From positions 248,001 through 312,000 of the forward strand of contig JAQGHU010000106.1 in assembly GCA_028291515.1 (NCBI GenBank): a DNA stretch of 64,000 bases, read 5' to 3'. Made by a program: the position numbers and the translations under genes. This DNA is from Schlesneria sp. GTDB taxonomy: Bacteria; Planctomycetota; Planctomycetia; Planctomycetales; Planctomycetaceae. Below, in pieces: positions 1 to 64,000 of the stretch. The notes under the pieces were generated by a model. The model was given only the letters and a program-made list of their open reading frames with translations. It did no database searches and was not told the origin of the DNA. How positions within the stretch are numbered: the stretch's first letter is position 1; each line of letters begins with the position of its first letter.

Positions 1-654
1 GGAAACGTCACGCTCGAAACGGTCTTGCCGGTCGTCGAGAGTGTCTTCGGAGATTGGACGGGATCGAATAATCAAGCTGTCCCATCGGGTACCGTCTCTC
101 CAGTGCGGGAGCACCTGGACCACGAGTCGACTCAAACACAGATCGGCGTCGCCTACCCCGGCGTCGCTTATGCCGATCCCGAATACTACGCTGCCTGGGC
201 CGCGGTGAACGTGCTGAGCGGTGGGATGAGTTCGCGTCTGTTTACTGAGATCCGGGAAAAGCGCGGTCTGTGCTATTCGGTCTATGCGACGCTGAACACC
301 CTGAAAGACCGCGGACAGGTTCTGTGTTATGCCGGGACCACTTCGGAACGAGCTCAGGAAACGCTGGATGTTTTGCGAGCGGAATTGGTGCGACTGGGCG
401 ACGCGATCGGCCAGGACGAGCTTGATCGCTGCAAGGCCCGAGCAAAGAGTTCGCTGATCATGGCTCAGGAGTCGAGTGGCTCGCGAGCGTCGTCGCTGGC
501 TCGCAACTGGTATCACCTGGGTCGAGTGGTCACGCTCAACGAAGTTCGATTAGAAATCGAAGCCTTAACCGTCCAAAAGGTTTTGGATTACGTGCACAAG
601 CATCCCGCGCAAGACTTTTCGATTCTGACGATCGGCCCCGAAGCGCTGAAGTAA
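1..654 (+). CDS. M16 family peptidase, C-terminal part (5' end outside window)
   Basis: The frame is open from the first base, so the gene starts upstream of the window and only about 217 C-terminal residues are seen. The segment GGMSSRLFTEIREKRGLCYS and the following helix-rich stretch are typical of the second (non-catalytic) half-domain of pitrilysin/processing-protease-like M16 peptidases. The HxxEH zinc motif, if this protein has one, would lie outside the window. The next gene is a second, complete M16 protein 56 bases downstream on the same strand; in many bacteria two such proteins form a heterodimer in which one subunit carries the zinc site and the other an R/Y pair. Whether this one is catalytic cannot be told from the fragment. 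Confidence 0.88.
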   Translation, partial: GNVTLETVLPVVESVFGDWTGSNNQAVPSGTVSPVREHLDHESTQTQIGVAYPGVAYADPEYYAAWAAVNVLSGGMSSRLFTEIREKRGLCYSVYATLNTLKDRGQVLCYAGTTSERAQETLDVLRAELVRLGDAIGQDELDRCKARAKSSLIMAQESSGSRASSLARNWYHLGRVVTLNEVRLEIEALTVQKVLDYVHKHPAQDFSILTIGPEALK

Positions 655-710
655 GCGACCCGCTCCGCAACAGCATTCGGACAGAAGTTTCCTCATCGAC
701 AAAGAGTTCC

Positions 711-1940
711 ATGCAGTTCCATCACACTACGCTTCCGAACGGTCTTGAGGTCGTTGCTGAACTGAACAACGATGCCTACAGCGTTGCGTTTGGTTTCTAC
801 GTCAAAGCCGGTGCCCGCGACGAAAGCGGCGACGTGTCCGGAGTCAGCCATTTCCTGGAACATATGGCGTTCAAAGGGACCGAGCGATTCTCGGCCGAAG
901 ACGTCAATCGGATCTTCGACGAATACGGTGCCGACTATAACGCGATGACCGGAGAAGAGAGCACCGTATTCTACTCATCCGTTTTGCCCGAATACTTGCC
1001 GCAAACATTTGAATTGCAATCGAGCATCCTGTTTCCGACGCTGCGACAAGATGACTTCGACATGGAAAAGAAGGTCATCCTCGAAGAAATCGGCATGTAC
1101 GAGGATCAGCCTTCTTCAGTCGCGTACGACAAGGCAATGCAGTTGCACTTCAGCGGGCATGATCTTGGCCAATCGATCCTGGGAACGGTGGCCAGTGTGT
1201 CGGACCTGACTTCTGAACAGATGCGGAGCTATCACCAGGAACACTATCGCGCAGGCAATATTGTGCTGGCCGTGGCCGGCAATACGGATTGGAAGACTGT
1301 TCTCGAACTCGCAGAAACGCATTGCGGCCACTGGCCCGCTGGAATCAGCCCTCGAAGTACTGCTGCAGCAACTCACGCCGCTCAAACAGAGTTCGTGGTG
1401 AAAGATCAGTGCCAGCAAGAGCAGATCATCCAATTAGCATCGGCTCCGTCTTGCACCGATCCACGACGGTTCGCGGCCGAATTGCTGACAGTCATTGTCG
1501 GTGACGACAGCAACAGCCGGCTCTACTGGGAACTGGTCGACCCGGGCCTGGTTGAGTCTGCCGAATGCGGCTACTACGAATTCGAAGGGGCGGGCACGTA
1601 CCTGACATTCTTGAATGGTGATCCGGAATCAACTCGAGAGAATCTCGAAACGATCAATCGCCTGTACGAAGCGGTGAACGCCGAAGGGATCACTGCTGAC
1701 GAATTAGAACAGGCAAAAAACAAGATCGCAACGCGAATTGTCTTGCGCAGCGAACGACCGATGGGGCGACTCAGTTCACTCGGCGGCAACTGGCTGGTGC
1801 GTCGAGAATATCGCAGCGTGGAAGACGATCTGGCGACGGTACGTGGCGTCACATTGGAAGACATCCGGCTACTGCTGAAAGACTTTCCGCTGATGCAGAC
1901 CACGACAGTCGGGGTCGGACCGCTCGACAAGCTGCCTTAG
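711..1940 (+). CDS. M16 family zinc metallopeptidase
   Basis: A 409-residue protein with the inverted zinc motif HFLEH at residues 47-51 and the downstream glutamate in VILEEIGMYED (about residues 123-132), the three expected metal ligands of M16 peptidases. It has the usual two repeated alpha/beta half-domains, about 200 residues each, and the length is standard for the short bacterial (YmxG/PqqL-like) members. There is no signal peptide, so it is probably cytoplasmic. It follows another M16 protein in the same direction by 56 bases, which suggests a two-subunit peptidase operon. The start ATG at 711 directly precedes a conserved beginning (FHHTTLPNGLEVV). The substrate is unknown; peptide or targeting-sequence degradation is the family role. 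Confidence 0.93.
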   Translation: MQFHHTTLPNGLEVVAELNNDAYSVAFGFYVKAGARDESGDVSGVSHFLEHMAFKGTERFSAEDVNRIFDEYGADYNAMTGEESTVFYSSVLPEYLPQTFELQSSILFPTLRQDDFDMEKKVILEEIGMYEDQPSSVAYDKAMQLHFSGHDLGQSILGTVASVSDLTSEQMRSYHQEHYRAGNIVLAVAGNTDWKTVLELAETHCGHWPAGISPRSTAAATHAAQTEFVVKDQCQQEQIIQLASAPSCTDPRRFAAELLTVIVGDDSNSRLYWELVDPGLVESAECGYYEFEGAGTYLTFLNGDPESTRENLETINRLYEAVNAEGITADELEQAKNKIATRIVLRSERPMGRLSSLGGNWLVRREYRSVEDDLATVRGVTLEDIRLLLKDFPLMQTTTVGVGPLDKLP

Positions 1941-1956
1941 AATAGAACTCTATTCT
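1939..1956. terminator. Short palindrome between convergent genes
   Basis: AGAATAGA-AC-TCTATTCT is a perfect 8-bp inverted repeat that begins inside the stop codon of the M16 gene and lies before the end of the convergent phosphotransferase-like gene. There is no long T-run, so it is a candidate transcription end or mRNA-stabilising hairpin only. Confidence 0.4.
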
Positions 1957-1975
1957 CGGTGCCGTGGATGCTCCG

Positions 1976-3061
1976 TTAAGGCGTGATCAGCTTCGATACC
2001 TCACGCTCTCCTTCGATCAGATACTCCAGCCTTCGCAGGATGACACCAAGTCTCTGGCCCACGGCAACCGGATCAGGAAACGATCGCTCCTCGACATAGA
2101 TCCACTGCAGCCAGGTCCAGCCACTGAGCAGAACTCCGCTATGATCTAACACCTCGATGAGTTTCAATTCGCTGACCGACAGATCGCGATACCGCTGGTA
2201 TTCTGTCAGGGCCAGGCTCCATCTGCTCCGATCGTCGCCAACTAGACTGCCGATGAGCCGCGATAGATCGCATGCCACATTCTCTCGACGACACGCCGAG
2301 GGATCGATCAGTCCGGTGACAGTGTCGCCGCTGAAGAGCAGATGATCATGCCAGACATCGCGCAAGCAGGGTTGCAGCCGAACTTTGACATCCTGCATTG
2401 CCAGCAGTTCGCGGTGGACCCGTGTCAGGCCTAGTTGGATCAACGTTAAGATTCGATGACTGAGATCTGCTATCGTTGTCGGCCTGGCTGTTGTGATGGT
2501 GGTTGCAATCCTCTGCAGAATTGGCTCCTGGATTTGGTGGATGATCCCAATCCGTTCGCTGACGGCCGGGGATGCATCTGCCGCTGCCCTTTGAAACCAC
2601 TGCGCCGCATTGGCCGCTGGCAGGTGCCGTTCCGCACTCAAGTGCCATCTCGCCAAAGCTTGCACGCCAGCACTCAGTCGCAACGCGCTGGGATCTCGGT
2701 GGAAGTCTGCGACACCCGACTTCCACGGTTCCAACTGCCAGTCGTAGCCCCCAACGGTGATCAGGCTGCTGCCGTCGTCCGCGGCGAGCGGAGCGGCGAC
2801 GAAATCGAGTTGATCCCGATGAAGGTGCTCCAATAATCGGTGCAGACCCAGGATGCGCTCGCGCGGCAAGCTCGCCATCGGCCAACGCCTGAGGGCAAAA
2901 TCGCCCAACTCTGTCTTCACGCGCCAGATCGCCGCCCCGCTGAATCCGCCGCGATTTCCCAGCGACTCAACATCCTTCGGCCTGATCCTTGGTGCATATC
3001 TGGCCAGCACTTGCGGCCAGCTTGCCGCATGCACCGGATTGTCGTGTTCGAACATCGTCAT
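1976..3061 (-). CDS. Aminoglycoside phosphotransferase/choline-kinase fold protein
   Basis: A 361-residue protein. The order of features is that of the APH family: an N-terminal glycine-rich segment (GGFSGAAIWRVKT, about residues 38-50) followed by FALRRWP as the nucleotide-binding lysine/arginine strand, a middle helical region, and a C-terminal segment with the catalytic-loop-like DVWHDHLLFSGDTVTGLIDPSAC (split across about residues 232-255). The family brackets are weaker than in true antibiotic kinases: the usual HxDxxxxN is replaced by VWHDHLLF and the DFD/DFG-like metal motif by LIDPSA. It may phosphorylate a small metabolite or be an inactive relative. Two start ATGs lie six bases apart; the upstream one is used. 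It stands alone, convergent with the M16 pair and divergent from the NtrC-type regulator. Confidence 0.72.
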   Translation of the reverse strand: MTMFEHDNPVHAASWPQVLARYAPRIRPKDVESLGNRGGFSGAAIWRVKTELGDFALRRWPMASLPRERILGLHRLLEHLHRDQLDFVAAPLAADDGSSLITVGGYDWQLEPWKSGVADFHRDPSALRLSAGVQALARWHLSAERHLPAANAAQWFQRAAADASPAVSERIGIIHQIQEPILQRIATTITTARPTTIADLSHRILTLIQLGLTRVHRELLAMQDVKVRLQPCLRDVWHDHLLFSGDTVTGLIDPSACRRENVACDLSRLIGSLVGDDRSRWSLALTEYQRYRDLSVSELKLIEVLDHSGVLLSGWTWLQWIYVEERSFPDPVAVGQRLGVILRRLEYLIEGEREVSKLITP

Positions 3062-3334
3062 GATGCCCTGTCACCTCGCTCGACCTGCCAAAAGACAAAA
3101 TTGTTGACCGTTCGCAACAATCTTTTTCGCCTCATGTTGACGACTCGCCACTGTGACCTATGTTTCACAGACCCTCGATGATTGAAGTCTCCCAGCAAGA
3201 CGCTGAGCCGATTTCCCCAAGAATCCGGTTCGACTGATTTGTTTACGTTGACGAACGGAAGTCCGTTCGGCGACTCCGCTCAGGTTTCGTCCACAAGCTG
3301 GTCAGAAGACTGTTCTAACACAAAGCCACATGCC

Positions 3335-4741
3335 ATGCCTCAAGCCTCAAATCAAGGCTCACTGCTCGTCGTTGATGATGATCGCCCACTCCTGGAGGCC
3401 ATGGCAGACTACCTGCGTAGTCTGGGCCATCGGACAGAGACTGCGTCGACGTGCGATGAAGCGATCGCCCGAATGAAAGAATATCCATTCGATGCCGTAA
3501 TCTGCGACGTCAATCTGCCGGACAAGGACGGATTCGAACTGCTCGAATGGGCCACGCAAGCTGTCCCTGATACACAGGTCATCCTGCTGACGGGATTCGG
3601 CACGATTGACAGTGCCGTCGAGGCAATCCGCCTGGGAGCCTTCGATTACCTGACCAAGCCAATCATCGACGATGAACTGAATTTCTCGATCCGCCGAGCC
3701 CTGGGCCAACGGCAGATCGTCTCTGAAAATAAGAACCTCCGCGAACAACTGCATCAGCGGTTCGGACTCGGCAACATCGTCGGTCACGACTACCGCATGC
3801 TGAAGATGTTTGATCTGATCGAAAGCGTTGCGGATACTCGAACTACTGTGTTGGTCCTCGGTGAATCCGGGACTGGCAAGACGATGACGGCCCGAGCCAT
3901 CCATCAGATGAGCAACCGCCGCGACAAGCCATTCGTGGAAGTCGCCTGCGGAGCCCTGCCTGATTCACTGCTGGAAAGCGAACTGTTCGGCCACGTGGCT
4001 GGTTCGTTCACGGGAGCCACCCACGACAAGATGGGCAAATTCCTGCAAGCCAGTGGCGGCACGATCTTCCTAGACGAAATCGGCACGTCCTCAGCCAATC
4101 TGCAGGTCAAATTGCTGCGAGTCCTCCAAGACCGCGAATTCGAACCGGTGGGTGGCAACAAGACTCACAAGGTCGACGTTCGCATGATCCTGGCGACGAA
4201 TCTGGACTTGGAAGAAGCCGTCCGCAAGGGCGAGTTCCGACAGGATCTTTACTACCGAATCAACGTCGTCACGCTGACGCAACCGCCGCTGCGTGAACGC
4301 ATGAGTGACATCCCGTTGCTCGCCGATCACTACCTGAAGGACTTTATCGAGCAAACTGGCAAGCACGTCACCGGATTCAGTCATCAAGCGATTGAACTGA
4401 TGCAGCGTTATCGCTGGCCGGGCAACGTTCGTGAACTGGTCAACGTCATCGAACGAGCCGTCGTGCTATCGAAGTCCCCTGTCATCGGCCCGAACGATCT
4501 ACCGGAAGCTCTTCGCCGCGACGATCCGCTGTCTGACTTTGGCGGACGGCTGTCAAACGTCGGCGGCAACAACCTGAAATCGGCGTTGGCCACACCTGAG
4601 CGACAATTGATTCTGGACGCCTTAGAATCGAACGGCTGGAACCGCCAAGGGACCGCCGATACGCTCGGGATCAATCGCACGACGCTCTACAAGAAGATGA
4701 AGAAATATGGCATCAGCTTCGAACAGCAATTGATGTCTTAG
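3335..4741 (+). CDS. Sigma-54-dependent response regulator (NtrC family)
   Basis: A 468-residue protein with three domains. A receiver (about residues 10-125) has the VVDDD acidic pocket, a phospho-acceptor aspartate in [11 protein letters not shown] and lysine in LTKPI. An AAA+ sigma-54 interaction domain (about 150-380) has Walker A GESGTGKT and Walker [12 protein letters not shown] Fis-type helix-turn-helix lies at the C terminus ([20 protein letters not shown]). The sigma-54 contact loop reads GSFTGA instead of the canonical GAFTGA. The frame stays open upstream to 3182, but there only a TTG is available and the added residues look non-coding, so ATG 3335 is preferred; no strong ribosome site is visible. 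No sensor kinase is adjacent. It ends in a strong terminator. It presumably activates RpoN promoters elsewhere. Confidence 0.93.
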
Positions 4742-4784
4742 CGTATAGAAAGAACTCCTGCTGGCCGGAACCAGTCGAACGAAC

Positions 4785-4828
4785 CACAGCCCCAGAGTTC
4801 ACTCTCTGAGGGCTGTGTTCGTTTTGAT
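4785..4828 (+). terminator. Intrinsic terminator after the NtrC-type gene
   Basis: CACAGCCC-CAGAG, a TTCACT loop, then CTCTG-A-GGGCTGTG forms a 13-bp stem with one bulged A, followed by TTCGTTTT. It lies 44 bases after the stop codon. Nothing else is seen in the rest of the 294-base gap up to 5035. Confidence 0.85.
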
Positions 4829-5035
4829 AGTGGTCACCGTTAACAGCGGTCGATCCGGCTGAGCCGTCGCAAAAGGCCCTGTACTTCGAGTTGTCCTTGG
4901 TATCAACGGAATTCGGATCCAGAAAATCGGCCAGTCAGATTAAATTCACGTCATCTTCCGGTCTCTTCTTGAAGCCGTTGTGTTAAAGGTTTGGCCAGTT
5001 CATCAAGAAGTCCTCGCTCGTAAGGTGAAACGCAC

Positions 5036-6568
5036 ATGCTGAAGGCCACGTCAGTGCTGGTGTTGGCAACCGTTGTGTTGTTGTTAGTCGATTGCGACGC
5101 CACCGCGGGCGACAAGAAGTGCCACCCCTACTTCAAGATCGCAAATAAAGTCGCCAAGAAGACCGCGCCGAAGCTCAAGCACGCGATCACAGGAAAGACC
5201 TCACCTTCCTCAGACGCTCCCTGGTTGATCGCGGATCTCTGCAGCGCTTACGGCCTCCCTCAAAATCTAAGCGGTACCGGAGTGATCGGCATTCTGGAAC
5301 TAGGTGGCGGCTGGGTGCAAGCGGATCTTGATCAGTTTTGCGCTCTGAACAACCTGCCGCCGATTGTGGTGACGAATATCTCTGTGGATGGAACGAAGAA
5401 CTCACCCAGTGACCCGCCTGACCTCAACAGTGCCGATGTCGAAGTCGCTTTGGATATCGAGATCGCCGCCGCGACTTACTATTACGCGACCGGGAAGATG
5501 CCCGAGATCAAAGTCTTCTTCGCCGAGAACACGTACGAAGCGATGGAAGCGGTGATCAAAGCCGCTGTCGCCGCGAAATGCGACGTGCTGTCGATTAGTT
5601 GGGGTGCTGACGAAGCGTCATGGCAACAAGACGCTCCGGGTGCTGCCGAAAGCTTGGAGGCGGCGGCCAAAGCCGCTGCGGCCAGTGGGATGGTGATCCT
5701 GGCCGCTTCGGGTGACAGCAGTTCTTCGGATGACAACACTGGGACCAACGTCGATGTCCCATCGTCGTGCCCGCATATCCTGGGCTGCGGGGGAACGACC
5801 AAGACTGTATCCACCGAGACCGTCTGGGGCGACGGCGTCGCGACCGACTACGGGACTGGCGGCGGGTTCTCGGTCATCTTTCCGAAGCAAGCTTTTCAGT
5901 TAGGTGCTCCCAAAGGCACCGGGCGCATGGTCCCGGACATCTCCGCCAATGCCGATCCAGCGACGGGTTATCTGATGGTGTATGGCGGCTCGGAACTGCA
6001 AGTCGGCGGGACCAGCGCGGTCGCTCCTTTTTATGCGGGCCTGCTCGCCGCCAGTGGGCGACGTTTGGGGTTCATTTCGCCGACACTATGGAGTCATCCA
6101 TTGGCGTTCACCGACATCATTCAGGGTTCGAACGGAGCCTATAGCGCGGCTGTTGGGGCCGACCCATGTACCGGTTTGGGTGTCCCTCACGCCGGTGGCA
6201 TCTCAGGACTCTTTTCAGATGCGGGCCACGCATTTACGATCAAAGTCGTCGATCGAGTTGCAGGGAACTACCAGGGAACACTCGACTTCAATTCCGAACA
6301 ACATCGATTCACGGTCACCGGCCCTCGCGGGACGGGTACAGGGACCTATCAACAAGTTCCACCAACCGCCCTGATCTCAACGGTGATCGGACACAGCCCG
6401 AGTTCTACCCCCCTCTTTCCTGGCACATTTTACGCACTCATCATCGACCTGAAAGCGATCGGGATCCCTTACCTGTTTGATCAGACCCCAGCCCGGATCT
6501 ACGGCACCGGCTTCGGACTAAATTCGTCGAAGAAGTTAGAGATCTACAACTTCTCGGGCCAGAACTGA
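5036..6568 (+). CDS. S53 (sedolisin/kumamolisin-like) serine peptidase lacking the propeptide
   Basis: A 510-residue exported protein with a signal peptide (about residues 1-24) and an S53 catalytic domain (about 62-395). The expected catalytic residues are visible: E136 and D140 in DVEVALD, the oxyanion aspartate D227 in AASGDSS, and the nucleophile S327 in GGTSAVAP. Conserved MVPDISANADPATGY and the calcium-loop-like DIIQGSNGAYSAAVGADPCTGLG also match the family. Sedolisins normally carry an N-terminal inhibitory prodomain of roughly 170-190 residues; here only about 37 basic residues separate the signal peptide from the catalytic domain. After the catalytic domain comes about 110 residues of unknown, probably beta-rich sequence. 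Sedolisins act at acidic pH. It is a single gene with no partner. Confidence 0.9.
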   Translation: MLKATSVLVLATVVLLLVDCDATAGDKKCHPYFKIANKVAKKTAPKLKHAITGKTSPSSDAPWLIADLCSAYGLPQNLSGTGVIGILELGGGWVQADLDQFCALNNLPPIVVTNISVDGTKNSPSDPPDLNSADVEVALDIEIAAATYYYATGKMPEIKVFFAENTYEAMEAVIKAAVAAKCDVLSISWGADEASWQQDAPGAAESLEAAAKAAAASGMVILAASGDSSSSDDNTGTNVDVPSSCPHILGCGGTTKTVSTETVWGDGVATDYGTGGGFSVIFPKQAFQLGAPKGTGRMVPDISANADPATGYLMVYGGSELQVGGTSAVAPFYAGLLAASGRRLGFISPTLWSHPLAFTDIIQGSNGAYSAAVGADPCTGLGVPHAGGISGLFSDAGHAFTIKVVDRVAGNYQGTLDFNSEQHRFTVTGPRGTGTGTYQQVPPTALISTVIGHSPSSTPLFPGTFYALIIDLKAIGIPYLFDQTPARIYGTGFGLNSSKKLEIYNFSGQN

Positions 6569-6580
6569 TCGGTTGGAAAC

Positions 6581-7000
6581 CTAGATTTCCCAATACTGAC
6601 CGGGTCGATAAGTCGCAAAGCACCAGACAAAGCCTTCTGGATCTTTCGCCATATACCCGCGAGAACCGTAGTCTTCGTCTTTCAACTCACGCAGGATGAT
6701 GGCTCCTTCCGCCTTGGCCTGAGCATAGTGAGCATCTGGATCGTCGATGCGGATCGACAAGACCTGATTGGCATACTGTGGATTGTGCGGGCAATCGAAG
6801 CCCAGTTCCAGATTGGGCGACGCCACCATGATCACGGCCGCCCCACAAGTCAGTTCTGAATGCTCGATTCGACCGCCGGGGCCACGCATCACAAATCGCT
6901 GAGCGAATCCGAACGCGCGGCAAAGCCACTCGATCATCTCGCCAGCATTCTCGTAAAACAAACTGGGATAGACATCGCCAACGTGGGGTGAAGGATTCAT
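6581..7000 (-). CDS. VOC (glyoxalase/bleomycin-resistance fold) family protein
   Basis: A 139-residue protein with the paired beta-alpha-beta-beta-beta modules of the vicinal oxygen chelate superfamily: VYPSLFYENAGEMIEWLCRAFGF at the start (about residues 10-32) and a second module ending in GYMAKDPEGFVWCFATY. It resembles the PhnB/YdfO-like subgroup, which often keeps only some metal ligands (here H47 in RIEHSEL and E in DPEGFVW). The substrate cannot be inferred. AGGTGA precedes the ATG by a normal distance. The gene converges on the S53 peptidase with only 12 bases between stops. Confidence 0.85.
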   Translation of the reverse strand: MNPSPHVGDVYPSLFYENAGEMIEWLCRAFGFAQRFVMRGPGGRIEHSELTCGAAVIMVASPNLELGFDCPHNPQYANQVLSIRIDDPDAHYAQAKAEGAIILRELKDEDYGSRGYMAKDPEGFVWCFATYRPGQYWEI

Positions 7001-7164
7001 AATTCACCTGAAATGCAACTTGGAAGTGGTACAGCCGCCTCCATCATGTTCGCTCACGTGCGATGAAATCAACCAGTCGAAGAGAACCTGCACACTTGTT
7101 GCCAACTCTTTCTGGTGACAGGATGTGCGACGAATTTCCATTACTTATCTCTGAAAGCGTTTCT

Positions 7165-8547
7165 ATGATGCTGCAGGCGCTGGTGCTGCCCGAAATACGC
7201 GAACTGATTTCGACGGGCGACAGTGCCACTTTGCACGAAGTCCTGGATCACTGGCTACCCGCAGACATTGCCACGTTGATGACCAGGCTGTCCGATGAAG
7301 AGGATGTCGCGGTCTTCAAACTGCTGCGCGGTCCACAGCGAGTCCGCATCTTCGAGTATCTGGATCGCAGTGCGCAACAACGCCTGTTGGTGTCGCTTCC
7401 CGAAGACGAAGCCGGGTCGTTGCTCACCGACATGGCGGACGATGACCGGACATCTCTTTTAGGATCACTTTCCGAAGTAGATCGCACCCGCTGGCTGGAT
7501 CGACTGAGCGTCGAACAGCGAGCTCTGGCCGAATCGCTATTGCAATACCCGTCCGATTCAGTGGGTCGCCTGATGACACCGCATTTTGTCTGCGTGCGTC
7601 CGCACTGGACTGTGCAACATGTTCTGGATCACATTCGGCTGCATGGTCGCGACAGCGAAACTTTGAACGTGGTCTATGTCGTCGATGACAATCACCGCTT
7701 GATCGACGATCTACGAATTCGACAACTGCTGGTTGTGGACCCCTCAAAACGTATCAAGGAACTGATGGACGATAACTTCATCGCCTTGCATGCCGATGAC
7801 GAAAAACGCTCTGCGGTCGAGGTTTTTCGGCGCTACGACCGCACCGCCATGCCGGTCGTCGATGGCGACAACCATCTGCTGGGGATCGTCACGATTGACG
7901 ACGTGATTGATATCGCCGAAAGATCTGCCACCGAAGATATGCATCGCTTAGGGGGTCTGGAAGCCCTGGAAGATTCCTACGCCAATACGCCGATTCTAAC
8001 TCTGGTCCGCAAGCGGGCCGTCTGGCTGGTCGTGTTGTTCCTGGGTGAAATGTTGACGGCCACCGCGATGGGCTATTTCGAACATGAACTCGCGACAGCC
8101 GTCGTGTTGGCACTGTTCGTTCCCTTAATCATTTCGAGCGGCGGAAATTCCGGTTCGCAGGCAGCCACGCTGATCGTGCGAGCGCTTGCACTCGAAGAAA
8201 TCAAGCTTTGCGACTGGCGACGTGTCCTCGTCCGCGAACTGTCATCGGGCGCAATATTAGGTGTCGTGCTCGGCGCAATCGGTTTCTTTCGGATCGCTCT
8301 CTGGAGCACATTTTCGACGATCTACGGCCCGCACTGGATGCTGGTGGGTGTCACCGTCAGCGTATCGCTGGTGGGCATCGTTCTCTGGGGCTGCGTCTCG
8401 GGTTCGATGCTGCCATTCGTTCTGAAGCGATTCGGTTTGGATCCTGCAACCTCATCAGCGCCGTTCGTCGCAACGCTGGTGGATGTGACGGGCTTGGTCA
8501 TCTACTTTTCGGTGGCGATGGTAGTCCTGAGAGGAACCTTGCTGTAA
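7165..8547 (+). CDS. mgtE: MgtE-type magnesium channel
   Basis: A 460-residue protein with the complete MgtE plan: an N-terminal superhelical domain of acidic helices (about residues 1-125), two CBS domains (about 130-255, with LMTPHFVCVRPHWTVQ and LLGIVTIDDVIDIAE), a connecting helix (ATEDMHRLGG) and five membrane segments. The membrane part carries the signature GGNSGSQAATLIVRALA and the pore aspartate in ATLVDVTGLVIYFSV. MgtE proteins are magnesium-gated channels in the cytoplasmic membrane; the CBS and N domains close the pore at high magnesium. The frame extends upstream to 7063, but homology to known MgtE begins with MMLQALVLPEIRELI, so ATG 7165 is chosen. No riboswitch-like leader is obvious in the 165 bases upstream. 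Confidence 0.94.
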   Translation: MMLQALVLPEIRELISTGDSATLHEVLDHWLPADIATLMTRLSDEEDVAVFKLLRGPQRVRIFEYLDRSAQQRLLVSLPEDEAGSLLTDMADDDRTSLLGSLSEVDRTRWLDRLSVEQRALAESLLQYPSDSVGRLMTPHFVCVRPHWTVQHVLDHIRLHGRDSETLNVVYVVDDNHRLIDDLRIRQLLVVDPSKRIKELMDDNFIALHADDEKRSAVEVFRRYDRTAMPVVDGDNHLLGIVTIDDVIDIAERSATEDMHRLGGLEALEDSYANTPILTLVRKRAVWLVVLFLGEMLTATAMGYFEHELATAVVLALFVPLIISSGGNSGSQAATLIVRALALEEIKLCDWRRVLVRELSSGAILGVVLGAIGFFRIALWSTFSTIYGPHWMLVGVTVSVSLVGIVLWGCVSGSMLPFVLKRFGLDPATSSAPFVATLVDVTGLVIYFSVAMVVLRGTLL

Positions 8548-8593
8548 CAATGTCCGGGTCGACGCGATTCTTGACCTGCGGAACCATTACACA

Positions 8594-9640
8594 ATGTCTG
8601 TCACTTCCACGGACTCGGTACTCAACGGAGATCAGCAGGCTGGCCGACCAGGCAGATTGTGGATCCGATGTCTGTGGACAGCATTGATTGGGCTGAATTC
8701 GTTTGCTTTCACTGTCCATTGGGTGGTTCGGGATCATAGCGATGCCTTTTCAGTTTTCTACTATGCCACGCCCGCAGTCCTGATCGGCGTCGGCGCACTG
8801 ATCACTGCCTGGATCGGTGTTCGACTTCGATGGCCGAAAAGTTCATTCGCGTACTCCGCAAACGGGATCATGGGACTGGTGGCGATCCTCTGTTGTGGCG
8901 AATGGGCGATGGTTGATTTTCGTTGGAACTCGAAAGAGGTTGCCCCGGACTCGATCAAGGTCGTGTTTTGGAATGTGGGCCGCGGCCACATCGCGAGTTG
9001 GGACCGAATCGCCAAGCAGGTCCAGAATTTTGACGCTGACGTCATCGCGCTAACAGAAGCGACTTCGGACGAAGTTCAAACACGTGACTATTGGAAGGCG
9101 CGTCTGCCAGAGTATTCAGTTTACCCTCTGCAAGAAGGCTTAGTCCTGCTGACAAAAGGATCGGCCGTCGAACGCCTTGCCGATTCGACTGGTGGTCTGT
9201 GCGACTATCGACATTTGTCGGTGACAGCAGGCCGGCACAACTTGGACATCATCCTGGCGGATGTCCCTGCCAGCATGCTGTTGCTGCGAAGAAAACCGAT
9301 CACCGCTCTTTACAGCCGAATCAAAACGCAAGCAGTCCCTACGCTGATGATTGGAGACTTGAATACCCCTCCGTCGTCCGTGTGGTTTGACGAATGGCGT
9401 CGTAACTGGACTCGGGCCTGGGACGCGGCGGGGAGCGGCTATCAGTCCACCTGGCCACAGCCCCTGCCGGTACTCGCCCTGGATCACATCTGGGGCAACA
9501 GGGGCATTACTTTCCAGCGATGCACGTGCGGCTGGTCAAGCTGTTCAGATCATCGCCCGGTCATTGCGAATATCGTCGTGAACGAGGCAATGAACTCGGA
9601 GCGAAATGGTGTTACTGGAAACACAATCATTCAAGAATGA
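8594..9640 (+). CDS. Membrane-anchored endonuclease/exonuclease/phosphatase-fold protein
   Basis: A 348-residue protein with about three hydrophobic segments in the first 115 residues and an EEP-superfamily catalytic domain after residue 118. Motifs in order: VFWNVGRGH (beta-strand with metal-site Asn), ADVIALTEATS (metal-binding Glu), MIGDLNTPPSS (Asp/Asn pair) and the C-terminal SDHRPV (Asp-His). These are all the catalytic elements of the Mg-dependent phosphoesterase fold shared by DNase I, ExoIII and sphingomyelinases. The domain follows membrane helices, so it probably faces the periplasm; a phosphodiesterase acting on lipids or extracellular nucleic acid is possible. It starts 46 bases after mgtE and could be co-transcribed. 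Confidence 0.86.
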   Translation: MSVTSTDSVLNGDQQAGRPGRLWIRCLWTALIGLNSFAFTVHWVVRDHSDAFSVFYYATPAVLIGVGALITAWIGVRLRWPKSSFAYSANGIMGLVAILCCGEWAMVDFRWNSKEVAPDSIKVVFWNVGRGHIASWDRIAKQVQNFDADVIALTEATSDEVQTRDYWKARLPEYSVYPLQEGLVLLTKGSAVERLADSTGGLCDYRHLSVTAGRHNLDIILADVPASMLLLRRKPITALYSRIKTQAVPTLMIGDLNTPPSSVWFDEWRRNWTRAWDAAGSGYQSTWPQPLPVLALDHIWGNRGITFQRCTCGWSSCSDHRPVIANIVVNEAMNSERNGVTGNTIIQE

Positions 9641-9650
9641 GTCGATGCGA

Positions 9651-9836
9651 TTAGACATGACGACCTGACAGGGTCAATCGACCGCGCGACGACGTTGTTC
9701 GTCGGCTGTCAGCTCCAGCAGAGTATAGGATCCACAACGCAAAACCCGAGAGGGCGACGCCACCCAGATCTTTGGAGATCAGTCGTATGGCAACAACAAC
9801 GCAGGCGGCGATCATCAACCGAATAACAGTAGCCAT
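9651..9836 (-). CDS. Possible small two-segment membrane protein
   Basis: A 61-residue frame with two hydrophobic stretches, MIAACVVVAIRLI and VALSGFALWILYSA, then a basic tail. It lies only 10 bases from the convergent phosphoesterase gene. There is no clear ribosome site, only AAGAAAG ten bases before the ATG. Hydrophobic pattern and codon choice are the only support; it could be a chance frame. Confidence 0.4.
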   Translation of the reverse strand: MATVIRLMIAACVVVAIRLISKDLGGVALSGFALWILYSAGADSRRTTSSRGRLTLSGRHV

Positions 9837-10234
9837 GGCAAGCTTTCTTGGCTTGAGTTTGTGAGCTGGTACTTAGAAGGTCGCCAACAACTCACAAAGA
9901 CCGTCGCCATTGTTTGCTGATTGCCGTCGTGCTTCCTGCGATTTCAGGAAAAGCACAGAAACCTTTAAGGTAAAGTTCAGTCAGAACTTTCATCCGTTTG
10001 TCGACCAACCTTGTCTTCAGATCAGGTCGAACGGGATGTTGCAGGTTATCGACGCTTTTGAGCCGATCACTTGAACCGCGGGCAGTTCATACCGTGCGAA
10101 GCGATTCTACTCCAGATCACTTGCAGGTGGTACCGGCGGAAATCTTGCGAAGTTGCCACATCAAGGATGATCGCTGAATTCCGAGGCCGGCGCATCTCCA
10201 AAGCCATCAATTTGTTATGCGAAGCAACTCGTAG
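9837..10234. other. Non-coding gap
   Basis: About 400 bases with no frame that looks coding. A short inverted repeat GTGCTTCCTG...CAGGAAAAGCAC is present near 9929-9956, with no T-run. Nothing else is seen. Confidence 0.5.
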
Positions 10235-11902
10235 TTATCGCTCAGCTCTGATGAGTGCCGCTTCGTTTAATTCGATCGCGCCATCATGATTCAGATCGAG
10301 CTTCTCAAATAGGTCCAGATCGCCCAGGAATTCGCGACGTGAAATCTCACCATCGCTATTGCGATCCATCTTGCGGAACCAGATCGGTCCGGCAGTACGA
10401 GTGGCCAGACCACCTGGCGTGTTCATCGCGATTTGCGGCTGAAAGTTGAGGTTGGGTAGCGATCCAATGGCAGCAATCATTTGGAATTGCAGTGGGATCT
10501 CTGCTTCTGAAAGCATTCCGTCGCCATCCGTATCCCATAAGGCAAGCTTGTTGGCCACGCTGCGCACTTCCCGATGCGCCAGGCGCCCATCGCGATCTGA
10601 ATCTAAGATGTCAAACAGGGTACGCCCCTGCTCAATGATGGAGAGCTCAACGCGGTTGCGGGCAAGATCTAAACGGGGCTGCAGATACCCGACAATTTCT
10701 TCCAAATAGAGCTTGCCGTTCTTATCCGCATCCAGATCGGCGAATGTCGCGCCGAACAGGGCGTTATCCGGAGCTTCCGATTTTTCGAGGTAGCCATTCG
10801 CATCAGCGTCGACAGCCATAAACAGCGGCTTGATCGAAAGCTCTGGATCCGTTTTATCGGGGGGTGATATGGCAGAGACGCTGACTTGAGCCGCCCCGAA
10901 TTGCAGATGAGCACCGCCGTCCGCTGTCGTACGAATCTTGTTGGCCGAGGCTCCGACGCCTTCGACTTTGCCAGTTGTCAGATTCAGTAACAGTTCGACT
11001 GACGTTTCGAGTTCTGAAACCAATTGCCGTAGTTCGGTAAAGTCGAGTTGCCCATCTCCGTCAACGTCGTACTTCACAAATTCGGCATCGGCCATCCCCA
11101 GTTCCAGCGGGCTGAGTTTTTGATTCTTCGCCGACTGCGAGGGAACACCCGACTTTGCTGAGTCGGTGCTGTCGTATTTGTCGACAATTCGTCGAATCAG
11201 CTTCGGCAACGATTCGCCACTGGAGATGCTGACGAAGGGATTGTTGGTCGGTGGCGGATTATTCATTCCCGGTCGAGCAACAGGCCTCGGCTGCGCTGCC
11301 AAAGGTTGAAGTTCGGCGACGCTGATCGTCTCGTCATTGTCGCGATCCAGCTTGCGAAGCACCTCTAACGCGTTCGCTAATTCTTCGACAGACAGCTTCT
11401 TGTCCTCATTGGCGTCCAGCTTTTGGAACAAAGGGGCTTCACCTGCCTGGTTCGCCATCCCGTTCGCATTGGGATCAACATTGGCGGTCCGAGACTGGAA
11501 TTTGACAACGAACGGAAAGACGCCAATCCGTTTGAAGTAGCTCAGCAATTCGCTTCGTGTGATCTTTCCATCCTTGGGACTGATATCGGGCGAAGTGTCG
11601 ACGACATTTCCATCCGCCGCCGCCAATTGCATCTGCCGAGCTTCGCGCGCCGTCAGGATTTTCCCCTGCGCTTCATCCGTTGTCACGACACCATCGTTGT
11701 TCTTATCGAGGCTCAGCAGCAGTGCCTCCGCTGCCTTTTCGAATCGTGCTTGCGGACCTTCTCCGTCAAGCAGGATCGACATCTGCAACACAACGATACC
11801 CGAATCGGAAAGGTACATCACCTTGTGAGATTCCGCGGGGGGTTGCCCTGCGAATGCGGTGCTGGCAGCGATCAGCAGCAGCGGAAGTAATCCGACTTTC
11901 AT
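10235..11902 (-). CDS. Exported multi-EF-hand calcium-binding protein
   Basis: A 555-residue protein with signal peptide MKVGLLPLLLIAASTAFAG. About ten EF-hand loops follow at irregular intervals, for example DKNNDGVVTTDE, DANEDKKLSVEE, DRDNDETISVAE, DVDGDGQLDFTE, DADANGYLEKSE, DADKNGKLYLEE, DSDRDGRLAHRE, DTDGDGMLSEAE, DRNSDGEISRRE and DLNHDGAIELNE. Most keep Asp at positions 1, 3 and 5, Gly at 6 and Glu at 12. The segment from about residue 270 to 345 is a separate beta-type region. Such proteins are common in planctomycetes and are usually placed next to DUF1501/DUF1549 genes, as here. The product is presumably periplasmic; calcium binding is expected, and a cellular role is not known. A ribosome site GGAG precedes the ATG by about 10 bases. 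Confidence 0.9.
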   Translation of the reverse strand: MKVGLLPLLLIAASTAFAGQPPAESHKVMYLSDSGIVVLQMSILLDGEGPQARFEKAAEALLLSLDKNNDGVVTTDEAQGKILTAREARQMQLAAADGNVVDTSPDISPKDGKITRSELLSYFKRIGVFPFVVKFQSRTANVDPNANGMANQAGEAPLFQKLDANEDKKLSVEELANALEVLRKLDRDNDETISVAELQPLAAQPRPVARPGMNNPPPTNNPFVSISSGESLPKLIRRIVDKYDSTDSAKSGVPSQSAKNQKLSPLELGMADAEFVKYDVDGDGQLDFTELRQLVSELETSVELLLNLTTGKVEGVGASANKIRTTADGGAHLQFGAAQVSVSAISPPDKTDPELSIKPLFMAVDADANGYLEKSEAPDNALFGATFADLDADKNGKLYLEEIVGYLQPRLDLARNRVELSIIEQGRTLFDILDSDRDGRLAHREVRSVANKLALWDTDGDGMLSEAEIPLQFQMIAAIGSLPNLNFQPQIAMNTPGGLATRTAGPIWFRKMDRNSDGEISRREFLGDLDLFEKLDLNHDGAIELNEAALIRAER

Positions 11903-11940
11903 AGAGGCCGCTCCATTTCATTCGTGCCGCGAGCACTCTG

Positions 11941-13278
11941 TCACAGGATCTCAGTGATTGGTTTCGCCATGGGATCAGCCAGGCGAATTGGCCGCCCCAC
12001 ATTGGAAAGATTCTGCTTCATTGGATCCACGCCAACAGCGTGGCACAACGTCGCGAAGAGATCCGAAACGGAGACGGGACGATCATCGACTTTCATACCG
12101 TCGGCGCTCGTCTTACCAATAACCTGCCCCCCCTTGATGCCGCCTCCGCACAAGACCGTGGTCCAGGCTGCAGGAAAATGATCGCGGCCCACCTGCGGAT
12201 TGATTTTGGGAGTGCGACCGAACTCGCCCATCCAGACGATGAGTGTTGAATCGAGCAATCCGCGATCCTTCAGGTCTTTCATCAACGTGGCCCACGCCGG
12301 ATCGAGAACACCCAGCAGACCTTTGACCGCCATGAAGTTTTGCTGGTGTGTATCCCAGGCGAACGTCTGATTGTTCGAGACGCCATTCAACGAGACTTCC
12401 ACAAACGGAACGCCCCGCTCGACCAGTCGCCTTGCCAACAGACAGGCCTGACCAAACTGATTGCGGCCGTAGGCATCACGAAGCTTATCGGGTTCACTAT
12501 CGAGATGAAATGCCTTGACCGACTCGGACCGCATCATCCGCACTGCCGCCAAGTACGCTTCGCGGTGGCTATCGGCGACGAGGCCCGGACGCTGGCTGGC
12601 GAAGTCCGCTTCCAGGTCACCCAGTAGCGCCAGACGAGCATCAGCACGGTATTCGTTAATGCCGGGGGCCGACTCCAGATTCTTGACGCTCAACGCTTGA
12701 TCGTAATTCATCCTCGCTGTGCCGGGGCCGACTCGGTTGCCATCGCCGACGATAAGCGGGGCATACTTCGGGCCGAGAAATCCCGGTCCATAAGCACTCG
12801 GACTGAACTGCATGTAGGGTGCGACAGCGACGAAGTTCGGCAGGTCTGCACTTTCCGATCCCAACTCCTTGCTCAGCAGCGAGCCCATCGTGGGATAATG
12901 AATGGGCCCCGTCGGCAGATTGCCGGTGCGCATCAGATACGTCCCGCGCGTATGATCACCCTCTTTGGTACTCATCGAGCGAATCGGGACACAGTGTTCC
13001 ATCAGTTTGGCAAGCTGCGGCAAGTGCTCGCACACTTGGATCCCCGACACCGACGAATCGATCGCCTTGAACTGCCCGCCATTCTCATGTCCGGGCTTCA
13101 TATCGAAGGTGTCTGTTTGTGGTGGCCCTCCCGTCATCCACAACAAAATCACCGATTTCTTTCGCGTCGGCGCGGTCGCAGCGTCGGCCGCAAACGCCGG
13201 CATCCAACGCGACATCGACGCTCCAAAAGTCCCGCAGGCGGACAGACGAAGTAGATCGCGACGAGTGAGTGCTGTCAT
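11941..13278 (-). CDS. DUF1501 family protein, Tat-exported
   Basis: A 445-residue protein beginning with a twin-arginine signal (MTALTRRDLLRLSACG, cleaved near MPAFAAD). The body has the alkaline-phosphatase-like fold segments typical of DUF1501: KKSVILLWMTGGPPQTDTFD near the start, MGSLLSKELG, and LDSTLIVWMGEFGRTPKIN with GRDHFPAAWTTVLCGGGIKGG near the end. The frame stays open to 13356, but the twin-arginine signal and GGGAG before ATG 13278 fix the start. The stop of the partner DUF1549/DUF1553 gene is 28 bases upstream; this pairing is characteristic of planctomycetes and Verrucomicrobia. Sulfatase-like or extracellular polymer-degrading roles have been proposed for the pair but are not established here. 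Confidence 0.94.
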   Translation of the reverse strand: MTALTRRDLLRLSACGTFGASMSRWMPAFAADAATAPTRKKSVILLWMTGGPPQTDTFDMKPGHENGGQFKAIDSSVSGIQVCEHLPQLAKLMEHCVPIRSMSTKEGDHTRGTYLMRTGNLPTGPIHYPTMGSLLSKELGSESADLPNFVAVAPYMQFSPSAYGPGFLGPKYAPLIVGDGNRVGPGTARMNYDQALSVKNLESAPGINEYRADARLALLGDLEADFASQRPGLVADSHREAYLAAVRMMRSESVKAFHLDSEPDKLRDAYGRNQFGQACLLARRLVERGVPFVEVSLNGVSNNQTFAWDTHQQNFMAVKGLLGVLDPAWATLMKDLKDRGLLDSTLIVWMGEFGRTPKINPQVGRDHFPAAWTTVLCGGGIKGGQVIGKTSADGMKVDDRPVSVSDLFATLCHAVGVDPMKQNLSNVGRPIRLADPMAKPITEIL

Positions 13279-13306
13279 GGGATCTCCCGTGATGCCAGAC
13301 CGTAGG

Positions 13307-14905
13307 CTAGTGATTGAAGAGGAACTCGGAGCTATTGAGCAGCGCCCAAAAAACATCGGCTAGCGCCGCCTTTTCATTCTTCGAGGGGCCGCCCGAGGCA
13401 ACATATTTCGTGAGCCTGTCCAATTCCTCTGGTCGAGGCTTCCGTGACAAGGCCGCCAGATACAACGCTTCGATACGGTCAGCATCTTTCATCAAAGGGA
13501 ATTCTGTTACTGCGGCCAGTGTCGCGCTGTTTTCGAGATTCGTGGCACTTGTGGTGAACTGGCCGTTCATCAATGCCAGAGCCTGCAAGATGCTGGTTTG
13601 ACGTTCGGTCGCGGAATTGTTGTCCGGTGCAAACAATTCGAGGAATTCAACACGAGGGCCAGTCTGGCCAAAAACGAACGCATTCTGCTGTTGAGTCGGT
13701 TCAAAAAAGCCGACAGCCGTCGCCAAACTATCGAACAGTTGCTCTGCCGTCAGCCCTTGAACTGTCATCCGAGCGAACTGCTGCGGATGGTCCTGGCTGT
13801 CATTTGTCCTGCGACTGGAAAGCTGATACGCCTTCGTCTGAGTAATCACCCGAATCAAATACTTCAGGTCGAAGTCATGCGAGGCGAAATTCGCGGCGAT
13901 CTCATCCAGCAGTTCAGGATGGCTGGGTGCGTTGGTTCCGCTGAAGTCGTCGATAGGATTAACGAATCCAATACCGAAGAAATGTCCCCACAAGCGATTC
14001 ACCGTTGCTCGTGCGAAGAACGGATTCTTCTTGGATGTGATCCAGTCCGCCAATTCCCGGCGCGAGGAAACTCGTGTACGCCACTGCGGCGACGAGCCAT
14101 CAAGGAATGTCGCTTGAACGACGCGATCGACTTCCGGGTCTGGAATGGTCAGTTCACGACGATCGAAGACCTCCTTCACCCGGCCAACGAATTCTTCGTT
14201 GCGGTCAACGCGTTCGATGCCTGCGAAGAACGCCGCGTACCCCCAGAACTGCTGGCGCTTCCAGACATCCTGTGGGTGGTCGTGGCACTGGGCGCATTCA
14301 ATCCGTAGTCCCAGGAACATTCTCGACGTTGCCGCGGCCAGATTCTCGGGCTTCACCTGTTTGGACTGAAAGAACGCCAGGGGAGACGCCGTCCCCATGC
14401 CATCGAGTGGTGAATTCATGGCACGGCCGGTGTCGAGCGGAACCGTTAACAGTTCGCGAACGACGGCGTCGTAGTGCGAGTTCTTGGCGAGATGTTGTCG
14501 CAACCAGCCTTCAAAGCCGGGCAACTGCGCTCGTACCTGCAGGTCGGAGTCTCCTTCGGGCATCATGACCTGACGCCAGAAATGGCTGAAGTTGGTCAGG
14601 TACTGCGGACTCTCAAGAAGTTGGGCAACAAGCGTTGCTCGCTTTTCGACCGACTCATCGCGAATGAATCTTCGAGCATCGGACACGGTGGGAATGACCC
14701 CGCCAACATGCAGAGAGACTCGCCGCAAGAACTCCGCATCGTCAGCTCGATCTGCCGGAGTAATCCGGTCCGAAGTCCAACGAGCGTCCAACTGCTGATC
14801 AATCCTTCGCGCCAGTTCCGTGGCATCGTCCGCGTCGGTAGACGGCGAACCCCATATCACCATGAACGCGAATGAGAGACACCAGATTTTGGAGTGAAGT
14901 GACAT
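13307..14905 (-). CDS. DUF1549/DUF1553 domain protein
   Basis: A 532-residue exported protein with a signal peptide of about 25 residues. A DUF1549 region (about residues 30-235) contains DAEFLRRVSLHVGGVIPT and the CAQCHDHP motif; DUF1553 (about 280-530) contains FFARATVNRLWGHFFGIGFV and the closing ALLNSSEFLFNH. The CxxCH in CAQCHDHP looks like a haem-binding motif and is conserved in the family. The usual N-terminal cytochrome c-like (PSCyt1) domain of larger relatives is absent, making this a short form. It is the first gene of a two-gene operon with the DUF1501 protein. GGAAG lies before ATG 14905. Function is unknown; export and redox or polymer-related roles are inferred from family context only. 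Confidence 0.93.
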   Translation of the reverse strand: MSLHSKIWCLSFAFMVIWGSPSTDADDATELARRIDQQLDARWTSDRITPADRADDAEFLRRVSLHVGGVIPTVSDARRFIRDESVEKRATLVAQLLESPQYLTNFSHFWRQVMMPEGDSDLQVRAQLPGFEGWLRQHLAKNSHYDAVVRELLTVPLDTGRAMNSPLDGMGTASPLAFFQSKQVKPENLAAATSRMFLGLRIECAQCHDHPQDVWKRQQFWGYAAFFAGIERVDRNEEFVGRVKEVFDRRELTIPDPEVDRVVQATFLDGSSPQWRTRVSSRRELADWITSKKNPFFARATVNRLWGHFFGIGFVNPIDDFSGTNAPSHPELLDEIAANFASHDFDLKYLIRVITQTKAYQLSSRRTNDSQDHPQQFARMTVQGLTAEQLFDSLATAVGFFEPTQQQNAFVFGQTGPRVEFLELFAPDNNSATERQTSILQALALMNGQFTTSATNLENSATLAAVTEFPLMKDADRIEALYLAALSRKPRPEELDRLTKYVASGGPSKNEKAALADVFWALLNSSEFLFNH

Positions 14906-15098
14906 GACTTGCTTCCGGCGCGCGAAGGGCTCAAGACAGATACCATTAGAGGCATATTGTCTGAGTAGTCAAGCACGTCATTGCAGAATCGCAATTTCAT
15001 CCACTGCCGCAGCTGGGACCGGAGAATCTCCCTGGCGAACTGCAGGCGAGTAACCACAGTTGAAATGACAGATTGACAGTGTCGTTAATCAGGAGGCC

Positions 15099-15119
15099 CC
15101 AATCTTTTCGCGAGATTGG
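15099..15119 (-). terminator. Hairpin after the secretin-N-domain gene
   Basis: CCAATCT-N7-AGATTGG lies about 20 bases past the stop of the large gene that reads leftwards. It has no T-run, so it is a weak terminator candidate. Confidence 0.3.
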
Positions 15120-15137
15120 CGACCTCGCTATTCAGCT

Positions 15138-18100
15138 CTAGTTGGCTCGACGGGCACCGCCGTTGCCGCCACCCGTATTCGGGCGGGCACCGCCACCTCC
15201 TTGGCGACCACCTCCACCTCCGGCTCCGGCACCTCCGTTAGTCCGACCAGTTCCACCGCCACCAGCGTTCGGACGTTGTCCACCGCCCGAGTTCTGTCCG
15301 CCCCCTTGCTGTCGGTTACGTTCCATCATGCGTCGCATCAACTCACCATCACCCTGCTGCCCCCCGCCTGGTTGACCCTGAGGCTGGCCTGGTTGCTCAC
15401 TTGGTTTGCGGCGAGTCGCGCGTGACGCACTGACCGTCACTTTTGGAATTAACGAGACGAGTGTCGAGGATACGACGGTCGGATCCGCCGTTTCGAGCCG
15501 CATGATCTGCACGGTCTGACGAGCATCACGAGCACGTTCGTCGATCGATGTCACTAAGCCTTCAATCTGGCGAAATAGATTATCATTGCAAGAGATGATC
15601 AGATGACTGGTGCGACGATCCACGCCGACGGTCAGTTGAACGCCGGGCTCTTTTCGTCCACCGTTCCCTCCGCCACCACCACCACCCATCAGCATCGCGA
15701 GCGGATTGAATCGTTGTCCACCACCGCCACCTTGTTGCTGCTGATTCTCGGGCGTCAGAGCGTCTTTGAAGACATCTTCGATGATGGCGGCGACTTCTTC
15801 GACATCAGCATGCTCAACAGCGATCTCGCGAGGAACGCGATCGCGGAGTGACGTGGGAAGTTCCGCGGAATCCAACAGCTCAAGCATCGATTCGATTTCG
15901 GCAATTTGGTCTTTGGGACCGGAAACAAACAATGCATTCGATCGGATATCAGTAATGATTCGTAGGCTGTTGCCTCCACCAAGCGTTTGATTAAGCCCGG
16001 TGACATTCATCATGCCACGGCCCAAGTTTGACAGTCCGCCGGTCAGCGAACCGAACATACCGCCGCTGGAGGATGTGGACGCCGTGACACTGCTTTGTGG
16101 AAACAATCGCTCGAGCATCTGCGCGGTATCGGTGGCATCGGCACTACGCAAATAGAAGACCGTCCATTGAGTTCGCACTGGTAATGCGGAGATCAGCGTG
16201 TTGAACATCTCCTCGAACTGGTCGAGAGCCTCGGGGTTATCGCCAGTGATCACCAATTCCCCCCCAACAATCGAAAGGCTGATCGGCGACTTGTCCGAAG
16301 CCGCTGGAGCAGCGTCGGCACGTTTTGGCAAGACTTCAGGCTTGGCCCCGGCGGGCGGCTCAACCGAGTCGCCAGTCTGGCTGGTGCCGACCGATTTTGG
16401 TGTCGCTTCGTCCTCACGTGCTCCCGATTGACTGACCTGCAAAATCGAGGAGCGTCGTGGAGCGGTCTGAGTTGATGGTCCTGTACGATCAAGTGAGCCT
16501 GCCGGGCGGCTGGTTGGACGCGGCACTTCGGGAGGCCGATTCGTGTTGGCGGGATTCTGAACATCGAAGCTGCGACCGCCTGGAACACGGCGCTCGCGAA
16601 CTGGATTCGGCTGCGACGGAACGACAACGCGAATCGGAGCACGGTCAGCAGCATCCCACATTTGCCGCATCAGTGGCAGCACATCCTGAGGATCTCGACC
16701 TTGTGGATTCAGCATGCGGACGTTGCCGCGACTCGCTTTCATCGCGTCTGAGTTCGGATCGGCACCGGATTCACCCAGGCTGGTCAGCAGGCTTTTCACT
16801 TGAGCCAATTGTTCGGCCGAGCCACGAATCAGGAGTCGGCGACCTAGCGAATCAGCCTCGATCGTGGGGGCTTTCACTTCGGTCGCAAACAGGTTTCGCA
16901 GCGTATTCGTCACTTGGACCGGGTCAGATCGGGTGAGATTGATGACAGCAACTGAACCGCCATTGATGTCGCCCGCTAAAGTCTGAATCAGTCGCTCAAT
17001 CTGGGTATGCTCTTCGCCATTTCCCTGGACATGAATTTTGCTGGATCGCGTATCGACTCCAACGACCAAACCAGGCAACATTGAATTCAAGGTTTGAGCC
17101 ACTTGAGTGACATCGCCACCGGCGACCGTGTAGGCCTTCAAGTAGGCTGGCCCGGTTTCAACGGGTGGTTTACCAGTGTCGACATCAATCGACTTCACCG
17201 CGTCTTCGACAACCTTGACCAGCGATGCAGAGGCGGTCACCAGCAAGTGATTGGTTCGCGTATCGGCCGTCACCTGGATCTTGCCTGCGAACGGCGAAGG
17301 AGCTGAAGGAGTGGCCACCGAGGGTTGCGGTCGTTGCTGCTGCTGTTGATCACGATTGCGATCATCGCCGCCACGACCTCTGTCGTCACCGCCGCGGAAC
17401 CCGCCGAAGCCACCAAAACCACCGCCGAAGCCACCGAATTGAGGATTACCCCCAAAGCCCATGCCGAACTGCGGAGAACTCGACGTGACGGCGGGGTTCA
17501 GGCCAAACAGACGGCGGACCGTTCGTTCCGCATCGGCCGCGGTGATGTGTTTCAACGAGATTGCACGAAATGCCGTTTCCGCATTTCCGACGGGAGTTCC
17601 CGCCTTCAGCAGGCGGATGATTCGGCTGATGTTGCTGCCGGTGTCCAAGATATTCAAGGAGTTGGTTTGCTTCATGGCGGCAATTTTGCCCCACGGACTT
17701 AACAGCTCTTTGACTTCCCCGACAATCTTATCGACTTCGAATCCTTCCAAAGGAACGTCAACAATCAGCAGTTCATTCACACCACGCTTGGCCAATTCGT
17801 CCACCGTGATGGTCGGAAGCAACCCGGGCGGAATCCCATTGTCGATGTTGAGCGCGACCAGGAAACGATCGCGACGAACCAGGGCATAGCCTTTCGGTAG
17901 CAAGTATCCATTCAACACATCCAGGGCTTCGGTCACTGTATAGGTCTTGTCGTCGTAGTAGTTGAAGGTTCCGGGCGGCACTTCGTTCAGATCCAGCGTC
18001 CACTGGGCCGCCTCGGCAAACAGCTTCAGCACTTCGGCCCAAGGAGCGTAGCGGAAGTTGAACGACAGCGTCGCTTCGCCATTGGGGGCTTTCGCACCGA

Positions 18101-18770
18101 CAGCAACGCCGGTGCCGTCGTCAGCGATAGTCGTTTCCAAGGGACCGGCGACTGGTCGCGCCGCGAATGAGGCCGTGGGGGCAACTCCTTCGGGCGGCTT
18201 TTCATCTGAGAAAACGGTTCGTCGAGTCGACGGCTGTGTGATCGAAGACGAATTCGATCCGCTATCGCTTCGTGATCGGTTGCCATCGGGGCGGGAATTT
18301 GGATTCGCTTCCTGCGCGGCCTTGACCTCTTTTTTGCGGTCTTCCCAGATCGCCTTTTGTTCCACGGTCAAAACGGCCATCTGCAGCGTTTCAAATTCCT
18401 TCATCTTGGCCTGGACTTCTTGATTACGCTTTTCGGTCTCTTCAGGAGATCTGTCGCCCCCCTGCCCGCGTCCACCTTGAAAGCTGGCACGGAAGTATTC
18501 CATCCGCTGCATATCAATTTCGCTGAGCGTTTCTTTTTGCTGCTCCGTCAGATTCATCTTTTCGGCGAACGAATCAGTGCGCAATTCACGACTCAGGCTT
18601 GGCTCACCATTGCCGAAAAAGCCGCCGCGTCCACCTCGACTGCCGCCGGGACCACCGCCGCCACGTTGGCCACCAGGCTGGGCAAAGACCACATCGGCTG
18701 TCAGCAACAAACCCAGGCAAAGCACACCAATGGTGCCCAGACACTTCAGGGTCTCGCAGAATCGCCGCAT
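15138..18770 (-). CDS. Large exported protein with repeated secretin N-type domains and a Gly-rich tail
   Basis: A 1,210-residue protein with signal peptide MRRFCETLKCLGTIGVLCLG and cleavage near VVFAQ. A Gly/Arg-rich linker and a charged helix (LTEQQKETLSEIDMQRM) follow. Then comes an N0-like domain (LSFNFRYAPWAEVLKLFAEA, with DLNEVPPGTFNYYDD) and several secretin_N-like modules of about 70 residues. Examples are FRAISLKHITAADAERTVRR, VAVINLTRSDPVQVTNTLRN, VFYLRSADATDTAQMLERLF and IAVEHADVEEVAAIIEDVFK. I do not see the C-terminal secretin beta-barrel; instead there is a low-complexity Gly/Gln/Asn-rich tail of about 90 residues. It thus looks like a periplasmic ring stack without the pore, a form seen in planctomycetes. 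The frame is open 48 codons further upstream, but ATG 18770 begins the signal peptide. No other secretion genes are near. Confidence 0.85.
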   Translation of the reverse strand: MRRFCETLKCLGTIGVLCLGLLLTADVVFAQPGGQRGGGGPGGSRGGRGGFFGNGEPSLSRELRTDSFAEKMNLTEQQKETLSEIDMQRMEYFRASFQGGRGQGGDRSPEETEKRNQEVQAKMKEFETLQMAVLTVEQKAIWEDRKKEVKAAQEANPNSRPDGNRSRSDSGSNSSSITQPSTRRTVFSDEKPPEGVAPTASFAARPVAGPLETTIADDGTGVAVGAKAPNGEATLSFNFRYAPWAEVLKLFAEAAQWTLDLNEVPPGTFNYYDDKTYTVTEALDVLNGYLLPKGYALVRRDRFLVALNIDNGIPPGLLPTITVDELAKRGVNELLIVDVPLEGFEVDKIVGEVKELLSPWGKIAAMKQTNSLNILDTGSNISRIIRLLKAGTPVGNAETAFRAISLKHITAADAERTVRRLFGLNPAVTSSSPQFGMGFGGNPQFGGFGGGFGGFGGFRGGDDRGRGGDDRNRDQQQQQRPQPSVATPSAPSPFAGKIQVTADTRTNHLLVTASASLVKVVEDAVKSIDVDTGKPPVETGPAYLKAYTVAGGDVTQVAQTLNSMLPGLVVGVDTRSSKIHVQGNGEEHTQIERLIQTLAGDINGGSVAVINLTRSDPVQVTNTLRNLFATEVKAPTIEADSLGRRLLIRGSAEQLAQVKSLLTSLGESGADPNSDAMKASRGNVRMLNPQGRDPQDVLPLMRQMWDAADRAPIRVVVPSQPNPVRERRVPGGRSFDVQNPANTNRPPEVPRPTSRPAGSLDRTGPSTQTAPRRSSILQVSQSGAREDEATPKSVGTSQTGDSVEPPAGAKPEVLPKRADAAPAASDKSPISLSIVGGELVITGDNPEALDQFEEMFNTLISALPVRTQWTVFYLRSADATDTAQMLERLFPQSSVTASTSSSGGMFGSLTGGLSNLGRGMMNVTGLNQTLGGGNSLRIITDIRSNALFVSGPKDQIAEIESMLELLDSAELPTSLRDRVPREIAVEHADVEEVAAIIEDVFKDALTPENQQQQGGGGGQRFNPLAMLMGGGGGGGNGGRKEPGVQLTVGVDRRTSHLIISCNDNLFRQIEGLVTSIDERARDARQTVQIMRLETADPTVVSSTLVSLIPKVTVSASRATRRKPSEQPGQPQGQPGGGQQGDGELMRRMMERNRQQGGGQNSGGGQRPNAGGGGTGRTNGGAGAGGGGGRQGGGGARPNTGGGNGGARRAN

Positions 18771-19106
18771 GATTTGGTCTCCGAAAACGGGGCGCGCCTC
18801 ACGATCAATGCGCGGATGCACTACGAGACTTAAACGGCCATCGCAGGCCAAAACATCGGAATCGCCCGAGTTGGCGACAAAACTTATGCTATCGGACGTC
18901 TCAACGACCAACAAGATGCACGGATTTACGGATCGAAATACCCGACGGGAAGAACTTTTTGAATCCCAGCAAATCGCGGCGAATTAACTCAAGTTTGGTG
19001 TCGTCAGAGTGTGACGAAGTCCATGACACGCTGCAACAAGATTCAGCTAATCTTCAGGCGCTGCTGCTATCATGGCTTGATGTTGCGACAAAATAGGGGT
19101 CGGAAA
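18771..19106. other. Divergent intergenic region
   Basis: About 336 bases between the starts of the leftward secretin-N-domain gene and the rightward EF-hand gene. It must contain both promoters, but I could not identify convincing -35/-10 pairs. Confidence 0.4.
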
Positions 19107-20045
19107 ATGACACGTCGAGAAATCGGGTTTCTGGTGCTGATGGCCGTCGGATTTGTCCGTGTCGGTGCTGCAGCCGTCGTGCAGGATCAGGACACCGATT
19201 CGCTGCGCGCCAGCTATGAAGCCCAGTTTGAAAGCTTCGACGACAACAGCGACGGCGAACTCGACGAATCCGAGCTAGATAACGTGCCCGGCTCGGATCT
19301 GGCCGACATGCAAGCCCATGGACTTCCGACCTCCGTTCCCGTGTCACGCGAAGCGTTCGTGGCGTCCGGTGTGGCAACTGCGCTAGCGGCCATCGCAGGC
19401 AGTGATAGCGACGCCAAGAAGGAAATGGATGACAAACGGGGCCGCGAAGGGACCAAACCCTCTCGCGATGAACCGGAGAAGGCGAAGCCCGCAGAATCGA
19501 AGACGACAGGAACTACCGCGGCCCCCACGACCCGATTCCCAGGTCGCAAAAGCCACTTCGTTCCCGAACTGCCCGCCGAATTTACGATCCGGGACAAGAA
19601 CGGCGACGGCCAGATCGCACTCTACGAATGGGACCGTAAGAAGTATTCAGAGTTTGCCAAACTGGATAAGAATGGCGATGGATTCCTGACTCCCGCTGAG
19701 TTGTTACCTGCTGAAACGCTGAAGAACCTGTATGCGAAGGCAACCGGCCGGCCGGCGCCTGCCGCTGCCCCAGGTGCCGCTCCCGGGCCTCCAACAGGAA
19801 CGGCAGGAGACGACACCGAGAAAGAAGCTCGGAATACGTTCTCAGGGCTAGATAAGAATAGGAACGGCACGATCGAAGAAGACGAATGGGCTCAAAGCAC
19901 GCGCACGCGCCAAGGTTTTGAGCGAACGAGCATCAAGGCCAACATGCCGCTGAACGCTGAGGCATTCGTGCCGTTGTATCGGCGGTATAAGGAAGCCGAA
20001 CGTTCCGAGCGCACTGATCGGCCAGAGCGATCGGATCGTCGTTAG
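19107..20045 (+). CDS. Exported EF-hand domain protein with disordered linkers
   Basis: A 312-residue protein with an N-terminal signal sequence (MTRREIGFLVLMAVGFVRVG). EF-hand loops are DDNSDGELDESE (about residues 43-54), DKNGDGQIALYE (about 163), DKNGDGFLTPAE (about 185) and DKNRNGTIEEDE (about 250). Between them are Lys/Glu/Pro-rich and Ala/Pro-rich linkers that are probably disordered; the C terminus is a run of RSERTDRPERSDRR type. The frame is open to 19011, but ATG 19107 has GGGG upstream and begins the signal peptide. It is a second calcium-binding exported protein 8 kb from the first; the two share only the EF-hand motif. Confidence 0.85.
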   Translation: MTRREIGFLVLMAVGFVRVGAAAVVQDQDTDSLRASYEAQFESFDDNSDGELDESELDNVPGSDLADMQAHGLPTSVPVSREAFVASGVATALAAIAGSDSDAKKEMDDKRGREGTKPSRDEPEKAKPAESKTTGTTAAPTTRFPGRKSHFVPELPAEFTIRDKNGDGQIALYEWDRKKYSEFAKLDKNGDGFLTPAELLPAETLKNLYAKATGRPAPAAAPGAAPGPPTGTAGDDTEKEARNTFSGLDKNRNGTIEEDEWAQSTRTRQGFERTSIKANMPLNAEAFVPLYRRYKEAERSERTDRPERSDRR

Positions 20046-20855
20046 TCCAGAGCGCTGCGGGATCATCTGACAATGCTGATGAGATTCTGCGGGATTGCCG
20101 GATTACCGCCTGTGTAAGAATGACGGCGGTATCGAATGCTGTTCCGGCTGCCTCAGCGTGAATTATCCAGGTGAGTCGATCTCCAAGACTCGTCGCGAAC
20201 CAAATTTCCGGCACACGCCTCTCTCTGTTGTCGCAGATTGCCCTCTGACTCGTCTGGTCGATTCATGCAGATCCCACGCAATGGTGATCGCTGCACGGCC
20301 GATTTCGTCGCAGTTCAGGCAGAATTGGTAAAGTTTGCCGGACCTTGAGCCATTCCGAGCTGGCCATTGGTAAGAAACCTTCACTTCCTCAAATCACTCT
20401 TGACAAAGATTCTCAAGGTTTGCGGGGACCTGCGACGATTCTACTACGCAGATGAGTCTCAGCGGTGACAACAAGCACTCAGCGGATGGCGATTGATCCG
20501 AGGAAGCTTGAAATTACTGCGGAATCATCTTGGGGGGCAGGACAACTTAGATTCTTCACACCACAGACTGAACCACTGTGCGTGGAGTAGCTCGTCCGGC
20601 CACCCACGGGTCCATTGACCAGGGATCAGGTCTTTGATGCCCGCCGATACCCAAACGTGACGACAGCCCGCCTACTGAAAACGTGGTTTTCAGCCGTCGG
20701 GTCTTCCACTGGCCTGAAGCTGCAATTGCAGTGACAGGACAGGCCTGAATACCCAGAGGGCATGGATAGCCGCGTTGAAACGTTCGAGGGTGAAGATCCG
20801 GAGGGTCGCGACGCCCTTCTGTGTGTGAATAATCTAGGTGATTGGAGAGCCCGCG
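20046..20855. other. Long intergenic region holding the 5' leader of the HTH/receiver gene
   Basis: About 810 bases with no convincing gene; a 73-codon GTG frame on the minus strand at 20163-20384 has a poorly spaced GAGGA and no recognisable sequence. The right third (20675-20745) holds two strong palindromic structures described separately. The left half shows nothing I can name. Confidence 0.5.
20675..20745 (+). promoter_or_regulatory. Two hairpins in the leader of the HTH/receiver gene
   Basis: First hairpin: CTGAAAAC-GTG-GTTTTCAG at 20675-20693 (8 perfect pairs). Second: GGCCTG (20711-20716) pairs with CAGGCC (20740-20745) around the perfect 12-base palindrome CTGCAATTGCAG (20720-20731). 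They end about 110 bases before ATG 20856. They may be RNA structures in a long leader or operator sites; neither is proven. Confidence 0.5.
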
Positions 20856-21428
20856 ATGAGAACGATCTTCACTACTGGTCAGGTAGCAAAGATCTGCAAG
20901 GTTGCGCCCCGCACTGTCAGCAAATGGTTTGACTCCGGCCGTCTGCGCGGTTACCGCATTCCCGGATCTCAAGACCGTCGTATTCCCCGTGAGCATCTCA
21001 TCCGTTTTCTTAAGGAACACGGGATGCCTCTCGGAGAACTCGAGGACGAGGCCATGGGCAAGCTGCTGTTGGTAGGCATTGAAGCCACCGTCCGCGGCCA
21101 CCTTATGGATCTGCTACCGACCGATGACTACAAAATTGAGTCAGCGGCAAGTGGCTTCGAGGCCGGTATTCAGGCTGAATCCCTGCATCCCGACTGCATC
21201 GTGATTGACTTCGGCATGGGTCGTCACGAAGCGACGCTGATTGCGCAAAACTTGCGGAAAAACAACGATTACGCCGACGCTGTCCTAGTTGCTCTTCTGA
21301 GCGACGACGATACCGCCAGCGGATTCGACCGCACCCCGTTCAACGAAACGTTCCGGAAGCCATTCGACAGCGCATTGCTGGCCGAACGAATCCGCACGTT
21401 AGTTGGCCGGAAAAAGCAACTCGCCTAA
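20856..21428 (+). CDS. Regulator: MerR/excisionase-type HTH fused to a receiver-like domain
   Basis: A 190-residue protein. An N-terminal helix-turn-helix of the HTH_17 type covers residues 1-55 (FTTGQVAKICKVAPRTVSKW followed by GRLRGYRIPGSQDRRIPREHL). A CheY-like domain covers about 70-185 (KLLLVG..., DCIVIDFGMG, VLVALLSDDD, NETFRKPFD). The phospho-acceptor-like aspartate in VIDFGMG and the lysine in RKPFD are kept, but the acidic pocket after the first strand, normally two acids, reads VGIEAT. It may therefore be phosphorylation-independent. ATG 20856 has GGAGAG nine bases upstream and is preferred to GTG 20838. The gene sits between a structured leader and a series of downstream hairpins. 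Target genes are unknown. Confidence 0.85.
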   Translation: MRTIFTTGQVAKICKVAPRTVSKWFDSGRLRGYRIPGSQDRRIPREHLIRFLKEHGMPLGELEDEAMGKLLLVGIEATVRGHLMDLLPTDDYKIESAASGFEAGIQAESLHPDCIVIDFGMGRHEATLIAQNLRKNNDYADAVLVALLSDDDTASGFDRTPFNETFRKPFDSALLAERIRTLVGRKKQLA

Positions 21429-21433
21429 TATAG

Positions 21434-21496
21434 TTCGGGGCCGTCCCTTCAAGACGAAGATCAAACGGCCCCGAAGGATCGGTCGCAAGACCGATC
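21434..21496 (+). repeat. Two hairpins in the 3' region of the HTH/receiver gene
   Basis: TTCGGGGCCGT (21434-21444) pairs perfectly with ACGGCCCCGAA (21465-21475). It is followed at once by GATCGGTC-GCAA-GACCGATC (21477-or-78 to 21496), an 8-bp stem closed by a GNRA-type tetraloop. They start six bases after the stop codon. No T-run follows, so they are more likely mRNA-stabilising or structured RNA than terminators. Confidence 0.6.
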
Positions 21497-21552
21497 ACCA
21501 CTGCCGCATTTCAGGATGAAACCGCGGCGGTTTTGGTTATCAAAGCGAACTG

Positions 21553-21585
21553 AAAGAGGCGTCACTTTTTTGACGCCTCTTTTTG
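21553..21585 (+). terminator. Perfect intrinsic terminator
   Basis: AAAGAGGCGTCA (21553-21564), loop CTTTTT, TGACGCCTCTTT (21571-21582) gives 12 perfect pairs running into a T-tract (TTTTTGTTT). It ends transcription of the HTH/receiver gene 125 bases beyond its stop. Confidence 0.92.
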
Positions 21586-21605
21586 TTTCTTTGATGCAGA
21601 AATCG

Positions 21606-21642
21606 ATGAGTCCGATCGGTCGCACACGACCCATCGGACTCA
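21606..21642 (-). terminator. Hairpin after the chorismate-lyase-like gene
   Basis: ATGAGTCCGAT (21606-21616) and ATCGGACTCAT (21632-21642) form 11 perfect pairs with a 15-base loop. It begins four bases beyond the stop of the leftward gene; the following T content is low, so it is a moderate terminator candidate. Confidence 0.6.
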
Positions 21643-21645
21643 TTT

Positions 21646-22179
21646 TCAAAGCGGGCCGGAGACTTCCAGCAAGTCGACCGCCGGCTGGCGATTGCAGAAG
21701 ATCGTGGCCATACGCCCGTAAGTCACGCTGCCGACTGGCATCCGAAAATGTTTCGCCAGTCCGGGACCTGCAGTCATTTCCAGAATGGCTCCCAGATCGA
21801 TGTGTCGCAGCACATTGTGATTGATCAGGATTCGCCCCAACGGCGTCTGCTTGGCCAGAATCTCGCGCCGGACATCCGCAGTGACGTAGCTCAGGTTGAA
21901 GCGCACCAGACCGTACTGCACCACCGTGTCTGTCCCGTGTTTGAGCAGCAGGATCTCGCGAGCGTAGAGATCGCCGTCCAGCTTGTCAGCGAGCACACGC
22001 ACATCGACCGGTGAACGGTGATGAGTCTCCATCGCCACGGTCATGTGATGGTCGTGGACCAGCATCGTCTTGTAAGGCTCGGGAGTCACCGCCGACGGAA
22101 TGTGTTCGGCCTTCAGAAACAAAGATTCTGACGACGGAAACAAGTTGGTTAAGGCAAGTAGTTCGTCGTGTGGATTCAT
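21646..22179 (-). CDS. Chorismate-lyase (UbiC/DUF98)-like protein
   Basis: A 177-residue protein. The order of conserved blocks follows chorismate pyruvate-lyase: a central [21 protein letters not shown] strand pair, [14 protein letters not shown] (compare TPLGRYLF in E. coli UbiC) and a C-terminal [20 protein letters not shown] (compare RRS...GKPLLLTELFLP). UbiC converts chorismate to 4-hydroxybenzoate and pyruvate. The key C-terminal Glu in LLEV and an arginine in the YGR block are present, but the match is remote, so the activity is only inferred; an alternative is binding of another aromatic acid. The start is taken at ATG 22179 (MNPHDELL) rather than the TTG seven codons upstream. It lies 58 bases after a HemN-like radical SAM gene and is probably co-transcribed with it. 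Confidence 0.7.
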
Positions 22180-22237
22180 GGTTGGTTCGGCGGTCAGCAA
22201 TCAGTGGACAATGACTGGTGAGGAGTTCCAACGGATT

Positions 22238-23548
<1,311 letters not shown>

Positions 23549-23640
23549 ACGAACAAACTCCCGGGTGCCGGATGCTCAATATTCGATCCGGTTCAAACTA
23601 TTCATAGCCCTGCCAAGTCATTCTGCAAGGCCCTGTCGAA

Positions 23641-24825
23641 CTACTTTTTTCCGAAACAGTACACTTTGCCATCCCGACTCTCACTTCCGACCACCAAGAC
23701 CCCTTCGCCAATGGCAGGTCCGGCAGAGATCGGTTTCCCCGCATTAAACTTCCAACGTTCCTTGCCGTCAGCCAGACCCAGCGCATACAGATTTCCGTCG
23801 TGAGACCCGACAAAAACCCGATCTCCGACAACGGCGGGCGAACTATCCACCTTGGCACGCGTGGGAAATGTCCACGCCTTTTTCCCGGTCGCCCTGTCGA
23901 TCGCATGCACCAGCTTGTCGCGACCGCCCAGGATCACCAACTTGTCGGTGACCGCTGCGGACGAATGAAATGGCTGCTCACTCTCGCCGGTCGAATACCG
24001 CCACAGGACATCCTTTTTCTTCCAGTCCACGGCCACCACTTCACTGGCATACGTTCCCACGTACAGCATGTCGCCGATGACGGCTGGAGAGGCGATCAAG
24101 TAGGTCTGCAAGGGGAAGTCGAACCGCTGCTGCCCCGTTTTAATGTCGATGACTCGCAGATGTTCATCACACCCCGCAATAAACGTGACCCCTTCCGCCA
24201 CCGCGGGAGCACAATGGACATAGCCTTGCGTTTCGTACTGCCACGCCAGTTTGCCGTCAGCTTCACTCAGGCAATACAAACGATTGTCATACGACCCGAA
24301 GATGACTTTGCCATCCAGCACTGCCGCAGCACTGTAGATCTCACCACCCGTCGAAAACTTCCAGCGGCCTTCCCCGGTCCTGCGATCAATGGCGTGAAAC
24401 ATTCCCTCTTCGTCACCCAGGTAGATCGACTCGCCTGCAACAGTCGGCGCCGATTTGAAGCCGGGGGCAAAGGAATTCTTCTCAACGACTTCGACCGATT
24501 TGTAAACCCAGAGCTTTTCCCCGGTCTTTCGATTCAAACAAATCAGTTCGCCAGACAAGCAGGGAACGTAAACAGAATCGCCGACAATCGCCGCGCTCGC
24601 CAGGACCTGGTCGCCAATCGACACTTCCCACAACAGTTCCAGATCATCCGGAAGCGATGACGTGGCGACTCCAGACTGCGACAAGTCATGTCGAAATGAC
24701 GGCCAGCCCGTCACCTTGGGCGGAACTGGATCGGCACCAGATCCTCGAGGAGTCGCTTCAAACACCATGCTCAGCAAACAGATTGCGGCGAACGCCAGAA
24801 GTTTGCGAACAAGGGATGTCGACAT
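23641..24825 (-). CDS. Exported PQQ-type beta-propeller repeat protein
   Basis: A 394-residue protein with an N-terminal signal anchor (LLAFAAICLLSMVFEA). Repeats of about 40 residues follow, each with a W or F in the tryptophan-docking position: LICLNRKTGEKLWVYKS, HAIDRRTGEGRWKFST, LYCLSEADGKLAWQYET, VVAVDWKKKDVLWRYST, VHAIDRATGKKAWTFPT and LYALGLADGKERWKFNA. The fold is the seven- or eight-bladed propeller of BamB and quinoprotein dehydrogenases. No quinone-site residues are evident, so a BamB-like scaffold role or a structural role is more likely than catalysis. AGGA lies before the ATG. It shares direction with the HemN-like gene but with a gap of 92 bases; a link is not shown. Confidence 0.88.
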   Translation of the reverse strand: MSTSLVRKLLAFAAICLLSMVFEATPRGSGADPVPPKVTGWPSFRHDLSQSGVATSSLPDDLELLWEVSIGDQVLASAAIVGDSVYVPCLSGELICLNRKTGEKLWVYKSVEVVEKNSFAPGFKSAPTVAGESIYLGDEEGMFHAIDRRTGEGRWKFSTGGEIYSAAAVLDGKVIFGSYDNRLYCLSEADGKLAWQYETQGYVHCAPAVAEGVTFIAGCDEHLRVIDIKTGQQRFDFPLQTYLIASPAVIGDMLYVGTYASEVVAVDWKKKDVLWRYSTGESEQPFHSSAAVTDKLVILGGRDKLVHAIDRATGKKAWTFPTRAKVDSSPAVVGDRVFVGSHDGNLYALGLADGKERWKFNAGKPISAGPAIGEGVLVVGSESRDGKVYCFGKK

Positions 24826-24879
24826 GGGCGGATTCCTGAAGATTCAATTTGCGATCAACGAGACAACTGCGCGTTCTGG

Positions 24880-26079
24880 TTAGTCTGGCGGATCGAAGGC
24901 CGCTTCGTAAAGCTCCAATAAACTCGACTCGTCGACCGGCCGCGGATTAAACGTCCCTGTCCACTGCTTCGCCGCGTCTTCCGCCATTTGCGGAAGCTTG
25001 GCCCGCGCGACTCCACACTGGGAGAGATTCGTCGGCATTCCCGAGCGGCTGATCAGTTGTCCAAGATACCCGGCGAGCAACTCGCCTGCATGGATGTCAT
25101 CGGCCGCACAAATCTTCGCGTCGGCTGCCAGGGCTCCATATAAGTACCCCACCGCCGGAGCATTGAATCGGACAACGTGCGGCAGCATCAGCCCGACCGC
25201 CAGGCCGTGTGTGATTCCATAGTGTGCGGTCAGCGGGTTCGCCAGGGCATGCGTGGCACCGAGCATCGAGTTCTCGATCGCCGCTCCTGCCAGATGAGCC
25301 CCCAGCAGCATCGCACCGCGAGCCACCAGCAGCGACGAATCCGTGGAGACGGCACCATTGGCCAGCACCACGGGAAACCCCTGAGCCAACAGCTTCCAAC
25401 CTCGTCGAGCAAACAGTTGCGAGACTGGGTTGCGGCGTGTCGTGACGTAGCTTTCCAAGGCATGACTGATGGCATCGATCCCGGTCGCCGCAGTCACTCC
25501 CGCAGGCATACTCAAAGTGAGCGCTGGATCCAGAATCGCCACGCGACAAGCCGCTTTCTTGTCTCCGCAGGCCATCTTCACATGCGTCTTGGCGTCGGCA
25601 ATGATCGCAAACGATTGGGCTTCGCTTCCCGTCCCGGCCGTGGTGGGAATGGCGATCAACGGCAGCATTGGCTTGGTGGCTTTGCCCACTCCCCAATAGT
25701 CTCGCATCTGACCGCCATTGGTCAGCAGAAAATTAATCCCCTTGGCACAGTCCATACTGCTGCCACCACCGATCGCAACCAACAGATCGACACCGAATTG
25801 CCGAGCGACGCTCAGGCCGCGATCGACATCTTCAGTTGTGGGATTTGGCTGAACGTCGGTGAAGATGCGAGCCGTCAATCCCGCTGCGTTCAGTCCGGTG
25901 ACTGCGCGGTCCACGTGACCAGCGCGGGCAATTCCTTCGTCACTGACAACCAGCACTCGAGTCGCACCGATTTCGCGCGCCAGTTCCCCCAGTTGATCGA
26001 TCGTCCCCGGTCCATAAACAACGCGCGTGCGAGGATCGAAGTCGAAGGGGACTAAGGCATCGCTGTCAGCGGGATTCAT
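24880..26079 (-). CDS. Iron-containing alcohol dehydrogenase
   Basis: A 399-residue protein of the group III alcohol dehydrogenase family. It has a Rossmann-like N-terminal domain with the cofactor loop AIGGGSSMDCAKGINF and TTAGTGSE, and a helical domain carrying the metal ligands GIDAISHALESY (Asp, His), GATHALANPL (His) and YGITHGLAVGLMLPHVVRFN (His). All four Fe/Zn ligands are present. These enzymes reduce aldehydes or oxidise primary alcohols or diols with NAD(P)H. Position 26079 (MNPADSD) gives the usual length; the frame is open to 26154 and a perfect TATAAT on the minus strand at 26173-26178 would also allow the longer form with a very short leader. Gene stands alone between the propeller gene and a divergent kinase. 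Confidence 0.92.
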   Translation of the reverse strand: MNPADSDALVPFDFDPRTRVVYGPGTIDQLGELAREIGATRVLVVSDEGIARAGHVDRAVTGLNAAGLTARIFTDVQPNPTTEDVDRGLSVARQFGVDLLVAIGGGSSMDCAKGINFLLTNGGQMRDYWGVGKATKPMLPLIAIPTTAGTGSEAQSFAIIADAKTHVKMACGDKKAACRVAILDPALTLSMPAGVTAATGIDAISHALESYVTTRRNPVSQLFARRGWKLLAQGFPVVLANGAVSTDSSLLVARGAMLLGAHLAGAAIENSMLGATHALANPLTAHYGITHGLAVGLMLPHVVRFNAPAVGYLYGALAADAKICAADDIHAGELLAGYLGQLISRSGMPTNLSQCGVARAKLPQMAEDAAKQWTGTFNPRPVDESSLLELYEAAFDPPD

Positions 26080-26604
26080 CGAGGAGAGCTTTCTGCCGGC
26101 GGGATCAACAAGAGGCTGCCACCCCAGCGTATCCGCGATCTCACTTTGCCTCAACGTTGACTGGGATACCCCATTATACGCTGGTAGAAAATTAGCACCT
26201 TGCGGTAGTCCGAACCTCCGCTACATCGACTGCTTCATTAACGGAACCTTAAGTCGTGCTCTCTTCACGTTTGGATTCGAGTTCGAATAAGGGAAGTGGG
26301 GTTGATCTCAGGTCCTTTCGCGCCAGCAAAATCTCTGCCGGACAATGTTTACGTCCGTTCTCGTCACCGAATTCGGGGGCGTTGCTCTTTGAATCCTGTC
26401 GACCTATAGTTTGCCTGTCACGGGGAGGCCACAGAGTTCCCGATGTCGTTTCGCAGCCAGCGAATGGCATTGGTTGATCGTCATTGCCGATCGACTCTAA
26501 CTTCGTGATTGTCGATCAGTCCCGCGCACCTCGAACACAATCATCGTGTTTCTGGGTTGGGCTGTTACGTTGTGTCCTCCCATGCTTCGCGGTGAATCAT
26601 CCTG
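26080..26604. other. Divergent intergenic region
   Basis: About 525 bases between the divergent alcohol dehydrogenase and hybrid-kinase genes. On the minus strand TATAAT at 26173-26178 matches the sigma-70 -10 consensus exactly, but no good -35 is at the right distance. No promoter was recognised for the kinase operon and nothing else is seen. Confidence 0.4.
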
Positions 26605-29600
26605 ATGAAGTCACGTATCTCACCGAACACCATCGACCTGCGTACGATGAGCTGGATCTGGTTAGGGCTGGGAACGGCGTTGCTGTTCTTCATTGGCAGC
26701 GCCTACCTCGCGTATCGCAACACCAGCAAACTCAGCCAGGATGCCAAGACGGTCACGCATACTCACGAAGTGATCACTGGCCTGATGGAGGTCTTGTCCT
26801 TGGCGAAGGACGCAGAAACGGGTCAGCGCGGCTTCGTGATCACCGGCGATGAACGCTATTTGGTGCCGTATACAGTTGCGATCGGTACGATCCATGCGCG
26901 CTTGAGTGAAATCGAAAAGCTGACTCAGGATAATATCGAGCAACAGTCTCGAGTGCCCCAGCTTCGCGCGTGGGTTGACTCGAAACTGAAAGAGCTCGAT
27001 GAGACCATCCAACTACGGAGAGACAAAAGTTTTGAGGAGGCGCGCGCCGTCGTCATCACCGATCGCGGCAAAGCGGCCATGGATGCGATCCGTGACAGCC
27101 TCAAGGAGATGGAGGCTGAAGAGCGGCGTCTGCGTGCGCAGCGCATGCAAGACATGGAGACTGCATACCAAGTCGCCGTCATCAGTGGCATTCTGACCGC
27201 GATCTTCGGAGCTTCCATCTCAATGGCGGTGGCCTATCTCGTCCAGCGAAACGTCTTGGCTCGACAGCGCGAGCAATGGCTGCAGTCAGGCCGTTACGGG
27301 GTGAACGAAGCGACCATCGGCGACCCCGAGATCCAGCAACTTGGTCACGCCACGTTGCGTTTCCTGGCTGAATATCTGGATGCCCAAGCGGGGGCGCTCT
27401 ATACCCTCGAAGGAGGCACCTTCCGGATCGTCTCCACATATGGAGTGCCACCCAATGGCAAGCTGCCACAACAGTTTGACTGGGGCCAGGGACTGCTGGG
27501 TCAAGCCGCCAAAGACAATCACACGTTTATCGTCCGCGACGTTCCAGAAGGATATCTGACGATTGGCTCGTCGTTGGGACAAAGCCAACCGCGTCATTTG
27601 CTGATCGGTCCGATGGCTGCCGAAGGCAAAGTCAACGCGGTGCTCGAGCTCGGCTTCATTCACCCGCTTGAAGAATCCAGTGTCGAGCTGTTGAAGCGCG
27701 TCAGCGAATATCTGGGGATCGCCGTTCGCTCGGCCAACTACCGGGCTCACCTGCGTAACCTGCTGGAAGAGACCCAGCGTCAATCCGAAGAACTGCAGTC
27801 GCAAAGTGAAGAGTTGCGTGTCTCGAACGAGGAACTGGAAGAACAAAGCCGTGCCTTGCGGGAATCGCAAAACCGACTGGAACTGCAACAGGCAGAGTTA
27901 GAGCAGACGAATTCACAGCTCGAAGAACAGACGCAATTGCTGGAAACTCAGCGAGACGACGTCAATCGTTCGCGACTGGCACTGCAGGCGCAAGCGACTG
28001 AATTGGAACAGGCCAGTCAATACAAGTCTGACTTCCTCGCCAATATGTCGCACGAACTGCGGACGCCTCTCAACTCATCCCTGATTCTCGCCAAATTACT
28101 GGCTGACAATCCCACCGGAAATCTGACCGGCGAGCAGGTTCGTTACGCCGACACCATTCGTTCGGCGGGCAATGATCTGCTGGCCCTGATCAACGACATT
28201 CTAGATCTGTCGAAGATCGAAGCGGGACACATGGAAGTCCATCCCGAGTCCGTTCGGCTGTCGCAGATCGTTAAGGAAATCGAAGACGCATTTCACGCAG
28301 TCGCTGAACACAAAGGCCTGCGGTTTCGGACGCACATCAACGACGATTGTCCACAGCATCTGGAAACAGATCGGATGCGGTTGCAGCAGGTTCTGAAAAA
28401 CCTGCTTTCCAACGCGCTCAAATTTACCGAGGCTGGGCACGTCGAACTGACAGTCAGCCGCGCCCCCGCAGGTCAGGTGTCGTTCCACGTGCGCGACACG
28501 GGGATCGGAATCCCTGTCCATCAGCAGCAAATCATTTTTGAAGCCTTTCGTCAGGCCGATGGAACGACGAACCGACGATTCGGTGGGACCGGTCTGGGGC
28601 TATCGATCTCGCGCGAGCTGACTCGCTTGCTCGGCGGAGAGATTCAGCTGGTCAGCGAGCCTGGTCAGGGCAGTACGTTTACGATCACGATTCCAGAACA
28701 GTATGACGCCACACGTGTGAAGCCTCGCATCTCGATCACAAAGGCGGCAGGCCCTTATGTCACTACCTCGCCGTTCCCGACACAGCCAGCGGCCCGGCCG
28801 ATTGTTGAGCCCCTTCGAGTTGATGCGCCGGTCAGAGTTCGTACGCGTCGCGTGGAAGACGACCGCGAACAACTCAACGCAAATGGTCGCATCATTCTGG
28901 CCGTCGAGGACGATGAGACATTCGCCAGAATCATCTATGACCTGGCTCACGAATCAAACTTCCAGTGCCTGATTGCGAACTCCGCCGAGGAAGGATTGGC
29001 AATCGCGATTCAGTACCTGCCCAATGCCGTGATCCTCGACGTGGGGCTTCCAGATAACTCGGGACTATCCGTCTTGGACCGCTTGAAGCATGACTCTCGC
29101 ACACGTCACATCCCCGTGCATGTGGTCTCCGCCAGTGACTACAGCCAAACCGCAATGTCACTCGGCGCGGTCGGATATATGCTGAAACCGGTTCAGCGTG
29201 AGGAACTGGTCAAAGCTCTGCAGCAGTTGGAAACGAAGTTCTCGCAAAGAATGCGGCGAGTGCTGGTGGTCGAGGACGATCCCGTCCAACTGGACAGTAT
29301 GCAGCGGCTGCTCGGTTCCAGGGAAGTCGAGACAGTCGGTGCCCAGACTGCGGCCGAATGTCTCGCCAACTTGAAAGAAGCGACCTTCGACTGCATGGTC
29401 CTGGATCTGTCGCTTCCAGATGCATCGGGCTATTCGCTGCTGGAAACACTCAGCCGTGAAGACACGTATTCGTTCCCGCCGGTCATCGTCTACACGGGCC
29501 GGGAACTATCGACCGAGGAAGAAGATCGTCTGCGACGTTATTCCAAGTCGATCATCATCAAGGGGGCCAAGTCTCCCGAACGACTGCTGGACGAAGTCAC

Positions 29601-30072
29601 ACTGTTCTTACATCAAGTCGAATCGGACTTGCCAGCCGAACAACAACGAATGCTGGAGAAAGCTCGCAGTCGTGACGCCGCATTGGAAGGACGCCACGTC
29701 CTGGTTGTCGAAGACGATGTTCGCAATGTGTTCGCATTGACCAGCCTGCTGGAGCCACGTGGTGCGATCGTCAAAATTGCCCGAAACGGCCGCGAGGCAA
29801 TACAAGCGCTGGAACGATCGCGTGAGCCCACCGAGCGTAGTATCGACCTTGTCTTGATGGACGTGATGATGCCGGAAATGGACGGGATCACGGCCACTCG
29901 AGAAATCCGGTCTCGTCCCGAATGGAAAAAACTGCCCATCATCATGCTGACCGCTAAGGCGATGAAAGATGATCAGGAGAAGTGTCTCGACGCGGGAGCC
30001 AACGACTATATGGCCAAGCCGCTGGATGTGGAAAAATTGCTGTCGCTCGTCCGTGTCTGGATGCCACGCTAG
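26605..30072 (+). CDS. Hybrid sensor histidine kinase: CHASE3-GAF-kinase-three receivers
   Basis: A 1,155-residue membrane sensor. Parts in order: a membrane helix (about residues 15-35), an extracytoplasmic CHASE3 domain with DAETGQRGFVITGDERYL, a second membrane helix (about 195-215) and a GAF domain (about 245-375). A long Glu/Gln coiled coil (about 385-475) precedes HisKA with the phospho-histidine in MSHELRTPLN (about residue 483) and HATPase_c with NALKF, DTGIGIP and FGGTGLGLSI. Three receivers follow, at about 762-880, 885-1005 and 1031-1150. Receivers 1 and 3 have the full acidic pocket, Asp and KP; receiver 2 ends in IIKGAKSPERL, with Lys but no following Pro. It is the first gene of a four-gene operon with cheR, cheB and a second hybrid kinase. 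No chemoreceptor or CheW is present, so it is a sensory pathway of the non-motility type. Confidence 0.93.
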   Translation: MKSRISPNTIDLRTMSWIWLGLGTALLFFIGSAYLAYRNTSKLSQDAKTVTHTHEVITGLMEVLSLAKDAETGQRGFVITGDERYLVPYTVAIGTIHARLSEIEKLTQDNIEQQSRVPQLRAWVDSKLKELDETIQLRRDKSFEEARAVVITDRGKAAMDAIRDSLKEMEAEERRLRAQRMQDMETAYQVAVISGILTAIFGASISMAVAYLVQRNVLARQREQWLQSGRYGVNEATIGDPEIQQLGHATLRFLAEYLDAQAGALYTLEGGTFRIVSTYGVPPNGKLPQQFDWGQGLLGQAAKDNHTFIVRDVPEGYLTIGSSLGQSQPRHLLIGPMAAEGKVNAVLELGFIHPLEESSVELLKRVSEYLGIAVRSANYRAHLRNLLEETQRQSEELQSQSEELRVSNEELEEQSRALRESQNRLELQQAELEQTNSQLEEQTQLLETQRDDVNRSRLALQAQATELEQASQYKSDFLANMSHELRTPLNSSLILAKLLADNPTGNLTGEQVRYADTIRSAGNDLLALINDILDLSKIEAGHMEVHPESVRLSQIVKEIEDAFHAVAEHKGLRFRTHINDDCPQHLETDRMRLQQVLKNLLSNALKFTEAGHVELTVSRAPAGQVSFHVRDTGIGIPVHQQQIIFEAFRQADGTTNRRFGGTGLGLSISRELTRLLGGEIQLVSEPGQGSTFTITIPEQYDATRVKPRISITKAAGPYVTTSPFPTQPAARPIVEPLRVDAPVRVRTRRVEDDREQLNANGRIILAVEDDETFARIIYDLAHESNFQCLIANSAEEGLAIAIQYLPNAVILDVGLPDNSGLSVLDRLKHDSRTRHIPVHVVSASDYSQTAMSLGAVGYMLKPVQREELVKALQQLETKFSQRMRRVLVVEDDPVQLDSMQRLLGSREVETVGAQTAAECLANLKEATFDCMVLDLSLPDASGYSLLETLSREDTYSFPPVIVYTGRELSTEEEDRLRRYSKSIIIKGAKSPERLLDEVTLFLHQVESDLPAEQQRMLEKARSRDAALEGRHVLVVEDDVRNVFALTSLLEPRGAIVKIARNGREAIQALERSREPTERSIDLVLMDVMMPEMDGITATREIRSRPEWKKLPIIMLTAKAMKDDQEKCLDAGANDYMAKPLDVEKLLSLVRVWMPR

Positions 30073-30087
30073 AACGGAAAATCGATC

Positions 30088-30915
30088 GTGACTGACTTCG
30101 CTGAAGACCTGGAGACGCGATTGCTGCTGGATGCAATCTTTCACCAGTACCATTACGACTTCCGCGGGTATTCCATGGCGTCCGTCAAGCGTCGTTTGAA
30201 ACAGGCCAAAGAGCATTTCGAATGTCGGTCCATCTCGGAACTGCAGCATCGCGTCCTGCATGAACCCGCCGTCCTGCCCGAGTTGCTGTCATACCTCACC
30301 ATTCAAGTCAGCGATCTGTTCCGCGACCCGGCCTACTTTCTGGCTCTTCGCGAATCCGTGATTCCGCATCTGCGGACTTATCCATCGCTGAAAGTCTGGA
30401 GCGCCGGATGCAGCGCGGGTGAAGAACTTTATTCGCTGGTGATTCTCTTTCGCGAAGAGGGCCTGGAAGATCGCACAATGTTCTATGGCACGGACATCAA
30501 CCCTCGGGCGCTGGAACGGGCCGAGGCGGGCGTCTACGACATGGAATCGATCCCACGGTTCACCGAAAACCATCGCAAAGCCGGGGGTAAATCATCACTG
30601 TCCGATTACTACACGGCGGCCTACGGATCCGCCGTATTGGACAAGTCCTTACGCCGCCGCGCCGTCTTTTCAGATCATAGCCTGGTGACAGACGCCGTCT
30701 TCGCGGAAATGCATCTGATTTCTTGCCGCAACGTCCTGATCTATTTCGATCAGGATCTGCAGAATCGTGCCATCGGCCTGTTCAGCGACTCTCTGGTCCG
30801 CAAAGGGTTCTTGGGCCTCGGAGCAAAAGAGAGTCTGCGATTCTCCAAACGTGCTGACGACTTTTCCGAGTTCGCGCGGGACGAGCGGATCTACCAGAAG
30901 CAGAGGGCCACGTAA
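30088..30915 (+). CDS. CheR-type methyltransferase
   Basis: A 275-residue protein that begins at a GTG 15 bases after the hybrid kinase. The N-terminal helical domain (about residues 1-75) is followed by the SAM-dependent methyltransferase fold, with VWSAGCSAGEELYSL (SAM loop), FYGTDINPRALERAEAGVYD and SCRNVLIYFDQDLQNRAIGL. These match CheR, which methylates glutamates of chemoreceptors. No chemoreceptor gene is in the window; in operons of this layout the target may be a distant receptor, or the protein may have been recruited to hybrid-kinase signalling. Its stop overlaps the start of cheB (TAATG), so the two are translationally coupled. Confidence 0.92.
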   Translation: MTDFAEDLETRLLLDAIFHQYHYDFRGYSMASVKRRLKQAKEHFECRSISELQHRVLHEPAVLPELLSYLTIQVSDLFRDPAYFLALRESVIPHLRTYPSLKVWSAGCSAGEELYSLVILFREEGLEDRTMFYGTDINPRALERAEAGVYDMESIPRFTENHRKAGGKSSLSDYYTAAYGSAVLDKSLRRRAVFSDHSLVTDAVFAEMHLISCRNVLIYFDQDLQNRAIGLFSDSLVRKGFLGLGAKESLRFSKRADDFSEFARDERIYQKQRAT

Positions 30916-31523
30916 TGAATGTCAGTCTGCTGTCGCAAGCCCCATCGCCAACAATCCAGATTGAAGCCGTGGTCATTGGCGTCTCTGCCGGTGCCGTCGA
31001 TGCGCTCGGCACGATCCTGCCCACCCTGCCAGCAGACTATCCGGTTCCGGTGATCGTCGTCGTCCATCTGCCAGCCGATCGAAAGAGCGTGCTCGCTCAA
31101 CTGTTCCAGGCGAAATGCCAGGTCGATGTGCATGAAATCGATGACAAAGAGCAATTGAAAAAGGGGACCGTCTATTTCGCCCCTCCAGATTATCACGTCC
31201 TGGTCGAAGACGACAAACGCGTCTCGCTATCCAGCGAAGAACTGGTGCACTATTCTCGACCGGCAATCGATGTTCTCTTCGAATCCGCAGCGGACGTTTT
31301 TGGGCCAGCGCTCGCTGCGGTCGTGTTGACCGGCGCGAGTGCCGATGGAGCCAGGGGTCTGGCCGCCGTTCATGCCGCGGGAGGGATTTGCCTGGTGCAA
31401 CATCCGAATCAGGCGAATTCACGAACCATGCCGGAAGCAGCCCTGAAAGCCTGCCCTACAGCAGAAGCTCTGACGTTAGAACAAATTGCCAAACGATTGT
31501 TAGAGATTGCGCTCAGACAATGA
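30915..31523 (+). CDS. CheB-type methylesterase without receiver domain
   Basis: A 202-residue protein containing only the CheB catalytic domain. The catalytic triad is visible: S24 in GVSAGAVDA, H52 in VVHLPAD and D145 in LTGASADGA. The segment GTVYFAPPDYHVLV also matches CheB. The N-terminal receiver that normally controls CheB is missing, so activity could be constitutive or regulated by the receiver domains of the neighbouring kinases. Its start overlaps the stop of cheR, and its TGA overlaps the ATG of the next gene (ATGA), giving tight coupling through the operon. Confidence 0.92.
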   Translation: MNVSLLSQAPSPTIQIEAVVIGVSAGAVDALGTILPTLPADYPVPVIVVVHLPADRKSVLAQLFQAKCQVDVHEIDDKEQLKKGTVYFAPPDYHVLVEDDKRVSLSSEELVHYSRPAIDVLFESAADVFGPALAAVVLTGASADGARGLAAVHAAGGICLVQHPNQANSRTMPEAALKACPTAEALTLEQIAKRLLEIALRQ

Positions 31524-33139
31524 CCCCAAAACCATCCGTTTCCGTCAACTTCCTGCTTGTCGATGACCTCGACGAAAACCTCCTGGCATTGGAAGGACTG
31601 TTGCGCCGCGAGGGGTTGGTCCTGCTGCGAGCGAAGTCGGGAAATGAGGCGTTGGAATTACTGCTCAATAACGAAGTCGCTCTGGCGTTGGTCGATGTCC
31701 AGATGCCCGGCATGAATGGCTTTGAACTGGCCGAGTTGATGCGAGGCATGGAGCGGACCCGCCGCGTCCCGATCATTTTTCTGACTGCCGGCAACACCGA
31801 CCGGCAACGACGATTCCAGGGATACGAAGCCGGAGCCGTGGATTTTCTACAGAAGCCGATTGAATCGGATATCTTGCGGAGCAAAGCACAGGTCTTTTTC
31901 GATCTGTTCCGTCAGCGTCAGGAAGTAGCCCAGCAACGTGACGAACTACGGGCGGCGACCGAGCAAAACCTGCAACTACTCAAAGAAAGTCGGCAACATG
32001 CCGAAGCGTTACGCGAGGCCGACCGACGCAAAGATGACTTCCTCGCCATGCTGGCCCACGAGCTTCGCAATCCGCTCGCGCCGGTTCGAAATGCGGTTGA
32101 GATTTTGCGTCTTGCCCAGACCACAGACCCGTCAGTGACTCATGCCCGCGACGTGATCTCGCGGCAGGTTTCGCATATGGTTCGCCTGGTTGACGATCTC
32201 CTGGATGTCGCTCGAATTGCCCGCAACAAGGTCGAGCTGCGATTGGACCGTTGCGATCTGGCAGCGATCGTTCGGCAGACCGCGGAAGACTATCGCCCGA
32301 CGTTGACCGCCACGGAAATCAATCTTGAAGTGGATCTCCCCCAAGAACCTGTGATGCTGACCGGCGACGCCACCCGCCTGGCGCAGGTCTTCGGAAACTT
32401 GCTGCACAATTCCGGGAAGTTCACTCCGGCTGGCGGCAACGTGCATCTCAGTATCGAACGCGACGAATCGACGAAGATGGCTGTTGTTCGAGTCACCGAC
32501 TCAGGAATTGGCCTCGACCCAAAGGTCATCGGCCAGCTCTTCGAACCTTTTATTCAAGCGGATCAATCGCTGGATCGCGAAAAGGGTGGCCTGGGGCTAG
32601 GACTCGCATTGGTCCGTGGTTTGGTCGAACTTCACCACGGAACCGTAACTGCCGAGAGCCCCGGCCTGGGACAGGGATCGACCTTCATCGTGCGATTGCC
32701 GCTCACGGAGGCCGAAGAATCGACTGCAGCCAGTGCTGGCGATCCCAGCCCTCAAGTGACGAACACGGTGAAAAAGATCCTCGTCATCGAAGACTATAAG
32801 GACGCCGCCAAGACGCTGCAGTTGCTCCTGGAGTTGCTCGGCTATGTCGTTGAAATCGCCTTCGACGGCCCATCCGGCCTGAAAACCTGTCGTACTTTCC
32901 GACCCGATGTCATCATCTCGGACCTGGGTTTGCCGGGCGCGATGAATGGCTACGAAGTCGCCCGCTCGATTCGGAACGATCCGGCTCTATCTGGAACCTA
33001 TCTGATCGCGCTCAGCGGATATGGACAGGAAGACGATCGCAAGAAAACGCACGACGCCGGATTCGACGACCATCTCGTGAAACCCGTCGAATTGGACGAA
33101 CTGCAACAGGCAATGTCGCGAGCACAGCTCGAAGAATAG
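31520..33139 (+). CDS. Hybrid histidine kinase: receiver-HisKA-HATPase-receiver
   Basis: A 539-residue soluble protein. An N-terminal receiver (about residues 10-125; LLVDDLDEN, ALVDVQMPG, LQKPIE) leads into a coiled coil. HisKA has its histidine in MLAHELRNPLAP (about residue 181), HATPase_c has DSGIGLDP and GLGLGLALV, and a C-terminal receiver covers about 420-535 (ILVIEDYKDA, DVIISDLGLPG, LVKPVE). The receiver-first order suits a kinase that takes input from another kinase, probably the first gene of this operon. The frame is open to 31388, but ATG 31520 overlaps the cheB stop by four bases, which fixes the start. The final effector is not in the window. Confidence 0.93.
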   Translation: MTPKPSVSVNFLLVDDLDENLLALEGLLRREGLVLLRAKSGNEALELLLNNEVALALVDVQMPGMNGFELAELMRGMERTRRVPIIFLTAGNTDRQRRFQGYEAGAVDFLQKPIESDILRSKAQVFFDLFRQRQEVAQQRDELRAATEQNLQLLKESRQHAEALREADRRKDDFLAMLAHELRNPLAPVRNAVEILRLAQTTDPSVTHARDVISRQVSHMVRLVDDLLDVARIARNKVELRLDRCDLAAIVRQTAEDYRPTLTATEINLEVDLPQEPVMLTGDATRLAQVFGNLLHNSGKFTPAGGNVHLSIERDESTKMAVVRVTDSGIGLDPKVIGQLFEPFIQADQSLDREKGGLGLGLALVRGLVELHHGTVTAESPGLGQGSTFIVRLPLTEAEESTAASAGDPSPQVTNTVKKILVIEDYKDAAKTLQLLLELLGYVVEIAFDGPSGLKTCRTFRPDVIISDLGLPGAMNGYEVARSIRNDPALSGTYLIALSGYGQEDDRKKTHDAGFDDHLVKPVELDELQQAMSRAQLEE

Positions 33140-33168
33140 GCCACTGCTGCGAATCGCTGACAACTCGA

Positions 33169-34800
33169 TCACGGAACGGATGCTGTTGCCGACCCTTTGT
33201 TCGATCCTGCCGGATTCTCTGGGCTGGACTTCATTTCGGGACCGCGAACATTCGCCAGGATTCCCAGCAGCCGAGCGGGGAATAGACCGACAATCAACAG
33301 CGCGATGGCACATCCGGCGGCGACGATGAATGCCGATCGCCTCCCTTGCGGCACGGGCTTGGCGATTGGTTGCTCCAGCAATATCAGGCGAGCGATCCGA
33401 ATCATCGCCGCGGCCACCATCAAAGTGGCCGCCGTGGTCACGACGACCAACAGGATCAAGCCCAGATGCGGTGTCATCTGCTCGCGTGCGCCAGAAGCCC
33501 GCACATTCAGCCCGGCAGCGATCAGTAGCCAATTTGACCAGAACCCCCACAGGGGAGGATGGCCAACGAGACTACCCAGCAGCACCAGCAGTGCCGTCGT
33601 GGACAGGGGATGTAAGCTTCCCAATCCCAATAGCTCATCGAAGAACTCCACATCCCGATCGTCTCGAGAGAGATAGCTGAACAACAGAAACAGCCCCGAC
33701 AGTCCCAACGTACCGGCTGCCGCGGCGAACAGCAGCAACCCCAGCGCCCCAGGTTGCCGGCCCGCCGCAGACAGGCTGTGTTCGGGCGCAGACAACTCGG
33801 CGATGCATGCCATCAGCCCCAAAGTCAGCCAGGCACTTTGCAACATCGAAACAGCAGCGGCCAGCCGGCGTAACCGACCTTCGCCATTGATCAGTCCGAA
33901 TGCCGCTAACGCTGCGGAAGTCACACCCGTCAGCCCGGTCAGAACCAGCAGCAGAACCAACATCTCATCGCGATAACCAACCAGGACCGTTCCACAAAGG
34001 CGGCCCAGCGCCAACACACCGGTCAACAGCCCCGCCACGACTACGCACCCCGCCGTCCAATAGCGAACCTGAGAGATGCTTTCGACCAGACCAAGATGCC
34101 ACGGCACTAAACCGAGACGCGTACCGAACCCCGCCACGATCAATCCGATCGCCAGCAGGCCAAGCTTCGAGCCAACCCCGATCACGGCCCGGTTGGCACC
34201 CGGAGTGTAAGCGTCGACCAGGACCAGTCGGATCTCATCAAACTGCGTCGCCCCCGTCACATTCGCGAGCAACGCGATGCCCAGCCACAAACAAGACGAC
34301 ATCACGATGCCAATCCAGAGACCACTTTCAGAGTTCGAGGATTGCTCCTGCGAATCCGAAGTTGGCATAACCTCGAATCGATCCGTTCGGCGCAAGGCCC
34401 ACGACGCAAACTGAACAATCTCAGCCGCCAGGGCCATCGTGACCAGGTCGTTCGACAGCACAACCAACATCACACCCGCAATGGCGAATGAAAGGAAACC
34501 TAATCGCTCAGCAGTGTGATCTTCTCTGGCGCAGACACCAAATGAGCCGACTCCAAACAAGATCCCGAACAGCAGTGCCAGCCACTGCCCGACGACGGCA
34601 TAAAGATCGCCGATCCAGATTCGGTCATGATCGGTGGCCGGCACAGCGATTTCATCGCCAGTAATCAACAGCCCGGCCGCCCCCAGCATCGACATCAGCC
34701 AGATCGCTTCATACCAGCGAGACTTTGGCACCCACCGCCCTAGAATCAATGCGATCCCGCCGACGGCCAGCAGCAACGTCGGGGCAGCGGGGATCGACAT
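33169..34800 (-). CDS. NuoN/antiporter-like membrane protein, orphan and degenerate
   Basis: A protein of about 543 residues with 14 or so membrane helices. The central region aligns with NuoN-type proton-conducting subunits: AGFGTRLGLVPWHLGLVE matches the GLGFKLSLVPFHLW segment of E. coli NuoN, and LVGHPPLWGFWSNWLL matches LAGIPMTLGFIGKFYVL. The glutamate of helix 5 is kept in LAAEIVQFA, but the three channel lysines of NuoN correspond to Arg, Gly and Asn here. No other complex I or Mrp genes are adjacent, so it is an orphan. It might be a proton or ion transporter of altered mechanism or a structural remnant. ATG 34800 (MSIPAAPTLLL) is chosen; the frame is open 24 codons upstream. It converges on the kinase operon, 29 bases apart. 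Confidence 0.75.
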   Translation of the reverse strand: MSIPAAPTLLLAVGGIALILGRWVPKSRWYEAIWLMSMLGAAGLLITGDEIAVPATDHDRIWIGDLYAVVGQWLALLFGILFGVGSFGVCAREDHTAERLGFLSFAIAGVMLVVLSNDLVTMALAAEIVQFASWALRRTDRFEVMPTSDSQEQSSNSESGLWIGIVMSSCLWLGIALLANVTGATQFDEIRLVLVDAYTPGANRAVIGVGSKLGLLAIGLIVAGFGTRLGLVPWHLGLVESISQVRYWTAGCVVVAGLLTGVLALGRLCGTVLVGYRDEMLVLLLVLTGLTGVTSAALAAFGLINGEGRLRRLAAAVSMLQSAWLTLGLMACIAELSAPEHSLSAAGRQPGALGLLLFAAAAGTLGLSGLFLLFSYLSRDDRDVEFFDELLGLGSLHPLSTTALLVLLGSLVGHPPLWGFWSNWLLIAAGLNVRASGAREQMTPHLGLILLVVVTTAATLMVAAAMIRIARLILLEQPIAKPVPQGRRSAFIVAAGCAIALLIVGLFPARLLGILANVRGPEMKSSPENPAGSNKGSATASVP

Positions 34801-35052
34801 GAACGACGGCTCTGCTGAATTGGGATGAATCTGATGCCAGTATAGATTCAATACCTGATTACGTCGCGACATTCCAGAAACGTCGAGGTCTGGCTGGCTT
34901 CGAATTCAAGAACGCGTGGTGAATGCGCTGCCGCCGGCCCGCTTTGGAATCACGAGCCCCCTGCCGTACCCAACGGCTGGCGGTCTGCCTATAATCTGGC
35001 CCAAGGTTGTTCCGCACCGCCAAATTAGTCCGTAGAAGAGCACGAGTCCGCG

Positions 35053-36255
35053 ATGGCCTCTGAAATCGCTCCACCTGAAACTGCCGCTGCCAACACTGTG
35101 GGAATCGTGCTGACAAAGTACGCCACGCTGTTTGTTCCGCCCCATCCATTAACACTGGAAGGCGGTCAGCAATTGGGGCCAATCACCGTCGCGTACGAAA
35201 CTTACGGTGAGCTTTCGGCCGCGAAAGACAATGCGATCTTTATCTGTCATGCATTGACAGGTGATGCCCATGTCGCCGGAAAGCATTCCCGCGATAGCCG
35301 CAAGTCGGGTTGGTGGGATGGTTTGGTTGGCCCGGGCAAGGCGGTCGACACGGACAAATATTACGTGATCTGCGCGAACGTCTTGGGAGGCTGTCAGGGA
35401 ACGACCGGCCCCAGTGCTCGAGATCCCGAGACTGGCGAGCCCTACGGCTTGCGATTCCCCTTTATCACTGTTGGCGACATCGTCGAAGTCCACGCGGCCC
35501 TCGTTCGCTATCTGGGAGTCCAGACGCTGCTGGGCGTCGTCGGCGGCAGCCTCGGCGGCATGCAAGTCCTCGACTGGGTTGCTCGCTATCCCGACATGGT
35601 TCGCTGTGCCATCTGCCTTGCTTCGGCCGCTAAGCTGTCGGCTCAGGGGATCGCGTTCAACGCCGTCGGCCGACGAGCCATCACCACAGACCCGCAATTC
35701 CAGAACGGTGATTACTACGGTGACGATCCGTCCAAGTACGGCGAGGTCGGTCCGCGAGGTGGGCTGGCGCTGGCTCGCATGGTGGCCCATATCACATATC
35801 TGTCCGAAGCGTCGATCGAACGCAAGTTCGGCCGCGATCTGCAACACAGCGATCACCTCGCCTATGACCTGCAAAGCGAGACCGAATTCAAGATCGAAAG
35901 CTATCTGCATTATCAGGGAAAACGGTTCATCGAACGGTTCGATGCCAACAGTTATCTGTACCTGACGCGAGCAATGGATTACTTCGATCTCACCCAGCGA
36001 TATGGTTCGCTCCAAAAGGCCCTCGCCAATACCAACGCCCGCTTCCTGATTACGTCGTATCACACCGACTGGCTGTTCCCATCCAGTCAGAGTCGCGAAA
36101 TCGTGAGAGCTCTCGTCGAGATGCGGCGGCATGTGACATACCTGGAACTCGAAAGCGTCTTCGGTCACGACTCGTTCCTGATCGAGATTGAACAACTCGA
36201 AGAATTGGTGACCCCGCTCCTGGCCGAAACGTATCGACGGGTCCACAAAAAATAG
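35053..36255 (+). CDS. metX: Homoserine O-acetyltransferase
   Basis: A 400-residue alpha/beta-hydrolase. The nucleophile S166 lies in VVGGSLGGMQVLDW, with the family blocks FICHALTGDAHVAGKH, VICANVLGGCQGTTGP, TDWLFPSSQSREI (acid region) and VFGHDSFLIE (histidine). It uses acetyl-CoA (or succinyl-CoA in some relatives) to activate homoserine for methionine synthesis in the cytoplasm. The sequence features that distinguish acetyl- from succinyl-transfer cannot be judged with certainty by eye, but the N-terminal half is of the MetX and not the MetA fold. metW follows 269 bases downstream, a pairing seen in many Proteobacteria and planctomycetes. Confidence 0.94.
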   Translation: MASEIAPPETAAANTVGIVLTKYATLFVPPHPLTLEGGQQLGPITVAYETYGELSAAKDNAIFICHALTGDAHVAGKHSRDSRKSGWWDGLVGPGKAVDTDKYYVICANVLGGCQGTTGPSARDPETGEPYGLRFPFITVGDIVEVHAALVRYLGVQTLLGVVGGSLGGMQVLDWVARYPDMVRCAICLASAAKLSAQGIAFNAVGRRAITTDPQFQNGDYYGDDPSKYGEVGPRGGLALARMVAHITYLSEASIERKFGRDLQHSDHLAYDLQSETEFKIESYLHYQGKRFIERFDANSYLYLTRAMDYFDLTQRYGSLQKALANTNARFLITSYHTDWLFPSSQSREIVRALVEMRRHVTYLELESVFGHDSFLIEIEQLEELVTPLLAETYRRVHKK

Positions 36256-36284
36256 GACTACCAAATCATGTGAATCAGGGGTGC

Positions 36285-36443
36285 CACGGTCTTGAAGTCT
36301 TCGACAAGGCCGTGTCTTTCACAGAGGACTCAGCCACGCCGAAGACGGTCTCTCCGACTTCCGCCCCGAAGGGGTACCACAAATCAGCCCCGGGCAACGC
36401 CCGGGGAAAGGTGTACGATCGAACCGACAAGCCCTGAAAGGGC
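36285..36443. repeat. Cluster of palindromic elements between metX and metW
   Basis: Four inverted repeats in 160 bases: CACGGTCTTG...CAAGGCCGTG (36285-36314), CCCC-GAA-GGGG (36364-36374), CCCCGGGC-AAC-GCCCGGGG (36388-36406) and GCCCT-GAA-AGGGC (36431-36443). The last three, with their GAA and AAC loops, resemble short palindromic elements I associate with repeat families of planctomycete genomes. The first could end metX transcription. Whether they are REP-type repeats needs a genome count. Confidence 0.6.
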
Positions 36444-36524
36444 GGCACCTGAATCAAATTCCAAACGACCACCATCACCCTCGGTCTGTTAGCAATCATA
36501 GTTCGACTTCCGGAAGTCTAATCC

Positions 36525-37142
36525 ATGTCCCGATACGGTGTTCCTGATACCACTGCCGCTCTGACAGATCGTCTGATCATGGATCAAGTCGGTCGCAGTT
36601 CCCGCGTCCTCGACTTGGGCTGTGGTGATGGTCGCTTGCTGTGCCGACTTCGTGATGAATCCGAATGCTCAGTACAGGGGATCGAGCTCGATCATCGCCA
36701 GGTCGTCGAAGCCATCTCGAAGGGAATGCCAGTCATCCAAGCCGACTTGGACGAAGGGTTGGACGAAGTCCCCGAGAATTCATTCGACTTCGCCGTGCTC
36801 AGCCAGACACTGCAACAGGTTCGACACCCACAGAAGCTGCTGACACGCATGCTTCGAGTGGCTCGGCGAGTTGTTGTCCTGGTCCCCAATTATGGTCACT
36901 GGCGAATCCGCATCCAGATCATGCTGCACGGTCGAGCCCCCATCACGGGATCGCTGCCATATGATTGGTACAACACCCCCAACCTGCACTTCATGTCGAT
37001 GCTCGACTTCCGCGATCTTTGTCATCAGATCAAGGTCCGGGTCGTGAAAGAGATCCCCATCATTCACGGTCAGGCCGTGATTGGAGCCTGGGGTGCCAAC
37101 ATTCGGGCCGATAGCGCGCTGTATGTGATCGAACGAGAATAG
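36525..37142 (+). CDS. metW: MetW family methyltransferase-like protein
   Basis: A 205-residue protein of the SAM methyltransferase fold. The SAM loop is VLDLGCGDGRLL, followed by VQGIELDHRQV and DFAVLSQTLQQVRHP. The C-terminal half has the MetW-specific VPNYGHWRIRIQIMLHGRAP and WYNTPNLHFMSMLDFRDLC. MetW works with MetX in methionine synthesis, where it is reported to activate the acyltransferase; no catalytic methylation has been proven for the family. GGAAG lies about 11 bases before the ATG. The gap to metX holds palindromes but no gene. Confidence 0.94.
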   Translation: MSRYGVPDTTAALTDRLIMDQVGRSSRVLDLGCGDGRLLCRLRDESECSVQGIELDHRQVVEAISKGMPVIQADLDEGLDEVPENSFDFAVLSQTLQQVRHPQKLLTRMLRVARRVVVLVPNYGHWRIRIQIMLHGRAPITGSLPYDWYNTPNLHFMSMLDFRDLCHQIKVRVVKEIPIIHGQAVIGAWGANIRADSALYVIERE

Positions 37143-37190
37143 TTCACCATCGCCAGACTGGCGAAGTCTACTTTGAAGAGGAGTCCCTCC

Positions 37191-37700
37191 ATGCGTCAAA
37201 TGCTCTCTCTGGTTCTGCTTTGTGGTCTCGTCACTCCGCTACTGGCCCAAGACCAGAAACCGACCAAGCCCGCAAAACCCGATCAAGCGGCTCTCGAAGA
37301 AGCCTTCGCCGCCAAGCTGACCGGGTCCACGTTGGTCGGAACATTCTCAGTCGACGGTCGCGAGGGAGCCAAGCCGGATCGCTATCGCATGGTTTCGGCC
37401 AAGAAGGTGAAGGGCGACGACTGGATCTTCACCGCCACAATGAAGATTGGCGACCGCGAAGTCGATCTGCCGATTCCGATCAAGGTCTACTGGGCCGACG
37501 ACACCCCAGTGATGTCGCTGACCGACTTGACCATTCCAGGCATGGGAACCTTCACATCGCGAGTCATGTTTTATGGGGATCGCTATGCCGGAACCTGGCA
37601 GCATGGCGATCACGGCGGAACATTCGCGGGCTTGATCGAGAAGACCGTGAAGGCGGAAAGCGATAGCCAGAAATCCAAAGACAGTAGCGAGAAAAAGTAA
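37191..37700 (+). CDS. Small exported protein, unknown function
   Basis: A 169-residue protein with signal peptide MRQMLSLVLLCGLVTPLLAQ. A Lys/Pro/Ala linker follows, then a probable all-beta domain (GSTLVGTFSVDG, WIFTATMKIGDREVDLPIPI, PGMGTFTSRVMFYGDRYAGT) and a Lys/Ser-rich tail. I recognise no family with confidence; the composition resembles lipocalin-like or other small beta proteins common in planctomycetes. AGAGGAG is seven bases before ATG 37191, which decides the start against the upstream TTG. It follows metW by 48 bases but nothing connects it to methionine synthesis. Confidence 0.8.
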   Translation: MRQMLSLVLLCGLVTPLLAQDQKPTKPAKPDQAALEEAFAAKLTGSTLVGTFSVDGREGAKPDRYRMVSAKKVKGDDWIFTATMKIGDREVDLPIPIKVYWADDTPVMSLTDLTIPGMGTFTSRVMFYGDRYAGTWQHGDHGGTFAGLIEKTVKAESDSQKSKDSSEKK

Positions 37701-37786
37701 TTCGTCGCAGAATTTTGCTGAGCGGCGTGATAACGGGGGGGACGAATCCGCCTGAGAACGAACGCAGCTCAATTCGGCCCTGCTCA

Positions 37787-37823
37787 TGACCCGAATGCCG
37801 CTGCGTTCGGGTCACATGTTTTT
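37787..37823 (+). terminator. Terminator-like hairpin after the small exported protein gene
   Basis: TGACCCGAA (37787-37795) pairs with TTCGGGTCA (37806-37814) and is followed by CATGTTTTT. A competing, longer pairing is CGAACGCAGC (37759-37768) with GCTGCGTTCG (37800-37809). It ends immediately before the acyltransferase start at 37830, so it could also regulate that gene. Confidence 0.65.
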
Positions 37824-37829
37824 GGGCTA

Positions 37830-39014
37830 ATGTCTATGAATCAGCAACCTTACGCCACACCACCCCGCACTTGGGAACCACGGATGACACCGTGGTTGGT
37901 TCGGGCCTGGTATCCGCTGATGCGACGCGAGATGTACCGCGTCGCCAAAATTGCCGATGTGGAAATTCGCGGCCTGGAGCATGTCCAGTCGGCCATCGGC
38001 TCGGGGGCCGGCATCATGATCACCCCCAATCATTCGTTTCACTACGACTCATATGTGTTGGGGCATGCCGCCCAGAAGTTAGGCCGACCGTTCCACTTCT
38101 TAACGGCATGGCAAGTCTTCGCGATGAGCACCCCGTTTCAACAATGGGTGATGCAGCGACACGGCTGCTACAGCATCGACCGCGAAAGTGCCGATATCGC
38201 GGCCTTCAAGCGGTCCGTTGAAATCTTGAGGACGCATTCCTGCCCGTTGGCCATCTTTCCCGAAGGGGACATCTACCACACCAATGATCGAGTGATGCCG
38301 TTCCGCGAAGGTGCCGCGGCGATCGCACTCTCGGCGGCCAAGCGAGCCGACCGACCCATTGTCGCGATCCCGGTCGCCCTCCGATGCACTTACATCGACG
38401 ACCCCACCCCTGGCCTGCTGGAACTGATGAGCCGACTGGAAGAGGCTGTCCATTGGCGATCGCGACCAGAGCTGCCACTGACCGATCGCATCTATCGTTT
38501 CGCCGAAGGACTGCTGGCACTCAAAGAGTTGGAATACCTGGGTCAACCTCAATCGGGCACGGTGCCCTTTAGAACCAAGTCGCTGGCCAATCGAATCCTA
38601 AGCGAGAAAGAACAAAAATTTGGGGTCACACCGAAATCAGACGCGATCCCGGAGCGAGTCAAAGAACTGCGACGACACTTCATTCACCAGTTGGAACGCC
38701 CCGACCTGGATGACAAGTCTTACGGGCAACTGAAACGCGACATGGAAGACCTGTTCCTCGTGATTCAGTTGTATAGCTACCCCGGCGACTACGTTGCCCA
38801 ACACCCGACGGTCGAACGCATTGCCGAAACGCTCGATAAGTTTGAAGAAGATGTGTTGAGGGTCACGTACCCTCAAAGTCGCGGTCGACGCCGAGCCACA
38901 GTCACGTTTGGCGAGCCAATCCCCATCGCGGCCGAACGCGGGTCACGAGATGCCGTGGCCGAGTTGACGACACGTCTCGAGCAAGGCGTGCAATTTCTGT
39001 TGAACAGCACGTAG
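37830..39014 (+). CDS. PlsC-type acyltransferase (1-acylglycerol-3-phosphate family)
   Basis: A 394-residue protein with an acyltransferase domain in the first 230 residues. The catalytic HxxxxD appears as NHSFHYDSYV, and the substrate motif is FPEGDIYHTNDRVMPFREG. The second half (about residues 235-394) is a helical extension of unknown fold (ERVKELRRHFIHQL, DDKSYGQLKRDMEDLFLVIQ, RGRRRATVTFGEPI). Family members add an acyl chain to lysophosphatidic acid or related lysolipids at the inner membrane face; the extension makes the exact substrate uncertain. No transmembrane segment is obvious. It is followed by the osmoprotectant importer genes after 107 bases. Confidence 0.88.
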   Translation: MSMNQQPYATPPRTWEPRMTPWLVRAWYPLMRREMYRVAKIADVEIRGLEHVQSAIGSGAGIMITPNHSFHYDSYVLGHAAQKLGRPFHFLTAWQVFAMSTPFQQWVMQRHGCYSIDRESADIAAFKRSVEILRTHSCPLAIFPEGDIYHTNDRVMPFREGAAAIALSAAKRADRPIVAIPVALRCTYIDDPTPGLLELMSRLEEAVHWRSRPELPLTDRIYRFAEGLLALKELEYLGQPQSGTVPFRTKSLANRILSEKEQKFGVTPKSDAIPERVKELRRHFIHQLERPDLDDKSYGQLKRDMEDLFLVIQLYSYPGDYVAQHPTVERIAETLDKFEEDVLRVTYPQSRGRRRATVTFGEPIPIAAERGSRDAVAELTTRLEQGVQFLLNST

Positions 39015-39035
39015 GCGACGCTGTGAACCATCCGT

Positions 39036-39066
39036 CGTTTAACCGCGTGGGCACCGCCCCGCGCGT
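39036..39066. repeat. Dispersed repeat, copy 1
   Basis: CGTTTAACCGCGTGGGCACC followed by GCCCCGCGCGT. A second copy at 49036-49066 differs at 5 of 31 bases. The GC-rich half can form a short hairpin. It sits in the leader of the ABC transporter genes. Confidence 0.6.
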
Positions 39067-39121
39067 CGAGGTGGCAAGGCGGAAATTGTTCCTCACAACG
39101 ACATCTCCAGTAAGGAGCATC

Positions 39122-39946
39122 ATGCTCGAACTCGATCAGGTGACGAAGTCGTTTGGCACCCAAACGGTGCTCTATCCGACTTCGCTGGTGGTGACTGAAG
39201 GGACGACCACAGTCCTGATCGGTCCCAGCGGGTGCGGCAAGTCGACGTTGCTGCGCATGATGATCGGCTTGATCCTGCCTGATGCGGGGACGATCCGATT
39301 CCAGGGCGAAGCCTTTACCGCCGCAAATCAACTCGCACTACGGCATCGAATTGGCTACGTGATCCAGGATGGCGGCTTGTTCCCTCATCTTTCAGCCTTC
39401 GACAACGTCGCGCTGCTCGCCAGGCATCTGGGTCGCCAGCCGAGTTGGGTGAAAACTCGCGTCGAAGAACTTGCCGAATTGGTCCGGTTGCCTCAATCGG
39501 CGCTATCTCGGTTTCCGGCCCAGTTGTCCGGAGGCCAGCGTCAACGCGTCGGCATCATGCGGGCACTCGTCCTTGATCCTCCGCTGATTCTGCTCGACGA
39601 ACCCATGGGGGCCCTGGATCCTCTCGTTCGCTATGACCTGCAGAACGACCTGCGCGACATCTTTCGCACATTGAAAAAGTCGGTTGTCCTGGTCACTCAC
39701 GACATGGGCGAGGCTGGCTTCTTCGGCGACGAAGTGATCTTGCTTGGAAGTGGCAGGATTGTGCAACGAGGAACATTGAACGACTTGCTGAAGCATCCCG
39801 CGGATGAGTTCGTCACGCGGTTCATTCAAGCGCAGCGCTGGGTGCAAAGTGATGACGTGAACACCAGCAAAGGCCGACACAAAGGGCACAGCGGTGAACA
39901 CTCCACCCTGCAACATGACAAGCACGTCACCAGCAAGCCGAATTGA
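39122..39946 (+). CDS. Osmoprotectant-type ABC transporter ATPase
   Basis: A 274-residue ABC ATPase with Walker A GPSGCGKST, a Q-loop in GYVIQDGGLFPHLSAFDNV, the signature LSGGQRQRVG, Walker B LILLDEPMGALDP and the switch histidine in VLVTHDMGEA. The IQDGGLFPHL and THDMGEAGFFGDEV blocks are those of the OpuCA/ProV/OsmV group rather than of sugar importers. The C-terminal tail of about 35 residues has no CBS domains, unlike typical OpuA. The next gene supplies the fused permease and binding protein. ATG 39122 has AAGGAG five bases away; the upstream frame to 39023 runs through the dispersed repeat and is not used. Confidence 0.92.
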   Translation: MLELDQVTKSFGTQTVLYPTSLVVTEGTTTVLIGPSGCGKSTLLRMMIGLILPDAGTIRFQGEAFTAANQLALRHRIGYVIQDGGLFPHLSAFDNVALLARHLGRQPSWVKTRVEELAELVRLPQSALSRFPAQLSGGQRQRVGIMRALVLDPPLILLDEPMGALDPLVRYDLQNDLRDIFRTLKKSVVLVTHDMGEAGFFGDEVILLGSGRIVQRGTLNDLLKHPADEFVTRFIQAQRWVQSDDVNTSKGRHKGHSGEHSTLQHDKHVTSKPN

Positions 39947-39961
39947 ACAACAAGGCTGAAC

Positions 39962-41497
39962 ATGCGACCAACACGGACATCTCTCTGCCTGATCATCGCC
40001 GTTCTCATGGCGTCCACGAGCCAGGCCGAAACCAAAAAGCCCCTGGTTCGTGTCGGCTCCAAGGCGTTCACCGAATCCGTCGTCCTGGGTGAAGTTCTAG
40101 AGCACCTGATCGCGGATGCAGGCGGACGGCCTGAACACAGGGCCGAGTTGGGCGGTACTCAAGTCTGCTGGAAAGCACTTCTCTCGGGCGACATCGATTG
40201 CTACGTCGAATACACGGGGACAATTCAACAGGAAATCTTGTCGGGCGAGTCAGTTCGAGGTGACGAATCGATGCGAGAAGCGCTGGCCAAGCGAGGCGTG
40301 ACCATGAGTCGCCACTTGGGATTCAATAACACATATGCCCTGGGGATGCCGGAAGAACTCGCCGCGAAGCTGAACATCCGGACCATTTCCGAATTGGCCG
40401 CCAGCCCTGAACTGCCGCAATTGAAGATGCGATTCAGCGACGAATTCATTGAACGCGATGACGGCTGGAATGGATTGCGTCGCGAATACCGTCTTCCAGA
40501 AATCGCCGCACGCGGCATCGATCACAGCTTGGCTTATCGCGGACTGCAATCAGGCAGCCATCAGATCACGGATGTCTTCACGACCGATGCCGAGATACGT
40601 CTGTACAACATCCGCGTTCTCGAAGACGACCGTGGTTACTTTCCGCTCTATCAGGCGGTGTTGCTATCTCGAGCAGATCTCCAGGATCGCGCCCCTCAAG
40701 TCGTTCAATCGTTGCATCGAATCGAAGGCTTAATCGACAACGCAGCCATGATCGACATGAACGCCCGAGCGAAGTTGGATCGAGTCGACGAAAGCCGTGT
40801 TGCTGCCGACTTTCTTAAGGACAAGCTGAATCTGTCAATCACGTTGCCCGGTCAAGGTCGATCGGCAAGACTGATGCAAGCGACACATCGTCTGCTTGAT
40901 AACCTGCTGCAGCACTTGATGCTCGTCAGCGTCTCTCTAATTGCAGCGATCATCGTCGCCGTCCCACTGGGGATCATTTCGTACTACAAGCCCCGCTTGG
41001 GACGACTGGTCCTGAACAGCGTAGGAATCGTGCAAACCCTTCCCGCGATGGCAGTCTTGGTCTTCACGATTCCCATCTTGGGGCTGGGTGCCTGGCCCGC
41101 GATCTTCGCGTTGTTCCTGTACAGCCTGTTGCCGATCGTGCGGAACACATACACGGGACTGTCCGATATCCCACAGCATCTGCGTGACTCGGCAATGGTC
41201 CTTGGTCTTTCGCCGCTGGCACGATTGCGACTGGTTGAGTTGCCACTGGCCTCGACCTCGATCATGGGTGGCATCAAGACCGCGGCCGTGATCAACGTAG
41301 GGACCGCCACGATCGGTGCTCTGGTCGGGGCGGGCGGCTTCGGTCAACCAATCCTGACCGGCATCCGCCTCGACGACTTCAGCTTGATCCTGCAAGGAGC
41401 CGTCCCTGCCGCGGCACTCGCCGTCGTCGTGCAAGCAGCATTCGGCTATGCCGAACGTTGGATCATTCCGGCGGGCTTAAGAGTTGTAGCGAGCTAG
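39962..41497 (+). CDS. Fused osmoprotectant-binding protein and ABC permease
   Basis: A 511-residue protein with two parts. After a signal peptide (about residues 1-22) comes an OsmF/OpuCC-type solute-binding domain (about 27-295; VRVGSKAFTESVVLGEVLEH, DCYVEYTGTI, LGFNNTYALGMPEE). Then follows a BPD-type permease with five or six helices (about 310-505) carrying the EAA loop DSAMVLGLSPLARLRLVELP. The family imports glycine betaine, choline or related compatible solutes. A single fused chain means that binding domain and membrane part stay tethered, as in OpuA-type systems, though the order here (binding domain first) differs from OpuABC. It starts 15 bases after the ATPase gene; the two make a complete importer. 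Confidence 0.92.
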   Translation: MRPTRTSLCLIIAVLMASTSQAETKKPLVRVGSKAFTESVVLGEVLEHLIADAGGRPEHRAELGGTQVCWKALLSGDIDCYVEYTGTIQQEILSGESVRGDESMREALAKRGVTMSRHLGFNNTYALGMPEELAAKLNIRTISELAASPELPQLKMRFSDEFIERDDGWNGLRREYRLPEIAARGIDHSLAYRGLQSGSHQITDVFTTDAEIRLYNIRVLEDDRGYFPLYQAVLLSRADLQDRAPQVVQSLHRIEGLIDNAAMIDMNARAKLDRVDESRVAADFLKDKLNLSITLPGQGRSARLMQATHRLLDNLLQHLMLVSVSLIAAIIVAVPLGIISYYKPRLGRLVLNSVGIVQTLPAMAVLVFTIPILGLGAWPAIFALFLYSLLPIVRNTYTGLSDIPQHLRDSAMVLGLSPLARLRLVELPLASTSIMGGIKTAAVINVGTATIGALVGAGGFGQPILTGIRLDDFSLILQGAVPAAALAVVVQAAFGYAERWIIPAGLRVVAS

Positions 41498-41635
41498 AAC
41501 AGGCGATGGCACCGACGTTGACCCTGCTTCGTAGATCAAAGCCGCCAGCAACGAATCGATCTGTGCAAGAGCCGGATAAAGAGGAGCCGCAGTAATGTAT
41601 TGTGATTCTTCTGAAATATCGTTCGCAGAATAGTG

Positions 41636-41664
41636 TTGACGCCATGTAAACAATCGCCTACTAT
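41636..41664 (+). promoter_or_regulatory. Sigma-70 promoter of the blaI/blaR1-type operon
   Basis: TTGACG (41636-41641) and TACTAT (41659-41664) are separated by exactly 17 bases, about 48 bases before the BlaI-type start codon. Both boxes are close to consensus. They overlap or adjoin the repeated operator candidate. Confidence 0.8.
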
Positions 41665-41680
41665 CGACGCCGTGTAAACA
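41638..41680 (+). promoter_or_regulatory. Direct-repeat operator candidate for the BlaI-type repressor
   Basis: GACGCCATGTAAACA (41638-41652) and GACGCCGTGTAAACA (41666-41680) differ in one base and repeat every 28 bases. The first begins within the -35 box and the second lies just after the -10 box, where a bound repressor would block transcription. The TGTA core fits BlaI/MecI-type operators. Confidence 0.7.
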
Positions 41681-41711
41681 GGGCCTCATCAACGGCGAAT
41701 GAGGAAATCGC

Positions 41712-42107
41712 ATGACGGATGCCCAGCGGCAATTAATGAGCGATGCAGAACAAGAGGTCTTGAAAGTGTTGTGGGACCATGGTCCCGTGACCGTGCGTGA
41801 CGTGGTCGAATACTTCGCCGCTGCGGGGCAGGAACGAACCCGCTCCACTGTCATCACGTTGTTGCAACGCCTGGAACGGAAGGGGTATGTCGACAGCGAC
41901 AAATCCGAGCATACGTTCGTGTTTCGCGCCATTGTGACTCGTGATCAGGAGGTCCACGCGCGGATACAGGATTTGGCGGGCGAACTGTGTGATGGCGAAG
42001 CCTTGCCGTTAGTCATGGCATTTGCACAACAACATCGGTTCACTCCCGAAGAAATCGCCCGTTTTCGCCAGTTGATTAACGAAGTCAGTAAGCGGGGTGG
42101 AAAATGA
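41712..42107 (+). CDS. blaI: BlaI/MecI/CopY family repressor
   Basis: A 131-residue protein with an N-terminal winged helix (MSDAEQEVLKVLWDHGPVTV, TRSTVITLLQRLERKGYVDS) and a C-terminal dimerisation helix region (FTPEEIARFRQLINEVSKRG). The short form is typical of BlaI-type repressors released by the partner protease. The gene is followed with a four-base overlap (ATGA) by the BlaR1-type protease. Two 15-base direct repeats on the promoter are the likely binding sites. GAGGAAA precedes the ATG. The inducing signal need not be a beta-lactam: no beta-lactamase or penicillin-binding domain is nearby. Confidence 0.93.
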   Translation: MTDAQRQLMSDAEQEVLKVLWDHGPVTVRDVVEYFAAAGQERTRSTVITLLQRLERKGYVDSDKSEHTFVFRAIVTRDQEVHARIQDLAGELCDGEALPLVMAFAQQHRFTPEEIARFRQLINEVSKRGGK

Positions 42108-44368
42108 ATTCCCTGCTGAACTGGTTGATGGCTACCGCCATCGTGACGGTAGGCCTTGCGCTGGTCGCTGGTGCGGTCTGCCGATTCTTCCCACATCGCC
42201 CTGCGGTTCGTCATCTGCTCTGGCTGATTGTCCTTGTCAGGTTTGTGCTACCGCCAGTCCTGCCGTGGCCGTCCAACATCAAACAGACAGTTCTCAATGA
42301 CACCAAACATTCTTCCCGGGAATCGAACTCGATAGAAGCTGTTTCATCAGCGTGCGACGTGATGGCGCAAGTCGAGACTATACAATTGGAACCCGCCTCC
42401 CTGAACCCTCGGTCAGTCGTCTCGCTTGAACCAGAACAGCAATCGACTCGGATTAGTGTTCCACCGTGGCTTCCATCCACAATCTTGCTGATTTGGTTTA
42501 CGGGAATGACAGTCGGCCTGTTCCGGCAATTGCGACGAATCCAGTCGTATCGCCAAATGTTGTCGCGCACCTCTTCGGCACCCGCTCACCTGTTGAATGA
42601 AATTCAGCAATTGTCGAAGACTCTGGGAATGCCATCGATTCCCGTGCACGTGACCGATCAGTATCGATCGCCGTTCGTCTGGTGCTTCGGGTGGCTCAGG
42701 CTGGTTTGGCCGCAGTCGTTGTCGAGTCACGCCAGCGTTCGCCGCTCGCGCGGTATCCTGGCTCATGAATTGGTCCACGTGCTGCGCCGTGACCATTGGG
42801 TCGCCTGGATCGAACTGATTGCCAGCGTAATCTGGTGGTGGAATCCGATCTATTGGTTCGTGCGTGGCCGACTGCGGGAATCCGCCGAAATGGCCTGCGA
42901 TGCAATTGCCTTGAATGCACTCCCCGACGAACGGTTCGCGTATGCGGAACTGTTCTTGGAACTGTCATCCAGTTCCAGGCCGGGTGTGCTGCTTCCCGTA
43001 CTGGGTCTCAGCGCGGGGACTCCGTCGTCCTTTGAAAGGAGACTCAGGATGATCCTGTCTGATAGCGTTTCCAGTGGACTATCGCGAGGTGGCGTCTGTG
43101 CGATCTTGGCGCTTTTGGGACTGGCAATGCCCGGTCTGCTTCAAGGCGAACAGAAGGAATTCGAGAACAGACAGCAAAACACGGGAAAAGTGATTTACCT
43201 GGTCGATGATGATGGCGACGGGATTGCCGATCGACCTGCCACTGCTGTGGAATCGGAGTTTATCGACGGCGATCCAGGTCTGGGCAAGATTTACTTCGTG
43301 ATTGACGAAGACGCGGTGACTCAAACGAAGGTCCGCCGCAAGGTGACGATCATCAACTCCAGACCGATTGAGAATGGGATCGTGATTCAGACGCTGGGAA
43401 AACTGAAAGGTGATGCGAAAGCTCCCGAATCCCAGATCACCACAAAGGAAGTCGCGACGCACCCCAACCAGGACCCCCCCACCCCCGACGAAGTCCTCAG
43501 TGCTCTGCCCAAACTCACGTCAGAGAAAAGTCCATTCCTTTCGGAAATGCGACGTCAAAACGTCAAAATCGTTGTCCAGCCAATCCGTGATCAGATCGAC
43601 GACTGGCGCGTCTATCCGTTGGTCGGTCCCGCACGTCTGCACCACTGTACTTACAAGTGCACGGTCTATTTTGAACTCGTGATTCGATCAGAATGGCCAA
43701 TTCCTTTCTGTCACACGAAAGAGTGCGTCGATGTCGTTTATATCGATCGCGACTGCCTGATCTCGAAGGACAAGTCCGTCTTGAAAACGCCAAAACTTCC
43801 GGACCAGGTCGAGTCGAAGGACCAGAAATCCGACCCCAGAAACGCCGATGTGTCCCGCGACGCCTCCGAAATACAGATAGCCTCGTCACGACCGCCGACT
43901 GTCGAACTCACAGAGATGCCGCCCGCAAAGGTTAAGTTGGTTCAGTATGTCTACGAGACCAAGTGGATCGACAAGACCGTGAATCGTTGGAAGGCAACAG
44001 CACGGAATCAGATTGATCAAGAGACGAAGGAAGCCACACAAAGTGTCGTCTCGGTCGAGCCGACCACAGTCAAAGTGGCAATCGCTGTCGCTCGCCGCGA
44101 ATTCGTATTGATGGATGCCCGTTGGGTCAAGCGAGTTCAATCCGGCACCGAAAAGAAATTGCGAGGCCTGGGGGCTCACGATTCGAAAACCGGAGACATG
44201 AAGTGGATTCTTGACCTGGGTGCATCGTTCGAAGACTTGAAGTCTTGGTCTATCGACGGCTCAACGGTGATCGTGAAATTCAAGTCGGCCGACCCGATGT
44301 TGATCGATATCGCCACCGGTACCAAGCTGACTCCACCGTCCACCGACAAGAACAAGGACGTTGACTAA
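42104..44368 (+). CDS. BlaR1-type M56 membrane metalloprotease with long unusual extracytoplasmic domain
   Basis: A 754-residue membrane protein. Four membrane segments (about residues 10-25, 32-50, 115-135 and, after the protease domain, 330-348) surround a cytoplasmic M56 protease domain with the zinc motif ILAHELVHVLRRDHW (about residue 222) and RLRESAEMACDAIAL further on. The C-terminal part of about 400 residues lies outside the membrane. It lacks the penicillin-binding SxxK/SxN/KTG motifs of true BlaR1 and looks unique (VYPLVGPARLHHCTYKCTVY, VQYVYETKWIDKTVNRW). It probably senses a different ligand or envelope signal and then cleaves the BlaI-type repressor encoded just upstream. The two-gene overlap means they are made together. 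Confidence 0.88.
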   Translation: MNSLLNWLMATAIVTVGLALVAGAVCRFFPHRPAVRHLLWLIVLVRFVLPPVLPWPSNIKQTVLNDTKHSSRESNSIEAVSSACDVMAQVETIQLEPASLNPRSVVSLEPEQQSTRISVPPWLPSTILLIWFTGMTVGLFRQLRRIQSYRQMLSRTSSAPAHLLNEIQQLSKTLGMPSIPVHVTDQYRSPFVWCFGWLRLVWPQSLSSHASVRRSRGILAHELVHVLRRDHWVAWIELIASVIWWWNPIYWFVRGRLRESAEMACDAIALNALPDERFAYAELFLELSSSSRPGVLLPVLGLSAGTPSSFERRLRMILSDSVSSGLSRGGVCAILALLGLAMPGLLQGEQKEFENRQQNTGKVIYLVDDDGDGIADRPATAVESEFIDGDPGLGKIYFVIDEDAVTQTKVRRKVTIINSRPIENGIVIQTLGKLKGDAKAPESQITTKEVATHPNQDPPTPDEVLSALPKLTSEKSPFLSEMRRQNVKIVVQPIRDQIDDWRVYPLVGPARLHHCTYKCTVYFELVIRSEWPIPFCHTKECVDVVYIDRDCLISKDKSVLKTPKLPDQVESKDQKSDPRNADVSRDASEIQIASSRPPTVELTEMPPAKVKLVQYVYETKWIDKTVNRWKATARNQIDQETKEATQSVVSVEPTTVKVAIAVARREFVLMDARWVKRVQSGTEKKLRGLGAHDSKTGDMKWILDLGASFEDLKSWSIDGSTVIVKFKSADPMLIDIATGTKLTPPSTDKNKDVD

Positions 44369-44386
44369 GTGCCGCAGCATAGGCGG

Positions 44387-45475
44387 CTACTGCTTCGCCG
44401 CCCCAGCCTGCTCGACAACTCGTCCACGCGCTTTGAACGAGAGCGGTTGTGGGCGACCTGCGACCTTGACGATGAACTCTTCCTCGAACGCGCCGGTGAT
44501 GTCGGGAGCGGTGAACGTGATTGGCAACACATGAACCGGCTTGGCCGTCACAGTATCGAGCTTCACTTTGAAGGATTCGTCCTGGATCTTGGAACTCTCT
44601 TTTTTCTCGCGATAGAGTTCGTCGATCTTGATCGGCTTCTTTCCGCGAATGACCAGGTTCACTGGCTTGGATTGTCCTGGGGTCATCGTTCCGAACTGGA
44701 TGTCTGTGATCGCCACATCGGTTTCGATGGTCCCTTCGACCATAATTGAAACCTGAGGGTTATTCACGTCGTCTGTCATCAGGATGACTTGATCTCGCAA
44801 GACGCCCAACGGAGCCTGCGGTTTGAGCGAGAACAGCAATTCGTATTTGACCAGCCCATTCCCACGTCCCGCCTCACGCAGAGTCACGACGACGTTGGGA
44901 TTTGTCGCTTTGACCTGTGTCAATCGCCAGTCATCACGACCGGCATAGTTAACGTCGACTTTACGTTCGACTGAAGTCCCTTGATCGACCGTTCCGAAAT
45001 GGACAGCCCCGGGCGTAATCACCACGTCACGTCGGATGTACGCTGTCACAGGGAATTCAATCGTTGCGGATGAACTGTGAACGGGATCCAGCAACATCAC
45101 CTTCGCGTTGGATTTTCGTTCCCCATCGAATTGGATCGTGTTCAGGCGCAGTGTGATCACGCGCGTCTGTCCGCTGGGGATCACCAGCGGTAGCTGAGGG
45201 GGATTGGTCTTCATTTCGTCCCACGAAACGCAGCTGCAGCCTGTCGTCAGATTCGTGACCTGAATGTCTTCTTTATAGACATTCTTCACCTTCACTTGGA
45301 CCGCACTGTCGGCTCCTTTGGCAACAGAACCAAACTTGATGTCCGTCACCTCGAACATCTTGTTACCCCAATAGGGGTCCTGTCCGCTGGCGGCGCTCTG
45401 GAGGAGGCAAATCACCGTTCCGAACACCAGAGTCGGCAAATCCAGTCGCAATCGACTAGTGGATGGAAAGTACAT
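44387..45475 (-). CDS. DUF1573 domain exported protein
   Basis: A 362-residue protein with a signal peptide (about residues 10-30) and at least two immunoglobulin-like DUF1573 modules. The first contains the hallmark GCSCVSWDE after VTDIKFGSVAKG, and a second begins at VVITPGAVHFGTVDQG. The third repeat-like start is VAITDIQFGTMTPGQS. Such ASPM/Hydin-like beta domains are frequent in planctomycete exported proteins. ATG 45475 is chosen because it begins the signal peptide; the frame continues upstream without support. It converges on the BlaR1-type gene with only 18 bases between stops. Confidence 0.88.
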   Translation of the reverse strand: MYFPSTSRLRLDLPTLVFGTVICLLQSAASGQDPYWGNKMFEVTDIKFGSVAKGADSAVQVKVKNVYKEDIQVTNLTTGCSCVSWDEMKTNPPQLPLVIPSGQTRVITLRLNTIQFDGERKSNAKVMLLDPVHSSSATIEFPVTAYIRRDVVITPGAVHFGTVDQGTSVERKVDVNYAGRDDWRLTQVKATNPNVVVTLREAGRGNGLVKYELLFSLKPQAPLGVLRDQVILMTDDVNNPQVSIMVEGTIETDVAITDIQFGTMTPGQSKPVNLVIRGKKPIKIDELYREKKESSKIQDESFKVKLDTVTAKPVHVLPITFTAPDITGAFEEEFIVKVAGRPQPLSFKARGRVVEQAGAAKQ

Positions 45476-45570
45476 TATCCTGCCTCGCCTCCTGAACCGG
45501 GGGTCGCCAGATGCTCCGAGCCTTGTCGTTCCTGATCCCCGATCAATTCTATTGCGATTCAACCGTAGTC

Positions 45571-45590
45571 CCCTGCGATTATGCAGGGGC
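45571..45590 (-). repeat. Hairpin upstream of the DUF1573 gene
   Basis: CCCCTGC-GATTAT-GCAGGGG forms 7 perfect pairs about 96 bases before the DUF1573 start codon on the minus strand. It may be a leader hairpin, or a termination signal for the upstream TPR gene that points the same way; no T-run follows. Confidence 0.45.
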
Positions 45591-45729
45591 AGCACGGCCC
45601 AAGCCCTGTCTATCAGGCTTATTACGGTTTTTCAGCGGCCCGCCTCGCGCACATTAAGACGAATCGGTGAAAAAGTCAACGCGGGACAGTAGTTGCGACG
45701 CGTCCGCTCCTTGGAAAACACCGATGCGA

Positions 45730-47487
45730 TCAGCGCGTTCCAGGGTTTCCCGGCAGCTTGCCTGAAGAACGTTCCAGAGTCTGCTCCGAGTCGCCTGAAT
45801 CCGATGCCTCATCTAGATCGGACTTAATGGTGGTCCGGGAAACGGGCACGGTGATATCTGTGATCTCCGCCGAAGGCCCGGTTCGCAAGGAAAGCCGCAG
45901 GTCATTCTGCTCCAGGGCCGTCGCTCGATAGACCGGATAAGTTCGCGCTGCCAGTCCCAGATTACCCAACGTCTCACTCGATGAGATCGCCGTCCCGCCC
46001 GATTTCAGCGTCAGTTTCACCGGGGCCGCATTCGGATACTTAATCGTGACGGACAGGTCTCGATCATCGATCGCCGAATTCATGGGCCCGCCAAATTCGG
46101 CGATCCCGTCAAAGCTGACAAGCATCGAGTCGCGGCCTGGCGTGAATCGAGGGTTCGTGAACGTCTTCTCGCCAATGTGGAGTGCCACCTGAGCGTTCTG
46201 CAATTGCCAGCTTGGGCTGGCCGACAACAGGAAATCGTCCTTCCCGAAATTCAATCGAGGCGTCGCCTGCATCGTTACCTGAATCTGGTCAACAACCGGT
46301 TGAGGCGTCGCGGGCGACAGCTTCGCCGCACACAGAATGAGCTGTGGAACCGGGACATCTCGTACCCATTCCGGGTCCGTCAGACGCGCCGCCAGTTCGG
46401 GGCGATTATCGGTCTGATAGTACAAGCCCAGCAGTGCGACTCGACTCTGCGACTTCTCCAGTTTGTCGTCAATATTGCGCAGGATCGCCTCTTCGGCATC
46501 CTGAGGTCGATTGAACCGCTGTAGCACAGAAGCACACAGCAGGTTGGCTTCCCAGGCATCGGACGAACATGTCAACGCTTTCGCGGCAGACTCGGCCGCT
46601 CCAGGTTGCCCCAGGTACGCCAGGATATAGGCGCGATTTGCCAACCCTGCAGCCAGCATCTCGTCTTTGCGAAAGTGGCCCGTGCTGAGAGTCGCCAGTT
46701 TGTTGTAGGTCTCGGCCGAAGCAACGAATTGACCCAGGTTCTGCTGTGTCCGCGCGACGTAGTACCAGTACGGTGGATAGTATTCCTGGAACGATTCCAT
46801 CCGCTTCAGCATCCGCAGGCGAACAGTTGGATCAGGTTCGCGACAGGCTACTTCCAACTTCTCGAGATCGTCATTACGGATCAGCCAACGATCGGGAATC
46901 TGCTTGTTGCGGGCCATCTTCCATGACGTGTCGAGGAACTGGTTCGACTTCTCGACCACGCTGCTCATCAGCTTCTTATCAACCTGCCAACGATCCTGCT
47001 CCTTGGTGACCGTCTTATTGCGATGGTCCCACCAGCTACTGGCGCCGGTCTTCACTGCCGAGAAATACTGTTGAGTCGCCACTTCAGCCGCAATCTGGAA
47101 CGCATTGATCCCCAGATCGCGATTCAAGTTTCGATAGTATTGCTCCTGAATCGCTTCCTTCTCGCGATCGGCCATCTGCACGTGAGAGACTTCATCGAGC
47201 ACGCCCGAGTACAGCTTCATCACGTCTTCATCGGCGATGCCGTTCAGATCGAGGTGGTTCAGAATCTTATCGCGTTCTTCGACCATGACGCGCGTGGTCG
47301 GATAGCGACGAATGCGATACAGCGCAGCGCGGCTGTAGTTCAGCGCCACAGCGGCAGAGCGTCGTTCTTCGTCCGTGACTGGTCGCGCAGCAGCGGCTGG
47401 TTCAGCGGCGAACAAGCTGGCAACGTCACCAATAATCAAGCTGGCGAACAGCAGGAACTGGATGCTTCGATTCAATCGGTTTCTCAT
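45730..47487 (-). CDS. Exported TPR-type protein, unknown function
   Basis: A 585-residue protein with signal peptide MRNRLNRSIQFLLFASLIIG (cleavage near LFAAEP). A helical N-terminal half contains conserved-looking WQVDKKLMSSVVEKSNQFLD. A TPR-like region (about residues 225-360) has YYPPYWYYVARTQQNLGQFV, NRAYILAYLGQPGAAESAA and CASVLQRFNRPQDAEEAILR. A beta-rich C-terminal region follows (about 385-550). The tail is polar. I do not recognise a named family. The ATG is preceded by GAGG with acceptable spacing. It precedes the DUF1573 gene in the same direction but the 250-base gap suggests separate transcription. Confidence 0.82.
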   Translation of the reverse strand: MRNRLNRSIQFLLFASLIIGDVASLFAAEPAAAARPVTDEERRSAAVALNYSRAALYRIRRYPTTRVMVEERDKILNHLDLNGIADEDVMKLYSGVLDEVSHVQMADREKEAIQEQYYRNLNRDLGINAFQIAAEVATQQYFSAVKTGASSWWDHRNKTVTKEQDRWQVDKKLMSSVVEKSNQFLDTSWKMARNKQIPDRWLIRNDDLEKLEVACREPDPTVRLRMLKRMESFQEYYPPYWYYVARTQQNLGQFVASAETYNKLATLSTGHFRKDEMLAAGLANRAYILAYLGQPGAAESAAKALTCSSDAWEANLLCASVLQRFNRPQDAEEAILRNIDDKLEKSQSRVALLGLYYQTDNRPELAARLTDPEWVRDVPVPQLILCAAKLSPATPQPVVDQIQVTMQATPRLNFGKDDFLLSASPSWQLQNAQVALHIGEKTFTNPRFTPGRDSMLVSFDGIAEFGGPMNSAIDDRDLSVTIKYPNAAPVKLTLKSGGTAISSSETLGNLGLAARTYPVYRATALEQNDLRLSLRTGPSAEITDITVPVSRTTIKSDLDEASDSGDSEQTLERSSGKLPGNPGTR

Positions 47488-48019
47488 GGCAACCTCGTCT
47501 CCACGGGGCGGATAACTAACACGTCAGGCCCACAACCACCGGCAAGAATCAAAGTCGCAGAGGGGATCGCGATCAGATTCCAACTCGATGTCATGGGTGT
47601 GATCCCACGCGCCGTACCGTCGTAGCACGATTCCGAGGTGACATCCCGTCACCATCACACGACTCGTTGAAGCAGCACACGGGGTGCCACTTCCCCTCCA
47701 CGAGTCATGTAACAGAGGCGGGATTCGTCAAAGTGTTCGGTCTTCCAAGTCTACTCGGCAATTTCTGCCGAGCCTGAGGCGATCCGGTGGCTCGACCAGC
47801 GATTATCGCGACTCACGGCGAACGAACCGGTCGGCGAATGACACCGTGTCGCACCGGTCAGTCCGATTCGTGAAACAGATTCGATCAGGTAAACCCTGCG
47901 GGAACCGATTAGGATGCCGCAACGTCTTAAACGCATCGCCAAAGTCGGCGACTTGCCCCATTCTCGGGCCCGCCGATCGTTGCAAACCGCTGTTCTGCTC
48001 ACGCGTTAAGGAAAATCAC
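47488..48019. other. Divergent intergenic region
   Basis: About 530 bases between the leftward TPR gene and the rightward LCCL gene. The frame of the LCCL gene is open through much of it, but no sensible start with a ribosome site is present before 48020. No repeats or promoters were recognised. Confidence 0.45.
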
Positions 48020-48742
48020 ATGCGTAAGATCGCCGTCTGGGGAGCCCTGTTTGCGGTGCTGGGATTTGTCACAACGAGCTACAGCGAAGAATTCGGGCTC
48101 GAGTTCCGAGACCGCCCGCACAATCCCCGGATCGCCTCAATCAGGCCCATGATCACCGAAACCGTCACCGTAGTTGTTGCGTCACCCGAGCCACTTCCCG
48201 CCGACGCGCTCGCTTTGGTCACATCCTTCGACAGTGAATCCGCCACCATCCGCCAAAAGGCTGAGCAAGAAATACAAGCGAAACGCCAATCGCTGATCGT
48301 GACATTGCAAGCATTACAAGACGCGTACACGCGCGAGGCGAAGCTCGATGAAGCTGTCGCGATTCGTGATACAATTCGACAATTGAAGGTTTCACACCTG
48401 AAGCCCGCACCCGATCCTGGCAGCCTTTCTGAATACGCCAATCGCATCGGTGAGACGTTCTACTTCGACGTGACCGGCCAAGTCGGCTATTCCATCTGGG
48501 GTTCCGAGGTCTACACCGCCGACTCTCATCTTGCGACCGCCGCAGTTCACGCGGGCGTCCTGAAGGTCGGTCAACGCGGCATCGTGAAGGTGACGTTGAT
48601 CAAGTCCCCAGACACACATCGTGGTTCGACCGCGAACGGAGTCAGCAGTTCCAACTGGGGTAACTACGGGACCAGCTACACTGTCGAGCGTCCAAATTTC
48701 GACTCCATGCCGCCGCTGAGAACCAAACCAGCCACTCCATAG
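48020..48742 (+). CDS. Exported LCCL-domain protein
   Basis: A 240-residue protein with a signal peptide (MRKIAVWGALFAVLGFVTTS). A helical middle region follows (EQEIQAKRQSLIVTLQALQD, DEAVAIRDTIRQL), then a C-terminal LCCL-type domain with GETFYFDVTG, SIWGSEVYTADSHLATAAVH, AGVLKVGQRGIVKVTLI and HRGSTANGVSSSNWGNYGTS. LCCL domains bind glycans or lipids in some eukaryotic proteins; bacterial forms are mostly planctomycetal and uncharacterised. AAGGAA lies before ATG 48020. The frame is open to 47684 but the region has no start signal. Confidence 0.87.
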   Translation: MRKIAVWGALFAVLGFVTTSYSEEFGLEFRDRPHNPRIASIRPMITETVTVVVASPEPLPADALALVTSFDSESATIRQKAEQEIQAKRQSLIVTLQALQDAYTREAKLDEAVAIRDTIRQLKVSHLKPAPDPGSLSEYANRIGETFYFDVTGQVGYSIWGSEVYTADSHLATAAVHAGVLKVGQRGIVKVTLIKSPDTHRGSTANGVSSSNWGNYGTSYTVERPNFDSMPPLRTKPATP

Positions 48743-48785
48743 TCGAAGTGGTCGCCCCGTCTAGAATGACAGCAGAGGATTTCTG

Positions 48786-49028
48786 ATGAAACACCGCCTG
48801 CTGACGGCCGCAATCTCTGCAGTCTTGCTGTTCTTCTTCGCCGTCCCGCTCGGATTCATGTTGTACGGAGCGGGATCGGCGATCTCCGGGCTGCTCCTGC
48901 TCGGTGGCCTCATCGCCCTGCAAGCTCCGGCATTCTTTCTCTGCCAACGCTGCGGCTGGATTCCAACAGTCGAACGAGAAACGGGGAGTGCCAGTCCACG
49001 TCGCCCTCACTCGTCGAATGAAGCGTGA
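48786..49028 (+). CDS. Small membrane protein
   Basis: An 80-residue protein with two hydrophobic segments, ISAVLLFFFAVPLGFMLYGA and GLLLLGGLIALQAPAFFL, a CQRCG pair of cysteines after the second helix and a polar tail. AGAGGA lies eight bases before the ATG. No family is recognised. It starts 43 bases after the LCCL gene and may be co-transcribed. Confidence 0.65.
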   Translation: MKHRLLTAAISAVLLFFFAVPLGFMLYGAGSAISGLLLLGGLIALQAPAFFLCQRCGWIPTVERETGSASPRRPHSSNEA

Positions 49029-49035
49029 GAGTGAT

Positions 49036-49066
49036 CGTTTAACCGCTTGGGAAACGCTCCGCGCGA
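49036..49066. repeat. Dispersed repeat, copy 2
   Basis: CGTTTAACCGCTTGGGAAAC followed by GCTCCGCGCGA. It matches copy 1 (39036-39066) at 26 of 31 bases, in the same orientation, directly after the small membrane protein gene. Confidence 0.6.
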
Positions 49067-49288
49067 TACCCTGATTCACAACTCGGGTGTCACTTCCATC
49101 CGGCTCGAACCGCTCACGAACGGCGTTTTCGAAGCCGCTCTCCAAGAGCGAACTGAGAGTTGTGCTTCACCGACTTGACGGTAGGCTATACTCCATAAAC
49201 TCGCGACAGGTCGCCACCTTTTCGCGAAGAAACTTGCCCGCCCACAGACCTGCTTCCAAGGTCCTGCGGTCCTAGCAGAGTAGGAGTT

Positions 49289-52144
49289 ATGCCCGCGATC
49301 CCCTGTCCTATTGAACCGCTGAGAAGGCTGCAGTCGGAATTCAAACAATTAGTCGATGCTGAATGCGATCCCGATGTCGCCTTCATTACGCTTCGTAGGC
49401 CAGTAGGGGAGGGGGACGATAACGCTTCTGAAGATGTCCCTTTTGAACCGCACCGCACGTACCCAATGCGGCGATATGCAAACGAAATTCGACGGCGTGG
49501 ATTGTACGCCCGAGACTGGGGTTGGGAATTGAGCGGACGAGACGGCGATCCAAAAGCTTGGCGGACTCTAAATAAGAACGTTGGTGAAAACTGGTCAGAG
49601 CAAGTTGCAAGTTGGCACGTGCCGGACGAGTGCAAGACGATGCCGGGTTGCGAAAGATGGCAGATTGTATTCGCTTCCTCAGACAATTTTGCTCGTGTCG
49701 AGAAGCTTTGCGACCGAGCCGCGAAACTTATCTGGAGCGTCTATGAATCGCCAATTTTACAGTGGATTTTCGGCCCCAACCGTCCAAAGGAATCCAATCT
49801 TTGTCTCCTCGCGGGATTGTGGTGCGACGTTGTTTTGCACGTCGCAATTCAACGACTTCCAGGAGTGATGGTTGCAACGAATGTCTTCGCCGAAGATGAA
49901 ATGCTTCGGCGAATCCGTTGCATGCAGCCTGGCGATTGGACTAAACCGGCACAACCACCTGTATGGGTTGCTAAGGTCGATCATTTTTCAACTGCATCAA
50001 TCGATTGCATCGATGCCATAATTGCGAACTGGCCGGCTGAACAATTAAGACATGATCAAGGGCTTTCGAACATTCCTAATTACGACGTGGGGCCAGATGC
50101 CTCAATTGATGGTGCACCGACAAACGAATACATCGGTTTGCTATTCGAGGTGAACAATTGGTTGATCGTTTCGCGTTCTGCCCCGCCCCTCACTAAAGTC
50201 GATCTGTCCGAATTCGACGAGTTGCCAAACTGCAGAGAGGCATGTGAACAAGCGATTGTCGAATCCTACCGGAAGGACTTTAAGACCATTGCGAGACATC
50301 TCGTAGCGGAATTCAAGAAGCGAGATCTTCCACTCTCTGAACGAGTCATCAATTCCGACAATGCAAAGTCAAACCTCAGTGACTGGAAACATGAACAGTT
50401 CAGATTGGCTGCACTCCTCGGACCTTGCTGCCGTCAACTCCAAGACGCGATGTTCGCGAGCGGAGAACTGATAGTTGGCTGGGAACCAGATTCGGAATTC
50501 AGTTTTCCGAAGAGGCCGATTCGAAATGTCAGTGATTTGACGGTGCATCTCAGCGAACTACTGACGGCATTGAGAGAACACTTGTCGGAACGGACGCCTG
50601 CTGAGGAGATCTTGAAGGATATTCAGTTGGAACTTCGGAACGCTCGGCGTTCGTTGAATACTTGGAGGATTCCTCTTCCGCCGAACTTCGATGATGCAGT
50701 ATCCGAGATCTTCGAATCGGAACGGCAGTTGGAAGTGCTTCTAGATCGGTTGAGCAAAAATGCGCCCGAGTTGTCGCTGTCGTCTGAATCATCCAACGAG
50801 TTGGCTGTTCTGATGAATACGCTCCGAAAGATTGCGAGTGCTATCGGAGGGATCGGGCGCGTCGGAGACAGTGCGAAGCAACTCTCACTCGACGCGTTAG
50901 GCACGGAACACAGCTCCCACAATCGCCTAACATTGCAGAAGCTGTACACGCAGCTGGCAAAGTCACGGGGGCATCGAGATGAGTTGACACTGTTGCTCGG
51001 GGATACGCTCGGCCAGTTGGGTGAATTGGCAGCTGGAGCAACCAAGGCAAGGTCTGAGGAATACCGTCAACGACTGTTGGAGCTGGCAGAGAGGTGGAAG
51101 GCAATTTTGAGTGGTCCGTCATTTAGCCACTTCAAAATCATCGCGCCCGATTTGATTGCCGACCCGAAAGTGATCCTTGAGCAGTCGCGAGTTGTACAAA
51201 TGTACTTTTCGAACGGGGCAGAATCCTTACGGGAGCGACTTGTCTGCGACTTGTACCCTTGTGCGAAAGATGCATTTCCCGACTCTATGGCTCGGGCGGT
51301 CGCAGGTGCGATTTGGAGGCGGCAGATTGTGGGTCCGGGTGTGGACAGCATTCGTCGCACCTACTGCCCGACTGATGAACAGCTGAAGTCCTTGGAGGAA
51401 ATTAATGGCGTCTGGGAATCTGCACTGCAAAGGCTCGTCGTGGATGCGGGATGCCGAGCGAGCGACGTGGAGCAGATGGATGCTTCCGAGATTCTGCGGC
51501 GGCTGGCAACTCTCCACTCCATGCAAATGGTTGGCGGAGAAATCGAGACGAACGAATTGCCGGCTGCTTCAACCACTTTCGTCTTCCGTCTTAACGGTGA
51601 CGGGTATTTCATATGTGGGTGTATCAACGGCCAAACCGAATCAGGGAACTTCAGCTCGGCAACTGGAAAAGGGCTATCTGTACTCTTCCGACTCGTTCAA
51701 TCACCGGGCACTCCTGTATCGATGTTGGAACTCGACGCTGGGCCGGGAACAGTGAGAGCGCATGGTGATAGGAGGAGTCGCCAAGAGGTAGCTGACGCAA
51801 TGTCACTCAAGCAAATTGCCGCAAAACGGAAGCAGCTTAAGATTGACATTGAAGCTGCTGATTCTGAACTGTTGCGAAGCGAGCTTGAATCCGAGCTGAG
51901 GGATTTGGAAAGGCATGCCATTAAAATGCAGGGACTGAAGGGGAAGTCCCGCGATCTCAACAATCCAAATGACATTCTCCGGTCGAAACTTCACAAGCAA
52001 CTAAGCCGTGTCTACAACAAACTCCAAATACTAATGCCAACACTCGCCAATCACTTTCGTTTGAGTTGTAGGGCAACCAATGGAGATAGCTTTGTTTATG
52101 CTCCTGCTGCCTTGGAAATCATTTGGGAGACGGCTTCCAAGTAG
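49289..52144 (+). CDS. Large protein of unknown function with a C-terminal regulator-type module
   Basis: A 951-residue protein with no signal peptide or membrane helix. Residues 1-330 are an unrecognised globular region with many Trp residues (HVPDECKTMPGCERWQIVFA, LAGLWCDVVLHVAIQRLPGV). The middle (about 400-680) is helical, probably coiled coil (TPAEEILKDIQLELRNARRS). The last 190 residues (about 760-951) follow an order I recall from C-terminal modules of large actinobacterial and planctomycete regulators: FVFRLNGDGYFICG, GKGLSVLFRLVQSPGTPVSM, a charged helix with LKIDIEAADSELLRSELESE, GLKGKSRDLNNPND, and a closing FVYAPAALEIIWE. By eye its GC content and codon choice are lower in G/C than the neighbours. 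TATACT at 49187-49192 is a possible -10. The ATG has AGGAG only two bases away. A small winged-helix-like gene follows. Confidence 0.85.
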   Translation: MPAIPCPIEPLRRLQSEFKQLVDAECDPDVAFITLRRPVGEGDDNASEDVPFEPHRTYPMRRYANEIRRRGLYARDWGWELSGRDGDPKAWRTLNKNVGENWSEQVASWHVPDECKTMPGCERWQIVFASSDNFARVEKLCDRAAKLIWSVYESPILQWIFGPNRPKESNLCLLAGLWCDVVLHVAIQRLPGVMVATNVFAEDEMLRRIRCMQPGDWTKPAQPPVWVAKVDHFSTASIDCIDAIIANWPAEQLRHDQGLSNIPNYDVGPDASIDGAPTNEYIGLLFEVNNWLIVSRSAPPLTKVDLSEFDELPNCREACEQAIVESYRKDFKTIARHLVAEFKKRDLPLSERVINSDNAKSNLSDWKHEQFRLAALLGPCCRQLQDAMFASGELIVGWEPDSEFSFPKRPIRNVSDLTVHLSELLTALREHLSERTPAEEILKDIQLELRNARRSLNTWRIPLPPNFDDAVSEIFESERQLEVLLDRLSKNAPELSLSSESSNELAVLMNTLRKIASAIGGIGRVGDSAKQLSLDALGTEHSSHNRLTLQKLYTQLAKSRGHRDELTLLLGDTLGQLGELAAGATKARSEEYRQRLLELAERWKAILSGPSFSHFKIIAPDLIADPKVILEQSRVVQMYFSNGAESLRERLVCDLYPCAKDAFPDSMARAVAGAIWRRQIVGPGVDSIRRTYCPTDEQLKSLEEINGVWESALQRLVVDAGCRASDVEQMDASEILRRLATLHSMQMVGGEIETNELPAASTTFVFRLNGDGYFICGCINGQTESGNFSSATGKGLSVLFRLVQSPGTPVSMLELDAGPGTVRAHGDRRSRQEVADAMSLKQIAAKRKQLKIDIEAADSELLRSELESELRDLERHAIKMQGLKGKSRDLNNPNDILRSKLHKQLSRVYNKLQILMPTLANHFRLSCRATNGDSFVYAPAALEIIWETASK

Positions 52145-52192
52145 TTCCGCGATTTGTTCCGTGAGTCGGAACTAAGTTCCGCACTACGGAAC
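52144..52192 (+). promoter_or_regulatory. Tandem palindromic operator candidate GTTCCG-N5-CGGAAC
   Basis: A half site GTTCCG (52144-52149) is followed by two complete palindromes, GTTCCG-TGAGT-CGGAAC (52156-52172) and GTTCCG-CACTA-CGGAAC (52176-52192). The complete sites are 20 bases apart, two helical turns, so both face the same side of DNA. They start in the stop codon of the 951-residue gene and lie 100-150 bases before the next gene, whose product could be the binding protein. Confidence 0.7.
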
Positions 52193-52294
52193 GCCATATC
52201 CAGCGAATGGTGAGCAACACTGGTAGTTGCCGCCGAACGACAAATGTTCCACTGGAGTATGTGCAATGCTTGAAAATGTCAGGAGGGATTTCTG

Positions 52295-52633
52295 ATGAAG
52301 AGAATCCCACAATCCCAAGTCGAGCAGGCTGAACTGAAGTTCCTCGAAAAACTTCGGAAGCATGGCGAAGTCACGACAGACGTCATTCCCGATGACCTCG
52401 CCATCAAGTATCCAGACAACGGTAATTGGGTTGGCTCGATTCCACGTCGTCTGCTGGATGACGAGTTAATCGTCGAGGTGGCATGCGTCCGGTCAAACCG
52501 GCTGAGACGTCACGGAGGTAGGATCGGGCTGTACGCCGCATTGAATGTGGCCGCAATCGACGGGCGAATCGCCTTGCTGAGGTCACGGCTCAATTTGGAC
52601 GAATCGAGTGGACTCGATTGGTCCCGTGCTTGA
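52295..52633 (+). CDS. Small winged-helix-like protein
   Basis: A 112-residue protein, basic and helical at the start (QVEQAELKFLEKLRKHGEVT), with PDDLAIKYPDNGNWVGSIPRRLLDDELIVE in two pieces resembling helix, turn, recognition helix and wing of a DNA-binding domain. I cannot name a family. AGGAGGG lies eight bases before the ATG, one of the strongest ribosome sites in the window. It follows the 951-residue gene by 150 bases that contain the palindromic operator candidates. By eye it shares the lower-GC look of that gene, which suggests both arrived together. Confidence 0.75.
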   Translation: MKRIPQSQVEQAELKFLEKLRKHGEVTTDVIPDDLAIKYPDNGNWVGSIPRRLLDDELIVEVACVRSNRLRRHGGRIGLYAALNVAAIDGRIALLRSRLNLDESSGLDWSRA

Positions 52634-52687
52634 AACGATTGCCGCTGTGGTTAGCACCAGTTCATTACCCCTCACTCGTCAAACGAA

Positions 52688-52723
52688 AACAGCCCGCAGG
52701 TCAAACCTGCGGGCTGTTCTTTT
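52688..52723. terminator. Bidirectional terminator between the winged-helix-like gene and groEL
   Basis: AACAGCCCGCAGGT-CAA-ACCTGCGGGCTGTT is a perfect 14-bp stem. Rightwards it is followed by CTTTTC and leftwards by TTTTCGTTT, so it can stop both convergent transcripts. Confidence 0.93.
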
Positions 52724-52770
52724 CGAGCGCGTTCTGTTCGGTCAATCGAGGGGAAAGACCGGACTGGCGA

Positions 52771-54387
52771 TTAGTACATGTCGTGGTCGCCGCCACCCTT
52801 CTTAGGGCCATCGTCTTTTGGCTTCTCGGCGATCAAAGCATCGCTGGTCAGCAACAAGGTCGACACGCTGGCAGCGTTCTGCAGGGCGCTTCGGGTAACC
52901 TTGCAAGGATCGATGATACCGGCCTTGACCAGGTCTTCGTATTCGCCGGTCGCAGCGTTGTAACCGAAGTTACCCTTCTGCTCGGAAACCTTTTCACAGA
53001 TCACAGCACCGTCGATACCGGCGTTGTTGGCGATCTGGGTCAAAGGAGCTCGGCAAGCACGCACGATGATGTTGTAACCGGTCGTCTCGTCTTCGTTCAA
53101 ACCGCTTGGCTTGAGGTCGAGAGACGCACGCAGCAGGGCCACGCCACCACCTGGCAGGATACCTTCTTCGACGGCAGCGCGAGTTGCGTGCAACGCATCT
53201 TCAACGCGAGCCTTCTTTTCTTTCATTTCGCTTTCGGTCGCGGCACCGACGTTAACCTGAGCGACTCCGCCCGACAACTTGGCAACGCGTTCTTCCAGCT
53301 TTTCACGATCGTAGTCGCTGCTCGAATTGGCCAGCTCACGACGGATTTGCTCGATCCGCGACTTGATGTCGGCGGTCTTGCCCAAGCCTTCGATGATCGT
53401 GGTGTTGTCCTTGTCGATCACGATCCGCTTGGCGCGGCCGAGGTCCGACAATTGAACGTTTTCGAGTTGGATGCCCAGGTCTTCGAAAATGGCTTGGCCA
53501 CCGACCATGATTGCCAAGTCTTGCAGCATCGCCTTGCGACGATCGCCGTAACCAGGAGCCTTCACGGCGGAAATCTTGAACGTGCCACGCAGCTTGTTGA
53601 TCACGAGCGTTGCGAGGGCTTCGCCTTCGACTTCTTCGGCGACGATCAACAGTGGCTTGCCGCTGTTGACGACCTTTTCCAGGACTGGAACCAGGTCCTT
53701 GATGTTGCTGATCTTCTTTTCGTGGATCAGAACGTAAGCGTCTTCCAGCACGCATTCCATCGACTGTGGATCGGTGACGAAGTAAGGCGACAGGTAGCCG
53801 CGATCGAACTGCATCCCTTCGACCACTTCGAAGGTGGTCGTCAGCGACTTGCCTTCTTCGACGGTGATGACGCCGTCTTTACCGACTTGTTCCATCGCGT
53901 CAGCGAGGATGTTGCCGATTTCGGTGTCGCCGTTGGCGGCAACAGTACCGACTTGAGCGATCGCCTTCTTGTTCTTGCATTCGACGGCGGCGGCCTTCAG
54001 CTTGGCAGTGATCTGCTCAACAGCCTTGTCCATGCCGCGCTTCATGTCGATCGGATTCACACCGGCGACAACAGCCTTCAGGCCTTCGACGTAGATCGCT
54101 TCGGCGAGAACGGTTGCGGTGGTGGTTCCGTCACCGGCGGTATCGGAAGTCTTGCTGGCGACTTCACGAACCATGCGGGCACCCATGTCTTCGAACTTAT
54201 CTGGTAGTTCGATTTCACGAGCAACAGTGACACCGTCCTTGGTGACGGTTGGTGAGCCAAAGCTCTTTTCGATGATGACGTTGCGACCGCGGGGGCCGAG
54301 CGTCACGCGAACTGCACGCGCCAGCTTCTGAACGCCGCGCTTCATCGCTTCCTGCGCTTCTTGATCGAAGGCGATAATCTTGGGCAT
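52771..54387 (-). CDS. groL: GroEL chaperonin
   Basis: A 538-residue type I chaperonin subunit of normal length. It keeps the ATP pocket blocks [15 protein letters not shown] and [15 protein letters not shown], the equatorial [16 protein letters not shown] and the apical segment around [20 protein letters not shown]. The usual repetitive GGM C-terminal tail is replaced by GGGDHDMY. GroEL with GroES folds proteins in the cytoplasm in an ATP-driven cage. The groES gene is 82 bases upstream, an ordinary groESL operon. The operon ends at a strong bidirectional terminator. Confidence 0.98.
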
Positions 54388-54469
54388 GTCGTAATGCTCC
54401 TAATTGGTGTGCTTGATCTGTCTTGGGAAATTTGCGACGCCGCTGGCGAAATCCGCGCGGCGAATGGAA

Positions 54470-54787
54470 TCAGCCGATCACTGCCAGGATGTCGCTTTCG
54501 CGCATCAACAGGTAGTTCTCTTCGCCAACCTTGAATTCGTCGCCTGCATAGGAGCTGAAGATCACTTCGTCGCCGGCTTTGACCGTCAAAGGAGCCTTCG
54601 TTCCGTTGCTCTTCACATGCCCTTCGCCAACAGCCAGCACGACACCTCGTTGTGGCTTATCAGTGGCACTGTCCGGCAGAACGATACCCCCAGCGGTCTT
54701 CTTTTCTGCCTCGGCTCGCTTCACAACCACACGGTCGCCGAGCGGTACCAACTTGATGTCATTCGAGGCACTTGCCTTTTTCGCCAT
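54470..54787 (-). CDS. groS: GroES co-chaperonin
   Basis: A 105-residue protein with the full GroES beta-barrel: [40 protein letters not shown] (the mobile loop region and base) and [20 protein letters not shown] ending in ESDILAVIG. It has about seven extra residues at the N terminus ([10 protein letters not shown]) compared with E. coli. The frame is open to 55087, but ATG 54787 has GGAGAAGGTGAG just before it. I looked for a CIRCE element (TTAGCACTC-N9-GAGTGCTAA) in the 360 bases upstream and do not see one, so HrcA control is not indicated. Confidence 0.97.
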
Positions 54788-55179
54788 CTCACCTTCTCCA
54801 GATATGCAGGCACACTGCGGCCGAGCTTGAAAATGTCTACCGACACTGCGAGACGCAGAAATGGCTAAGCGAACCGCGCGCCAAAGAATCCATAGTCCAT
54901 AACGTACTGAATTGGTTGATCTTCTGGCGATCGGCGATTTGAGACCTCTGCCATGATGGCGAGTCTTCCGCCCTGGCAAATTCATCCGACTGCCAATCTG
55001 ACATTGGTGGCGCGGGTGCCCCGAATGCCATAGCGGACGAAATTCGTGCTCGAAATCTCTTGGCAGTCTCACCGATTGCCAAGACAAGTCGGCAAATCAA
55101 GACATAGACGCTGAGACGTCATCCCAGTAGTCTTCGATTCGTTGGCAGGGTGGAACGATCCGACAGTGACAGGAAAATC

Positions 55180-56547
55180 ATGGATGATCTTTTCCAGCGG
55201 TGGCGATGGCGCGGCGGAATCGTAGCTCTGCTCGCGACGCTCTTCTTTGCCGGAGCTTGGGTCAAATCCGCCGTTGATCTGCTTGCAAGACGCCATCGGG
55301 AGGTAGACCCATCGCCCATTGGCAACATTCTGATCTCTGGATCGTACGACTTCTCGCCTCCCTCACAGGTGAATTGGACGGTCTCTGGACTGTACTCGAC
55401 TGCGACGATGACCTTCGAACCAAAGGAGGTCGATCCGCGGTTGCCAGATTCCATTTCAAGTGCTGATGCCCAGATCGAAGAGGAGAAGATCACTCCAGCA
55501 ACGCATTCCGACTTCGCGGATCCGGCGAATAACTTCGTGATGCAATCTTCAGCAACCAGTGAGGGCGCAAAACTTGATGGAGTCCTGCCACTGCCGCAAG
55601 GGTCCTTTCGAGTCGACACTGCTAGCCCCGACCTATTAGAGGATTCGCTTGAAGTCGATGACGACCCCGGAAAGATCACGCTGGACCGGAGACTGTGGGG
55701 GCTACGAGTCGTCCAAGAATCGTATGCGGATAGTTCACAAACTGGAATTGTCATCCCGCACTGGATGCTGGCGCTGCCTTGCGCGCTCGTGGCGGCGACT
55801 TTGCTCTACAGTTCACGTCGAGGCGGGAATAAGGGCGAAGTTGTTAACACTGCCATCGCCACGCCGCAGTCGCACCGAACCGCCTCAACAGAGGGATTTT
55901 TTCACGGTTGGCGACCGAAATTGGGGGTGCTGGCCCTACTGATAACGCTAGCTCTGGCGGGAGGCTGGATTAGAAGTTTCAGCGTTTCGGATTTGGTGAA
56001 CCTGGAAGTTGGGAGCGAAACCGAACTTCGCTTTATTTCCGCCAAGGATGGGCTTGTGTTTCAACAATATCAGAATCCTGACAATACAGGGTCCGGAACC
56101 AGATACCGCACGCGGACAGGTAAGTCGCATGAAGAGTTAAGTTTTCGGCCAAAAGCTTTGGAAGAACCTGCTGATGTTCCTGAGTTAGCAGTTTACGGCG
56201 AAACCAACCAGGAACCGGATCAAGGACCGGATTACGCGCAATACGGTTCAACCACGTTACCCGGCCAACAAAATGGTTCAACCGGATTGCCCCTCCAACG
56301 ATATGGTTCAGTCTCATTACCCGGGCAAATCATCGAAAATCCCGTACCTGCGACAGTAAGTGTTCCCGTGGAAATGACCCGCAGTCTTCCCTACGGACAA
56401 AGCATTGAGTGGGGTGGTTTGTTCGCGCATAACAGTCCACAACAGCTGACCATTGTGATTCCCTATGGATACTTGGTGATTCCTCTCACTCTGCTCTCGT
56501 CTGTCCTGCTGTTAAAGCGGCGGATCTGCTCATCGTTCGCTCGGTAG
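55180..56547 (+). CDS. Membrane protein with internal duplication, unknown function
   Basis: A 455-residue protein made of two copies of the same plan. Each begins with a Trp/Arg-rich turn and a membrane helix (WRWRGGIVALLATLFFAGAW, then GWRPKLGVLALLITLALAGG). Each continues with an extracytoplasmic region of about 170-180 residues and ends in VIPHWMLALPCALVAATLLY or VIPYGYLVIPLTLLSSVLLL. The second copy's outer region holds degenerate short repeats of YGSTTLPGQ, NGSTGLPLQ and YGSVSLPGQ type. I recognise no family; similar two-helix modules with a VIPHW motif are frequent in planctomycete genomes as I recall. ATG 55180 has AGGA at a suitable distance; the frame also opens at GTG 55150. It is divergent from groES. 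Confidence 0.8.
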   Translation: MDDLFQRWRWRGGIVALLATLFFAGAWVKSAVDLLARRHREVDPSPIGNILISGSYDFSPPSQVNWTVSGLYSTATMTFEPKEVDPRLPDSISSADAQIEEEKITPATHSDFADPANNFVMQSSATSEGAKLDGVLPLPQGSFRVDTASPDLLEDSLEVDDDPGKITLDRRLWGLRVVQESYADSSQTGIVIPHWMLALPCALVAATLLYSSRRGGNKGEVVNTAIATPQSHRTASTEGFFHGWRPKLGVLALLITLALAGGWIRSFSVSDLVNLEVGSETELRFISAKDGLVFQQYQNPDNTGSGTRYRTRTGKSHEELSFRPKALEEPADVPELAVYGETNQEPDQGPDYAQYGSTTLPGQQNGSTGLPLQRYGSVSLPGQIIENPVPATVSVPVEMTRSLPYGQSIEWGGLFAHNSPQQLTIVIPYGYLVIPLTLLSSVLLLKRRICSSFAR

Positions 56548-56797
56548 CACGACGAGCGAGGAATCCCCAAAAAATGGCCTCGTTCAACCCGAGACCGCAA
56601 ATTGCTGAGCGGTCGCAATTGACAAAATAGGCAATTTAGGGACAATGCTGACATCTCAGGTCGCTTGTCGGGAATTGTGTTTTTCGTTTGCCGCTTTGCC
56701 GTGCCTACGGTTTGTAGCAAGAGAAGGCGCAAGAGGCCTTTCCGTCTGCACGCTCGTTCTGCTTACGTCCTGAAAGCATGAACGGAGAATGCAAGTT

Positions 56798-57580
56798 ATG
56801 TCGACACCTGATTCCAATCCCCGCTTCCTTGTCATCAGCGAGCTCCAGCGCGCCGAAGTATTCGCCTGCGCTGGCGATTGGGTGAGCGCGGACCAATGCT
56901 ATCTGACGGCTGTCGCAACGGATGATTCACCACAAAGCCGACTGACCTTCGCCAATTCGCTGGCTGAGCGAGAGCGATACAACGCCGCCATCTGCCAGTT
57001 GACCGCAGCCCTCGACATGGCCTCGGAAACAGGTGATCGCGAAGCACTCGGGGTGATCTTCCACAATCTCGCCTCTATCTATCGCGAACTGGGCGACGCC
57101 GACCTGGCCCGCCGGTTCCAGCAACGTGCGATCCTGCAGAGGGATGATTGCGGCCCCGATGAACTGCTCGGCTTGGCGAATGATGCGTGGCTATCCCGCC
57201 GAACCGAACTGGCAACTTCGCTCTCCGCAGGCTGCACAATGTTAGGAGAAGATTGCGATGTAGCCTTGGAAGCTCATGCCACGGCGGCCGTTTTTGTTGG
57301 GCTGACCGAAGAGCCTCGCTCGGCGATCCGAACCTTGATCCACGTCTATCGCCAGCATCAGGTCGCTGGGGCGAATCGACTGATGGGCATCGATCTGCTC
57401 AATCTCTCGGCCTTGCTCTGCGAAACAGGCCGTCATCAGGCGGAACTCGGCATGGTCCGACAAGCGGTTCAGCACTTCGAGCAAGCCCCCGCACCGCTGC
57501 TGCTGAACAAAGCCCGGCAAGTCCTGGAAATGCTCGAGCGGATGCAATCACTTCGCGATTTTGACCCATCTGTCAATTGA
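56798..57580 (+). CDS. TPR-type helical repeat protein
   Basis: A 260-residue protein with tetratricopeptide-like helices: ISELQRAEVFACAGDWVSAD, RYNAAICQLTAALDMASETG, VIFHNLASIYRELGDADLAR and a C-terminal helix pair LLLNKARQVLEMLERM. No signal peptide, so cytoplasmic. No catalytic motif. GGAG lies ten bases before ATG 56798, which is better placed than the ATG nine bases upstream. The last 30 codons have a decayed copy at 63104-63197, so the gene was once duplicated. The 250 bases before it hold no gene. Confidence 0.82.
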   Translation: MSTPDSNPRFLVISELQRAEVFACAGDWVSADQCYLTAVATDDSPQSRLTFANSLAERERYNAAICQLTAALDMASETGDREALGVIFHNLASIYRELGDADLARRFQQRAILQRDDCGPDELLGLANDAWLSRRTELATSLSAGCTMLGEDCDVALEAHATAAVFVGLTEEPRSAIRTLIHVYRQHQVAGANRLMGIDLLNLSALLCETGRHQAELGMVRQAVQHFEQAPAPLLLNKARQVLEMLERMQSLRDFDPSVN

Positions 57581-57604
57581 GAGTGTGGCCAGGAACTAAA
57601 CATC

Positions 57605-58891
57605 TCAGTGATCCTGTCGGCGCGCCTTCACCAGTAACCGGTTGAGTTCGGCCAGTTCTCCGGCTGAGAGGTGGGCGAGTTGTCGGCGGTGCAGATCGAT
57701 CACGGGGACATCGAGGGCCGCGAGCAACTCGCTGCCGCGGGCTGTCAGCGTCAGCATCTTCTGACCGTCGCATTCGATGAGCTCCTGCGAATGCAACGAC
57801 GACACAACCTCCTCGAGGGCGTGCGGGACGATGAGCCGCGAGCTTACTTCCGCCAACGGCAAGGCCTTCCCTTCCCCTCGCAGGATCCGTAGCACGTTGT
57901 AAGCCGGACCATAGAGTCCGTGGCGTTCGATGAGCGGTTTGAATTCCCCTTGCAACTTCGCAGCCGATCGAATCAGGTTGATCGCCACTTCCTGTTCGCG
58001 GACGACGAACGGGTCGCGCTTCTTCAGTTCGACTTGAAGTGTCGACGCGGGCCTTGAGCCGCCCCCTTCTCGACGGACCTGCGCTGGCGTACGACCGAAC
58101 TGCCTTCGAAACGCCTTACCGAAGGCCGCTTCCGTTTCGTAGCCGACTTCGCGAGCCACCTGCGCCACGGTCGCTCCATCGCGGCGTCTCAATCGAGCCG
58201 CAGCACAGCACAACCGCCACCATGTCAAATAGGTCAGCGGCGGTCGACCGGTCACCTGCTTGAATCGGGCTGCGAAGGCGGATCGAGAAATCGACAACCG
58301 ACCTGCCAACTCGGCAACCGTCCACGGGTGGGCGGGGCGCTCGTGCATCAGTTGCAAGGCAAGCCCGATCTCCGGGTCGGACAGCCCCCGCAGCCAACCG
58401 TGAGCCGCACATTCGGAATTCGGCGTTCGATGAGCCCGGATCGCGGCGACCAGCAGCACATTGGCCAGTCCATTTGCGACCGCTTCCCAGCCTGATTGAG
58501 CACCCCGCACTTCGTCCGCCAGTCGATTCACCAAACCGCGCACGTCATCCGTCGCTTGTAGGGACAACAGGGGAGGCCAACTCACGGCCCCCAATCCGGT
58601 CTGACCGACGGCGAACTCGACACGCCCCACAATGACCTCAGCCGGGTCCGTCGCAGCGGGCTCGGGTGACAACGAACTCTTGCCATCGAACAGGAACAAG
58701 ACATCGCCCGAATTCAGAATGACTGATTCACCCGGTTGGCAGTCCACACGGACCTGACCGCGGTTCGTCGCATAGAAGGCACCGTGTTCGGCCCAATCGC
58801 CGACCAGAGAAAAAGAACGATCGACCGAGACGCATCGATCAATCCGAATCTTGGCGCCCGTGATTTGAATGACATCCGTCAGCACATCCAT
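57605..58891 (-). CDS. AraC-type regulator fused to a MarR-type domain
   Basis: A 428-residue protein that joins two transcription factors. The first part (about residues 1-175) is a cupin-like sensor of the AraC-binding (Cupin_6) type (SLVGDWAEHGAFYATNRGQV). An AraC double helix-turn-helix follows (about 180-280): HPWTVAELAGRLSISRSAFA, RFKQVTGRPPLTYLTWWRL and VAREVGYETEAAFGKAFRRQ. A MarR-type winged helix forms the last part (about 295-428): LIERHGLYGPAYNVLRILRG, EVSSRLIVPHALEEVVSSLH, LTLTARGSELLAALD and the closing AHLSAGELAELNRLLVKARR. The wing Asp-x-Arg of MarR is degenerate (CDGQKML). It is divergent from yceI, whose usual neighbour in other bacteria is a MarR regulator. Confidence 0.88.
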   Translation of the reverse strand: MDVLTDVIQITGAKIRIDRCVSVDRSFSLVGDWAEHGAFYATNRGQVRVDCQPGESVILNSGDVLFLFDGKSSLSPEPAATDPAEVIVGRVEFAVGQTGLGAVSWPPLLSLQATDDVRGLVNRLADEVRGAQSGWEAVANGLANVLLVAAIRAHRTPNSECAAHGWLRGLSDPEIGLALQLMHERPAHPWTVAELAGRLSISRSAFAARFKQVTGRPPLTYLTWWRLCCAAARLRRRDGATVAQVAREVGYETEAAFGKAFRRQFGRTPAQVRREGGGSRPASTLQVELKKRDPFVVREQEVAINLIRSAAKLQGEFKPLIERHGLYGPAYNVLRILRGEGKALPLAEVSSRLIVPHALEEVVSSLHSQELIECDGQKMLTLTARGSELLAALDVPVIDLHRRQLAHLSAGELAELNRLLVKARRQDH

Positions 58892-59057
58892 TTTGCACCT
58901 GATCCTGGACGATTGAACTAGAAAACCGGCCGATAGAGCATTCTACGTCCAAGCGGCGGCTGGTACAGTCCCTCGCGGTGAGGGACACGTTTGTGACATC
59001 CCTTGGTAGCTGCCGACGCGACAGGCGTCCGGCCAACTTTTTCAGGAAGAATTGAAT

Positions 59058-59624
59058 ATGACTGCGCGACTATTCGGCTTCGTTCTCGTGACTGCCATGA
59101 CGGTCACTCCCACTCTGCGGGCGGATGACTACACACTGGAGGCATCCCATGCGGCCGTCACCTTCAAAATCTCGCATGTCGGCCTGAGTTGGACTCACGG
59201 CCGGTTCAAGGATCTGTCCGGGACATTCACAATCGATCCCGGCAACCCCGCCGCCACCCGGTTCGACATCGCAGCCAAGGTAGACAGTGTCGATACAGAC
59301 AACGCCAAGCGGGACGAGCACCTGAGAAGCCCCGACTTTTTCAACGCCAAGCAGTACCCCAACCTCACCTTTAAGAGTACATCCGCCAAGCCTGTCAAAG
59401 GTGGGTACGAAGTGACTGGCGTGCTGACCCTCAATGGGATGAAGAAGCAGATCACGATCATCGTCACCGGTGGCAAGACGGCCGAATTCCCGAAAGGCGT
59501 TCAGCGAACCGGCTACTCGACCGAGTTCAAGATCAAGCGCAGCGAGTTCGGCATGGACAAGATGCTCGAAATGATCGGCGACGACGTGTTTATCTCCGCC
59601 AGCTTCGAGGGGACCAGGAACTAG
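59058..59624 (+). CDS. yceI: YceI family exported lipocalin-like protein
   Basis: A 188-residue protein with a signal peptide (MTARLFGFVLVTAMTVTP, cleavage near LRADDY). The YceI beta-barrel blocks are all present: YTLEASHAAVTFKISHVGLS, GRFKDLSGTFTIDPGNP, VDTDNAKRDEHLRSPDFFNA, YPNLTFKSTS and the C-terminal RTGYSTEFKIKRSEFGMDKM. Members bind isoprenoid chains in a periplasmic cavity and are often induced by base or stress. AGGAAG lies eight bases before ATG 59058. The divergent AraC-MarR fusion regulator starts 166 bases to the left and probably controls it. Confidence 0.94.
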   Translation: MTARLFGFVLVTAMTVTPTLRADDYTLEASHAAVTFKISHVGLSWTHGRFKDLSGTFTIDPGNPAATRFDIAAKVDSVDTDNAKRDEHLRSPDFFNAKQYPNLTFKSTSAKPVKGGYEVTGVLTLNGMKKQITIIVTGGKTAEFPKGVQRTGYSTEFKIKRSEFGMDKMLEMIGDDVFISASFEGTRN

Positions 59625-59658
59625 ATAAGTCCACAACCGAATCGGAGTGATCGTCTTC

Positions 59659-59686
59659 TGGGAGGGCGAGGCTCCTGCCGAGCCGC
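59659..59686. repeat. Planctomycete-type short repeat
   Basis: TGGGAGGGCGAGGCTCCTGC followed by CGAGCCGC, containing GGCTC-CTGCC-GAGCC. Read as protein it gives WEGEAPAEP on one strand and GSAGASPS on the other, a string I recall from many spurious planctomycete annotations, which marks a dispersed repeat. It lies in the yceI to membrane-protein gap. Confidence 0.6.
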
Positions 59687-59780
59687 TAAGTCTCATAGTG
59701 TTCGATGAACAAGAGGATTACTCCGGTATTGCGGTGGATCTATCCAGTCACCGTTGTCCACATTGTCGAGGAGGTACTCG

Positions 59781-60683
59781 ATGCCCAACCCAGTTCTCAT
59801 GGCCCAGGCGATCGGCATCGCTGCTTTCCTTGCGGTGATCATCTCCTGGTCGCTCGGCCGGTCTGGCGTGTCCGGCGGGGCGGTTGGCGTAGGGCTGGGC
59901 GTCTTTGCAGGAGCATGGGTCCTGGGGCTCACCCCTCAGGTCCCTCCGCGAGGGGCGCTGGACCGCCTCCAGCTCATACTAATACCCGCAATCGTCCTCA
60001 CCGAAGTGGTGATCACCAGTCGTACCTGGTGGGTCGGATGGGTGTTGCGAGCAACAGTGGCCGTGCTGGCAGCGCCACTGCTGGTCTACGGCTCCAGCTA
60101 CGTGACTGACCTCTCTGGTCCCGGCAGCCGAGAGTGGACGACAGGAATTGCGGCGGCCATTTTCACCAGCCTCGCCGCGGTGTTGATGTTGGTTTGGATC
60201 TTGCTGACGCAGTTGGCAACTCAGGCCAGCCGGTCGGCGACCATCGCTGTCGCCATCACGGCCGCCGGTACGGCCGTGACGATGATGCTTTCGGGTTATG
60301 CCACTGGAGGGCAACTCGGACTCCCACTGGCAGCCGCCGTGGGAGTCATCGCTTTCAGCGACAGCCGACATGCGTCTGGAGCGGTCGCGGTGGCCATCGT
60401 CACCTTGTTTTCGCTGCTCGTCATCGGCAGGTTGTTTGCGGGGCTGACCACTCTGCATGCGGTAGGACTATTTGCAACTCCGCTGCTGGCCTGCGTGCCG
60501 GACTTGCCGCAACTCCGCCAGTGGGGACCACGAACCCGAGCCACGCTGCGCGTGGTACTGACTGCAGTTCCTGTAGTCCTGGTGCTCTGGCTCGCACAGC
60601 AAAAGTTCGCTGAGGATTCAGGCCCCTCATCAGAGGGATCGAGCAACGCAACCTTCAGTGACTATCTCGATTACAGCAAATGA
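59781..60683 (+). CDS. Integral membrane protein, unknown function
   Basis: A 300-residue protein with about eight to nine hydrophobic segments (IGIAAFLAVIISWSLG, GVGLGVFAGAWVLGL, ILIPAIVLTEVVI, WVGWVLRATVAVLAAP, GIAAAIFTSLAAVLMLVWIL and others) and a short polar C terminus. No transport signature is visible. AGGAGG lies six bases before ATG 59781, which decides the start over the upstream TTG. It is not linked to yceI by sequence, and the repeat between them makes co-transcription uncertain. Confidence 0.78.
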   Translation: MPNPVLMAQAIGIAAFLAVIISWSLGRSGVSGGAVGVGLGVFAGAWVLGLTPQVPPRGALDRLQLILIPAIVLTEVVITSRTWWVGWVLRATVAVLAAPLLVYGSSYVTDLSGPGSREWTTGIAAAIFTSLAAVLMLVWILLTQLATQASRSATIAVAITAAGTAVTMMLSGYATGGQLGLPLAAAVGVIAFSDSRHASGAVAVAIVTLFSLLVIGRLFAGLTTLHAVGLFATPLLACVPDLPQLRQWGPRTRATLRVVLTAVPVVLVLWLAQQKFAEDSGPSSEGSSNATFSDYLDYSK

Positions 60684-60710
60684 CCTCAAAGACCTCGCTC
60701 GGGGAGGTGC

Positions 60711-60737
60711 CTGTGGTCGACGCTTCGTCGCCCACAG
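60711..60737 (+). repeat. 27-bp hairpin repeat, copy 1
   Basis: CTGTGGTCGACGCTTCGTCG then CCCACAG. The element is itself nearly palindromic (CTGTGG-T-CGACG-CTT-CGTCG-C-CCACAG). An identical copy in the opposite orientation lies at 63077-63103, so the two bracket the lipase-like gene. It may be a REP-type element or an insertion boundary. Confidence 0.75.
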
Positions 60738-60897
60738 GCGATTCGGAAACCGCATCCCTGCAACAATCACTGGGGGCGAGCGAAACGCTCGACGGCAGCC
60801 GCCTCGACGCGCCAGCCGGAAACTGTACCAGTACGTTACTTTCGTCTGAATATTAGTATTGCAAGTGATAGATTAGTTGGATAGTCTCACGTCGTTC

Positions 60898-60932
60898 TAG
60901 TCTCACTACGCATGAACTGTGTAGTGTGACTA
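60898..60932 (+). repeat. Strong hairpin before the lipase-like gene
   Basis: TAGTC-T-CACTAC, an 11-base loop, then GTAGTG-T-GACTA: 11 pairs with one T/T mismatch. An outer alternative pairs GTTCTAG (60894-60900) with CTAGAAC (60941-60947). It may be an operator or a leader RNA structure about 150 bases before the start codon. Confidence 0.55.
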
Positions 60933-61084
60933 CCGATAATCTAGAACAAAAGACGAGATCCCGGTGGTACACAACGTAGGTGGGTCCAACTCCTGCCATC
61001 CGTCTTTTTCTTACTGACAACAGTGGCCGCGATGTCGGTGACTAGCGGCCCGTACGCCGTATAGTCTGAGGGACTTCGATTTTC

Positions 61085-63046
61085 ATGTCCAACGAGTCAC
61101 CTCGCGTCAATGAGAATCTGGTCGCTAGCGAAGTCACTCAAGAGACTCCTGTTGAAGCTGCGGGAAAACAAACAGATGTCCGCGCAGAATACGTTGCTGT
61201 CGTTTATTTTCATGGGATGGGAAGCCAGCGGCGTCTGGAAGAAACATCTCGATTGGTTGAGGCATTAGACGATGTCAGCAATAATGGCAAGCGAGCCTTG
61301 TTCGACATCACTTGCCATGTCGAGCCATCAAGCGTCATGCCTGGCGAAGTTATCCAATACATTCGCACGCTTCATCCGGGAACTCGACAGAACACCATGA
61401 ACGGCCCGCTCGCTCCTCGAAGCAGTCGACTGGTGCGTTTCTACGAGGGATATTGGGCTCCCATCACAGCACAGGAAGTCGGTGCGAAAGCAGTTCTGTT
61501 GTGGCTGGTCAAGCAGGCGACTCGTCCCTATATGATGCTGTTAGGTACGGGCAGCAATCAACTCAAATCACTACGGCCCGACACACAGAAAAAGCAGCCG
61601 GTCGCTCCAAATCCCCGGCCGACTGGTCGGTTTTCCTGGATACAAACTCTATTGCCGACCTGGGACTGGCGTGGGCATGCCCGCCTCAGACGAGCCGCGC
61701 TCAGGGAACTCGATGCAAGACATAAGGCTCTTAATCTGCGAGCTGCCTCGAAGCCGCCTCCACAACCTCCGCAGGCAGGCCAATCAACATCCCAAAACAA
61801 GGCCGTCCGAATACAACCGGGCGACATGCGAATCCTGCTTCGAGCTTATCACCGTTTTGAGGGTCTGGAAGCCCGCAGAAAATATCCGACTGGAAGCTTC
61901 GCCGAATTTCGGGATTTTCTGAAAGCAGAACTGGAACGGCTTCGTGTTGACGATCCCATTCTCACGCGCATTCCGCTCATTGCGGACGCCTGGATGCGTT
62001 ACATTCTTTTCGCGGAACTGCGAAACGCCGCAGTGCTGACATCGATTGTCCTGGCAATTGGGCTCGCCGTGCTCGGGTCTCTTCAATTAGTGTCTATTTT
62101 CCTTGGGATCGCTCCAGTCAAGGGGTTGCTTGGTGGTGATTGGAATGCGGCGACAATCGTGACGGCTTTTGCGACGCTATTTGGATTTGCTCCGTTTCTC
62201 AGCAGGTACTTCGGGGATGTTGTTTTCTGGAGTACCTACGAGGAGACCAATGTTCGCTTCAAGCAACGGAAAGAAATTCTGCGCTACGGCGCCAATGTGT
62301 TGAAGCACGTACTTACAGACGAGAAGTGCTTACGAGTCGTTGTGATTGCCCACAGTTTAGGAGCTGCGATTGCCCACGACGTCTTGCTGGAATTGGGAAA
62401 GGAAGATTGGGCGCGTGATCACAACGATGATCGTTTCAAGTCATGCGATGTCGATCTGATCACAAAAGAAGAGATCAACAAGATTGAGCATCTCGTCACG
62501 GCAGGCAGTCCGATCGACAAGATTCACTACTTCTTCGAAAGCGATCCAGGCCGCTCCCATCGTTATACACGCGTTGCAGAAACCGTACGCGGAGATATGG
62601 GACGAAAGCCGTTTGGTAATAATAATAACACACCGTACCTTCACTGGATCAATTTTTGGGACAAGGCCGATATCATCAGCGGTTCGCTGGAAAGCCCGCC
62701 GAATGCGACCGACACCGAGGTGTGCGTCGACAACTTTGAAGTCTCAAATGGCACATGGAACCCTGGGGCAGCGCATACCAGCTACTTTGTGAATCGCGTG
62801 GTACTCCAGTACTTGTGGGGGATTATCTACGAAAACAAATATTCCTACTGGGCGATTGGCTATCCAAAACGCGAGGAAATTCGTAGTCGCCCCAACTACC
62901 TCGCGCTGAACATTGGGCCTGGCAGCGGCAGCTCAATCGTCCGATGGGTTCAAGTCATCGTGCTCACTGCTCCTTGGATCATCCTCTGGCATTTCATACA
63001 TGTGCTGCTTGGCGATAGTCCAAGAGAATCTGCAATCGGGCAGTGA
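61085..63046 (+). CDS. Membrane-associated alpha/beta-hydrolase (lipase-like)
   Basis: A 653-residue protein. An N-terminal strand and oxyanion-type motif AVVYFHGMGSQ (about residues 38-48) is followed by an unrecognised helical part. Two or three membrane segments come next (about 320-385; VLTSIVLAIGLAVLGSLQL), then the nucleophile elbow VVIAHSLGAAIAHD (serine about 424). The rest of the hydrolase core is HLVTAGSPIDKIHYFF, INFWDKADIISGS as the likely acid, AAHTSYFVN as the likely histidine, and a C-terminal membrane helix. All three catalytic positions of a Ser-Asp-His hydrolase are in the expected order. A lipase, esterase or acyltransferase role is inferred; the substrate is unknown. The gene is flanked by 27-bp inverted repeats and has somewhat lower GC than its surroundings, so it may have been inserted. 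Confidence 0.8.
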   Translation: MSNESPRVNENLVASEVTQETPVEAAGKQTDVRAEYVAVVYFHGMGSQRRLEETSRLVEALDDVSNNGKRALFDITCHVEPSSVMPGEVIQYIRTLHPGTRQNTMNGPLAPRSSRLVRFYEGYWAPITAQEVGAKAVLLWLVKQATRPYMMLLGTGSNQLKSLRPDTQKKQPVAPNPRPTGRFSWIQTLLPTWDWRGHARLRRAALRELDARHKALNLRAASKPPPQPPQAGQSTSQNKAVRIQPGDMRILLRAYHRFEGLEARRKYPTGSFAEFRDFLKAELERLRVDDPILTRIPLIADAWMRYILFAELRNAAVLTSIVLAIGLAVLGSLQLVSIFLGIAPVKGLLGGDWNAATIVTAFATLFGFAPFLSRYFGDVVFWSTYEETNVRFKQRKEILRYGANVLKHVLTDEKCLRVVVIAHSLGAAIAHDVLLELGKEDWARDHNDDRFKSCDVDLITKEEINKIEHLVTAGSPIDKIHYFFESDPGRSHRYTRVAETVRGDMGRKPFGNNNNTPYLHWINFWDKADIISGSLESPPNATDTEVCVDNFEVSNGTWNPGAAHTSYFVNRVVLQYLWGIIYENKYSYWAIGYPKREEIRSRPNYLALNIGPGSGSSIVRWVQVIVLTAPWIILWHFIHVLLGDSPRESAIGQ

Positions 63047-63076
63047 CATTGTTCACAGATGTCGCCCCCAAATCGA

Positions 63077-63103
63077 CTGTGGGCGACGAAGCGTCGACCA
63101 CAG
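63077..63103 (-). repeat. 27-bp hairpin repeat, copy 2 (inverted)
   Basis: CTGTGGGCGACGAAGCGTCG then ACCACAG. It is the exact reverse complement of 60711-60737. It begins 30 bases after the lipase-like gene and abuts the pseudogene end. Confidence 0.75.
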
Positions 63104-63197
63104 CCATCCCGCCGCATCACTGCTGCTGAACAATACAGGCAGGTCGTCAAGATGTTCGAGTGTATGTAATCGCTGCTGGATTTCGATCCGTCAGTGA
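63104..63197 (+). pseudogene. Decayed copy of the 3' end of the TPR gene
   Basis: The segment matches the last 28 or so codons of the TPR gene at 56798-57580. Translated in the best frame it reads RQVVKMFECM, stop, SLLDFDPSV, against RQVLEMLERMQSLRDFDPSV in the intact gene, so Gln became a stop. A frame change lies between LLLNN and the RQVV part. The homologous stretch begins right after repeat copy 2, indicating that the 5' part was lost at that point. Confidence 0.75.
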
Positions 63198-63204
63198 TTT
63201 GCCT

Positions 63205-63468
63205 CACGAGCGCAACCCCAATTGGACCAGCCCCTTTTCAAGGACGCTCAATCCAAGAATGTCACTCCAGTCAGTAGTATTTCCGCTCGAAGATTCTGAG
63301 ACACGTCGATTCAACATCTTCTTCACGGCAAGGAACGGCGCGTCGACGCAACTCATACGGCTCCGCCGTGTAGATGGCAAATGGACGTTTGCGGACAAGG
63401 TCACACGCGATAGCGGCGAAACTATCTGGTCTTCCGGTGATGAAAAACTTTTTGAAGCCGGCGGATGA
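63205..63468 (+). pseudogene. Coding-like fragment, possibly a gene remnant
   Basis: An open frame continues from within the decayed region and ends at 63468. Its last 69 residues from ATG 63259 (MSLQSVVFPLEDSETRRFNI, ARNGASTQLIRLRRVDGKW) look protein-like and beta-rich, while the first part overlaps pseudogene sequence. No ribosome site lies before 63259. It is probably the end of a broken gene; a small intact gene is the alternative. Confidence 0.35.
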
Positions 63469-63572
63469 AAAGTGGACAGGTGGGCAGGTCCATTCATGGC
63501 CCCGGCGATTCGGTCTTTGTTATTGGATCTGTTCGACCCGTCCATTCCCCCTGCTCCACCTCCAACAATCAT

Positions 63573-64000
63573 TTACTGCCCTGGCGGAGCAGTCTTCTTG
63601 CGAAGGAACACTTGATAGATGACTAACCCAATCCCCAGGAAGATCCCGAAGGCACCGACCTGTCCTGAGAGTTTGTTGACATCGACACCTCCACCAGGAT
63701 TGGTGTGGGCTGGTCTCGCCTCACCCGGTGGCGGCGTGATGGTCAACGAATTCAGGAAGCGATTGATATTCCCGATGTCTGGACTGTCGGGCTGAGTGAC
63801 CACCATCAATTTATAGACCACATCGTTGTGCCGAACGATAGACTGAGTGACATTGCCGACCGGTGCATTCGCGGCCATCGTCCACACTTCGTGTCCTGAC
63901 AACTGTTTTGAGGGCAATCGACGAACAGGCGCGCCGATTTCCTTAGAGAGTCCCTCTTCCATCGAATCTTGAATCAGTCCGACACCACCAGGAATATCCG
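63573..64000 (-). CDS. Membrane-anchored protein, N-terminal part outside window
   Basis: At least 142 residues; the frame is open to the right edge (DIPGGVGLIQDSMEEG precedes the first ATG at 63962 and looks coding), so the true start is outside. The visible part has a globular segment (HEVWTMAANAPVGNVTQSIV, YKLMVVTQPDSPDIGNINRF, LNSLTITPP), a Pro/Gly linker and a C-terminal membrane helix (VGAFGIFLGIGLVIYQVFL) with a basic end. It resembles periplasmic or extracytoplasmic stress-type domains with a tail anchor, but no family is named. Confidence 0.7.
   Translation of the reverse strand, partial: DIPGGVGLIQDSMEEGLSKEIGAPVRRLPSKQLSGHEVWTMAANAPVGNVTQSIVRHNDVVYKLMVVTQPDSPDIGNINRFLNSLTITPPPGEARPAHTNPGGGVDVNKLSGQVGAFGIFLGIGLVIYQVFLRKKTAPPGQ

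Follow-up and report, generated by a model that had tools for sequence, protein, structure and literature searches.

The window, that is, the whole stretch of 64,000 nucleotides that was analysed, contains two tandem palindromes between a 951-aa gene and a small gene next to groEL. The features discussed below are:

48945..52681, no strand: variable segment with the 951-aa and 112-aa genes, unmatched in the closest species
49289..52144, plus strand: 951-aa gene, candidate regulator, its N-terminal part without detected homologues
51572..52141, plus strand: C-terminal domain of the 951-aa protein, array-associated, present in 50 of 397 genomes of the class, its own included
52144..52149, plus strand: extra half site GTTCCG, overlapping the stop codon of the 951-aa frame
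52156..52172, no strand: palindrome 1, 17 bp, GTTCCG-N5-CGGAAC, GTTCCGTGAGTCGGAAC
52176..52192, no strand: palindrome 2, 17 bp, GTTCCG-N5-CGGAAC, GTTCCGCACTACGGAAC
52193..52265, plus strand: structured leader with a predicted three-way junction, its fold predicted alike in the window and in genome G414
52266..52295, plus strand: 9-codon frame (MLENVRRDF and stop), its stop overlapping the ATG of the 112-aa gene and its ATG aligning with that of the next frame in G414
52295..52633, plus strand: 112-aa gene, predicted winged helix plus C-terminal helix, mobile-element replication-module family
52688..52718, no strand: hairpin (arms of 14 bp) in the gap that separates the 112-aa gene from groEL, the latter on the opposite strand

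The tandem palindromes are a single-copy feature of a variable segment

Genome G012, from the closest species, matched window positions 44383-48944 and 52682-52773 on two contigs but not the stretch between, and breaks into contigs at the variable segment. GC content in 500-base windows was 0.49-0.56 from 49250 to 52750 and mostly 0.54-0.59 around it. An empty site was sought in seven stretches from genus relatives, which gave no DNA match left of groEL and one weak protein match belonging to another gene. The hairpin beyond the 112-aa gene is probably the groEL terminator; G012 has a similar one.

An earlier note on this DNA had described two same-arm palindromes 20 bp apart plus a half site downstream of the 951-aa gene, and this arrangement was confirmed. 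The palindromes start 20 bp apart with 3 bp between them, a period that agrees with the two helical turns stated there, and the half site begins on the final G of the TAG stop (52142-52144). Shuffling argues against chance: GTTCCG-N5-CGGAAC was expected 0.01 times per shuffle, and two copies occurred in none of 100 shuffles of the window. A single 6-mer occurring five times inside 50 bp, as seen in the window, was found in 0/20 shuffles, and tandem same-arm palindromes, present once in the window, were likewise absent from 20 shuffles. Single 17-mers with six pairs were common (30 in the window).

Many unrelated copies, which the earlier note would have taken as a refutation, were not found: across the 8.59 Mb of the genome, the exact palindrome occurred at this place only. 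Allowing gaps of 0-20, 37 palindromes were counted genome-wide compared to 25 for the reversed control pattern. On these genome-wide counts, a regulon or a REP-like dispersed repeat was rejected. Clusters of GTTCCG in 11 of 59 genomes, the own genome included, for the most part resembled chance occurrences or coding sequence and were set aside.

Arrays accompany a family of C-terminal domains in planctomycete relatives

Fifty-five loci were fetched out of 59 matches to the C-terminal domain in the class. Two 17-bp palindromes lay near the stop codon of the domain gene in 28 of the 55 loci, from 19 genera, in a scan whose criteria had been chosen after an earlier scan had been viewed. The same array was found at 0/828 ends of other long frames. 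These controls were frames called mechanically, with a minimum of 150 codons, on either strand of other loci, many of them probably not genes and some from overlapping loci. A first scan, covering several palindrome lengths, gave 15/55 loci versus 1/805 control ends of the same kind; its second control gave 3/329 segments, all of them displaced arrays of loci L175, L177 and L184. Adjacent arrays were positioned at -21 to +52 relative to the stop. Their period was 20 bp in 15 cases and 21 bp in 13, and never 17-19 or 22-30 bp, while the arm letters differed between loci around the consensus GCTAC...GTAGC. In seven more loci, including the near-identical L175, L177 and L184, another frame intervened; there the array lay 686-937 nt beyond the stop and immediately preceded the next conserved frame. 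The 17-bp scan found no adjacent array in 27/55 loci, and 15/55 had no array in any scan.

An array model matched 33/55 loci at E<=0.01, of which 24 had given training rows and a 25th was letter-identical; the window array was among the weaker ones (32.3 bits). Over 40 whole genomes the model matched at 27 places. A domain gene preceded 26 of these, the last being a marginal match at another location, and this amounts to about one array per domain gene. Of the 27 genomes with arrays the model recovered 24, and it matched none of 13 same-genus genomes that lack the domain. Pair counts on the array alignment were rejected as evidence; they are circular because the rows had been picked for palindromy.

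The regulator-operator pair proposed in the earlier note was upheld in part: the array tracks the family of C-terminal domains to which that of the 951-aa gene belongs, while the 112-aa protein was not supported as the partner. As judged from these comparisons, a regulator-and-site pair looks real, and its proper partner candidate is the 951-aa gene rather than the 112-aa gene.

The C-terminal domain matches no family in the libraries searched

The C-terminal domain matched no Pfam or NCBIfam model and had no credible relative among PDB sequences, the best being Cas10 (E 1.1e-3), which covers profile positions 66-119 only. Its AlphaFold model had a mean pLDDT of 69, the fold not being confident, and a Foldseek search gave nothing at E<=0.001; its list was discarded. 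The profile searches support the earlier view of an operator beside a regulator-like gene of no nameable family. By eye, we take the domain to resemble a winged helix of the OmpR/PhoB or SARP type, with a strand-rich start, helices and a G...Y end as in the wing hairpin; unlike these, it has a long coiled-coil insertion and no profile or fold match.

No homologues of the 951-aa protein were found in genome contigs, in a search that possibly left out records near the own genome, and phage records contained no homologue of the G045 C-terminal domain. The N-terminal part of 6/52 C-terminal-domain proteins matched QatC, a QueC-like protein of the Qat anti-phage system, at 179.7-190.9 bits (four members shown), which is below the curated NCBIfam cut-off of 280. 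A further difference from QatC is the additional domain at their C-terminus. No QatC match was obtained with the 951-aa protein.

Genes and leaders behind the array

The best-supported conserved downstream frame was co-directional in 24/24 testable array loci. Sigma-factor genes were the commonest named ones, with Sigma70_r2 in 19 of 77 downstream frames; excisionase-like and replication genes were also present (Toprim_2 2, AAA_25 1, DUF3987 1), and an integrase match was seen in 1/77 only, most flanks reaching just 1.5-2.3 kb. The geometry, association, position and co-direction of the array are matters of direct observation.

In the window the array is followed by a leader whose 3' strand includes CTGGAGT, the ribosome-site-like sequence of the next frame. 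The predicted P(SD paired) was 0.84, a value reached by 0/60 shuffles. Eleven leaders, from the 28 loci with arrays, were tested after choosing the start codon and SD by eye; the ribosome site was paired in six, and pairing was weak or absent in five (L172, L179, L182, L196, L197). Positions 52144-52294 matched nothing in Rfam at E<=5. A leader RNA model, R1, clearly matched the window and G414; matches in five more genomes (E 0.03-0.08) were taken as noise, and the idea of a widespread conserved RNA was dropped. The DNA core pattern of the leader matched two contigs, apparently G447 and G414, and neither this pattern nor the array pattern was found in viral contigs.

These features raise the possibility that the palindromes act in RNA: as transcript hairpins, they would combine with the three-way junction into a leader or attenuator for the gene that follows, or would make up the 3' end of the transcript encoding the regulator. 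The position at -21 to +52 relative to the stop could likewise point to a role at the 3' end. Moreover, the window stretch folds into one long hairpin (z -3.8 as RNA, -4.4 as DNA), the leader behind it is structured, deviating arm pairs are G-U on the sense strand in G414 and G248, and a simple scan of 51900-52800 found no sigma-70-type promoter-like site, with 0.7 expected by chance. However, the 20 non-Watson-Crick arm pairs over 28 arrays comprised 5 G-U, 2 C-A and 13 others, so that G-U is not clearly favoured. The period, kept strictly at 20/21 bp, fits DNA helix geometry, and no intrinsic terminator (hairpin then T run) was found at 52144-52200. Altogether we regard an RNA element as unlikely.

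A replication origin or an iteron-like initiator-binding site of a mobile element would agree with the replication-type genes downstream and with the ratio of about one array to each domain gene. Nevertheless, the array has two units only, its protein matches no known Rep, and sigma-factor genes prevail among the named downstream genes, which makes such an origin improbable.

The 112-aa protein as a candidate binder

The small gene has the near-perfect ribosome site noted earlier, an AGGAGG whose end is 8 nt upstream of the ATG. Structure prediction, proposed in the earlier note as a check, returned a predicted winged helix (AlphaFold pLDDT 88.7), and Foldseek gave winged-helix matches with weak E-values, the nearest solved fold being the replication terminator protein 1f4k (E 4.3e-3, TM 0.61). 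The winged helix plus C-terminal helix is shared with the Bacillus replication terminator protein, MarR and PadR, which were among the best PDB matches. In contrast to these known folds, the 112-aa homologues lie close to primase genes; no PDB match fell below E 1e-3. Their neighbours (60 frames of 82 listed) included DNA_primase_S 7, Prim-Pol 6, DUF3987 3 and HTH_17 1. Judged by such sequence matches, the 112-aa protein is a member of a mobile-element replication-module family. Viral contigs contained no homologues. Regions upstream of the family, at 25 loci, had a mean folding z of about -1, with 4/25 below -2.5.

The earlier note had suggested that the 112-aa protein is what binds the palindromes and that it regulates its own gene, here read as self-repression; the array does end 102 bp before the 112-aa ATG. 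Thirty loci were fetched from 37 homologue matches besides the window, and a palindrome with at most two mismatches was found near the homologue in 0/30. The array model, run on 34 sources, matched the window only; the remaining 33 were homologue loci, which represent 31 distinct places. Apart from the window, palindrome and homologues thus did not co-occur, and elsewhere arrays follow the C-terminal-domain gene. Autoregulation by the 112-aa protein is consequently very improbable. Three weak palindrome matches lay 527-953 nt upstream of 112-aa homologues.

Chance or a dispersed palindromic repeat, which the abundance of single 17-mers might suggest, is negligible as an explanation given the tandem same-arm arrangement absent from shuffles, the single genome copy and the 28/55 versus 0/828 loci.

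A putative operator of a mobile-element control module

We favour the reading that the tandem palindromes serve as a DNA operator in the control module of a mobile element, and that the candidate binder, as sequence comparison suggests, is probably the C-terminal domain of the 951-aa type. A regulator composed of a variable N-terminal part and the common C-terminal domain would be encoded just upstream of its operator. Dimers of the domain would occupy the two 17-bp sites on the same helix face and thereby control, by repression or activation, the promoter of the next co-directional operon. In relatives the first gene of this operon codes for a sigma factor, an excisionase-like (HTH_17) protein or a replication protein, or is small and unnamed. 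Some family members may also conceal that gene's ribosome site in a folded leader placed after the operator. The element in the window appears shortened, with the regulator, operator, leader, 9-codon frame and 112-aa gene remaining. Weighing against this reading are the poorly predicted fold of the C-terminal domain, the negative sigma-70 promoter scan, the loci that showed no adjacent array, the closeness of the arrays to the stop, the single integrase match among 77 downstream frames, the late choice of scan criteria and the low score of the window array.

In prophages and ICEs, regulators of the CI, ImmR and SetR type act at an operator before an excisionase or replication operon. The present arrangement is similar in its order of regulator gene, operator sites and excision/replication operon. 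It differs in that regulator and operon are co-directional, the sites are strict tandem 17-bp palindromes, and no profile of a known DNA-binding family fits the C-terminal domain. We recognised no paper on the domain or the array in the literature, judged mostly from the opening parts of abstracts.

More tentatively, these loci may represent an undescribed class of planctomycete mobile-element switches, in which the C-terminal domain is joined to exchangeable sensor halves (QatC-like, TPR or of unknown type), the two-turn operator varies in its letters, and a leader hides the ribosome site; a defence-like sensor might then time excision and replication. The question of sensor input would then be testable because each sensor would come with its own operator. 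If this is right, it would provide a handle on the switching of a set of planctomycete mobile elements, add a regulator domain absent from the searched family libraries whose site is recognisable by geometry alone, and tie proteins with QatC-like halves to a control site.

Tandem palindromes following the 951-aa gene

The tandem GTTCCG-N5-CGGAAC palindromes described in the earlier note were confirmed, and the region containing them is arranged as follows:

51572-52141, + strand, C-terminal domain of the 951-aa gene
52144-52149, half site overlapping the 951-aa stop codon by one base
52156-52172, palindrome 1
52176-52192, palindrome 2
52193-52265, leader
52266-52295, nine-codon frame MLENVRRDF*, its stop overlapping the ATG of the 112-aa gene
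52295-52633, + strand, 112-aa gene

Shuffled sequence is expected to hold 0.01 such palindromes per shuffle, and two copies occurred in none of 100 shuffles; neither a tandem palindrome with the same arms nor five copies of one 6-mer within 50 bp was found in 20 shuffled windows. Since a whole-genome pattern search revealed no further exact copy in 8.59 Mb, a dispersed repeat or a regulon motif of this genome was ruled out.

The array accompanies a family of C-terminal domains

Relatives of the 951-aa gene were detected for its C-terminal part only, in 6 of 392 genomes including its own. Behind the stop codon of some relatives the 17+3+17 architecture recurred in other letters (GTTACG arms in genome G045, GCTAC in G248 and GTAGC/GTTAC in G414), while the remaining two, in G115 and G079, had no such array at this place. 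The fetched DNA, 627 kb with some overlap, was scanned on both strands for this architecture; only these three loci and the window copies were returned, and five rounds on shuffled loci returned none.

A four-row profile placed the domain in 50 of 397 genomes at 59 places, 55 of which were fetched, four weak partial matches being left aside. With criteria chosen after inspecting an earlier scan (arms of 5 nt, no more than one mismatch in each palindrome, 8 or more of 10 arm positions alike), arrays were found at -30 to +130 of the domain-gene stop in 28 of the 55 loci, spanning 19 genera. The control set, 828 ends of other frames with 150 codons or more, gave none; these are mechanical frames and in many cases probably not genes. 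A separate earlier scan, at several lengths, had given 15/55 against 1/805 controls. The period was 20 in 15 loci and 21 in 13, with no other value from 17 to 30, palindrome length peaked at 17, and the consensus reads GCTACRCGAAAAGTAGC-N3/4-GCTACGCCGGAAGTAGC.

A covariance model built from 24 arrays matched 33 of the 55 loci at E<=0.01, comprising the 24 training rows, one locus with training-row letters and eight new ones; 15 loci lacked an array by any scan. Applied to 40 whole genomes, with up to 150 candidates scored per genome and training rows matching by construction, the model identified 27 places, 26 of them behind a domain gene. Of 27 array genomes it regained 24, all except G642, G789 and G748, and it had no match in the 13 genomes of the same genera that lack a domain match. 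For the one marginal match elsewhere (G753:C11:9139-9174, E 0.041), the surrounding 3 kb yielded no domain gene, and it is either chance or a distant site.

Neither Pfam nor NCBIfam holds a model matching the domain, PDB yielded no credible relative, and its fold prediction was not confident. Inspected by eye, the domain's ends suggest a winged helix of OmpR/PhoB type carrying a coiled-coil insertion; we treat this as a lead only. The N-terminal halves vary: among 52 domain proteins scanned, many truncated at locus ends, six matched QatC and single members matched TPR models, and that of the 951-aa protein matched neither. In four loci (L163, L164, L167, L179) a QatC-like half is joined to the common domain, and a tandem array lies behind the gene.

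Position of the array and nature of its palindromes

The best-supported conserved downstream frame was co-directional in all 24 of the 28 array loci that have a nameable one. In seven loci (L162, L169, L170, L175, L177, L184, L195), of which L175, L177 and L184 are near-identical and L170 has its array at E 0.012 only, an extra frame separates domain gene and array; here the array lies 686-937 nt past the domain-gene stop, immediately before the next conserved frame. Because the array keeps this place despite the extra frame, an operator of the next operon fits better than a 3'-end element, but a simple promoter scan of window 51900-52800 found nothing, which counts against the operator reading. 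The 77 downstream frames scanned, chosen from 137 over all 55 loci, matched Sigma70_r2 (19), HTH_17, HTH_3, Gp49 and Toprim_2 (2 each), and AAA_25, DUF3987 and integrase (1 each); a small nameless family recurs in about ten loci.

RNA hairpins are not favoured for the palindromes, since the 20 non-Watson-Crick arm pairs comprise 5 G-U, 2 C-A and 13 others. Behind the array, the window and G414 leaders share 81% identity over 78 bases and a predicted three-way junction in which one pair is compensatory. Start codon and ribosome site were chosen by eye in 11 leaders; in these, the ribosome site paired with distant upstream bases at a mean probability of 0.61, versus 0.22 in shuffles; pairing exceeded at least 58 of 60 shuffles in six (L152, L154, L155, L156, L157, L193) and stayed below that level in five. 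The start of MLENVRRDF* aligns with that of a G414 frame that is DUF3987-like by eye. In G447, 33 bp (L046:1501-1533) with 91% identity to window 52214-52246 lie beside clustered GGCAAC/GTTGCC palindromes. Elsewhere, CGGAAC-N3-GTTCCG occurs twice at G016:C197:3454-3490; by eye, a reductase-like gene lies on one side and a divergent TetR-regulator-like gene on the other.

The 112-aa gene and its locus

The earlier note had regarded the 112-aa protein as DNA-binding and as partner of the palindromes. The first part is in line with its AlphaFold model, a winged helix plus C-terminal helix (pLDDT 88.7). Among solved structures the Bacillus replication terminator protein comes closest to it (E 4.3e-3; none in PDB at E<=1e-3); a viral-model fold search gave uncharacterised phage proteins (E ~7e-4), and Pfam, PADLOC, PHROGs and NCBIfam yielded no matching model. 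The second part did not hold. Homologues, own genome counted, occur in 2 of 59 genomes by single-sequence search and in 32 of 397 of the class by a three-row profile. Allowing up to two mismatches, no palindrome was found near a homologue in the 30 loci fetched of 37 matches besides the window, and three weak palindrome matches in these loci lay 527-953 nt upstream; over 34 sources, the array model matched the window alone (0/33 homologue loci, at 31 places).

As DNA_primase_S (7), Prim-Pol (6), DUF3987 (3) and HTH_17 (1) adjoin the homologues (60 neighbouring frames scanned of 82 listed), the 112-aa gene belongs to mobile-element replication modules. Two mobile elements with a homologue (L004:1915-2240 and L005:1900-2200, minus strands) carry a different upstream regulator-like gene and, at the same place, other half-site clusters, with ACYGTTT several times and CGAATCAAAT three times; a stem seems to precede an excisionase-like start, all by eye.

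Two contigs of the closest species, G012, match the flanking sequence, on the left as far as 48944 and on the right starting at 52682, and the G012 contigs have no match to the 3.7 kb between; the 951-aa and 112-aa genes therefore appear, from this comparison, to form a variable segment adjoining groEL. The G012 contig ends facing this locus (L149 end, L150 start) are what we take to be group II intron-like. The window likely holds a shortened element, as the replication module is reduced to the 112-aa gene.

Altogether, these data partly support the proposed undescribed regulator-operator pair: the array stands behind domain genes, and its partner would be a regulator of the 951-aa type, a candidate DNA-binder, instead of the 112-aa protein.
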